Source: Aphanizomenon flos-aquae FACHB-1287 (lineage in GTDB: Bacteria; Cyanobacteriota; Cyanobacteriia; Cyanobacteriales; Nostocaceae). From it: a stretch of 43,182 nt of DNA. The notes beneath the pieces are model-generated. The model made no database searches. It saw nothing but the letters and a program-made list of their open reading frames with translations, and was not told the origin of the DNA. This document shows positions 1 through 43,182 of this stretch, piece by piece. The number at the start of each line of letters is the position of its first letter. Position 1 is the first letter of the stretch. The translations under genes were made by a program, and so were the position numbers. Location of the stretch: NCBI RefSeq assembly GCF_014698755.1, contig NZ_JACJTO010000038.1:1-43182 (forward strand), written 5' to 3'.

Positions 1-111
1 TTTGTCTTATATCAGTCGAATATGCTGCTGCCATATATATCTCAATTATTTTCTTTTTTTTCCATCTTTAAAGTTTACCATCTTTGTACCGCTTTTGATC
101 TCAAACTGCTG
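1..111 (-). mobile_element. IS630-type element, 5' end (partial, runs off window)
   Basis: On the minus strand an ATG at 34-32 opens a reading frame MAAAYSTDIRQ that runs off the window; this resembles the N-terminus of IS630-family transposases. The outer end at 111 reads CAGCAGTTTGAGATCAA inward and is preceded by the dinucleotide TA (112-113), the target duplicated by IS630 elements. The same terminus, with 16 of the first 17 bases identical, occurs inverted at 43072. The family call rests on short peptide resemblance, the shared terminal repeat and the TA; the element's middle is not in the window. Confidence 0.6.
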
Positions 112-1336
112 TAATTCCAGCGGTTTTCATATCAGTAACTACTGATTCAACCCCAAGGGTATCCCAAATTTCAAACAATCCTAATTCCCAATTCCAGCCC
201 CACCTTAAGCAGCGATCAATATCGGCAGGATTTTCGGCAATTTCGGGAATGCGGCGGGCGCTATAAGCTAACATTTCTATTATGGTTTGGCGGAAGAATG
301 ATCCAGCCCGTCCTTGTTCCTGGTAAAGGGCGCGAAGACGCTCTTTTACATCGACAATCTTGGCAATCTTTTCTACCTCTTCGCCCAGATTTAATGGTTT
401 AGGCGGTTCGTATTCTAAGGTGGTAGGATTGATAACACAAATTTTATTGCCTTGTTTTTGATAAAAACCACCACTGGATTTGACTCCTAATGCTCCCTTT
501 TCCACTAATTTGCGAAGCACTGGGGGGGTGCGAAAAATTTCCCGGCTTTCATCTTCTGGAATGGCTTCATAAACATTATCTAATATACGGGTTACAGTGT
601 CCAGACCCACTAAGTCAGCCGTACGAAAAGTAGCAGATTTGGGTCGTCCAACTAAAGGACCTGTCAAAAAATCAACTTCTTCAATTGTGTAATCTTGTTT
701 GGTAAGCCCGTGCAAAATACCGGGCATTAGGTCATAATTTCCAATGCGGTTACCTACAAAATTTGGTGTGTCTTTGGCAATGATAATACCTTTACCTAAG
801 TGAACTCTACCAAACCACTTAATGCGTTCTAGGACTTGAGGATCTGTATCTTTGGTGGGAATTAATTCCAGTAATTTCATGTAGCGAGGTGGGTTGAAAA
901 AGTGAGTTCCCAGAAATCGCCGTCGGAAGGAGTCCGAGCGTCCTGCGATAATTTTTTTTAAGGACAAACCACTGGTATTGGTGGAGATTATGGCATCTTC
1001 TCGTGCTACTTTTTCTACCTGTTTTATGAGTTCTTGTTTGATTTGTAAATCCTCAATTACAGATTCAATAATCCAATCTACTTCTGCAAGTTTGTGTAGA
1101 TCTTCATCAAAATTTCCTAACGTAATTCTGCGGGGTATTTTTTCGGTAAAAAATGGAGTGGGCTTCAATTTAAGAGCAGTTTTAAAAAGTTGTTCTCCTC
1201 GCGCATTTTTATTTTTTCCTTCAGATGGACGGTCGAGTAATAATACGTCTAGTCCTACATTTGCCAGATGAGCGGCTATTTGCGCTCCCATTATTCCTGC
1301 ACCTAATACTGCGGCTGTGCGAAATGGTTTATACAT
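101..1336 (-). CDS. 3-hydroxyacyl-CoA dehydrogenase, C-terminally truncated by IS
   Basis: This 411-residue protein has the NAD-binding Rossmann motif GAGIMG at residues 12-17, the catalytic-His segment GTHFFNPPRYMK near residue 142, and the C-terminal dehydrogenase helical region. Proteins of this type oxidise 3-hydroxyacyl-CoA to 3-ketoacyl-CoA with NAD, and close relatives (FadN/FadB-like) often carry an enoyl-CoA hydratase (crotonase) domain at the C-terminus. That domain is absent here. The last three residues (TAV) and the TGA stop are encoded by the terminal repeat of the IS630-type element that begins at 111, so the reading frame was cut by insertion at a TA. The dehydrogenase part may still fold; the physiological role in a cyanobacterium is uncertain. 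Start ATG at 1336; no gene lies within 370 bases upstream. Confidence 0.85.
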   Translation of the reverse strand: MYKPFRTAAVLGAGIMGAQIAAHLANVGLDVLLLDRPSEGKNKNARGEQLFKTALKLKPTPFFTEKIPRRITLGNFDEDLHKLAEVDWIIESVIEDLQIKQELIKQVEKVAREDAIISTNTSGLSLKKIIAGRSDSFRRRFLGTHFFNPPRYMKLLELIPTKDTDPQVLERIKWFGRVHLGKGIIIAKDTPNFVGNRIGNYDLMPGILHGLTKQDYTIEEVDFLTGPLVGRPKSATFRTADLVGLDTVTRILDNVYEAIPEDESREIFRTPPVLRKLVEKGALGVKSSGGFYQKQGNKICVINPTTLEYEPPKPLNLGEEVEKIAKIVDVKERLRALYQEQGRAGSFFRQTIIEMLAYSARRIPEIAENPADIDRCLRWGWNWELGLFEIWDTLGVESVVTDMKTAGITAV

Positions 1337-1712
1337 AATTATTTAATTCTCCTGATTCAATGTCAATTAATGACATTTATCTAACTCATTTTTCTATTTT
1401 CTTGGTATTAAATATCTTTATCTTTTGTACATTGAGAATTTATTTTACCATCCTATATTTTTAGATCAGTTTGGCTATTTGTGTAATTATAAAAAGTTTT
1501 TTATTAACAAAGTTCCATCAAAAGGCATAATTGTAATTTGGTAATTAGTATGAATATGAATTAATTTGTATGAGCATAAACCAAAATTTAAGATTAAACT
1601 GAAAATAAACTTATGTAAACATAGCCTGTATTTTTTGCATATTCGTTATAATATGAATGTAGATAAAATTGGGAATTTCGTAAAAAATTTAGATAAATTG
1701 TGAGGCTGCTTT
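1337..1712 (+). promoter_or_regulatory. Divergent intergenic region with -10-like TATAAT
   Basis: This 376-base AT-rich stretch separates two divergently transcribed genes, so it should carry both promoters. The only clear motif is TATAAT at 1648-1653, 60 bases upstream of the pentapeptide-repeat gene; no convincing -35 box sits at the right distance. No open reading frame, hairpin or known RNA was recognised. Confidence 0.35.
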
Positions 1713-2108
1713 ATGCCTGAAGTTAATTTTCAACAGTCAATTAATAGTGCTGCTACGATTCTAGAAGAATATGCAGTCGGAAAAAGAGACTTTGAAAAAG
1801 CAGAATTAGGAGAAGCTAATCTACAAAATTTTGACTTGAAAGGCTCTGATTTCAGTTATGCTGATTTGAGTAAAGCCAACCTGAACGGTGCAAATCTGCG
1901 AGGATGTGATTTGAGTTTTGCTGATTTAAGTGAAGCTAATTTAGAAAATGCAGATTTGCGCGGAGCAATGTTATTTTCTGCAAATTTACGTACAGCTAAT
2001 TTACAGGGGACGCATTTAGAAAAAGCAGATTGTGATCATAATACCCGGTTTCCTGCAAATTTTGACCCCATTGTAGCAGGTGTAAACATGAGTGAAAACT
2101 CAGTATAG
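1713..2108 (+). CDS. Pentapeptide-repeat protein
   Basis: The 131-residue protein consists largely of tandem A(D/N)LXX pentapeptides from about residue 35 to 107 (for example ANLNG, ADLSE, ANLEN, ADLRG), which fold into a right-handed quadrilateral beta-helix. The first 30 residues are a helical cap and the last 20 lack repeats. Such small proteins are abundant in cyanobacteria and mostly of unknown function; no signal peptide or membrane segment is visible. It is a single-gene unit ending just before a hairpin. Confidence 0.85.
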   Translation: MPEVNFQQSINSAATILEEYAVGKRDFEKAELGEANLQNFDLKGSDFSYADLSKANLNGANLRGCDLSFADLSEANLENADLRGAMLFSANLRTANLQGTHLEKADCDHNTRFPANFDPIVAGVNMSENSV

Positions 2109-2116
2109 ATACTGGT

Positions 2117-2143
2117 GCGGCTGCTATAGCCGCTTATTATTTA
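2117..2143 (+). terminator. Putative terminator after the pentapeptide-repeat gene
   Basis: A 6-bp GC-rich stem GCGGCT/AGCCGC with a 5-base loop (2117-2133) is followed by TTATTATTTA. It lies 8 bases after the stop codon, directly after the palindrome CAGTATAGATACTG (2101-2114). The T tract is imperfect, so efficiency is uncertain. Confidence 0.5.
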
Positions 2144-2241
2144 TACTGACAATATTATAAATTGTTATAACCGGCCCATTTTATCACTTGACAACTAGAA
2201 TAACATATTTTCCCAATTTTTGCAAGTTTTAATTTTATAAC

Positions 2242-2820
2242 TTAATTTTTCCCTGGAAATACTTTAGTTAAATCTAAAATTAATTCCGGGAAAAATGGCA
2301 ATTTGACAGACTCATTAGGGAGGATAATTGATTTGTGACGATAGCCGAATTTACCTTGTAAATCTTGATATGGGTCACTGTAGCATTCTAAATAATAGTC
2401 CATTAAATTGAAGATCCAATAATCAGAAATACCAGCTTCTGAATATAGGAATAATTTTACTTCTTGGTCATATTTTAAAGATGAATCAGCTACTTCAATA
2501 ATTAAGAAAATATCAGATGGTATGGGATGATTTAGAAAATAATCATCAGGTGTATTTTTAACAATTGTTAAATCTGGTTCTGGTTCGCTATCATTAATAA
2601 TAATAGGTTCTTGTCCACGGATAGTAGCCTTTTCTTCTAGTAACTTGAATAACTCTCTATATAAACGAGTATTACAAACAGAATGTGCTTTACCTTTTGC
2701 AGCCATTTTGATAATTTCACCTTTAATTAGTTCAACTCTGTCATCTTCTGTGAAGAAGTCAAGATCTGCTAGACGGTGATATTCAGTTATGGTAAAGCGT
2801 TTAGCAGTAGCAAGAGTCAT
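2242..2820 (-). CDS. Uma2 family (DUF820) putative endonuclease-fold protein
   Basis: The 192-residue protein starts with the family-typical segment FTITEYHRLADLDFF, followed by DDRVELIKGEIIKMA and later EPEPDLTIV and FLIIEVADSSLKYDQEVKL. The acidic and lysine residues (PD, EV, S-x-x-x-D) are those of the PD-(D/E)XK-like core of the Uma2/DUF820 family, which is greatly expanded in cyanobacteria. Activity and substrate are unknown for most members. It stands alone downstream of hoxH on the same strand, 81 bases beyond the hoxH stop. Confidence 0.85.
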   Translation of the reverse strand: MTLATAKRFTITEYHRLADLDFFTEDDRVELIKGEIIKMAAKGKAHSVCNTRLYRELFKLLEEKATIRGQEPIIINDSEPEPDLTIVKNTPDDYFLNHPIPSDIFLIIEVADSSLKYDQEVKLFLYSEAGISDYWIFNLMDYYLECYSDPYQDLQGKFGYRHKSIILPNESVKLPFFPELILDLTKVFPGKN

Positions 2821-2901
2821 AAAATTTGGGTAATATGAGTTTAGCTTAAATTATATCATATAAATACAAGTTTCCAGAAGTCGGGGATCTAAATAATTAA
2901 C

Positions 2902-4350
2902 TTAATTACGGCAAATTTGATTAACTACAGCACCATTGTTATTTACTACTTCTATTAATAAAGGCATTTGTCCCATGGCATGGGTCGAACAACTTAAACA
3001 AGGATCAAAAGCCCTAATTCCGGCTTCAACTCGGTTTAATATTCCTTCTTTAATATCATCACCTTGGATAAAATGACGGGCAATTTGGGCAACAGTACGA
3101 TTCATTGCTAAGTTATTTTGACCCGTGGCAATAATCAAATTTACTTTTAAGATTAGCCCATTTTCATCTACTTGATAATGATGAAATAATGTCCCCCTTG
3201 GGGCTTCACTTACACCCACAGATTCTAGACAATTAATACCAGCTTCAGCACAGATACGAGTTGATAAAATATCTGGATCATCAAGGATAATTTCTATATG
3301 TTCAATTGCTGCTAAAATTTCAATTAACCGGGCATAGTGATAAAAAAATGATGATTTAATAGTACCGTTTTCATAACTACGAAATTCTTTTAATTCTGTA
3401 TCTGCTAAAGTTGTTCCAATCTGACTACAAATATTCAATCTTGCCAAGGGTCCAACGCGATACATTCCACTATCTAAACGACAATGATCACTACTATCAG
3501 GATAACCTAAAGGAAGATAATAAGGTGATTTTAAATAAGAGTCTGCTTGCACCGCTTCACCGATAAATTCATGATAATTATTGGGGTCAAGTTTATCAGC
3601 AACAATATTTCCTATACTATCAACAAATCGAATATGTCCATCATAAGTTTCCCATAAACCTTCTGAACTGACTAAACCCATAAATAAACTAGGGAAATTA
3701 CCAAAGGTTTTAATTTCTTTTTGGTGTGTTTTTAATAAGTTTTTAAATAATTCTATAGCATTAATTACGGTAGCTTTCGCTTCAGGAATCCCTTGCTGAA
3801 TATGGGTGCGATTTTCTTCGGTTAAAGAGTGACTTACCCCACCAGGAATAGCCCAGGAAGGATGGATTTTTTTCCCTCCTAATAATTCAATGATTTCTTG
3901 TCCAAATTGCCGTAAACGAATGCCACCTCTGGCTAATTCTGGTTCAGCAGCAATTAAACCAAAAATATTCCGTTTTTCGGGTTCGCTATCCATGCCTAAT
4001 AATAGGTCAGGAGCACTGAGGTAAAAGAAGCTGAGGGCATGAGATTGGATGATTTGACCTAAATTCATTAAACGGCGTAATTGAGTGGCTATTTTGGGAA
4101 TTTTGACGGCTAAAATCCCATCTCCTGTTTTGGCTGAAGCCAATAGGTGACTTACTGGACAAATACCGCAAATTCTGGCGGTAATTCCTGGCATTTCTGA
4201 GAAAGGACGACCAACACAAAATTTTTCAAAACCACGAAATTCTGTAACATGAAATCGAGCATCATTTACTTGACCTTCATCATCTAAATAAATGCTAATT
4301 TTCGCGTGGCCTTCAATGCGAGTAACGGGGTCAATAATGATTGTTTTCAT
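2902..4350 (-). CDS. hoxH: Bidirectional [NiFe] hydrogenase large subunit HoxH
   Basis: HoxH carries the NiFe(CN)2CO active site of the cytoplasmic NAD(P)-linked hydrogenase. Visible ligands are Cys61 and Cys64 in [10 protein letters not shown] and the C-terminal pair in DPCLSCSTH (Cys451, Cys454), preceded at the N-terminus by RIEGH. About 25 residues follow His457; in this family such a tail is removed by the HoxW protease after nickel insertion. The start is placed at [15 protein letters not shown] (ATG 4350-4348). The frame is open upstream to 4431, but those 27 codons read through a palindromic repeat and do not look like HoxH. The predicted length of 482 residues is normal. It is the last gene of the hox operon, separated from the CBS gene by 128 bases containing that repeat. 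Confidence 0.97.
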
Positions 4351-4382
4351 AATTAATCGATGATTGGTAATTATATAAAATT

Positions 4383-4469
4383 GTAGGTTCGGTTGACATA
4401 AGGAAACCCAACATTTCCGCAACATTATCAAAGATTTTGTTGGGTTTCACTTTGTTCTACCCAACCTAC
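4383..4469. repeat. Inverted-repeat (MITE-like) element between the CBS gene and hoxH
   Basis: Left arm GTAGGTTCGGTTGACATAAG...AAACCCAACA pairs imperfectly with right arm TGTTGGGTTTC...CTACCCAACCTAC. The design, GTAGGTTGGGT ends with inner AAACCCAACA/TGTTGGGTTT arms, resembles an interspersed repeat common in filamentous cyanobacteria. A shorter relative, TTGTTGGGTTGC...TTAACCCAA, sits at 37279-37311. As RNA it would form a long hairpin just upstream of hoxH. Confidence 0.7.
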
Positions 4470-4478
4470 GGATATTAA

Positions 4479-5093
4479 TTACAAATCATAAATTCTAGAT
4501 TCTGCTAATTCTGGATATTCATCACAGTAATCTTCAAAGGCAGTTTTAAGAGGTTTTTCAGCGAGTTGGTGAGCAATTTCAGCTTGAATTTCTTCTACCA
4601 CATCCCAAGCGGCTGCACATTCGGTGGAATTGATACCTTTTTCTACACAAACAATGCGAGCTTTTTTAATTTCATCTTGTAATTCTTGTTCTAATAACAA
4701 TGAGCGCGGTTGTTCTAAACAACTACTTCTGGCTAAGATGTCGGTAAGTGAAATAATTCCTAATAGTTTACCACTAATTACAGGTGCACGTCGCAGATAA
4801 TGGTTAGCAAATAATCTGGCTACATATTCTAAACCTAATTCTGGATTAACGACAATACAAGGTTTAGTCATAATTTCATAAACACGGACTTTATTCGGGT
4901 CTTTGCTGTAGGAAATTACCTTATAAACAATGTCGCTTTCTGTGATAATTCCATAAGCATCTTGTTCATGACGACGATCTATAATTAATGCTCTCCAGTC
5001 TCTAATTCGCATTAAATCAACTGCTTCTTTGACTGTGGCTGAACTGCGAATCATTGCTACATCTTTAGTCATTACATCTGCTGCTGTTAACAT
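4479..5093 (-). CDS. Tandem CBS-domain protein in the hox operon
   Basis: The 204-residue protein has two CBS motifs, roughly residues 1-60 (VMTKDVAMIRSSATVKEAV...YGIITESDIV) and 70-120 (IMTKPCIVVNPELGLEYVA...LLGIISLTDIL), followed by a 75-residue acidic helical tail. Paired CBS domains usually bind adenine nucleotides and sense energy charge. The gene lies between hoxY (29-base gap) and hoxH on the same strand. A CBS gene at this spot recurs in some heterocystous cyanobacteria, as I recall, so a link to hydrogenase function or maturation is plausible but inferred. Confidence 0.85.
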   Translation of the reverse strand: MLTAADVMTKDVAMIRSSATVKEAVDLMRIRDWRALIIDRRHEQDAYGIITESDIVYKVISYSKDPNKVRVYEIMTKPCIVVNPELGLEYVARLFANHYLRRAPVISGKLLGIISLTDILARSSCLEQPRSLLLEQELQDEIKKARIVCVEKGINSTECAAAWDVVEEIQAEIAHQLAEKPLKTAFEDYCDEYPELAESRIYDL

Positions 5094-5122
5094 AATTCAC
5101 CTTCAAATAATTGACAATGGCA

Positions 5123-5668
5123 TTAACCAAATTTAATCATTTCTCGTCCGACAATTTCTGGTTTTTTTCCTTTTAATAATGCTTCAATTATAGCACGAAT
5201 TTGAGGTGCTAAAGGAGGACAACCAGGTAAATAAATATCAACTGGTACTACTTTATGTATGGGGACAACTTTATTTAGCAAAGGAGGAACAATACCGGGT
5301 GAATTAGGAATTTGTTGATTAAAATTCGCTTCTTGGATATAAGCTAATTGTAAAGCTGGTTCTGCACCACCGGCAAGATTTCTTAAGGCGGTAACATTAC
5401 CAATAATAGCACAATCACCAAAGGCAATTATTGTTTTAGTTCGGTTTCTGATTTTGTAAATTAATTCTAAATGTTCTTCGTTAGCTATAGCTCCTTCAAC
5501 TAATACTATATCTACACCTTCTGGATATTCTTTAATATCAACAATGGGACTATAAACTATATCTACTTGTGTTGCTAAATTGATTAACCATTCATCCAAA
5601 TCAAGAAAGGACATATGACAACCAGAACAACCACCTAACCACGCCGTTGCTAATTTAATTTTAGTCAT
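5123..5668 (-). CDS. hoxY: Bidirectional [NiFe] hydrogenase small subunit HoxY
   Basis: HoxY binds the proximal [4Fe-4S] cluster that passes electrons between the HoxH active site and the diaphorase. Cluster cysteines are visible in GGCSGCHMSF (Cys14, Cys17), in AFGDCAIIGN and in LPGCPPLAPQ. The 181-residue length matches soluble HoxY proteins; there is no signal peptide, consistent with a cytoplasmic enzyme. It follows hoxU by 70 bases, a gap that holds part of a GCG(C)-TTTTGTGTGAGA repeat. Confidence 0.97.
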   Translation of the reverse strand: MTKIKLATAWLGGCSGCHMSFLDLDEWLINLATQVDIVYSPIVDIKEYPEGVDIVLVEGAIANEEHLELIYKIRNRTKTIIAFGDCAIIGNVTALRNLAGGAEPALQLAYIQEANFNQQIPNSPGIVPPLLNKVVPIHKVVPVDIYLPGCPPLAPQIRAIIEALLKGKKPEIVGREMIKFG

Positions 5669-5738
5669 TTTTTTAGATTTTTAGATATTTAAAATTCATG
5701 TATTTCTCCCTTCGCGCTTTTGTGTGAGATACTAGATA

Positions 5739-6455
5739 TTAAAAATTCCATTGCTTTTTATTTCTTGCAGTTACTAAAAATTCAATTTTACTGCGATCAT
5801 GTTTCATTTCACCCACGCTTGAACCTTTATCAAATAACGCCCCTGTAGGACAGGCATTAACACATTTACCGCAAGAAGTACAGCTTTGAGAAGTTCCCCA
5901 AGGCTGATTTAAATCAGTAATAATATGAGATTTTGATCCTCTTTCTGCTATATCCCAAGTATGAGCACCTTCGATTTCATCACATACCCGCACACAACGA
6001 GTACAAAGCACACAACGATTATGATCTATGCCAAAAAGATGATGAGAAGTATCAACAGTTCGGTGAGGAAATTGATATTCTAATCGTAGATGATCCATGC
6101 CCATTTCTATGGCTAAATCTTGTAATTCACAGTTATTATTAGCAACACAAACTGAGCAAATATGATTACCTTCGGCAAATAACATTTCTATAATTGTACG
6201 ACGGTATTTTTGTAAGCGATCGCTATTTGTATTTACTTCCATTCCTTCTATTACTTTCGTTATACAAGCAGGTTGTAATTTATTATTACCTGCAATTTCT
6301 ACCAAACATAAACGACAAGCACCCACATCTCCTATACCTTCTAAATGACATAATGTAGGAATATGAATACCAGCATCTTGGGCTGCGTCTAATAAGGTTT
6401 CATCCTCACGAGCGCTCACAAGTTCGCCATTTATTGTTAAGGTTTTTACAGTCAT
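5739..6455 (-). CDS. hoxU: Hydrogenase diaphorase iron-sulfur subunit HoxU
   Basis: HoxU wires the diaphorase to the hydrogenase. The N-terminal [2Fe-2S] ferredoxin domain has [15 protein letters not shown] near residues 37-51; a His/Cys region [14 protein letters not shown] follows (about 98-112); the C-terminal part has [11 protein letters not shown] and [15 protein letters not shown] for two [4Fe-4S] clusters. Length 238 residues is normal and the arrangement parallels NuoG's N-terminus. No clear Shine-Dalgarno precedes the ATG at 6455; the 84 bases back to hoxF are mostly heptamer repeats. Confidence 0.96.
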
Positions 6456-6474
6456 AAAAATATTGGTAATTCGT

Positions 6475-6558
6475 AACTAACAACTAACAACTAACAAGTG
6501 ACCACTAACAACTGACCACTGACCACTGACCACTAACAACTAACAACTAACAAGTGAC
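6475..6558. repeat. STRR heptamer repeats between hoxU and hoxF
   Basis: Tandem and slightly diverged heptamers of the types ACTAACA, ACTGACC and ACCACTA fill this stretch. They are short tandemly repeated repetitive (STRR) sequences characteristic of Nostocales. The array overlaps the last codons of hoxF and supplies its stop codon, and it ends 20 bases before the hoxU start. Confidence 0.85.
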
Positions 6559-8144
6559 AAATATTCATCTCGAAAATATCGCAAAGTGCTAAAAACTGGA
6601 TTTGGTGCAGATTGTCCTAAACCACATAAACTTGTATTTTTGACCATATCGCAAAGTTCCTCCAACAAATTCAAATCAGCTAGTGAACCTTCTCCCTGAC
6701 TAATCTTTGTTAATAACCCGTATAATTGCACAGTTCCCACTCGACAGGGAATGCACTTACCGCAAGATTCATCCATGCAAAATTCCATGAAAAAACGAGC
6801 AACATCTACCATATTTGTAGTTTGATCCATAACAATCATTCCACCTGAACCCATCATTGAACCTAAAGCGGTTAAGGATTCATAATCTACAGGTGTAGCA
6901 AAAGCCGACGCGGGAATACATCCTCCTGAAGGGCCACCAGTTTGTACTGCTTTAGCAATACCATTGTCGGGAACACCTCCGCCGATTTCCTCAATAATTG
7001 CTTGTAAAGATGTTCCCATAGGCACTTCTATTAAACCCGTGTTGCAGATATTTCCAGCTAATGCAAATACCTTTGTACCTTTGCTTTTACCAATACCAAT
7101 ATTTGCAAACCACTCAGCACCTTGACGAATAATCGGCGCGATATTAGCAAAGGTTTCCACATTGTTAATTAACGTTGGATAGCCCCATAAACCGCACTCA
7201 GCAGGGTATGGCGGACGGGGATGGGGGACACCGCGTTTACCTTCAATAGAAGCCATTAAAGCCGTTTCTTCACCGCAGACATAAGCACCTGCACCAATGC
7301 GGATTTCTACTTTAAAATCAAAGGGAGAATCAAAAATTTGTGACCCGATAAGTCCTAAGTGTTGAGCTTGATGAATTGCTATTTCTAGGCGTTTAATAGC
7401 AATGGGATATTCTGCCCTAACATAAATATAGCCTTGATTTGCACCAATGGCATAGGCAGCGATCGCCATCCCTTCTAAAACTCGATGGGGATCACTTTCT
7501 AATACACTCCTATCCATAAATGCACCGGGATCACCTTCATCAGCATTACAAATAACAAATTTTTTCGACCCTGGGGATTTTGCCACAGTTCCCCATTTTA
7601 AACCTGTGGGATAACCAGCGCCACCACGTCCCCTTAAACCGCTTTTGGTCATGGTTTCTACTACCTGACTGGGTTTCATTTCCCGCAGCACTTGGTAAAG
7701 GGCTTGATAACCATTAGCGCCAATGTAAGCTTGAATCCGTTCGGGGTCAATTTTACCGCTGTTTTCCAGCACAATTGGCAATTGACGGCTAAAAAATGGC
7801 TGATTTAAATCACTCTCTTGTAAATTCGTGGTTTCTCCATGAATCCCTGCCACAATTGCTGCTGCATTTTCGGGGATAACTTTTTGATACAATTTTGAGG
7901 CGGGAGGATTTGCCAAGTTTTCTACCTGTACCAATGTTCCTTGACAACAAAGACGCATACAACCCACACCAGTAACTTGTACGGTATTTTGTAACTCCGC
8001 AGTTTTGACAGAGGCCTCTAAATTATCTTTGACAGCTTGTCCATGAGAAGATAGACAACCGGCAGCTATACAACACCGAATTTCTACAGTTTTCCGTTGT
8101 GAATGTTCTTTTTGGGCAATTTCTAATAATTCATTTAGTTCCAT
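6540..8144 (-). CDS. hoxF: Hydrogenase diaphorase flavoprotein subunit HoxF
   Basis: HoxF oxidises or reduces NAD(P)H. Residues about 1-110 form a thioredoxin-like [2Fe-2S] domain ([10 protein letters not shown] and CMRLCC). The NuoF-like core has [16 protein letters not shown] (FMN/NADH binding) and [11 protein letters not shown], and the C-terminal [4Fe-4S] motif is [12 protein letters not shown] with a later Cys in TSLCGLGQ. The gene overlaps hoxE by 14 bases, so the two are translationally coupled. The last residues (LVSC) and the TAG stop are read from STRR heptamers, so the native 3' end may have been replaced, though the 534-residue length is near normal. Confidence 0.96.
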
Positions 8145-8643
8145 TTTGCCACCATGCTCTCACTTTTTCGCAAACTGAGTCCGGGGTCTGATTACCTAAA
8201 ACCGTGCCATCAAATACTACCGCTGGGGCAATTCCACAAGCACCCAAACACCTGGCTGTCATTAGGGAAATTTGACCATTTGGGGTGGTTTCCCCTGCGT
8301 GAATTTGCGTAAATTGTTCTACGTTGGTTAAGATGGTCTGAGCGCCTTTAACATAACAAGCTGTACCCGTACAAACCACACAATTATGTACCCCTTTTGG
8401 AGCTAGGGAAAATAAATGATAGAATGTGGCTACTCCATAAACCCGACTTGGTGGTAATTTTAGGCTATGGGCAATATAAAGCAATAAATCCAGTTCTAAA
8501 TAACCAAATAGTTCACAAGCTCGATGTAGAATTTCAATAAGTGCATCTTGTTGATATTGATGACGTTTAATGGTTGCGTCTAACATTTTTAAACGCTTAT
8601 CTTCAATGAGATGGGTTGAAGAAGGTGGAATTGATGTTTTCAT
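8131..8643 (-). CDS. hoxE: Hydrogenase diaphorase subunit HoxE
   Basis: The 170-residue NuoE-like protein has a thioredoxin-fold [2Fe-2S] site: [13 protein letters not shown] (two Cys) and later [14 protein letters not shown] (two Cys). It completes the HoxEFU diaphorase and in cyanobacteria is thought to help connect to ferredoxin or other electron carriers. It is the first hox gene here; its start is 59 bases after the stress-protein gene on the same strand, so transcription may begin upstream of that gene or in the short gap. Confidence 0.96.
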
Positions 8644-8666
8644 ATTTTTTCCACTTGATGCGGATA

Positions 8667-8696
8667 GGTAATTGGTAAATATTTTTACCTCTTACC
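8667..8696. repeat. Imperfect palindrome between usp and hoxE
   Basis: GGTAATTGGTAAA and TTTACCTCTTACC form inverted arms around a 4-base centre. It lies 24 bases upstream of the hoxE start, so it could be a hairpin affecting read-through from the stress-protein gene, or just another GGTAATT heptamer repeat, as seen again at 24346-24375. Confidence 0.55.
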
Positions 8697-8702
8697 TGAA
8701 AT

Positions 8703-9233
8703 CTAGTTACTAAAGGTGGTGGTTTTGGAAGTTACCTCTGCTGCTTGAGAACTCATGGGAAGATGTGCAATTTGTACAGAACAAGGTGCATGATGTAAAA
8801 CGTAGTTACTCACACTACCAAGAAAAAATTCCGCTAGTCCTGAGCGTCCCCGTCGTCCCATGATAATCAAGTCAGCGTCCCAACTGGTAGCTAATTCACA
8901 AATCATCCGTCCTGGACTACCAGTATTTTGAGTAAATTCCGTATTTACACCGGATGTATTAGCTTGAGCGCTCCATGATTGTAACATCTGTAGTCCTTCA
9001 TTTTTAAATTTATCCCAATGTTCTTGGTATAATTTAAAGCTCTGCTCGTTCCAACCAGGATAGTAGTCAATATTCGGGTAAATTAGCGCCTCTGGACTGC
9101 CTTCTTCTTCTTGTGATAGAATATGCAGTAACATTAGGTTGGCTGATGTGATTTTAGCTAAAGATAGGGCTTGTTCAAAAACTTTTATACTCATGTCCGA
9201 GCGATCTACTGCTGCTAAAATTTTGTTAAACAT
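8703..9233 (-). CDS. Universal stress protein (UspA family)
   Basis: The 176-residue protein begins FNKILAAVDRSDMS, the usual first beta strand and Asp of the fold, and ends with the ATP-binding signature MGRRGRSGLAEFFLGSVSNYV (G-2X-G-9X-G-S) near residues 127-147. An ATP-binding UspA protein is therefore expected. A 40-residue insertion with LIYPNIDYYPGWNEQS follows the second strand, as in many cyanobacterial members. It lies directly upstream of hoxE on the same strand, so it may share a transcript with the hydrogenase operon. Confidence 0.92.
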   Translation of the reverse strand: MFNKILAAVDRSDMSIKVFEQALSLAKITSANLMLLHILSQEEEGSPEALIYPNIDYYPGWNEQSFKLYQEHWDKFKNEGLQMLQSWSAQANTSGVNTEFTQNTGSPGRMICELATSWDADLIIMGRRGRSGLAEFFLGSVSNYVLHHAPCSVQIAHLPMSSQAAEVTSKTTTFSN

Positions 9234-9395
9234 ATATACCTCGATGTTAGATTGCTAACTGATGATAATGACTATATCTGATTTTTTAGGTTAATTTTTG
9301 GTAAAAGCATCCTTAATATTTAGGTTTGCTATTTAGAATAGACAAAAGACAAAAAAATTACCTCTCATTTAAGATAGATTAACAAATATTAAAAT

Positions 9396-10517
9396 TTATT
9401 TCTCTGTGGCGATAATATGTAAATCTATGTTTTGATTTCTGATTAACTCTAGTAACCGTTGTGTAAAAGAGCGTTTAAAAAATGTTTTCCATCGGGGTTG
9501 ATGACTTTCACCAATAACTATTTGGGTGATATGATGGGTAGCAGCTACTTCAGCGATCGCTTGAGGAATCTTGTTATTTTTAATAATAATAAATTCACCG
9601 CCAAATTCTTGGCATAATTTCTCACAGGTATGAATATGTAAAGTTTCTTGTTTATTGAGAAATCGTTCAGGGTCAGCAATGAATACAGTATATAATTTAG
9701 CGTTCATATAGTTGGCGATTCGTGCCCCACGTCGTAATAATTGAATCGAATTTGGATAAGTAGATATACATATCAAAACTCGTTCATGAACATTCCAATT
9801 TTGCCCAGGAGAGGGGGTGGTATTGGCTTCTTCTTCTAGGGTATCTGCGACTTCTCTTAATGCTAATTCCCGCAAAGCGATGAGATTACGACGCTGAAAA
9901 AAGTTGTCTAAAGATTGTTGAATTTTATCAGGTGTATAAATTTTACCTTCTCGTAATCGTTCTTCTAAGGTTTCTGGAGTAACATCAACTACAACAACAG
10001 CATCAGCTTCATCTAGTAAACGATCTGGAATTCGTTCTCGGACTACGATACCTGTAATTCCTGCTACTAAATCGTTCAAACTTTCTAAATGTTGAATGTT
10101 GACTGTAGAGTAAACATCTATACTGGCTGCTAAAATTAATTCTACATCTTGATAGCGTTTTTCTCTAAGTGAACCGGGGGTATTTGTATGGGCTAATTCA
10201 TCAATTAAAACCAGTTGAGGGGAGCGTTTTAAAATTCCTTCGGTGTCCATTTCTTGAAGGTTGATATTTTTGTGAACAATGGTTTTTTTAGGAATTATCT
10301 CTAATCCTATGGCTTTTGTGGCCGTACCTTTACGTCCATGGGTTTCTAAAACACCAATTACAATATCAATACCTTCTTGTTTAAGTTGGTGTGCTTCTTC
10401 TAGCATTCTGTATGTTTTCCCGACTCCGGGAGCCATTCCAATGAATATTTTATGCTTTCCCCGTCGAGTTGGTGGGGTATGATCATTGTCAGGGACGGGG
10501 GTATTTAGATAAAACAT
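9396..10517 (-). CDS. kdpD: Short KdpD-type sensor (N-terminal domain plus Usp domain, no kinase)
   Basis: The 373-residue protein has the KdpD Walker A motif GMAPGVGKTYRM at residues 27-38, LIDELAHTNTPGS (Walker B region) and DVYSTVNIQHLESLN, then a Usp-like domain from about residue 245 ending with IVIGESHQP. The four-helix membrane part and histidine kinase of full KdpD are missing. Short KdpD proteins of about this size are known from Anabaena kdp operons, so this is the normal cyanobacterial form and not necessarily a truncation. No kdpABC lies in the window. Upstream there are only 6 bases between the ATG and a degenerate CRISPR repeat; GAGG in that repeat is the only Shine-Dalgarno-like sequence, about 14 bases from the ATG. 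Confidence 0.9.
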   Translation of the reverse strand: MFYLNTPVPDNDHTPPTRRGKHKIFIGMAPGVGKTYRMLEEAHQLKQEGIDIVIGVLETHGRKGTATKAIGLEIIPKKTIVHKNINLQEMDTEGILKRSPQLVLIDELAHTNTPGSLREKRYQDVELILAASIDVYSTVNIQHLESLNDLVAGITGIVVRERIPDRLLDEADAVVVVDVTPETLEERLREGKIYTPDKIQQSLDNFFQRRNLIALRELALREVADTLEEEANTTPSPGQNWNVHERVLICISTYPNSIQLLRRGARIANYMNAKLYTVFIADPERFLNKQETLHIHTCEKLCQEFGGEFIIIKNNKIPQAIAEVAATHHITQIVIGESHQPRWKTFFKRSFTQRLLELIRNQNIDLHIIATEK

Positions 10518-10523
10518 GATTTT

Positions 10524-13500
10524 GTTTGAATCCTCAATTATCTTAATTAGTAATTGTCACAATCTGCTTGATTTGATTTATTGTAATTCGTTTCAATCCT
10601 CAATATTTAAATCCTCAATGTTTCAATCCTCAATTACCTTAAATAGTAATTGTCACTTGGGATTTTTTCCATAATATCATAAAAACTATGTTTCAATCCT
10701 CAATTACCTTAAATAGTAATTGTCACAAAAGTGGCATATCGGTTAGCATAACAAGTTGTTTCAATCCTCAATTACCTTAAATAGTAATTGTCACAATTAC
10801 TCCTAAACTTAAAAAACTTGATTTACTTGTTTCAATCCTCAATTACCTTAAATAGTAATTGTCACCGCGGAACATTTTATTTTCTTCTGGATTAGTAGAA
10901 GTTTCAATCCTCAATTACCTTAAATAGTAATTGTCACCGGAAGAAAAGATTTAAAATGGTAAAAAGAAACAAAAAGTTTCAATCCTCAATTACCTTAAAT
11001 AGTAATTGTCACTTAAAGATCCCGGCAGCGAAGCTGGTCCATCTTTCGTTTCAATCCTCAATTACCTTAAATAGTAATTGTCACGCCTTTTGCCAGAAAT
11101 TAGATCATCCTTTGAATTGTTTCAATCCTCAATTACCTTAAATAGTAATTGTCACCTGGTTAATGCGCGATCGCTCTTGCGTAGAAGAATTAAGTTTCAA
11201 TCCTCAATTACCTTAAATAGTAATTGTCACTGGTTCTCAGGACTGCGGTGGCGACTTTGACGGTGACGGAAGTTTCAATCCTCAATTACCTTAAATAGTA
11301 ATTGTCACTTGCGCCACACAAATAAGATATTGCTTTCGATGCCGGTTTCAATCCTCAATTACCTTAAATAGTAATTGTCACAATGGTACAAAAATATAAA
11401 CAGAAAAAAGATAATTACGTTTCAATCCTCAATTACCTTAAATAGTAATTGTCACACCAAAATGTTTGTTAATAGCTTCAGTAGCGAAATTCAAGTTTCA
11501 ATCCTCAATTACCTTAAATAGTAATTGTCACTAGAAACATCTGCGGTAATTTGTTCAATCACAATCTGTTTCAATCCTCAATTACCTTAAATAGTAATTG
11601 TCACTTTCAGAGTCATAATTAGCGATCGCGTATTTAACGTTTCAATCCTCAATTACCTTAAATAGTAATTGTCACGATTGGCTCTCTAAAAATTTAGTCT
11701 GTCGGTATATTGGTTTCAATCCTCAATTACCTTAAATAGTAATTGTCACCAGTATACGGTAAACCTGGTAGTAGTAAATCTCATTTTTCGTTTCAATCCT
11801 CAATTACCTTAAATAGTAATTGTCACCTTTGGGCTCTAACCTTGCCCTCGAACTTTATTCGTTTCAATCCTCAATTACCTTAAATAGTAATTGTCACTTT
11901 GCAGGTATCCATGCCATCTTGCCACCCTCTTGTTTCAATCCTCAATTACCTTAAATAGTAATTGTCACTTCCATTTTCATTCTTTTACCATCTTTTCGAG
12001 AAAAGTTTCAATCCTCAATTACCTTAAATAGTAATTGTCACTATTTTTTCACCCCTGAAAATTTTCAGATTTGGTTTCAATCCTCAATTACCTTAAATAG
12101 TAATTGTCACATGTTCTTCTGTCATTTCTTCAGGTCTAAATGCCGTTTCAATCCTCAATTACCTTAAATAGTAATTGTCACCCCAGTGGTAAGCGCTCCT
12201 AATAAGGGTGTATCCCGTTTCAATCCTCAATTACCTTAAATAGTAATTGTCACCCCAGCCGGGTCATGGTAGCGTTAATCTCCGCACTGTTTCAATCCTC
12301 AATTACCTTAAATAGTAATTGTCACCTTAAATCAGAAGTTTTCTTCCCAATCTCTGGTAAGTTTCAATCCTCAATTACCTTAAATAGTAATTGTCACTTT
12401 ATCTTCAGCCTTAGAAGCAACAAAAATAGCAGGTTTCAATCCTCAATTACCTTAAATAGTAATTGTCACGCCTACTAAAATGATAAGTATTTTCAGGCAG
12501 TTTAGTTTCAATCCTCAATTACCTTAAATAGTAATTGTCACCAACAACAGAATCGCTTTTCTCCTTTACATTTTCTTGTGTTTCAATCCTCAATTACCTT
12601 AAATAGTAATTGTCACAGGCGAATGCAGCAGAATTAGAAAAAAAAGTAAGTTTCAATCCTCAATTACCTTAAATAGTAATTGTCACGATTTGAAATCCAA
12701 GAAGCATATTTATCTTGTTCGAGTTTCAATCCTCAATTACCTTAAATAGTAATTGTCACTTGAGATATGCAAAGTAAAATACTTTTCATATGTCGGTTTC
12801 AATCCTCAATTACCTTAAATAGTAATTGTCACAAATCTCTCTGTCTTTACCCCAAAAATTCACCGTAGGTTTCAATCCTCAATTACCTTAAATAGTAATT
12901 GTCACATTCCTTCGCTGCTTTCATAATATCGTTTTGTTCTCTGTTTCAATCCTCAATTACCTTAAATAGTAATTGTCACTGGTTCTTATAGAGGTCTAGA
13001 AATTTATGCTACCGTTTCAATCCTCAATTACCTTAAATAGTAATTGTCACTATACATCTCCCAATCCTCTCTAATAGGGACTATGTTTCAATCCTCAATT
13101 ACCTTAAATAGTAATTGTCACGTTTTTACCCGCATAAATTATTAGGTTTGCCGTTTCAATCCTCAATTACCTTAAATAGTAATTGTCACTTGCAATCGCC
13201 CGTAAGCAAGCTTGGATTTGATTTTTGATGTTTCAATCCTCAATTACCTTAAATAGTAATTGTCACTTTTCATTTCTTGCTGGATCTCTGGATAATATTG
13301 CGTTTCAATCCTCAATTACCTTAAATAGTAATTGTCACTCCCACCAGAAGGTGGTGCAGACTTACCTGTGTTTCAATCCTCAATTACCTTAAATAGTAAT
13401 TGTCACAAAAATGGCCAATATACTCATTACTTAAATAAGGTTTCAATCCTCAATTACCTTAAATAGTAATTGTCACAAAGAACCACACCCAACATAAGGA

Positions 13501-14643
13501 AGCCTGTAGCAAGTTTCAATCCTCAATTACCTTAAATAGTAATTGTCACTTGCGGTGAGCAAAGCCTAAGGAATTTAAATGAAGCTTTGGTTTCAATCCT
13601 CAATTACCTTAAATAGTAATTGTCACTACTCTCAAAAGACGCGGGAATTGCTCACGGGACGTTTCAATCCTCAATTACCTTAAATAGTAATTGTCACTTT
13701 TTATTCATTCTTCTAATATCTGCTATAATTTTCGGCCGTTTCAATCCTCAATTACCTTAAATAGTAATTGTCACCTGCTGAAAATTCAGAAAGCTACAAA
13801 GTTCAGTCAATTGTTTCAATCCTCAATTACCTTAAATAGTAATTGTCACTCCCCTGCTTGACCCTGTACTTAGCTGGTTTTTCGGTTTCAATCCTCAATT
13901 ACCTTAAATAGTAATTGTCACTATTAGCTAATCCTGTACCATAAATTCTAAAGAAATGTTTCAATCCTCAATTACCTTAAATAGTAATTGTCACAAAGCC
14001 TCTTGGATAGAGGCGATCGCATCCTTAATTAGTTTCAATCCTCAATTACCTTAAATAGTAATTGTCACATCCTATTCTAAATTTCTCAGAGTCCATCAAG
14101 TGTTTCAATCCTCAATTACCTTAAATAGTAATTGTCACTTCCTGTTTAGTGCTTGGCAGTGCATCTTAGCCTCCGTTTCAATCCTCAATTACCTTAAATA
14201 GTAATTGTCACAAATTTCTTTGTTATCTGCTGTTGACTTTAATAGTTTCAATCCTCAATTACCTTAAATAGTAATTGTCACTCCATTATGCAGTTCTAAC
14301 AAATAATTTGGCTGTAGTTTCAATCCTCAATTACCTTAAATAGTAATTGTCACTTTGGGATTGAAGAATTTGTGGGGTTTTGTGGACAGTTTCAATCCTC
14401 AATTACCTTAAATAGTAATTGTCACCTGCACAACAAATGGAAGACATGCCACCATATTGTGTTTCAATCCTCAATTACCTTAAATAGTAATTGTCACGCT
14501 TTTAGCTTCTGATTATCGAGAATTCCTTTTTTGTTTCAATCCTCAATTACCTTAAATAGTAATTGTCACAAATCATATCAAAAGGAAATTTATTTTTCCA
14601 AGCAGGGTTTCAATCCTCAATTACCTTAAATAGTAATTGTCAC
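10524..14643 (-). CRISPR. Type I-C-linked CRISPR array, 56 intact repeats plus degenerate trailer
   Basis: Fifty-six 37-base repeats, starting GTTTCAATCCTCAATTACC and ending AAATAGTAATTGTCAC on plus, run from 10620 to 14643 with 55 spacers of about 31-41 bases (mean period 72.5). All 56 look identical by eye. At the low-coordinate end there is a partial copy (10590-10619) and a degenerate copy at 10524-10560 with three changes. On the minus strand the repeat ends in ATTGAAAC, the usual type I 5' handle, and has a 7-bp stem CAATTAC/GTAATTG. With degeneracy at the low end and cas7 at the high end, transcription should be on minus from about 14.65 kb. No spacer was seen twice; several contain GCGATCGC. 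Confidence 0.98.
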
Positions 14644-14871
14644 AGCGGGCCGGGGAAACCCTTGGAAATAGGAGATTTCCAGAATGATTTGCGCGGGTGT
14701 TCAGATAATACCCCATTCCAGTCCCAAGAGCAAGAGCAAAAAACGCTGTAACCCTTACAGCATAAGGTGCGCGGGCATTTTAAATTACCCATGTCCTGAA
14801 ATCCATACATTGCAAGAGTTTCCAGCTTAATCATACTCATTCCGACTTAACACCTAACCATCCGCGCATTT
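14644..14871 (-). promoter_or_regulatory. CRISPR leader region between cas7 and the array
   Basis: This 228-base stretch lies at the conserved-repeat end of the array, where the leader and pre-crRNA promoter should be. Visible structure: the 7-bp palindrome GCTGTAA-CCC-TTACAGC at 14745-14761; GGAAAT/ATTTCC around 5 bases at 14664-14680; and a direct repeat TGCGCGGG at 14690 and 14768, with a related CCGCGCATTT near 14864. These could bind a regulator or integration host-like factor; no function is shown. Local GC content is higher than in the array. Confidence 0.6.
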
Positions 14872-15741
14872 TTAATCCAACCTTGTCAAAATCACACCAT
14901 CAGGTAGTTTAAATTCATCATCAAGCACCACCTGATAATCAGCAAAACTACGGGGTACATCAACATTAGACTTAATTTGCAGCTTATCAAACAACTTATG
15001 TACAGGAGCATTACCATATTTACTGGCATGACTAAATACATATAATCCACGACAAGCCATAAAACCCCGTGCAGAAGAGCGGTCAAACTCCCAAGCCTTA
15101 ATTAAAGCTTCCCAAAACAATTCTAAATCACGTTCAGTCACACAACCAGATTTTTCCGCCAAATGGGGATTATAAAAAACATGAGATTTATACAAACCAT
15201 AGGGTAAAACCTCCTTTCTCCCCATAGTTTTATTGTCCTTACCTTCTTTTTCGCTAGTAGCAGCACAGCGGGTAATGCTTACAGATTGAGGAAAAACAGG
15301 GTCAATACTACGAGAAAAACTAATTTGCATAGGTCCCCAAACTTGACCAGCTTTTAAACCAGTAGACAACACTCCTCCAAACATTCTTAAATCATAAAAG
15401 TTTTGTTGCATCCATTTTCCAACTTCTAATTGTTGTTCTGGAGTTCCTTCTTTTTCTGGTAAACCTACACCTACATAACCTCGGCGAATTTTCTCATTTA
15501 AAACACTTCCTTCTTCCACAAATATTTTATATTTTTCTGGTGTGGTTTCATCCTTACCAACCATTTCTACATAGTTTCTGACCTTGCGTTTTAAACAAGC
15601 ATCTGTTACTAAACCTTGATTAGTTTGGGGGTCAATTCTCGGTTGATTTCCTGCATCTGGATCACCATTAGGATTACCATCAAGACAGTCAAATAATAAA
15701 ATTGCATCGTGTTTTTTGGTGGGGTCTAAATGTAAAGTCAT
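14872..15741 (-). CDS. cas7: Type I-C Cascade backbone protein Cas7 (Csd2)
   Basis: Cas7 forms the helical backbone along the crRNA. The N-terminal signature LLFDCLDGNPNGDPDAGNQP is that of Csd2, followed by LVTDACLKRKVRNYVE, which fixes the subtype as I-C despite the 37-base repeat. Later segments FGGVLSTG, GPMQISFSRSIDPVFPQSVSI and SSARGFMACRGLYVF also match the family. Length (289 residues) is normal. It is the last cas gene on this strand, 148 bases after the cas8c remnant and next to the leader; cas4, cas1 and cas2, which normally follow, are absent. Confidence 0.95.
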   Translation of the reverse strand: MTLHLDPTKKHDAILLFDCLDGNPNGDPDAGNQPRIDPQTNQGLVTDACLKRKVRNYVEMVGKDETTPEKYKIFVEEGSVLNEKIRRGYVGVGLPEKEGTPEQQLEVGKWMQQNFYDLRMFGGVLSTGLKAGQVWGPMQISFSRSIDPVFPQSVSITRCAATSEKEGKDNKTMGRKEVLPYGLYKSHVFYNPHLAEKSGCVTERDLELFWEALIKAWEFDRSSARGFMACRGLYVFSHASKYGNAPVHKLFDKLQIKSNVDVPRSFADYQVVLDDEFKLPDGVILTRLD

Positions 15742-15889
15742 GATTTTTGTTCCTGTGATTTTTTTAGGTTTTTAGCAAGTTGAGAAAGTAGAGATTTGGA
15801 AATTCTAGACTTTAAAGAGATAAAAAATTATTTTTTATCATCTTCAAAAAAATTTCATGTCATTGATTTATGTCCATAATTAGCCATTT

Positions 15890-17104
15890 TTATTGTTCAG
15901 ATTTATCTTTAGGTTTAAAAAATTCGGCTCTTTTTTGCCACCAACCTTGAAAAAACAGAGCTTGAGATTTTAAATCTAGAACTTCTGGTAGCACAGAAAT
16001 ATCAAAATTCTCAAATTCTTCAGCTAGTAATAGCTTAATATATTTACTCTTTTCGGCTTCTAAATGATAATGAGTACAACCATGACAAAGCCGAGCGAAA
16101 ACTTGAGTAGGAGTGGAAGATAAAGCCTTGAGACTACGCATGACATTAGTATTATCTTCAGTCATACTTTGAGCATTAACTTGAGATTGGTGCATTAAAA
16201 ATGCAATTCTTCCTAATGTGTAAGCGGTATTCAAGCCAGGATGATCTGTGGGATACTTCATGTTATTGGTTGCTAAATAAAGTAATAAACCTTGTAGTCT
16301 AGGAAAGTAGAAATGTTTTCTAGATTGAGACGGGAAAGGATGAAAAGATTTTTCACTACATATCCTATCAATGATTCTGTAAGCGTATTCGTCAGGTAAT
16401 TTTTCACCCAAAAAAGCGGCTTTAATTAAAGCTGTCGCTATCCTGTCGGTGTTTTCCTTACTATGGTTTAAAAAAGCAGTATTACACAACATCCAAATAG
16501 GAACAGGTGACAAATTATTAACTTGCTGACATTGTATAAACTGTTGAAGAGAATCTTTAATTTTTTGGGTGGTAATTTCACTCCAACTACTAACAGAGAT
16601 TCTCCCTTTATTACCTTTAAGAACCGCTAAATAAAACTTGCTAGATTTGATATCCTCCAAATTAAATTTTTTAGGACTATGGGGACTAGCAAAGATAGAT
16701 TCAAAAGAGGGATTTTCCCAAATTTCAGGATTAATTCCTTCTCCTTCTTCTTCACCCCAATAGACAAAAACCTGACCCCCTAATTTATAGTGGTTTGTGT
16801 GAGAATTTAGTAAAAAATCCAAAGCTTTATGAAATCTCACAGCACTGGTAAAACCAATGGGGGCGTTAATATTTCCATCCCATCCATAAGACTGATAAGC
16901 AACTTTATCAAAACTACTAATAGCCGCTCCATAAGCCATAGAACCGGGAACACCTTTAACCATCATAGGCATTTTTCGCCCCATTGTTGGGGTCTTTTCA
17001 CCTGTTAATAAACAAACACCATCAATGCAGAAGTGTTGAATGTTAAGATTTTGAGGATTGTGTCCAAGTTGTGCATTGGTATTGGTGATACCAAATTTGA
17101 TCAA
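15890..17104 (-). pseudogene. cas8c: cas8c (csd1), C-terminal part after the insertion
   Basis: This reading frame (404 residues from a TTG inside the inserted element) carries the C-terminal two-thirds of Csd1/Cas8c: IDGVCLLTGEKTPTMG, MVKGVPGSMAYGAAISSFD, INAPIGFTSAVRFHKALDFLL and the helical end with GLNTAYTLGRIAFLMHQSQ. It is in the same frame as the N-terminal piece and separated from it by TGA, TAG and TAA, all inside a 165-bp insertion. Deleting the insertion plus one 9-bp duplicate restores one 554-residue Csd1. In type I-C a small Cas11c is made from an internal start in the 3' part of cas8c; that part is intact. Whether the two halves can work together is unknown. Confidence 0.88.
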
Positions 17105-17192
17105 TTAATGACTCTATTCTCAATAGACAATGGATTTTACCTGGGTAAAACGCAAAGATTGTAAAGTTTTATTGCAGGATTCAACACTTGTG
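17028..17192. mobile_element. 165-bp MITE-like insertion in cas8c with 9-bp target duplication
   Basis: The element starts CAGAAGTGTTGAAT (17028-17041) and ends ATTCAACACTTGTG (17179-17192); these are terminal inverted repeats matching at 13 of 14 positions. It is flanked on both sides by CCATCAATG (17019-17027 and 17193-17201), a perfect 9-bp direct repeat. It holds no complete gene, so it is non-autonomous. Its length, 165 bases, plus 9 is divisible by three. On the coding strand it introduces three in-frame stops. The parent IS family is not identified; families that duplicate 9 bp (such as IS1, IS903-type and IS4-type) are candidates. Confidence 0.88.
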
Positions 17193-17728
17193 CCATCAAT
17201 GGTATCTTGTTTACTAGCATAATAATTAGACCACCATTTTTTAATTGCGGGAATTTTAGTGATTTGTCCACCATTAAACATGAATACAAATCTATCCCGA
17301 TACCATTCTATATTTGCTGCTGGAGGATAGGCTATTACTAACTCTGCTGTGATTTTTTCCACAGTTGTATTAGTGACAAAATCATAAACAGCTTTTACAG
17401 CTTCATGATTAGTTTCTTGCAAACATCTTCCTAGAAGTTGTAGATACAAATCATGACGTTTTTCACCTCTGTCTCCAGCCCCAAAAACATATTCTCCCCC
17501 ATCATCAATTAATAGGGTTTCATCACCATTACGGCGCAAATCAGGGACTAGTATTTTTTTGCCGAATTTAGGTTTACTTTTATCACTTTTTCCTGGTGTT
17601 TCTAATACCATAAAAGTCTCTAAACTTAAATCAATTTGCCAATGACAAATACATTCACTAAAACCTGTTGGTGTGAGTTTATCATCCTGTTCTAAAGCAA
17701 TTCCTAGTTGATTTAATTCCTGTAACAT
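17120..17728 (-). pseudogene. cas8c: cas8c (csd1), N-terminal part before the insertion
   Basis: The 202-residue piece opens MLQELNQLGIALEQDDKLTP, the usual Csd1 N-terminus, and contains LVPDLRRNG and the segment YRDRFVFMFNGGQ, ending natively at KKWWSNYYASKQDTIDG. The last residues, from Thr after IDG onward, and the TGA stop come from the inserted element. In type I-C the Cas8c N-terminal domain recognises the PAM, so cutting it from the rest should impair interference unless the fragments associate. The start overlaps the cas5 stop by 16 bases, so it is translationally coupled to cas5. Confidence 0.88.
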
Positions 17729-18378
17729 ACTAGCCCATCTCTCATGACAAAGTGAGCAAATTCAGTAACAACATTACCCTTGACAAATCCCTCCGCAGTG
17801 CGCCAAGAAATAGCCCCTTTTTTATCAGGAATAAAGTGCATTTGTTTAGGCATTAATCCTAAATCAATTTCTCCTTTTAACTCTGGTGCGGGTTGATCTT
17901 CTGGGAGGGGAAAACCAAAATAAGCAATGTATTCTCGACAGCCAAAATAGGGCTGTTTAAAACATTGTCCTTTCTCAATTCTGCGCTTTATTTGAGCCGC
18001 ATATTTATTAGATAAATCTTCCTCTGTTTGTAAATCAAAGTTGAAATCAATGATATAGGCTATATCACGCAATATGACATGATTCCTTTGAGCGCGATCT
18101 CCTACGGCTGTGTATCCGCCTATACCATCATTTTTTATCCATTTTTTAACATTTCCATAGATTTGTTTGGACTGCACCATGTTACGCTGTATTGTAAATG
18201 TACTAATCGGATTCAAGACTATAATGTGATTGATTTTGTATTTAATCTCTGGTTTCCAGAAAATAGATTCCAGTACACCAATAGCCGCAGTAAAGGGCAT
18301 TACTTGGTAGCTGTGCGGTTCAGCCTTAAATTCTGGTCTTGTAAATAATGCCCACTCACCCCATAACTTAATCTGCAT
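17713..18378 (-). CDS. cas5: Type I-C crRNA-processing protein Cas5c (Cas5d)
   Basis: The 221-residue protein starts IKLWGEWALFTRPEFKAEPHSY and continues MPFTAAIGVLESIFWKPEIKY, the signature of Cas5 subtype I-C. In I-C systems, which lack Cas6, Cas5 cuts pre-crRNA in the repeat stem and then caps the crRNA 5' handle. The C-terminal half (CFKQPYFGCREYIAYF) matches the family. It heads the minus-strand cas operon and lies only 39 bases from the divergent cas3 start; no obvious Shine-Dalgarno precedes its ATG. Confidence 0.95.
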   Translation of the reverse strand: MQIKLWGEWALFTRPEFKAEPHSYQVMPFTAAIGVLESIFWKPEIKYKINHIIVLNPISTFTIQRNMVQSKQIYGNVKKWIKNDGIGGYTAVGDRAQRNHVILRDIAYIIDFNFDLQTEEDLSNKYAAQIKRRIEKGQCFKQPYFGCREYIAYFGFPLPEDQPAPELKGEIDLGLMPKQMHFIPDKKGAISWRTAEGFVKGNVVTEFAHFVMRDGLVCYRN

Positions 18379-18417
18379 AGTCTAGACTAAATTTTTTCAA
18401 TTAAAAGTTAACACATA

Positions 18418-20451
18418 ATGAGTTACTTAGCAAGAATTACTACGAATTGTAAAGAACAACTGTTATCAGAACATTTACAGAGTGTTGCAGAAAGGTCTGC
18501 AAGTGCTGTACCGCAGCAGTTCCAAGCTGTAGCTAGGTATGCCGGTTTATGGCATGATTTGGGTAAATATCAGCAAAAATGGCAGGAATATCTCAAAAAT
18601 AAAGGGAAAAGAGTTGTCCACTCTCCCCAGGGTGCAGTTTTAGCATTACAAATGGGAACAAAAGAACCACCGGCAATGGCTTATATTATTGGTGGTCATC
18701 ATTCTGGTTTATCTAAACGTTCAAAAATCAGAGGAGATGAATATAAGAGATTAGCAGTAGGGTTAGAGGAATGTTTAGAAATAGCTAAACAGGAAATAGC
18801 CGTTTTTATTCCTGAACAATTACCAGATATTAATTTACCTAAATTACGTCGAGAATTTGCCATTAGAATGTTATTTTCTGTCTTAGTTGATAGTGATAGA
18901 TTAGACGCTAAAAACTTTGAAAGTTCTATAAATCAGGAGGATTTTACATATACTTTTACTTTCAATAATTATTTAAAATTATCAAATCCGCAAAATACAA
19001 TTAGTGAAGCGAGAAAAACTTTTGCAGAATATTGTAAAAAATCCAGTGAATTACCAAAAGGAATTTTTAGATTAACGGGACCTTGTGGAATTGGTAAAAC
19101 TATTTCTAGTGCTAATTTTGCTTATTTACACAGTCAAAAACATCAAATGTCCGGTATAGTTTATGTGGGACCACTAAAAAGTATTATTGAACAAACAGCG
19201 GAAGTTTATCGTCAACTATTTGGAGAAAAATCAGTATTAGAACATCATTCAGGATATGAACCAAAATTAGCAGAAGTCAAGGAATATAAACTCAATACTG
19301 AAAGATGGGATAAACCCGTAATTGTTACTAGTGGAGTGCAATTTTATGAAAGTTTATTTGCTGATCATCCTTCTAAATGTCGAAAATTACAAGGTTTAAT
19401 TAACAAGGTTATATTGTTAGATGAATCCCAATCTATTCCTACTCATTTAATCCGTCCTATTTTAAATATATTAAATACATTAGTTACAGATTGGGGATGT
19501 ACAATAGTTTTGATGAGTGCTACCCAACCAGCATTTGATAATCTTGATGATCATGATTTAGTTAAGGTTGTAGATATTATTCCAGAAGATGAAACTACTC
19601 GATTATTTAAACAACTTAACCGTGTTAAATATGAATATATTCCTGAGATTTGGGAATGGGAGAATTTAGTTTCTAATATTCAAGATTCTGGATTAAATCA
19701 AGGATTAATTATTGTCAATACCACGAAGTTAGCGAGAGAAGGATATGAAATATTATCTAGACAATTTCCAGAAATGTGTTTTCATCTTAGTTCTAGAATG
19801 TGTCCTGTGCATCGTTCCCAAATTCTTAGAACCGTGCGACAATTATTAAAAGATGAAAAACCCTGTTTTCTAGTGAGTACCCAAGTTATAGAAGCTGGTA
19901 TTGATGTGGATTTTCCTATTGTTTATCGTCAAGTTGCACCTTTAGATTCGATTATACAAGCTGCGGGAAGATGTAATAGAGAAGGAAAAAAAGATCAAGG
20001 TAATGTGATAATTTTTAATATGTCATCTCCCAACCCACCGGGGTATATTCAACCTATTAACTTAACTAAAAAAATATTAGCAAAATATGATTTAAATGGT
20101 GATATTTTACCGATAATTAAAATATATTTTGGTACTTTATTTCATCAAAATCATGATGGGGGTGTGGATATTCAAAAATTAAGAGAAAACTATGATTTTC
20201 CTGAAGTTGCTAAATCAGTGAAGGTAATAGATGATGAACATCAAATATCTGTAGTTGTTAAATGGGGAAATAGTGAAAAATTAATTGCAGAAATGCAAAA
20301 TCAAGAATATATAACAGAATCAGATTGGCGAAAATTACAACAATTTACTGTTAATATTCCTGAGAAATTTACTAATTATACTAAAATTGGAGAAATTGAT
20401 GTTTGGATAGGAGATTATGATGAAAATATAGGGATTGTTGTATCAGGATAA
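18418..20451 (+). CDS. cas3: CRISPR nuclease-helicase Cas3 (HD plus DExH)
   Basis: Cas3 unwinds and degrades target DNA recruited by Cascade. The HD nuclease domain is N-terminal: LSEHLQSVAERSA, ARYAGLWHDLGKYQQKW, IIGGHHSGLS (residues about 17-100). The helicase follows with Walker A GPCGIGKTIS (about 222), motif II LLDESQSIP, motif III MSATQP, motif V VSTQVIEAGIDVDF and motif VI QAAGRCNREGK. At 677 residues it is on the short side but carries all helicase motifs. It is transcribed away from the rest of the locus, unlike the usual cas3-cas5-cas8c-cas7 order, with a 39-base divergent gap. The ATG lacks an obvious Shine-Dalgarno. Confidence 0.95.
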   Translation: MSYLARITTNCKEQLLSEHLQSVAERSASAVPQQFQAVARYAGLWHDLGKYQQKWQEYLKNKGKRVVHSPQGAVLALQMGTKEPPAMAYIIGGHHSGLSKRSKIRGDEYKRLAVGLEECLEIAKQEIAVFIPEQLPDINLPKLRREFAIRMLFSVLVDSDRLDAKNFESSINQEDFTYTFTFNNYLKLSNPQNTISEARKTFAEYCKKSSELPKGIFRLTGPCGIGKTISSANFAYLHSQKHQMSGIVYVGPLKSIIEQTAEVYRQLFGEKSVLEHHSGYEPKLAEVKEYKLNTERWDKPVIVTSGVQFYESLFADHPSKCRKLQGLINKVILLDESQSIPTHLIRPILNILNTLVTDWGCTIVLMSATQPAFDNLDDHDLVKVVDIIPEDETTRLFKQLNRVKYEYIPEIWEWENLVSNIQDSGLNQGLIIVNTTKLAREGYEILSRQFPEMCFHLSSRMCPVHRSQILRTVRQLLKDEKPCFLVSTQVIEAGIDVDFPIVYRQVAPLDSIIQAAGRCNREGKKDQGNVIIFNMSSPNPPGYIQPINLTKKILAKYDLNGDILPIIKIYFGTLFHQNHDGGVDIQKLRENYDFPEVAKSVKVIDDEHQISVVVKWGNSEKLIAEMQNQEYITESDWRKLQQFTVNIPEKFTNYTKIGEIDVWIGDYDENIGIVVSG

Positions 20452-20741
20452 AATGAGTATTTTCTCCAGAATGAAAAAACCTCCCCCACTTCTACACCAT
20501 AAAAATCATCAAACCTTGATGAATCCAAGATGACAAATATTGAGTAGACTATTAATAGAAATAGTATATTTACCACCTGCTATAATTAAAATATTGGTTA
20601 GAAGTCAGAATAATTAACAATGAATAAAACTGTAGAAAATATTACAAATTGACTTCCTAACTTTAGCTATTTCTAATGCTTATCTTTTTGGTTTCTTTGC
20701 ATACAGTTGAAACAACCACAAAAGACACAGGAAGAAAAATC

Positions 20742-23700
20742 ATGAACAAATATTATGCCACAATTGATGGTAATGAAGCCGTTGCCCGTATAGCTTACAA
20801 ATTAAACGAAGTTATTGCTATTTATCCTATCACACCATCTTCAAATATGGGTGAATGGGCTGATAGTTGGATGTCGGAAAATAAACCTAATTTATGGGGT
20901 ACAGTTCCCAGTGTCACCCAAATGCAAAGCGAAGGAGGGGCTGCGGCTGCTGTTCATGGAGCATTACAAACGGGGGCATTAAGTACAACTTTCACCGCTT
21001 CCCAGGGATTATTATTAATGATTCCTAACTTATACAAAATTGCGGGAGAATTAACTAGTTTTGTCCTTCATGTTTCTGCTCGTTCTTTAGCTACCCATGC
21101 GTTATCTATTTTCGGTGATCATAGTGATGTTATGGCTGCTAGAGCGACAGGTTTCGCTTTTTTATGTTCAGCTTCTGTTCAAGAAAGTCATGATTTTACA
21201 TTGATTTCTCATGCAGCAACTTTAGAAACAAGAGTACCATTTTTGCACTTTTTTGATGGGTTTAGAACTTCCCATGAAGTGCAGAAAGTTGAATTATTAA
21301 CAGATGAAAATTTACAGGAATTTATTCCTTTAAAATCAATATTAGCACATCGTCAAAGATGTTTAACTCCAGATCATCCAGTATTACGAGGAACGGCACA
21401 AAATCCTGATGTTTATTTCCAATCTCGTGAAGGTGCAAACCCTTATTATCATGTTTGTGCTGATATTGTTGAAAAGATTATGGACAAATTTGGGAAACGT
21501 ACAGGTAGATATTACAAACTTTATGAATATCATGGTGTACCAAACGCAGAAAGAGTAATTATTATCATGGGTTCTGGTTGTGAAACTGTCCATGAAACTG
21601 TAGATTATTTAAATAATCAAGGGGAAAAAGTTGGAGTTATCAAAGTGCGACTTTTCCGCCCTTTTGATATTGCTAGATTTATAGAAGCATTACCTAATAG
21701 TGTCAAATCTATTGCGGTTTTGGATAGAACTAAAGAAGCTGGAAGTGCGGGAGAACCATTATATTTAGATGTGGTGACGGCTATTTATGAAGGCTGGAAA
21801 AAAACCACATTTCCAAAAATTGTTGGAGGGAGATATGGACTTTCTTCTAAAGAATTTACTCCCGCAATGGTCAAGAGTGTTTTTGATAATCTTACTCAAA
21901 TTAAACCCAAAAATCATTTCACAATTGGGATTAATGATGATGTGAGTTTCACCTCTTTAAATTTTGATGCTAATTTCTCTACAGAACCAGATTATGTAGT
22001 TCGAGCAATGTTCTATGGTTTGGGTTCAGACGGTACAGTAGGTGCAAATAAAAACTCTATCAAAATTATCGGTGAAGGTACAGAAAATAACGCTCAAGGT
22101 TACTTTGTTTATGATTCCAAAAAATCCGGCTCAATGACAGTTTCTCACCTGCGTTTTGGACCTGAAAAAATTCGTTCAACCTACCTCATAGACAAAGCTA
22201 ATTTTATCGGTTGTCACCATTGGGGATTTGTGGAAAGTATTGATATTTTAAAAGCTGCTGCACCGGGGGCGATTTTATTGTTAAATAGTCCTTATGATGC
22301 TGATACAGTTTGGGAAAATCTACCACTAAAAGTTCAACAGCAAATTCTCATTAAAAATCTCAAAGTTTACACTATTAATGCCAGTCAAGTAGCTAAAAAT
22401 AGTGGTATGGGAAATAGAATTAACACTATTATGCAGGTCTGTTTCTTTGCTTTAGCCGGAGTATTGCCAGAAAAAGAAGCAATTGCTAAAATCAAACAAG
22501 CCATAGAAAAAACCTATGGTAAAAAAGGTACAGAAGTTGTCCATAAGAATTTAAAAGCTGTAGACAACACCTTAGAAAATCTCCATGAAATCGAAATTCC
22601 TCTCATACAAATAGGTAATAAAGAAAATCGCCAATTAGCAATTAACAAACCCAAATTTGTCGAGAATGTTCTTGATAAAATTATGGTTTGGGAAGGCGAT
22701 AATTTACCCGTGAGTGCCTTACCTGCTGACGGAACTTTTCCCACTGGAACTGCAAAATGGGAAAAACGCAACGTTGCTGAAGAAATCCCTGTTTGGGATA
22801 GTGATATCTGCGTTCAATGTGGTAAATGTGTGATGGTTTGCCCTCATGCGGCCATTCGTGCTAAAGTGTATCAACCCAGTGAATTAGTCAACGCACCCAT
22901 AGCTTTTAAATCAACTAACGCCAAAGATAAGAGCTTTGCTAACCAGAAATTCACCATTCAGGTAGCTCCAGAAGACTGTACAGGCTGCGAAATTTGTGTT
23001 AGCGTCTGTCCTGCCAAAAACAAAGCCGAACCCACCCGCAAAGCCATTAATATGAGTCCACAATTACCCTTGCGAGAACAAGAACGGGAAAATTGGCATT
23101 TCTTTTTAAGCTTACCAAATCCTGACCGGAAAACCTTGCAAGTAAACCAAATTCGACAACAACAATTACAAGAACCATTATTTGAATTTTCTGGTGCTTG
23201 TGCCGGTTGTGGAGAAACCCCCTACCTTAAATTATTAACACAATTATTTGGCGATCGCTCACTCATTGCCAACGCCACCGGTTGTTCTTCCATTTACGGA
23301 GGAAATCTCCCCACAACTCCCTGGAGTCAAAATGATCAAGGAAGAGGTCCGGCCTGGTCTAATAGTTTATTTGAAGATAACGCCGAATTTGGTTTTGGTT
23401 ATCGTTTATCCATAGACAAACAAGCGGAATTTGCAGCAGAATTATTATCACAATTAAGTAATGAAATTGGCGATAATTTAGTTAATGCCATTCTCAAAGC
23501 CGAACAAAAAACCGAAGCTGATATTTGGGACCAGCGGGAAAGAATTGTCATCCTCAAACACAAATTAGATCAAATATTGAACAATGTAGAGACGTTCCAT
23601 GGAACGTCTCTACAATTAAATGAAACATCTCTACAACCGAACAACAAAACCTCTCTAGAAAAGACGAAAATCCAAAATCTAAAATCCTTAGCTGATTATT

Positions 23701-24350
23701 TAGTTAAGAAAAGTGTGTGGATAGTTGGGGGTGATGGTTGGGCGTATGATATAGATTTCGGAGGAATTGATCATATAATTTCCACAGGTCGCAATGTGAA
23801 TATTTTGGTCATGGACACAGAAGTTTATTCTAATACCGGAGGACAATCTTCTAAAGCTACTCCCAAAGCCGCAGTAGCTAAATATGCGACTGGAGGTAAA
23901 CCTGCACCCAAGAAAGATTTAGGTTTAATGGCCATGACTTATGGTAATGTTTATGTTGCCAGCGTCGCTTTAGGTGCGCGAGATGAACATACACTCAAAG
24001 CATTTTTAGAAGCAGAAGCTTTTGATGGTCCATCAATCATAATTGCCTATAGTCATTGTATTGCTCACGGGATTGATATGACCACTGGTTTACAACAACA
24101 AAAGGCGTTAGTAGACTCAGGAAGATGGTTATTATATCGCTATAATCCTGCATTACAAGACCAGGGTAAAAATCCCCTACAATTGGATATGAAAGCACCT
24201 TCTGAATCGGTGGAAAAGTCAATGTATCAGGAGAACCGCTTTAAAATGTTGACGAAGAGTAAACCGGAGGTGGCGAAATTGTTGCTAGAACAAGCGCAAA
24301 TGGAAGTTAATGCTAGATGGGAGATGTATCAATATTTGGCTAATAGGTAA
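20742..24350 (+). CDS. nifJ: Pyruvate:flavodoxin/ferredoxin oxidoreductase NifJ
   Basis: NifJ converts pyruvate and CoA to acetyl-CoA and CO2, reducing flavodoxin or ferredoxin. It has the N-terminal TPP-pyrimidine domain (AIYPITPSSNMGEWAD), two [4Fe-4S] motifs CVQCGKCVMVCPH and CTGCEICVSVCPA (about residues 690 and 750), and the TPP-binding domain with CAGCGETPYLKLLTQLFGDR and GGDGWAYDIDFGG. Start chosen at MNKYYATIDGNEAVA (ATG 20742) with AGGA 11 bases upstream; the longer open frame from 20676 adds 22 unconserved codons. The 1202-residue product carries an extra stretch of about 35 residues before SLADYLVKKSVW, encoded by a palindromic repeat and decayed copies. A TATAAT lies at 20581; otherwise the 290-base upstream region shows little. 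Confidence 0.96.
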   Translation: MNKYYATIDGNEAVARIAYKLNEVIAIYPITPSSNMGEWADSWMSENKPNLWGTVPSVTQMQSEGGAAAAVHGALQTGALSTTFTASQGLLLMIPNLYKIAGELTSFVLHVSARSLATHALSIFGDHSDVMAARATGFAFLCSASVQESHDFTLISHAATLETRVPFLHFFDGFRTSHEVQKVELLTDENLQEFIPLKSILAHRQRCLTPDHPVLRGTAQNPDVYFQSREGANPYYHVCADIVEKIMDKFGKRTGRYYKLYEYHGVPNAERVIIIMGSGCETVHETVDYLNNQGEKVGVIKVRLFRPFDIARFIEALPNSVKSIAVLDRTKEAGSAGEPLYLDVVTAIYEGWKKTTFPKIVGGRYGLSSKEFTPAMVKSVFDNLTQIKPKNHFTIGINDDVSFTSLNFDANFSTEPDYVVRAMFYGLGSDGTVGANKNSIKIIGEGTENNAQGYFVYDSKKSGSMTVSHLRFGPEKIRSTYLIDKANFIGCHHWGFVESIDILKAAAPGAILLLNSPYDADTVWENLPLKVQQQILIKNLKVYTINASQVAKNSGMGNRINTIMQVCFFALAGVLPEKEAIAKIKQAIEKTYGKKGTEVVHKNLKAVDNTLENLHEIEIPLIQIGNKENRQLAINKPKFVENVLDKIMVWEGDNLPVSALPADGTFPTGTAKWEKRNVAEEIPVWDSDICVQCGKCVMVCPHAAIRAKVYQPSELVNAPIAFKSTNAKDKSFANQKFTIQVAPEDCTGCEICVSVCPAKNKAEPTRKAINMSPQLPLREQERENWHFFLSLPNPDRKTLQVNQIRQQQLQEPLFEFSGACAGCGETPYLKLLTQLFGDRSLIANATGCSSIYGGNLPTTPWSQNDQGRGPAWSNSLFEDNAEFGFGYRLSIDKQAEFAAELLSQLSNEIGDNLVNAILKAEQKTEADIWDQRERIVILKHKLDQILNNVETFHGTSLQLNETSLQPNNKTSLEKTKIQNLKSLADYLVKKSVWIVGGDGWAYDIDFGGIDHIISTGRNVNILVMDTEVYSNTGGQSSKATPKAAVAKYATGGKPAPKKDLGLMAMTYGNVYVASVALGARDEHTLKAFLEAEAFDGPSIIIAYSHCIAHGIDMTTGLQQQKALVDSGRWLLYRYNPALQDQGKNPLQLDMKAPSESVEKSMYQENRFKMLTKSKPEVAKLLLEQAQMEVNARWEMYQYLANR
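23585..23614. repeat. Perfect 30-bp palindrome inside nifJ
   Basis: TGTAGAGACGTTCCA is followed immediately by its exact complement TGGAACGTCTCTACA. Partial copies follow: CATCTCTACA at 23625-23634 and CCTCTCTAGA near 23651. This matches the layout of interspersed GTAGAGACGTT(C/G)CA palindromes of filamentous cyanobacteria. Here it is translated in frame (VETFHGTSLQ) in a loop of NifJ. Confidence 0.9.
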
Positions 24351-24394
24351 TCGGTAATTGGTAATGGGTAATTGGTTTTGACCTGTTACCTATT
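24342..24394. terminator. Hairpin between convergent nifJ and PIN genes
   Basis: AATAGGTAA (24342-24350, including the nifJ stop codon) is the exact complement of TTACCTATT (24386-24394). Between them are GGTAATTGGTAAT-type heptamers. The arms lie between two convergent stop codons, so a bidirectional terminator is plausible, though there is no strong T tract. Confidence 0.45.
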
Positions 24395-24395
24395 A

Positions 24396-24881
24396 TCATT
24401 CACCAACAATTGATAAAAGACGATTATAAAGAGAAGGATTAACCCAAAATTTAGCTGTATTGATTAAATCATCAAGAATAGGTTTAACTAATGGAATTAA
24501 TTTCTGACGTTTTGCCTCAATTAAAATTCCTAAAATACCTGTTATCTTCAAGTTATATTCTGTTGCTGTTTGTCTGCCTAATTGTTCATCTATAATTAGC
24601 CAATCTGCATTTAATTCTAATGCTAAAGCTATTACTGAAGATTCTCCTTCATCCAATTTGTTTTTTAAAGATTGTACTAAACTAACATTATTAACAGGTT
24701 TTACAATAATCCAGTCATAAGTTTTGACTTCTTTTGCTCCTGGTATTGAATCTCCCCATTGTGTTAATTCTTGAAAAACGGCTGATGATATGATAATTTC
24801 TCCATAAAGTTGTTCTAATAATTGGATTTTTCCTATAGCTGATAGATTAGTAATAGGTGAAGTATTGCTAACTATGATCAT
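24396..24881 (-). CDS. PIN-domain (DUF3368-type) putative toxin
   Basis: The 161-residue protein has the PIN/DUF3368 layout: N-terminal IIVSNTSPITNLSAIGKI, central EGESSVIALALELNADWLIIDEQLGRQTA, and ILGILIEAKRQKLIPLVKPILDDL. PIN proteins of this group are probable ribonucleases and act as toxins. The first acidic position is Asn in SNTSP; both Asn and Asp occur there in this family as I recall, so this does not by itself show inactivity. The gene lies 5 bases after the UPF0175 gene, as in a toxin-antitoxin operon. Confidence 0.85.
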   Translation of the reverse strand: MIIVSNTSPITNLSAIGKIQLLEQLYGEIIISSAVFQELTQWGDSIPGAKEVKTYDWIIVKPVNNVSLVQSLKNKLDEGESSVIALALELNADWLIIDEQLGRQTATEYNLKITGILGILIEAKRQKLIPLVKPILDDLINTAKFWVNPSLYNRLLSIVGE

Positions 24882-24886
24882 AAATT

Positions 24887-25123
24887 TTAGATGATTCCCA
24901 AGTTTTTTAAATCAACCTCTAAATCAGTTTCATCATAATGAATATTAATGTTTCTCATAGCTAATTCATTTTGAAATTGTAGTAAAGGCATTTTAGCCAG
25001 TTGAGATGCTTTACTGATACTAATTTTTTTCCTTTGAAATAAAAGGATAATCAATTCTAAAACTAATTCTTTTTCTGATAATCCACTGGCTTGAACAATA
25101 TCTTCAGAAATGACTAAGCTCAT
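24887..25123 (-). CDS. UPF0175 family small protein, putative antitoxin
   Basis: The 78-residue protein matches the UPF0175 pattern: SEKELVLELIILLFQRKKISISKASQLA...FQNELAMRNI, a ribbon or helix-turn-helix-like DNA-binding fold, ending DLEVDLKNLGII. Members are usually encoded just before a DUF3368 PIN protein, as here, and are taken to be its antitoxin and autoregulator. The ATG is preceded by a strong Shine-Dalgarno, AGGAGG, 6 bases upstream. Confidence 0.85.
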   Translation of the reverse strand: MSLVISEDIVQASGLSEKELVLELIILLFQRKKISISKASQLAKMPLLQFQNELAMRNINIHYDETDLEVDLKNLGII

Positions 25124-25160
25124 TGTGATCCTCCTGTTAACACAGATTAGAAGGATTATA
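25124..25160 (-). promoter_or_regulatory. Promoter -10 and Shine-Dalgarno of the toxin-antitoxin pair
   Basis: Reading the minus strand, TATAAT (25160-25155) lies 31 bases upstream of the UPF0175 ATG and AGGAGG lies 6 bases upstream. No good -35 hexamer is visible at 17 bases, so an activator or extended element may matter. Confidence 0.55.
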
Positions 25161-25278
25161 ACACATAGGTAAATATTTGTTGTTTTCTGTTATGAATTTG
25201 AGAACGGACAATTTTAACTTCTGCCGTTAAATATTAACAAATTAGATTAATGATAACTTAACAAATTGTATTTAAGAA

Positions 25279-25393
25279 CTTCCAGGAAACTGCTGTATCA
25301 AATCTTGTGGGATGGGCTTCTAGCCCGTCCGATAGGGAGGGCAGGTAAGATGCCTACCCCACAAAAATTAATTGAATATTTTTTACCTGGAAG
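25279..25393. repeat. 115-bp inverted-repeat element downstream of the STAND NTPase gene
   Basis: Outer arms CTTCCAGG (25279) and CCTGGAAG (25386) are exact complements. Inside are TTGTGGG/CCCCACAA and GGGC-TTCTA-GCCC arms, giving a nested cruciform-like structure with GGGCAGGTAAGATGCCTACC. It ends 4 bases past the stop codon of the NTPase gene. It looks like an interspersed cyanobacterial palindromic repeat and could also act as a terminator. Confidence 0.7.
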
Positions 25394-25397
25394 CCCC

Positions 25398-27245
25398 TTA
25401 TCGCCGAAACCAACCCCGTACCCAACGCCACAACTGCCGCAACCAACCCCAAAACCCACGCGGAGAAACTACAGGCTTTTGTGGTTGAGAAAGACCCTCA
25501 ATTGCATTGTTACAATTTTGCACATTGGTATCAAGTCCCATTGTCTGAAATAGTTCACGGGCATTGCGATAAGCCCCCAGTGCATCTTGTTCCCTATCCA
25601 CTTTTTCTAAGGACAGACCTAAATTAAACCAAGCATTTGCTTCTCCCCGAATATCCCCTATCTCCTTTTTTATATCCAAAGACTGCTGGTAGAAAGCGAT
25701 CGCCCTTTGGTACTGTCCCAGGGAGTTGTAAGCATTGCCTAAACCGATTAAGGAATTACTTTCCCCCTGAATATCCCCTATCTCCTTTTTTATATCCAAA
25801 GACTGCTGGAAGAATGCGATCGCCCTTTCGTACTGTCCCAGGGAGTTGTAAGCATTGCCTAAACCGATTAAGGAAATACTTTCCCCCTGAATATCCCCTA
25901 TCTCCTTAAATATATCCAAAGACTGCTGGAAGAATGCGATCGCCCTTTCGTACTGTCCCAGGGAGTCGTAAGCATTGCCTAATGAAATCAGAGAAGCTGT
26001 ATAATGCCAATTTTCTTTATCATTCGTTTTCGACCATTTACTTACCAACTGCCCATATAATTCCACTTGGTTGGCATAATAACCCCCCAAAGTCAAAAAA
26101 TCATTGCAATGCCAAATCGCCTCAAATGCTGAATCATAATCTGCTAATTGGTAAAAATGATAAAAGATTTCTAAATATTCCTGAATATCATCTTTAGTTT
26201 GCCAAGGTTGTTGTTTAGCAATTGACTGATAATAATTAATAGCTTGTTGATGTGCTGACCTCTGATCACCTGCTTTATATCGCACATATTCCAACACCAC
26301 AGGCTGAAACTCAAACCATCTGCCATCATCAATCAATTTTTCTGATAAAAAAGAACGCTTGACAAGATTTCTTAATTCTCTCTCAATCTCTGCTTCTGAA
26401 CTTCCTAAACATACAGCCATTGCGGCTTTAGCATTTACGACCCCACGATAAACACTAATATTTTGTAATAGAGACTTTTGCAACTCATTCAAACGCTCAA
26501 AACTGGCATCTAATACTAACACCATCCCCACATTTTCCAGACGGTGCTGGCCAACCACTTTTTTATCTGTTAATAATTGCTGCAAATTTCCCAAACCTAA
26601 ATTTTCCAATCTTTTTAAATTCGGGTCTTGGGGATATTCTTCTATTAATAAATCTGCTACAAATCTCAACAGCAAGGGATAACCGTCTACTAATTTGACA
26701 AATTCCTCTAAATTTCCTTGAATACCTAAAGCTGTTAATAGTTTGATGCCATCTTCTATTTTTAAACCTGATAAGGGTAGCCATTCCCATCTTTTCGGTA
26801 ATTCTGGTCTTTCTCTCGTGGTGACAATTACTTTACTTTTACCTCCACATTCTACCCAAGTTTTAAAAAAGTCTTCATAGAATTGACTTCCCCAAATTCC
26901 ATCTGTTTTTAAAAGACTTTCTAAGTTATCAATAATCAATAAATATTCACCTGACTGCAAACATTTCACCAAAGTTTGTACTAATTGTGTTTCTTGTTCT
27001 GGGACTCGAAAACCAAAATCTTGTAAAACTTGAGTAGCTACATCAGTAAAAATTGCCCCAGAACTCACATCAGCCCAAAAACGTTTTGTAAAACCTGCTA
27101 TTGTTTCATTTTCATAAATATAGGCTGATAACATAGATTTGCCTATACCACCAATACCTTCAATACCAATTAGAGGAATATTTGGATTATTTAACCATTG
27201 TTTTAAATTGGCAATTTCTGCTGTTCTTCCTTGCCAATTAGCCAA
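25398..27245 (-). CDS. STAND (NB-ARC-like) NTPase with C-terminal TPRs
   Basis: The 615-residue product has a P-loop GIEGIGGIGKSML near residue 27, Walker B YLLIIDNLESLL, a sensor segment KVIVTTRERPEL and the GYPLLLRFVADLL motif, which together define a signal-transducing NTPase. A winged-helix/linker region follows, then TPRs from about residue 430 (LGNAYDSLGQYERAIAFFQQ and repeats), and a Trp/Arg-rich tail ending WLRQLWRWVRGWFRR. The only usual start codon in frame is TTG at 27245, with no good Shine-Dalgarno. The frame is open and protein-like back to 27368 (PKVINIYGGDITEIHKIAAL), where it abuts the preceding gene through a C-CCA-AAG slippery site. It is probably the second part of one 796-residue protein. 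Confidence 0.85.
   Translation of the reverse strand: MANWQGRTAEIANLKQWLNNPNIPLIGIEGIGGIGKSMLSAYIYENETIAGFTKRFWADVSSGAIFTDVATQVLQDFGFRVPEQETQLVQTLVKCLQSGEYLLIIDNLESLLKTDGIWGSQFYEDFFKTWVECGGKSKVIVTTRERPELPKRWEWLPLSGLKIEDGIKLLTALGIQGNLEEFVKLVDGYPLLLRFVADLLIEEYPQDPNLKRLENLGLGNLQQLLTDKKVVGQHRLENVGMVLVLDASFERLNELQKSLLQNISVYRGVVNAKAAMAVCLGSSEAEIERELRNLVKRSFLSEKLIDDGRWFEFQPVVLEYVRYKAGDQRSAHQQAINYYQSIAKQQPWQTKDDIQEYLEIFYHFYQLADYDSAFEAIWHCNDFLTLGGYYANQVELYGQLVSKWSKTNDKENWHYTASLISLGNAYDSLGQYERAIAFFQQSLDIFKEIGDIQGESISLIGLGNAYNSLGQYERAIAFFQQSLDIKKEIGDIQGESNSLIGLGNAYNSLGQYQRAIAFYQQSLDIKKEIGDIRGEANAWFNLGLSLEKVDREQDALGAYRNARELFQTMGLDTNVQNCNNAIEGLSQPQKPVVSPRGFWGWLRQLWRWVRGWFRR
25650..25980. repeat. Near-identical 120-bp tandem repeats encoding TPRs
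   Basis: Almost three copies of an exactly 120-base unit (starting ATATCCCCTATCTCC at 25651, 25771 and 25891) differ at only a few positions. Each encodes a 40-residue TPR and contains GCGATCGC. Such low divergence points to recent duplication and likely copy-number variation. Confidence 0.92.
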
Positions 27246-27358
27246 ACTTTTATTAGGGTTTCCCGCTTTGAGAATCCCCGGTGATTCTGATTTGGTGCTG
27301 CTTTCTATGAGTGCTGCTATCTTATGTATTTCAGTAATGTCACCACCATAGATATTAA

Positions 27359-27787
27359 TTACTTTGGGTTATTAATTCTCCTCATATCATAGGTTGGGCT
27401 CACAACATCACGTCCTGTAATAATCTGTGTACTCTCATCATAAGATTGAGCATTGACAACAGAAGAACCACCATCAGATTTTTGTTCTTCCAAAATCTTG
27501 GCAATTTCCTCTGCAAGTTCTGTATCTGCTTCCAAAATCTTCTTCAATTGTACCCGCAAACTTACTTGTAAATCTTCATCATCGGGATTTTTAGCTACAT
27601 CCTCCGCTGCTTCTTTTGCTGCTTCCTTAGCTTCTACCTTCGGCCATAACTTAGCCCAAATCACTTTAGCACTATTCCAAACATCCTCACCGACTTTTTG
27701 AGATGCACCTTCTGCGGCTTTATTACCCATAGTCAGCAAAAAAGGCAAACAGGGAGCGAGAAACTTAACAATTACAGCAATATCCAT
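27359..27787 (-). CDS. N-terminal helical domain preceding the STAND NTPase (probably same protein)
   Basis: The 142-residue frame starts MDIAVIVKFLAPCLPFLL, a hydrophobic helix, followed by an Ala/Glu/Lys-rich helical stretch (VWNSAKVIWAKLWPKVEAKE) and QLKKILEADTELAEEIAKIL, ending in a linker DESTQIITGRDVVSPTY. This resembles N-terminal regions found fused or adjacent to NTPase/TPR proteins in cyanobacteria; the function is not known. The frame ends AAC CCA AAG TAA at 27370-27359. A -1 shift on CCCAAAG continues directly into the NTPase frame as PKVINIYGGD. A programmed frameshift, a one-base deletion, or a sequencing error would all explain it. Confidence 0.7.
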   Translation of the reverse strand: MDIAVIVKFLAPCLPFLLTMGNKAAEGASQKVGEDVWNSAKVIWAKLWPKVEAKEAAKEAAEDVAKNPDDEDLQVSLRVQLKKILEADTELAEEIAKILEEQKSDGGSSVVNAQSYDESTQIITGRDVVSPTYDMRRINNPK

Positions 27788-27886
27788 GAATTTATGCGGT
27801 TTAACTACTGTTAGTTATACAGAGTCATGATAGCACATTCCTAACGGAGTCAATGTCTCTATAATTTAAATTCACAAAAACTGTAG

Positions 27887-27905
27887 GGGCGCAGGGTCTG
27901 CGCCC
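27887..27905. repeat. Short GC-rich hairpin
   Basis: GGGCGCA and TGCGCCC pair perfectly around GGGTC. It lies about 100 bases upstream of the helical-domain gene and resembles a dispersed AGGGGCGCAGGGTCTGCGCCC repeat of cyanobacteria. No T tract follows. Confidence 0.55.
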
Positions 27906-27938
27906 TTGATTCTATCACCACCAATCAATAATTAAATA

Positions 27939-28121
27939 ATGACCGAAAAGACGGGACACAAGCCCCGTCCTAGAAGGACGGCTTTATGTTAAAATTTGGT
28001 CATAGTCGCCATAAGGCATTGGGAGACTTTAAACGGACATGGAGAGACGATAAGACCACTTGTGGCGTGTTTCATTGAAGTGTCAAGAATCACCGCACCT
28101 TCAGGTCAGTGAGTATGTCAA
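27939..28121 (+). mobile_element. IS200/IS605-like remnant (left hairpin, tnpB tail, right end)
   Basis: A left-end-like hairpin CCGTCC-TAGA-AGGACGG (27965-27981 region) is followed by a 30-codon frame at 27986-28078 that ends DFKRTWRDDKTTCGVFH, resembling a leftover TnpB C-terminus. After it comes a right-end-like sequence GAATCACCGCACCTTCAGGT...GAGTATGTCAA, a form I associate with cyanobacterial IS605-group right ends. Most of tnpB is deleted. The call rests on these partial resemblances. Confidence 0.5.
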
Positions 28122-28185
28122 ATTATCCATCTTTGCCTGTAATAATAGATTCTAGTAAAAAATCACATATTGATCATTAGGAAAT

Positions 28186-28620
28186 ATGAAACGTCGTGAC
28201 TTTATAAATTGGGTAGGATTAGGTTGTTTAGCTAGTTCCTTACCTGTCGCAATTGCGGCCTGTTCTCCCGAAAGCAAAACATCAGCTAAACCTGGACCTA
28301 CTACCAAACCCTGGCAAAAAGTGGGTACTGTGGCACAATTAAACAAAAATGGTCAACTATTGGCGGAAAATTCCCCTATTGGCGCGGTATTAGTCATTGG
28401 TACATCTAAAGATACAAAAAATTTGATTGCGGTTAATCCTACCTGTACCCATGAAGGTTGTACCATTGACTGGAAAGCAAAAGAAAATAAATTTGTCTGT
28501 CCCTGTCATGGTGCAGAATTTACCCGTGATGGCAAAATCAAGCAAAGTCCTGCTAAAAAACCCCTGAAAACTTACCAGGTTAAAATTGAGGGCGCTTCAG
28601 TCTTAGTCCAAACAATTTAA
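28186..28620 (+). CDS. Rieske [2Fe-2S] protein, probable exported lipoprotein
   Basis: The 144-residue protein has a twin-arginine-like N-terminus MKRRDFINWVGLGCLASS and a lipobox-like AIAAC near residues 22-26, so export and lipid anchoring are likely. The Rieske cluster ligands are seen in CTHEGC and CPCHGAEF (residues about 86-112), followed by the typical GKIKQSPAKKPLKTYQV end. It is too short for the cytochrome b6f PetC protein, which has a longer N-terminal membrane helix region. Electron partner and role are unknown. It stands upstream of ntcB on the same strand, 270 bases apart. Confidence 0.9.
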   Translation: MKRRDFINWVGLGCLASSLPVAIAACSPESKTSAKPGPTTKPWQKVGTVAQLNKNGQLLAENSPIGAVLVIGTSKDTKNLIAVNPTCTHEGCTIDWKAKENKFVCPCHGAEFTRDGKIKQSPAKKPLKTYQVKIEGASVLVQTI

Positions 28621-28640
28621 TACTTTCCAGGCTTTCGTAT

Positions 28641-28698
28641 AGCAGGAATCAGGATTCAGCAGGAAGAATATTCTTCTCTGTCTTCCTTATTTCCTGCT
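28641..28698. repeat. Palindromic repeat downstream of the Rieske gene
   Basis: Outer arms AGCAGGAA (28641) and TTCCTGCT (28691) are exact complements and enclose a perfect 14-bp palindrome GAAGAATATTCTTC (28663-28676). It may serve as a terminator or be another dispersed repeat. The remaining bases to the ntcB start are AT-rich; no NtcA site of the form GTA-N8-TAC was found there. Confidence 0.55.
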
Positions 28699-28890
28699 AC
28701 AGCGTTTACTTGGTTAGATAAGATGCTAACTCTTGACAATTAACTATATTATCAATATTATCGATCAAGTATTTTTGCTAATGTGGTTATGTAAATTAAA
28801 TCCTGGAAAATTAATTAAATTAAATTAAAATTATACACATAACCCGTTAAATTAATAAGAGCTATAAATTTATACTCAGGCTATATCAAA

Positions 28891-29817
28891 ATGCGTCTAG
28901 AGCAGTTACAAGCCTTTTTGTCTATCGCGCAAACTGGCAGCTTTCAACAAGCAGCAAAACAATGTGGTGTGACTCAATCAACTATTAGTAGGCAAATTCA
29001 GGCATTAGAAGCAGATTTGGAGGTAGAATTATTCAATCGCAGTACCCATGCTAAATTGACTTTAGCAGGTGAAAAGTTACTTCCTCGTGTGCATAAAATC
29101 TGTCAAGAATGGGAGTTTGCTACACAGGAATTAGCAGATCTAATGGGGGGAAAACAACCAGAACTTTGTATTGCTGCAATTCATTCAGTTTGTGCTTATT
29201 ACTTACCACCAGTATTACAAAAATTTTGTCACCATTATCCAGCGGTACAATTGCGAGTTACATCATTAGGAAGTGATCGTTCTCTCAAAGTTCTTAAAGA
29301 TGGTTTAGTAGATTTAGCAATTGTTATGCACAATCGTTTTGCAAGCCTCAGCAAAGAAATGGTTATAGAATTACTGTATGAAGAACCTATAGAAGTCCTT
29401 ATCGCGGCAAATCATCCCCTAGCTGAATATGAATCTATCCCTTGGTTGGAGTTAATTCGTTATCCTCAAGTAGTATTTAAGGATGGTTATGGAATGCGAC
29501 GTTTAATTGAAGATAAATTTGAATATATGAAAGTTACACTAAAAGCAGCTTTAGAACTAAACACTCTAGATGGCTTTCGGGGAGTAGTTCGTCAAGAAGA
29601 ACTGATTGCATTACTTCCCCAGTCAGCATTAATGGAGGCTAGATATGATCCCACTTTAGCAATTCGTCCCTTAGCTGAAACTAGTGATTTAGCTGGTGCT
29701 TCCAGTTGGACTCGTCAAGTAGTGATGGTAACAACTCAAGATCGTCTCCATATTCCTCCTATACAATATTTTTGGCAACTTGTCAAAGATAACATTCCCA
29801 AAATAAAAGAGATGTAG
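28891..29817 (+). CDS. ntcB: LysR-type activator of nitrate assimilation NtcB
   Basis: The 308-residue protein has a LysR helix-turn-helix, MRLEQLQAFLSIAQTGSFQQ...TQSTISRQIQALEADLEVELF, and an effector-binding domain from about residue 90. The overall sequence and its location beside the nir-nrt-narB cluster point to NtcB, which boosts transcription of that operon when nitrite is present and acts together with NtcA. The gene is transcribed on plus, toward the TrpD2-like gene and narB. Confidence 0.88.
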   Translation: MRLEQLQAFLSIAQTGSFQQAAKQCGVTQSTISRQIQALEADLEVELFNRSTHAKLTLAGEKLLPRVHKICQEWEFATQELADLMGGKQPELCIAAIHSVCAYYLPPVLQKFCHHYPAVQLRVTSLGSDRSLKVLKDGLVDLAIVMHNRFASLSKEMVIELLYEEPIEVLIAANHPLAEYESIPWLELIRYPQVVFKDGYGMRRLIEDKFEYMKVTLKAALELNTLDGFRGVVRQEELIALLPQSALMEARYDPTLAIRPLAETSDLAGASSWTRQVVMVTTQDRLHIPPIQYFWQLVKDNIPKIKEM

Positions 29818-29861
29818 ACTGCATACTATTACATTGTTTTGTCAATAAATAGCAAACGATA

Positions 29862-29945
29862 GCAAAACAATAATAATTGATGACAAACCAATAACATCTG
29901 ATGGCAAAACAATAATAATTGATAACGAACCAATAACAAATGACT
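29862..29945. repeat. Two 42-bp tandem repeats overlapping the trpD2 start
   Basis: GCAAAACAATAATAATTGAT begins at 29862 and again at 29904, with the rest of the unit (CAAACCAATAACA) also repeated with few changes. The second copy contains the ATG at 29940 of the next gene, so the repeat forms its 5' region and no Shine-Dalgarno is present. Confidence 0.75.
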
Positions 29946-30983
29946 AATAAATTTAAAGAATTTATCCAAAAAATAGGCAGTGGAAATCACACATCAGAAA
30001 ATTTAACTCGTGCTGAAGCTGCTACTGGAACAAAAATGATGTTGTTAGGTGAAGCAACACCAGCGCAAATTGGGGCATTTTTAATTGCTCACCGAATTAA
30101 ACGACCCACAGGCGAAGAATTAGCAGGGATGTTAGACAGTTATGATGAATTAGGTCCTAAATTGTCACCAATAGCTCAACCAGTGATTGTTTTAGGTGTA
30201 CCTTATGATGGTAGAACTCGTACAGCACCAATTAATATAATTACAGCTTTATTATTAGCTGCTGCAGGACAAGCTGTAATTATGCACGGGGGAAATCGCT
30301 TACCGACAAAATATGGTTTACCCTTAATTGAGATTTGGCAAGGTTTAGGAATTAATTGGACTAGTTTATCATTAGAGCAAACCCAGCAAGTTTTTGAAGA
30401 AACTGGAATTGGCTTTATTTATACAACTAAACATTTTCCTTTAAATGAAACTTTGTGGGAATATCGTGAGCAATTAGGTAAACGTCCACCATTAGCGACA
30501 ATGGAGTTAATCTGGTGTCCTTATGCTGGTGATGCTCATATTATTGCCGGTTTTGTTCATCCCCCCACAGAAATAATGTTTCAGGTAGCTTTGGGTTTAA
30601 GGGAAGTCAAGAAATATACTTTTATTAAAGGGTTAGAAGGTAGTTGTGATTTACCACGCGATCGCACAGCCATTATTGGCTTATCTTCATCAAAGCCAGA
30701 AACATTAACCCGGTTACAACTTCCACCCCGTGAATATGGCTTCACAACCAAAAATGTGCCGCTGACGACCACAGAAGAACTTATTACAGATATGCAGGGG
30801 ATTTTAACAGGAAAAGCGAACGAATTAAGACAGACAGCCCTCTGGAATGGTGGTTTTTATTTATGGCGCAGTGGAGTTTGTTCAGATATGCAAGCTGGTA
30901 TAGACAAAGCTACTGAACTTATTAACAGTGGTGTATTAGCAGCTAAACTGCAACAACTTGATAATTTGCTACAAAGACTTTAA
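29940..30983 (+). CDS. TrpD2-type anthranilate phosphoribosyltransferase-like protein
   Basis: The 347-residue protein has the fold of the TrpD/nucleoside phosphorylase family: N-terminal LTRAEAATGTKMMLLGEATPAQIGAFL, then VPYDGRTRTAPINIITALLLAA and MHGGNRLPTKYGLPLIE in place of the usual anthranilate-site segments. It lacks the standard KHGN(R)-S-S pattern of true TrpD and is closer to TrpD2-like proteins, whose substrate is uncertain. It converges on narB with only 14 bases between stop codons. Similar proteins occur next to nitrate genes in other filamentous cyanobacteria as I recall, so a link to nitrate metabolism is possible. Confidence 0.8.
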   Translation: MTNKFKEFIQKIGSGNHTSENLTRAEAATGTKMMLLGEATPAQIGAFLIAHRIKRPTGEELAGMLDSYDELGPKLSPIAQPVIVLGVPYDGRTRTAPINIITALLLAAAGQAVIMHGGNRLPTKYGLPLIEIWQGLGINWTSLSLEQTQQVFEETGIGFIYTTKHFPLNETLWEYREQLGKRPPLATMELIWCPYAGDAHIIAGFVHPPTEIMFQVALGLREVKKYTFIKGLEGSCDLPRDRTAIIGLSSSKPETLTRLQLPPREYGFTTKNVPLTTTEELITDMQGILTGKANELRQTALWNGGFYLWRSGVCSDMQAGIDKATELINSGVLAAKLQQLDNLLQRL

Positions 30984-30997
30984 TAATCCAGTGATGA

Positions 30998-33175
30998 TCA
31001 TATAGATGCTTGAAGTTGATAATTTTTCAGAGTAGGTTCTATAGCAATGGGGATTAATTGCACAGCACAAGCTTTTAATTCTGGCTGTAAAGAATCAGGA
31101 CAAGCTGCTGAATGGGTAAGAGTATTAGCTTCTGCATCATCAGCCCATAGTTTACCCCAGTGGATATGGACAAAGACAGTACCAGGGGTGATAGCTTTTG
31201 TAACCTTAGCAGGGAACTTAGTTGTACCACGACGCGATCGCACTTCCAACCACTGATTATTAATAATACCTAAACTAGCAGCATCACGGGGATGAATTTC
31301 GATAAATGGTTGGGGGTGCAGTTTGCGAATTTTCTCAATTCTACCAGTGCGTGTTTGTGTGTGCCAATGACCATATAATCTCCCAGTAGTTAATATAAAA
31401 GGATAGTTGGGATCAGGTGGTTCAGCGAGTCCTTGAGAATAATAAGCGCCAAATTTAGCGCGTCCATCAATTGTATGAAAGTGTAAATTAGTATATAGAC
31501 GCTTAGTTTCTGAATTACTACCCTGTGGATAAGGCCAATGAGTGGGACCTTGTGCAGCTAAAAACCCATGACTTAAACCAGACATATCGCAAGGACGCTG
31601 ACGAGTTAACTGGACAAATTCTTGATAAACTTCCGCCGAATTTTGGAAATTAAACTTATCAGCAAAACCCAATCTTTTACCTACTTCTGCGAAGATTTCC
31701 CAATCAGCTTTTGCTTCTGAGGGAGGTTCACGAAAAGCCGAACAGAAAGTTACTCTTCTTTCTGAATTAGTCATAATTCCAGCTTTTTCACCCCATTGGG
31801 ACGCAGGTAATAAAACATGAGCATAAGCCGATGTTTCGGTAGGATAATAAGCATCTTGATAGATAGTAAAAGGAGATTTTAATAAAGCTTTTTTAGTGCG
31901 TTCTAAATCTGGCATACTCACAGCAGGATTAGTAGCAGCAATCCACAATAAACCCACATTTCCAGTTTCCAAGCCAGTGATCATTTCCCAAGCAGTCAAA
32001 CCCGGAACAGGGGAAATTTGACCTGTTTCTAAACCCCAAAAAGCCTCAACTTCTGCGCGGTGCTGTGGATTTTTTACTAACCGATAACCGGGTAATAAAT
32101 GTGATAAACCTCCCGCTTCTCTACCACCCATAGCATTAGGTTGACCAGTCAAAGAAAAAGGACCCGCACCAGGTTTACCAATTTGTGCGGTCATTAAATG
32201 CAAATTAATAATAGTTCTAACTTTAGCCGTACCTTCTGAAGATTGATTAACACCCATTGACCATAAAGAAAGTACAGATTTTGATTTCCCCCAATATTTA
32301 GCAGCAGTTTCTAAATCTTCAATACTAATACCACAACGACTAGCAACAACCTCCGGAGAATAATGACGAATTACTTCCGCATAAGCTGGAAAATTGCTAG
32401 TACAATCATCAATAAAAACCGGATCTATGTAGTTCCATTTCATTAATAAATGGGCAATACCATTTAACAAATCAATATCTGTACCTGGACGAATAGCTAA
32501 ATGTAAATCGGCTGCTTCTGCGGTAGGAGTGCGCCGAGGATCAACCACAATTATTTTAACACGATGATTTTTTCTATGATATTTCTCCAAGCGATTGAAA
32601 ATAATTGGATGACATTCTGCTGTATTTGTACCAATTAAAAAAGCACAATCAGTTAATTCCAAATCATCGTAACAACAAGGAGGACCATCAGAGCCAAAAC
32701 TTTGAATGTACCCAGATACCGCACTAGACATACACAACCGGGAATTAGCATCGAAATTATTAGTTCCTAAACAACCTTTGAGTAACTTTTGAGCAATATA
32801 ATAATCTTCAGTTTGAAATTGTCCAGAACCGTACATACAGATAGAATCTGTAGCTTGATTTAATCGTAATATTTGAATCCGTTGGGTAATAATATCAAAA
32901 GCTTCATTCCAACTTACGCGGCGAAATTCTTCATTTAAAGAATCTCGTACCATAGGATGATACAATCTATTTTTATCCAAGGATTCAGCAATAGTTGCAC
33001 CTTTAACACATACCATTCCCTGGCTGGAAGGGTGGGTTTTATCACCTCTAACTCGCCAAATGGGAATTCCTTGATTATCTCGATTTGTGGCTTTTCCATG
33101 TTGGGCTGGTGGAGAAACTTCTAAACCGCAACCAACACCGCAATAAGGACAAAGTGTTTTGGTAAATTCTTTCAT
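30998..33175 (-). CDS. narB: Ferredoxin-dependent nitrate reductase NarB
   Basis: NarB reduces nitrate to nitrite with reduced ferredoxin, using a bis-MGD molybdenum cofactor and a [4Fe-4S] cluster. The cluster motif [12 protein letters not shown] is at residues 9-20, with the fourth Cys in [10 protein letters not shown]. Further molybdopterin oxidoreductase segments are [36 protein letters not shown]-like [11 protein letters not shown] and the C-terminal [16 protein letters not shown]. Its 725 residues are normal. It is the last gene of the nirA operon; the 242-base gap to nrtD holds a dispersed repeat. Confidence 0.96.
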
Positions 33176-33194
33176 GATTTTAGGATTTTTTATT

Positions 33195-33287
33195 GCACGC
33201 AGAGACGCAGAGGCACAGAGAGTAGAAATGTTTTCAGGATGTTTTTACTTTCTTTATGTTCTTAGTTTTGCGCCTCTGTGTGAGATA
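33195..33287. repeat. Dispersed AGAGGC repeat between nrtD and narB
   Basis: GCACGCAGAGACGCAGAGGC at 33195 and the inverted relative GCGCCTCTGTGTGAGAT at 33270 flank an AT-rich centre. Relatives occur at 5714 (GCGCTTTTGTGTGAGAT) and 37231 (GCGCCTCTGTGTGAGAC). These are common intergenic fillers in filamentous cyanobacteria and could form a hairpin in the operon mRNA. Confidence 0.65.
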
Positions 33288-33417
33288 TTTATTCTTTTGC
33301 TATTAAAATTGGTTGATGGTTAATTTTTACTTGTTCAATTTCATTGTCAAATACAGAGGAAGACATGGGCAAAAACCACCTGTTTGTTATGGGTTTTTAA
33401 ATGACAAATTATGCTAA

Positions 33418-34263
33418 TTATTCATCAATATGAGCGCAGCGACGATAGAGGAAGTCTAAGGCATAGTTTCGTAGGTTGTAATATTCTGGATTTTCCATAA
33501 TTCGGCGACGGTTACGAGGACGAGAAAAGGGTATTTCTAATATTTCGCCAATATTTGCTGCTGGTCCATTTGTCATCATCACTAATTTATCTGCTAGGAA
33601 AAGTGCTTCATCAATATCATGGGTAATCATCAAAACTGTGATTTGATGTTCTGACCAAATTTGCAGAAGTTCTTCTTGTAATTCTTCTTTTGTGATGGCA
33701 TCTAAAGCACCGAATGGTTCATCTAAAATCAGGAGTTGGGGACGGATAGCTAAGGCACGGGCTATAGCTACTCTTTGTTTCATTCCTCCAGATATTTGAC
33801 TGGGTTTCTTTTGGGCTGCTTCTGTTAGTCCTACCATTGCTAAATGTTCTCTGACTATTGCCCGTTTTTCGGATTTGCTTTTGTGCGGAAATACAGAATC
33901 AACGCCTAAATAAACATTATCAAAAACATTTAACCAAGGTAATAAACAATAGTTTTGAAATACCATCATTCGGTCTGGTCCTGGTTCTTTGATGGGTTGA
34001 CCTTGTAACCATACTACGCCGCTGGTGGGTTTATTAAATCCAGAAACTATGTTCAGGAGTGTTGATTTGCCGCAGCCAGAATGTCCAATTAAACAAATAA
34101 ATTCACCTTCACTAACTTTGAGGTTAATGTTATCTAAAACGGTGTAGATACCTTCGCCAGTGTTGTAAATTTTATTAACATCTTCAATTACTAAAAAGTC
34201 TTCTTTTTTATGGGCTTGTAATTGTTGATTTTGGCTTTTTTGATTAAAGTTTACTGTTGTCAT
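33418..34263 (-). CDS. nrtD: Nitrate/nitrite ABC transporter ATP-binding protein NrtD
   Basis: The 281-residue ATPase has Walker A GHSGCGKST near residue 60, the signature ISGGMKQRVAIARALA, Walker B LLILDEPFGALDA and a switch His in MITHDIDEA. It pairs with the ATPase half of NrtC to drive nitrate and nitrite import. Absence of a C-terminal substrate-binding domain separates it from NrtC. It follows nrtC by 58 bases. Confidence 0.95.
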   Translation of the reverse strand: MTTVNFNQKSQNQQLQAHKKEDFLVIEDVNKIYNTGEGIYTVLDNINLKVSEGEFICLIGHSGCGKSTLLNIVSGFNKPTSGVVWLQGQPIKEPGPDRMMVFQNYCLLPWLNVFDNVYLGVDSVFPHKSKSEKRAIVREHLAMVGLTEAAQKKPSQISGGMKQRVAIARALAIRPQLLILDEPFGALDAITKEELQEELLQIWSEHQITVLMITHDIDEALFLADKLVMMTNGPAANIGEILEIPFSRPRNRRRIMENPEYYNLRNYALDFLYRRCAHIDE

Positions 34264-34321
34264 GATGATATATTCCTAAATTATTACAACTCGGCTATGG
34301 GCTGGGGAAAACCTGATTTTA

Positions 34322-36295
34322 CTAGATAAATACTTCTTCGATGCGAACTGGGTATTTAATTGCTAAATTTTTTAGATACTCAACTGGTTCTGAAGGATTA
34401 AATATCTTGCCATCAAATAATTGAATTGTTTCTTCTCTACCAATATCTAAAATGTTCATTTCTCTCGCGGCTGCACCAAACACATCTGGACGACAAACCC
34501 GATCAATTACTTCTACCCAGTTTTTGGGGAAAGCTACTAAACCCCAACGGGCTAGTTGGGTTAGAATCCATAGCATTTCATTCCGGTTGGGATAATTGGC
34601 TTTGTCGAAATAAAACTGATGGGAAGTTTGGGGTTGTTTGTAATTACCATGCTTGTAATTATCTATTAAATCAGGACGCAGATAAACAGAATTACTACCA
34701 AGATATTGAGGTTGAGAAATTAATTTGAGAACTTCTTCTTGGTGGCGAATGTCGTCGCAATATTCACAGGCTGCTAATAGTGCTTTGACTAATGCTAGAT
34801 GTGTTTGCGGATTTTCCTCGGACCAATCCTCTCGCACTCCTAATACTTTGTCTGGATGTCCATACCAAAGTTCTGAGGTGATAGCAATCATAAAACCTAA
34901 ATTTTGATCAACTGCGTGAGAGTTCCAAGGTTCACCCGCACAGTAACCATCAATTTTTCCTTCTTGGAGAGAAGTTACCATATTTTGTGGTGGAATTACT
35001 ATCAAGCTGACATCTACATCAGGTTGAATCCCAGACTCTGCTAACCAGTAGCGCAATAATAGGTTTTGCATGGATGCGGGATGGACAATTCCCAGAGTAT
35101 AGGTTTTGTCTAAGTCAGCGTTAATAATGGCCTGAAAGTCTGTTAAGTTTCTGACTCCAGCGTTGAACAATTCTTGGCTAAAAGTAATGGCGCTACCGTT
35201 GCGGGAAAGGGTCATGGCTGTTACCATTGACACCGGATTTTTACCTCCTGCACCTAATGTCAGGGCTAGGGGCATACCTGCAACCATTTGGGCTGCATCA
35301 AGTCTACCAGTTACTACACCTTTGGCTATGTCTTTCCAGCTAGTTTGGCTGTTTAGGTTGACTTCTAAACCATATTTGGCAAAGAAACCTTTTTCTTTGG
35401 CAATTATTAAAGGTGCAGCTTGAGTCAAGGGAATATAGCCAATTTCCAAATGAACTTTTTCTAAGTTGTTATTAGAAATAATAGCAGGTGCGGTAGGTTG
35501 TTTCTGGCGTTTTTTTGCTTGTTTTTGTTGATTGAGAAAGTAAATTATTTCATTGCGTAAGTTATAGTAAAAAGGATTGTTAACTACTTCTAAACGGTGA
35601 CGGGGACGGGGAATAGGTACTTCAATAATTTGGCCAATGTGTGCTTCTGGTCCATTGGTTAACATGACAATGCGATCGCTCAATAATAAAGCTTCATCAA
35701 CGTCATGGGTCACCATTACACAGGTAATTCTGTGTTGATTACATATTATCATTAATTGCTCTTGTAAATTGCCTCTTGTCAAGGCATCTAAAGCACCAAA
35801 AGGTTCATCTAACAATAATAACTTGGGACGGGTAGCTAAGGCACGAGCGATCGCAACTCGTTGTTTCATTCCCCCGGACAATTCACTAGGACGCTTATTA
35901 ATTGCCCGTCGTAACCCCACCATATCAATATGTTCTTCTATTATTCCCCGACGTTCTCCTTTAGGTAGATTTTGATGGACTTCATCTACAGCCAATGCGA
36001 TGTTTTCCCTGACAGTTAGCCAAGGAAGTAAGGAGTAATTTTGAAAAACCACCATCCTATCGGGACCTGGTTCTCTCACTTCCCGACCTGCCAAAGTTAC
36101 ACCACCAATACTAGCTTGATCTAAGCCAGCAATAATATTTAGTAAGGTGGATTTACCACAACCAGAATGTCCAATTAAAGAAACAAATTCACCTTCAGAA
36201 ATTTTCAATTCAATATTTTTTAAAGCAATATATTTACCACCATTGGGGAGGTCAAATATTCGGTCTACATGATCAATTTCTAAAAAAGTATTCAT
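34322..36295 (-). CDS. nrtC: Nitrate/nitrite ABC transporter ATPase with regulatory NrtA-like domain, NrtC
   Basis: The first 260 residues form an ABC ATPase (GHSGCGKST, LSGGMKQRVAIARALA, LLLLDEPFGALDA, MVTHDVDEA). From about residue 280 a domain homologous to NrtA follows (LEIGYIPLTQAAPLIIAKEKG, GYCAGEPWNSHAV). In this family the second domain is regulatory and mediates ammonium- or nitrate-dependent inhibition of uptake. Total length 657 residues is normal for NrtC. Confidence 0.96.
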   Translation of the reverse strand: MNTFLEIDHVDRIFDLPNGGKYIALKNIELKISEGEFVSLIGHSGCGKSTLLNIIAGLDQASIGGVTLAGREVREPGPDRMVVFQNYSLLPWLTVRENIALAVDEVHQNLPKGERRGIIEEHIDMVGLRRAINKRPSELSGGMKQRVAIARALATRPKLLLLDEPFGALDALTRGNLQEQLMIICNQHRITCVMVTHDVDEALLLSDRIVMLTNGPEAHIGQIIEVPIPRPRHRLEVVNNPFYYNLRNEIIYFLNQQKQAKKRQKQPTAPAIISNNNLEKVHLEIGYIPLTQAAPLIIAKEKGFFAKYGLEVNLNSQTSWKDIAKGVVTGRLDAAQMVAGMPLALTLGAGGKNPVSMVTAMTLSRNGSAITFSQELFNAGVRNLTDFQAIINADLDKTYTLGIVHPASMQNLLLRYWLAESGIQPDVDVSLIVIPPQNMVTSLQEGKIDGYCAGEPWNSHAVDQNLGFMIAITSELWYGHPDKVLGVREDWSEENPQTHLALVKALLAACEYCDDIRHQEEVLKLISQPQYLGSNSVYLRPDLIDNYKHGNYKQPQTSHQFYFDKANYPNRNEMLWILTQLARWGLVAFPKNWVEVIDRVCRPDVFGAAAREMNILDIGREETIQLFDGKIFNPSEPVEYLKNLAIKYPVRIEEVFI

Positions 36296-36343
36296 GATGG
36301 TAATGGATAATTAGCAATCTCATAAATTACGACAAACTCAGAA

Positions 36344-37186
36344 TTATTTTTGTTCTGTTGTGACAACTTTATCAGCAACAAAAGCCACCATTCTATCTAA
36401 AACTAATCCCACTAAACCGACATATACCAAGGCAATAATAATCTCACTCATATTAGTTTCAGTAGTCGTATTATAGGCATCCCAAATAAATGAACCAATA
36501 CCCACACCACCAACTAACATTTCCGCTGCGACAATTGCTAACCAAGATAAACCTATACCAATTCTTAAACCGGTAAAAATATAAGGCACAGTTGCCGGAA
36601 ACACAATCTTCAAGAAATAATTACCCTTCTGCACACGCAAAACACGAGCCACATTTACATAATCTTGAGGAATATTTTGTACTCCCACAGTCGTATTAAT
36701 GACAATCGGCCAAATTGAAGTAATAAAAATCACGAAAATTGCCGAAGGATTAGCTTGTTGAAAAGCCGCCAAAGAAATTGGTAACCAAGCTAAGGGAGGG
36801 ATAGTTCTTAACACCTGAAAAATCGGATCTACAGCATTATAAAGAAAAGTATTAGAACCAATTAATATTCCTAAAACAACCCCGACAACTGCTGCTAAAG
36901 AAAAACCTAAAGCAACTCGTCCTAAACTGGTCAATATTTGCCAGCCTAAACCCTTATCACTGTCACCATTATCGAAAAAAGGATGAATAACAAAAGGGTC
37001 CCAAGTTTCCCGAATTGTTTCTATCGGTCCTGGTAATTGAAAACTAGGAATTAAACAAAGTAATTCCCACAACATCAAAAAAACAAATAATCCAAACAGC
37101 GGTGGTATAACCTTCTTAATCAAAAACTTATTAATTACCTTCTGCTGTTTACTACTAACTCTACGACTTCCAACAATAGCAGCCAT
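36344..37186 (-). CDS. nrtB: Nitrate/nitrite ABC transporter permease NrtB
   Basis: The 280-residue inner-membrane protein shows about six hydrophobic segments (for example PPLFGLFVFLMLWELLCLI, VALGFSLAAVVGVVLGILI, SEIIIALVYVGLVGLVLD) and an EAA-like loop VARVLRVQKGNYFLKIVFPA. It is the membrane channel of NrtABCD. It sits between nrtA and nrtC, 48 bases before nrtC. The 149-base gap to nrtA contains parts of two dispersed repeats (37231 and 37279-37311). Confidence 0.96.
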   Translation of the reverse strand: MAAIVGSRRVSSKQQKVINKFLIKKVIPPLFGLFVFLMLWELLCLIPSFQLPGPIETIRETWDPFVIHPFFDNGDSDKGLGWQILTSLGRVALGFSLAAVVGVVLGILIGSNTFLYNAVDPIFQVLRTIPPLAWLPISLAAFQQANPSAIFVIFITSIWPIVINTTVGVQNIPQDYVNVARVLRVQKGNYFLKIVFPATVPYIFTGLRIGIGLSWLAIVAAEMLVGGVGIGSFIWDAYNTTTETNMSEIIIALVYVGLVGLVLDRMVAFVADKVVTTEQK

Positions 37187-37335
37187 TTTTTTCTCCTGAG
37201 TAAGTTATTAAAAATCTCTTTTTCTTCTCTTCTTAGCGCCTCTGTGTGAGACTCGAAAATCTAATTAATTTAGTAAATTTTGTTGGGTTGCAATTTCGCT
37301 TAACCCAATTTTAACCAAATTTAACTAAATGTAAA

Positions 37336-38646
37336 TTACACCTTCTTAATTTGCAAACTCTTTAGATATTCCTCTGGTTTTTCAGAGTCAAATTTAACCC
37401 CATCAAAAAATGTTTCCACACCGCGAGAAGAACTTGCTGGAATTTCCGCAGCAGCCACACCCAAAGCCTTAGCAGCTTGTTTCCATAGATCTTCTCTATT
37501 GACCTGATCAACAATTTCTTTCACTTTTGTATCTTTAGGTAAATAACCCCACCGAATTTCTTCAGTTAAGAACCAAGTATCATGACTTTTATAGGGATAA
37601 GAAGCATTATCTTCCCAATATTTCATACGATATGCAAAGTTTTGCTCTTTACGTCCATCACCATAATCAATATTACCTTTAGCCCGTTCTAAAATATCAG
37701 CTACGGCCACATTAAAGTATTTCCTATCAGCGCAGATTTTACACATTTCTTCTTTGTTTTCTGCCTGATCACACCATTGTTGTGCTTCCATAATTGCCAT
37801 TAATAATGCTTGGGTAGCATTGGGATTTTTATCAACCCAATCTTGACGCATAGCAAAGGCTTTTTCTGGATGGTCATTCCATAGTTCACCTGTAGATAAA
37901 GCTGTATAACCTAATTTTTGACTTACCAATTGAGCATTCCACGGTTCTCCTACACAAAAAGCATCAACAGTTCCAACTTTCATATTTGCTACCATTTGTG
38001 GTGGTGGTACTGCTTGTAAAATTACATCTTGATCTGGATTAATACCCCCTGCTGCTAACCAATAACGCATCCATAAATCATGAGTACCACCGGGAAAAGT
38101 CATAGCAACTTTTAGAGATTTTTTATCGGCTTTGGCTTTAGTGACAGACTCTTTTAGTAATTTACTTTGTAAACCAATTTTCAAATCTTTGAATTTTTCA
38201 GCAACTGAAATTGCTTGACCATTGATATTTAACCGCGCTAACAGATACATTGGTACTTTATCATTTATGGTCAACAAATAGGGCATAGGGCTAAGAATAT
38301 GTGCGCCATCAATACCACCACCAGATGAGCCAATTTTTAAGTTATCGCGGGTGACTGGCCAGGATTTTTGTTTGCTGATTTCCACATCAGTCATACCATA
38401 TTTAGTAAAGAAACCTTTTTCTTTAGCAATAATTAAAGGTGCGGAATCTGTTAAAGCAATAAATCCTAATTTGGCTGTGGTTGTTTCAACTTTTGGGGAA
38501 TTATTAGCTAGTTTACTATTGGAAGAAGTAGCACTATCTGTTTTTGCTGAATCAGATTTACTAGATGAACAGCCGTGTGCCAAGATAGAAGTTACTGCTA
38601 CTACACTTGAGGTAATAATAAATTTTCTGCGAGAAATATTGCTCAT
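37336..38646 (-). CDS. nrtA: Nitrate/nitrite-binding lipoprotein NrtA
   Basis: The 436-residue protein has a signal with SRRKFIITSSVVAVTSILAHGC, i.e. twin arginine, hydrophobic core and a lipobox-like Cys at about residue 26, then a Ser/Thr-rich linker. The binding domain starts AKLGFIALTDSAPLIIAKEKG and contains AFCVGEPWNAQLV and VREIRWGYLP-like EEIRWGYLP. It is anchored on the periplasmic side of the cytoplasmic membrane and delivers nitrate or nitrite to NrtB. It is 70 bases after nirA. Confidence 0.96.
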   Translation of the reverse strand: MSNISRRKFIITSSVVAVTSILAHGCSSSKSDSAKTDSATSSNSKLANNSPKVETTTAKLGFIALTDSAPLIIAKEKGFFTKYGMTDVEISKQKSWPVTRDNLKIGSSGGGIDGAHILSPMPYLLTINDKVPMYLLARLNINGQAISVAEKFKDLKIGLQSKLLKESVTKAKADKKSLKVAMTFPGGTHDLWMRYWLAAGGINPDQDVILQAVPPPQMVANMKVGTVDAFCVGEPWNAQLVSQKLGYTALSTGELWNDHPEKAFAMRQDWVDKNPNATQALLMAIMEAQQWCDQAENKEEMCKICADRKYFNVAVADILERAKGNIDYGDGRKEQNFAYRMKYWEDNASYPYKSHDTWFLTEEIRWGYLPKDTKVKEIVDQVNREDLWKQAAKALGVAAAEIPASSSRGVETFFDGVKFDSEKPEEYLKSLQIKKV

Positions 38647-38716
38647 GGGAAACTCTTAATCAGTTTTAATTTGGGTTTGCAGTTATCTCTGGATTTTGGC
38701 GATTAAATTAATTAAT

Positions 38717-40285
38717 TTAAAGAGGAATCAAAGCCTGTTCTTTAATTTTTGCACCAAAGTTGTCAATAAGTAAATCTCTTAATATGGGTTGTAAGTCTTC
38801 GCAAGGAATACCTTTTTGAACACAAGTTCCTAAATGTGCATCTTTCCCCACTGTTCCACCCATATAAATATCCACACCTTCTAACATTTGCCCATTTTTA
38901 CGGACTTTAGTTCCCATTAAGCCAATATCTGCTACTTGGGGTTGTCCACAGGAATTTGGGCATCCTGTCCAATGAATTCGCACTGGACGTGATAAAGTTA
39001 ATTCAGATTCCAATGATTTAATCATTGCTAAGGCGCGATTTTTGGTTTCTATTAAGGCAAAATTACAAAATTGTGCCCCAGTACATGATACCAATGATCC
39101 CATTAATAAGCCAGGGTTAACTGCAAATTTCTCTAATATCCTTTCTGTGAAAAATGTTGTTAAACTACTATCGGGAATGTTGGGGATAATAACATTTTGT
39201 TCGACGGTAAACCGGATTTCTCCACTTCCGTAAACTTCTGCTAACCGCGCAATTTCTGACATATCATTAGCGGATAATCTTCCCACAGGAATATTTAAAC
39301 CCGCATAGTTTAAGCCCACTTGTTTTTGTTTATATATCCCCAGATGATTCCGTTTTTCCCAGTTAATTTCATCTTTCGCTGCTGCGGGTAATAATGATTT
39401 TCCAAATCGCTTTTCTACTTCTAAACGGAATTTTTCTATCCCCCATTCATCAAGTAACCACATTAACCGGGCTTTTTGTCTGTTTGCGCGTAAACCATGA
39501 TCTCGGAATATCTCAACAATGACTTTGGATAATGATACAACATCAGCCGGTAATACCCAAACATTTAAAGGAATGGCCGCTTCGCAACGTTTAGCAGAAA
39601 ATAAACCACCGACAATGACGTTAAAACCAAAAACTGGGATTTGCTCTTGAGTTGTCAAAAAAGCGGGAATAAAGGCTAAATCGTTAATTTCTGCATGAAC
39701 TGAATTATCTCTTCCCCCAGTAATTGCAATATTAAACTTTCGGGGAAGATTACTAAATTCTGGATTACCTTCACCATTGTTAGTCAGCATATCTTGGATT
39801 TGCTGGACTAATTCTCTGGTATCATAAAACTCATCTGCATCCAAACCTGCTACAGGATCACCCGTAATATTGCGTATGTTATCCATCCCAGATTGGATAG
39901 TGGTCAATCCAACTTTGTGAAATTTATTAAAGATATCGGGAATATCTGAAAAATTGATCCCGCGTAGTTGTATATTCTGTCTAGTGGTAATATCGGCGCT
40001 GCCGTCGTCACCGTAACACTGTACTACTTGTGCTAAAACTGACAATTGATTGCTAGTGAGAATACCATTAGGTATTCGCATTCGCATCATGAATTTACCG
40101 GGGGTCACTGGACGGAAAAACACTCCTAACCATTTTAGGCGATGGTTAAGGTCATTTTCGTCCATTGCTTCCCAACCAATTTGGGTAAAATTCTCAATTT
40201 CGTTTTTAACTGCGAGTCCGTCTTTTTCGGCTTTGAATTTCTCGAATTTATTCAGTTTGTCTGTGGTAGTTGCTGTTTCTGTCAT
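38717..40285 (-). CDS. nirA: Ferredoxin-nitrite reductase NirA
   Basis: NirA reduces nitrite to ammonium with six electrons from ferredoxin, using siroheme and a [4Fe-4S] cluster. Cluster cysteines are in VSCTGAQFCNFA and WTGCPNSCGQPQVADIG. The substrate-site region includes TTRQNIQLRGI. The 522-residue length is normal. It is the first gene of the operon nirA-nrtABCD-narB, 129 bases downstream of the predicted -10 box. Confidence 0.97.
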   Translation of the reverse strand: MTETATTTDKLNKFEKFKAEKDGLAVKNEIENFTQIGWEAMDENDLNHRLKWLGVFFRPVTPGKFMMRMRIPNGILTSNQLSVLAQVVQCYGDDGSADITTRQNIQLRGINFSDIPDIFNKFHKVGLTTIQSGMDNIRNITGDPVAGLDADEFYDTRELVQQIQDMLTNNGEGNPEFSNLPRKFNIAITGGRDNSVHAEINDLAFIPAFLTTQEQIPVFGFNVIVGGLFSAKRCEAAIPLNVWVLPADVVSLSKVIVEIFRDHGLRANRQKARLMWLLDEWGIEKFRLEVEKRFGKSLLPAAAKDEINWEKRNHLGIYKQKQVGLNYAGLNIPVGRLSANDMSEIARLAEVYGSGEIRFTVEQNVIIPNIPDSSLTTFFTERILEKFAVNPGLLMGSLVSCTGAQFCNFALIETKNRALAMIKSLESELTLSRPVRIHWTGCPNSCGQPQVADIGLMGTKVRKNGQMLEGVDIYMGGTVGKDAHLGTCVQKGIPCEDLQPILRDLLIDNFGAKIKEQALIPL

Positions 40286-40413
40286 GATCTTTTTTTAGGG
40301 AACAGGACTTAATTAATTGTGTATCCGTGTTCTTATCGCTTCTGTGTTTTCCACTTTGAGGAAATAACTGATAGTAATTTCTTTGTCGGTGGTGTAACAG
40401 TTGCGATATTGAT

Positions 40414-40455
40414 AACTTAATCCAATTTTTGATAATAGTTCGTATAGTAGGTTAC
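40414..40455 (-). promoter_or_regulatory. NtcA-activated promoter of nirA
   Basis: On the minus strand GTAACCTACTATAC (40455-40442) is a perfect GTA-N8-TAC NtcA box. Exactly 22 bases after it lies TAAGTT (40419-40414), a TA-N3-T -10 box. This is the canonical class II NtcA promoter layout, so transcription should start about 120 bases upstream of the nirA ATG and rise under nitrogen limitation. Confidence 0.9.
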
Positions 40456-41243
40456 TAAATTTTGGTTATTATGTAGAAAGCGGATGTACTACTTGTGTTT
40501 TTTACATAAAGCGGGAAATTTTTTTCGTGGCGCACAGATTCAGATAAAAGAGTAGGGACAATTTTTGATAACAATATTTGCCAATTTTCCGTTGGAGTCA
40601 TTAACAATTGTTCTAAAGTTCCTGTATCTTTCTCTCGCACAACAGTGACTGCGGAAACTAATGTCCCGATTAATGTTAATACTAAACCCATGACTCCTGG
40701 TACAAAAAACCAACTACTTATAAGTCCAGGATTATAGAGAAATACGACTTGAGGTGATACGGGAGAAATACGTTTACCTGGTTCTAAACTGAGATTATAT
40801 TGTTGAACAATTTGATTCATATAATTAGCTGCAATACCCGCTGTATTAGCATTTACTGCATCAATAAAAACTTGAATTTCTGCCGATTTCTGTGCTAATT
40901 TACGGGGAAAATCAGGAGGAATTATGACCCCTACATCTAACTTTCCTTCTTCTACTTGTTGACTTAAATCTTTTTCGCTATTTGGTACAGATTCTAAAGT
41001 AAAAATTCGATTGGAAGTCATTGCAGAAATTAGTTCCCAACTATCAGCAACATGAGCATAATCAATCACATCTAATTTCAAGTTTTGGACATCAGCATTA
41101 AGTGCAAATCCATAAAATAATAATTGCACTGTTGGAGGTACTATTAACAAAATAATTAATTGTCTATTCCGTAAAATTTGATTAATTTCTTTTCTTACTA
41201 ATGCCCAAAATGGATTATCAAATAATTGAATAATAAATTTCAT
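40455..41243 (-). pseudogene. ABC-2 type permease, C-terminally truncated
   Basis: Residues 1-230 match ABC-2 permeases of the YhhJ/DrrB-like type: N-terminal FWALVRKEINQILRNRQLIILL, a large extracytoplasmic loop, then VPGVMGLVLTLIGTLVSAVTVVREKDTGTLEQLLMTP. Intact relatives are about 370 residues with several more membrane helices. Here the match stops after SKIVPTLL and a 30-residue unrelated tail follows. The stop codon overlaps the NtcA box by one base, so a deletion or rearrangement probably joined this gene to the nirA promoter region. No ATPase partner is present nearby. Confidence 0.8.
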
Positions 41244-41451
41244 AAAATGTCTTTACCTTGATCTTGTGGTTTCCCTTTCTTTTTTGTTACTCTAACTCAG
41301 ATAAGGCGTTAATTTAGTTAAATTAGGTAAGATTATCATAATTAGAGTTTTTTGCGGTTAGACTTTCAAACATTGTTAGGATTTATACACAATACCCCTA
41401 AGCTTTGGGTTCTACTTATTCAGCCTTTATTTTTGAAAATTGGGCTTAAAA

Positions 41452-42069
41452 TCAGGTTTGAAATATTGATTTTTGCTTAATTGCACTGATTAAAATCCCT
41501 AAAATCTTTTTCACATCTTTGATATAATATTCGGTTAAATCAATAGAAATAACTTGATCTTCTAGCTTCAAAAACTGCAAAATAGTCCCGATAGTTACCG
41601 CACCATAAACAATTTTAATCGCATTTTGTTTTTGTTCATTAAACAATTGAGCGGCCAGCATTTCTGCTATACATTGACCCAAACCTGATTTCAGATTTTC
41701 ATTTTTACTTTCTACTAATGTAATTACAGGTGCGCGGACAAAAAGCTGCTCTTTAGAAAGACTAATCAGAAAATCGTAAAAACCATTTAAACCTTGTTGA
41801 TTATCCACATTAAAATCTATCCCGGAAAATAAACTTATTTCATAATTTAATTTCCGTCTGACTTCCAGTAAAATTGGGCTAATTATCATTTCAGAACGGG
41901 CTTTTTCCGTATTAATTGCCACAGCTAAATCAATATTATCCTTGAGAATTGTTGTTAGTAAATCGCTGCATTCTTCCTCTAAGATATCCCCAAATAATCC
42001 TGATACTTCATTTAGTGTCAGTCCAAAATTTTGAATAATTTCACTTAATTTGAAATCACTGTAAACCAT
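41452..42069 (-). CDS. Hypothetical protein with PD-(D/E)XK-like motif
   Basis: The 205-residue protein is not one I can name. It contains GLNGFYDFLISLS, then APVITLVESKNENLKSGLGQCIAEMLAAQ at residues about 105-140: an Asp, an E-x-K and a downstream Gln spaced as in PD-(D/E)XK nuclease-fold proteins. No membrane segment is visible. It lies between spoIIM (37-base gap) and the truncated permease, all on minus. A nuclease-like or structural role is inferred from the motif only. Confidence 0.65.
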   Translation of the reverse strand: MVYSDFKLSEIIQNFGLTLNEVSGLFGDILEEECSDLLTTILKDNIDLAVAINTEKARSEMIISPILLEVRRKLNYEISLFSGIDFNVDNQQGLNGFYDFLISLSKEQLFVRAPVITLVESKNENLKSGLGQCIAEMLAAQLFNEQKQNAIKIVYGAVTIGTILQFLKLEDQVISIDLTEYYIKDVKKILGILISAIKQKSIFQT

Positions 42070-42106
42070 GTTTATTACCTTCGATAATAACGTTAATTAT
42101 TATGTT

Positions 42107-43054
42107 CTACTTCCGACTACAATACCGCACCAAAAGCACAAATAAACCCATACCAGCTAAATATTTAATTGGGTCTGGAATAACTGGATTTGGAGAGAAA
42201 AACCCCTCAATTAAACCAGCAAAAATCAACATTGGTACAATCCCAAAAACCAATTGTACAGCCAAAGAACCATAAAATTTTAACGCATCCAGACGGCGAT
42301 ATTGACCCGGAAATAAAATTGCCCTTGCCAGTAATAATCCTGAACCACCCGCCAAAAATATCGCAGGTAATTCTAAAGCACCATGGGGAAATACAAAGGC
42401 CCAAAATGGATAAGCTAGATTATTTTGTCCTACCAAAGCACCAATAGCACCAATTAACAACCCATTAAATACTAATAAATAAATCGTATATAAACCCGCC
42501 GTAATTCCCCCAGCCACAGCCCCAAAAGACACAAGAATATTATTCATCATAATATTACTAGAAGCTAACGGTTCAATTCCCACAATCGAACCCATCCATA
42601 ATTCATGCTTATCTCTCACCAGAGAAATTAATTCTGCCGGTACTAACAACGACATAAAACTCGGATCTTGCCAAGCATACCACCAAGCAATTAAGCCTCC
42701 AAAAATAAACATAGCAGTGGCTGTGGCAATGTACAGGAAGGTTTGCTGTACAACTTGAGGAAATCCCCACAGGTAAAATTTCTTAGCTGCTTGCCATTCC
42801 TGTCGCCGCGAACCCTGGTAAATTTGTGTATAGGCGCGAGTCGTCAAAGATTGTAAACTTTGAATCAGAGTTTTACCTACTTGTTGAGTCCGTGCCCTAG
42901 CTAAATCGGCGGCCACAGACCGATATAAACTCGCTAATTCCCTAATTTCCGTAGAACCCAGGGATTTTAACCGTTTTTGTTCTACTTTCTTTAATAAAGC
43001 ATCTAACCGCTGCCAATTAGGCTCTCGTCTTCCTATCCAACGTTGAATATTCAT
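42107..43054 (-). CDS. Stage II sporulation protein M (SpoIIM/DUF95) family membrane protein
   Basis: The 315-residue protein has a cytoplasmic helical N-terminus (WIGRREPNWQRLDALLKKVE) and about six membrane segments from residue 100 on, with the family motif PHGALELPAIFLAGGSGLLL (HG-x-x-E) near residue 225. SpoIIM-family proteins outside sporulating bacteria are widespread; their function is mostly unknown. The ATG at 43054 has GAG about 8 bases upstream. The IS630-type element begins only 17 bases upstream (43072), so its native promoter has probably been displaced. Confidence 0.88.
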   Translation of the reverse strand: MNIQRWIGRREPNWQRLDALLKKVEQKRLKSLGSTEIRELASLYRSVAADLARARTQQVGKTLIQSLQSLTTRAYTQIYQGSRRQEWQAAKKFYLWGFPQVVQQTFLYIATATAMFIFGGLIAWWYAWQDPSFMSLLVPAELISLVRDKHELWMGSIVGIEPLASSNIMMNNILVSFGAVAGGITAGLYTIYLLVFNGLLIGAIGALVGQNNLAYPFWAFVFPHGALELPAIFLAGGSGLLLARAILFPGQYRRLDALKFYGSLAVQLVFGIVPMLIFAGLIEGFFSPNPVIPDPIKYLAGMGLFVLLVRYCSRK

Positions 43055-43071
43055 AAATTTCTCAATACTTA

Positions 43072-43182
43072 CAGCAGTTTGATATCAAGTCCAGTACAAG
43101 AATAGCTATCTAAATAGGGTCAAAAAACAATCCACAATGATTAAACCAATTGAGAGCATTTTCATCAGTAATAGCATTAACC
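43072..43182 (-). mobile_element. IS630-type element, 3' end (partial, runs off window)
   Basis: The terminus CAGCAGTTTGATATCAAG follows TA at 43070-43071 and matches the inverted terminus at position 111. On minus, a reading frame from the window edge to TAG at 43112-43110 ends ENALNWFNHCGLFFDPI, resembling the C-terminus of IS630-family transposases. The transposase points toward spoIIM. Confidence 0.6.

Follow-up and report, generated by a model that had tools for sequence, protein, structure and literature searches.

Type I-C locus with a split cas8c gene

The window, that is, the whole stretch of 43,182 nucleotides that was analysed, holds a type I-C CRISPR-Cas locus in which cas8c is read as two pieces. 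We asked whether this is one gene broken by a mobile element, a gene pair or an error of assembly, and what the break means for type I-C interference. The host is a cyanobacterium of the Dolichospermum/Anabaena group, and its genome assembly is a draft of 4.35 Mb in 85 contigs, many of which end in an IS. The features of the locus are as follows.

10620..14643, minus strand: CRISPR array, 56 perfect 37-bp repeats and 55 spacers
14872..15741, minus strand: cas7 (csd2, type I-C), TIGR02589
15890..16261, minus strand: putative internal Cas11c frame, ATG at 16261, 123 aa, no clear Shine-Dalgarno
15890..17104, minus strand: C-terminal cas8c fragment, longest ORF of 404 aa from TTG (17104) within the MITE, matching Pfam Cas_Csd1 182-559 of 559
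17019..17027, no strand: target-site duplication CCATCAATG, left copy
17028..17192, no strand: MITE of 165 bp with IS10-like (IS4-family) ends, assigned from its genome copies and from ends the same as or similar to those of the IS
17028..17041, no strand: left terminal inverted repeat CAGAAGTGTTGAAT
17105-17107, 17114-17116 and 17120-17122, minus strand: three stops in the cas8c frame within the MITE
17120..17728, minus strand: N-terminal cas8c fragment, 202 aa, ending within the MITE, matching Pfam Cas_Csd1 positions 8-176 of 559
17179..17192, no strand: right terminal inverted repeat ATTCAACACTTGTG
17193..17201, no strand: target-site duplication CCATCAATG, right copy
17713..18378, minus strand: cas5c, TIGR01876
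18418..20451, plus strand: cas3, divergent, PADLOC Cas3c

The gene set cas3, cas5c, cas8c and cas7 is that of type I-C, with cas8c split by the MITE, and this is the single locus of its kind in the genome. Matches to Cas_Csd1 in the genome were confined to the two pieces, which make up one cas8c. No stops were found in the cas3, cas5c and cas7 frames. A cas1 beside the effector genes, which is usual although not essential for type I-C, is missing; the Cas1 sites of the genome lie on contigs C34, C9 and C67 and none on C32, the contig of the window. When the Cas1 and Cas4 proteins of this genome were used as queries, no match was obtained in the 13-kb loci of five of five named relatives. The strand of the array was assigned from the repeat ending ATTGAAAC, presumably its true orientation, and degenerate repeat copies lie directly outside the array at 10509-10604. 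An isolated stretch elsewhere in the genome (G000:C56:91626-91669), outside the array, has 85% identity to the I-C repeat. Near the CRISPR locus, a DUF3368 gene and its small upstream partner (window 24396-25123) both match PADLOC PDC-S70 and, from their sequences, look like a toxin-antitoxin-type pair.

A 165-bp element with a perfect 9-bp duplication interrupts cas8c

The preliminary description had placed a 165-bp MITE with a perfect 9-bp target duplication in cas8c, and its coordinates proved exact. In the whole window, no exact 9-mer other than CCATCAATG recurs at a spacing of 174. The 14-bp ends CAGAAGTGTTGAAT and ATTCAACACTTGTG are complementary at 13 of 14 positions, and a repeat finder returned 15-nt arms with 93% identity. 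The three in-frame stops that had been claimed are present, and at least one stop occurs in every one of the six frames across the 165 bp; the element is short, noncoding and bounded by terminal inverted repeats. It had also been noted that the insertion length keeps the frame. This is true but has no effect, because stops occur in all six frames, which also rules out an element that is translated and inserts protein into Cas8c. The RNA of the element with its duplications folded better than shuffled sequences (z -3.15), as expected from the inverted ends. Neither promoter-like nor terminator-like sites were found in 16900-17300.

Past the MITE, the cas8c frame picks up again at IDGVCLLTGE. 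The rejoining of the frame at the insertion, proposed from the window, agrees with five of five named relatives, which read SKQDT-xx-G(V/I)CLLTGE uninterrupted.

The element is present in many near-identical copies

A genome search for further copies, suggested in the preliminary description, revealed 18 full-length copies that are 98-100% identical, along with shorter partial copies. Five of the 18, including the one in cas8c, are identical, 12 are at 99% and one is at 98%. Perfect 9-bp duplications flank 16 of the 18, every one of different sequence; the exceptions are the copies L002 and L017. The insertion in cas8c is probably recent, given that four further copies have exactly its sequence and that the locus showed no second break.

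The draft state of the assembly, with IS at the ends of many of its 85 contigs, leaves some room for an assembly or sequencing artefact. However, the insertion lies within a single 43-kb contig, where it interrupts the middle of cas8c, and its perfect duplication agrees in length with those at 15 other MITE copies, so we consider an artefact extremely unlikely.

Matches to the MITE (E 1e-5 or better) were obtained in 23 of 99 relatives, and none was obtained on phage or plasmid records at E 1e-5. Copies at 98-100% identity were observed in G005, G009 and G028, which represent other species and another genus. A query of 155 bp from the IS end, described below, had no match in G005, G007 and G009. 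Since G005 and G009 carry full MITE copies (98-100%) and the related IS was not found in them with this query, the distribution of sequences suggests that the MITE moved recently between genomes.

The insertion site is empty in relatives

We compared cas8c with that of related cyanobacteria, as had been proposed. The relatives comprised one genome per species, so the comparison concerns other species only. cas8c was uninterrupted and gap-free at the site in seven of seven distinct relatives read. A query made of the two flanks joined without the insert aligned across the junction at 11 of 11 loci, which come from seven distinct genomes, with 81-88% identity. The alignment was gapless in three of the seven genomes, and in the other four it contained 6 to 18 gap bases in total, none near the insertion site; the insertion-site sequence is carried once in all seven. 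A survey of 99 relatives supplied six of these genomes, with both cas8c flanks present and the element between them in none; the seventh, Sphaerospermopsis kisseleviana NIES-73, came from a named collection. None of the seven carried the element as cas8c sequence. An ancestral two-gene cas8c is ruled out by the uninterrupted site in seven of seven relatives.

Consequences for type I-C interference

These results are best explained by the transposition of a non-autonomous IS10-like (IS4-family) MITE into cas8c, with type I-C interference most likely lost, recently and within an IS10-like burst; we give this reading a probability of about 0.88. The transposition would have duplicated 9 bp and placed stop codons after native residue ~175 of the ~550-aa Cas8c, and the type I-C Cascade should no longer receive a large subunit of full length. 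In the Desulfovibrio vulgaris Cascade, as far as the account was available (PMC7684278), Cas8c is the large subunit, is placed to meet the PAM and is the proposed recruiter of Cas3; its N-terminus is flexible and a glycine loop forms the putative PAM site. The preliminary description had the cut separate a PAM-recognising N-terminal domain from the rest; this is tentative, as the passages on the D. vulgaris site carry no residue numbers. With this subunit missing, interference is expected to fail, and PAM-dependent target recognition and Cas3 recruitment by the type I-C system are most likely lost. cas5c, cas7, cas3, the possible Cas11c frame and the array would stay formally intact. The region expected to encode Cas11c had been described as untouched, and the putative frame with its ATG at 16261 does remain.

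We also considered whether the N-terminal ~175 and C-terminal ~370 residues could be made separately and assemble into a working Cascade, the C-terminal piece being produced by reinitiation at TTG 17104 or from another start. The position of the break is compatible with such a split, as it corresponds to about residue 190 in a Cas8 of 582 aa with a solved structure, and a solved Cas8 chain of just 409 aa starts close to the break point. The flexible N-terminus described for the D. vulgaris protein (PMC7684278) fits as well, and both halves of cas8c are still open with the putative Cas11c frame untouched. On the other hand, the C-terminal piece has no convincing start: the TTG lies in the MITE and has no clear ribosome site, the next ATG is past the conserved LTGE motif, and a promoter-like site was not found in 16900-17300. 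At this site, cas8c is not divided into two genes in any of the seven relatives read. A functional split Cas8c is therefore very unlikely. The dN/dS of both cas8c halves was 0.15-0.34, a value without power on a present loss of function because it mostly reflects the history before the insertion. We retain disruption of cas8c by the MITE as the preferred reading.

A related IS10-like element in the same genome

The preliminary description had proposed a search for a full IS with the same termini. A related IS is present whose left 21 bp are identical to the first 21 bp of the MITE, but no intact transposase copy was found among the IS copies read in this genome. The last 33 bp of the MITE differ from the IS right end at 8 positions, and beyond the ends the interiors of the two elements do not match. 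Because the interior and 8 of the last 33 bases differ, we regard the IS as a cousin of the MITE and not as its demonstrated parent. From 40 of 102 candidates, at least 28 distinct left and at least 37 distinct right IS ends were read; at least 20 pairs share an identical 9-bp duplication, and 8 left and 17 right ends were unpaired. Contigs break within the IS, and defects or deletions affect the longer copies that were read (L072, L088).

The transposase frame of the IS copy in L072 matched DDE_Tnp_1 (PF01609). A 1351-bp relative in genome G045, longer than that copy, has a stop-free transposase frame of 346 aa and a 9-bp duplication, GGTTTCATT; among the elements with related ends, an open transposase frame was found only in this relative. 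The 346-aa frame reads Y-x2-R-x3-E-x6-K, which we take to be a YREK-type motif. A 9-bp target duplication is typical of IS10, and one was found at no fewer than 20 IS pairs as well as at the 16 MITE copies. In Anabaena sp. WA102, the IS10-like group has the published inverted repeat ATTCAACAYTTCTG (PMC4907049), which recurs without a mismatch at the right end of the IS and the left end of the MITE and with one mismatch at the right end of the MITE. The DDE transposase with its YREK-type motif, the inverted repeat and the duplication place the family among IS10-like elements (IS4 family). The MITE could have been mobilised in trans by the transposase of such an IS.

Other cas genes at IS ends

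The same family would have spread in a burst that includes the cas8c insertion, and longer copies of it also appear to split the type I-D cas1. In this cas1 the cut follows residue 55, with the IS left end terminating contig C67 and the IS right end terminating C34; both ends (L101 19722-19887 and L100) are flanked by the 9-bp duplication TATTTGAAT. The junction is spanned by no contig and rests on TATTTGAAT and the matching halves. The flanks of this gene lie side by side in 8 of 13 loci of relatives; in the other five, the right flank alone was matched (E 1e-5). In the I-D locus (L101 8380-19638), two csc2-csc1 (Cas7d-Cas5d) pairs were observed flanking cas3d and a PD-(D/E)XK-like gene.

A second cas1 (C9, L102 1-422) reaches an IS right end after ~100 residues. 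The cmr3 gene of a III-B locus (C72, L162 6630-7421) matches positions 124-366 of 367 only; it is without its N-terminal third, and its frame is open up to the adjoining IS left end. A search of the genome at E 10 did not recover the missing part of cmr3. Because neither the second cas1 nor cmr3 has a partner IS end that could be found, truncation by rearrangement is possible for both. Other CRISPR interference may persist in the cell, since the effector genes of the I-D locus and a csm locus of type III-A look intact.

Distribution of insertions and defence genes

An ORF was counted as split if 45 or more codons stayed open on each side of the element, a criterion that does not strictly apply to L002 and L017, the two MITE copies that lack a duplication. 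By this count, 2 of the 18 MITE copies split an ORF, namely cas8c and a gene in L012. IS copies lay in ORFs in 11 of 20 cases, compared with 68 of 120 random points (Fisher p = 1; 40 regions on contigs drawn from 56 of 85); one IS pair with long open flanks (L079/L178) was left out of this count as its frames disagree. MITEs were rarer in ORFs, both against random points (p = 0.0003) and against the IS (p = 0.006), a difference that may reflect a younger IS burst or the purging of MITE insertions in genes.

The same IS, with 9-bp duplications, splits four further genes (L022/L179, L026/L164, L074/L186 and L071/L170), whose pieces match models of type IIG restriction-modification, C5 methylase, ZorC-like and DndB-like proteins. 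Pieces of other split genes match PIN, histidine kinase and IS605-type transposase models, and one piece had no match. Among 12 split genes scanned, from which the MITE-split gene in L012 was left out, five matched PADLOC at E 1e-20 (4 of 11 without cas8c). A strong enrichment of insertions in defence genes was striking at first and was weakened by a random-ORF control, in which 99 PADLOC families were matched among 68 random ORF pieces of the genome. One-sided Fisher p ranged from 0.009 to 0.07 for 5/12 and from 0.03 to 0.15 for 4/11 in a comparison conceived after the hits had been seen and with an assumed count of 6 to 12 matching members among the random pieces. Targeting of defence genes by the IS is not established, because random genes of this genome match defence models too.

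The disablement of I-C interference may have been favoured, for instance by self-targeting or by the benefit of admitting useful DNA, and not just tolerated. Such selection would be in keeping with the same IS family splitting the I-D cas1 and adjoining the truncated cmr3 and the second cas1, with the split genes of restriction-modification, methylase and ZorC-like type, and with a published survey that holds IS insertion into cas genes to be non-random, in the portion consulted (PMC10359306). However, the IS lies in genes as often as random points do, and the enrichment in defence models is unproven. A self-targeting spacer as the driver was rejected, as a comparison of the whole array with the genome revealed none; outside the contig of the array, the sole match below E 0.1 covered 36 repeat bases and 11 spacer bases. 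Spacer targets were also sought among phage records, with no array match at E 0.1. Selected loss of immunity is accordingly rather improbable in our judgement. It is likewise doubtful that the IS10-like family and the MITE quickly disabled the I-C effector, the I-D cas1, the III-B cmr3, the second cas1, restriction-modification and Zorya-like genes under genome-wide selection instead of random decay.

Comparison with known systems

The locus presents a CRISPR effector gene cut by a MITE, a case legible base by base, and the same transposon family has also split an adaptation gene at a second CRISPR locus of this genome. Whether bloom-forming cyanobacteria lose immunity under selection or by chance could be studied here in a natural setting, and the locus warns that an annotated I-C locus with a 55-spacer array need not equal active defence. 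In open-licence papers, taken without their supplements, we saw neither cas8c nor a cyanobacterial type I-C locus reported as the site of a MITE.

Natural insertions in cas genes are known from 163 IS cases and similar MITE events (Nat Commun 2023, PMC10359306), and the same article cites target duplications in 28 cases of an earlier screen. Those cases and ours have in common a transposon within a cas gene. The main text of that article, as available, has no mention of cas8, type I-C or cyanobacteria, and unlike the cases it describes, one IS/MITE family here meets several CRISPR loci of one genome.

In Anabaena sp. 90, 147 MITEs of 77-541 bp are reported, 15 of them within broken ORFs (PMC3542288), compared with 2 of 18 here; as far as that article was seen, those MITEs are type II and have no related IS in the genome, whereas a related IS is present here. 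The IS10-like group of Anabaena sp. WA102 (PMC4907049) shares ATTCAACAYTTCTG with the right end of the IS and the left end of the MITE; its elements bear transposases, and MITEs go unmentioned in the text as seen. The D. vulgaris type I-C Cascade (PMC7684278, seen in part) has the same cas5c-cas8c-cas7 set and a possible internal Cas11c, the putative 123-aa frame being comparable in length to residues 489-612 in D. vulgaris; unlike in D. vulgaris, cas8c is broken here. The MITE insertion in cas8c is real and cleanly supported, and it belongs to a kind of event that is already known.
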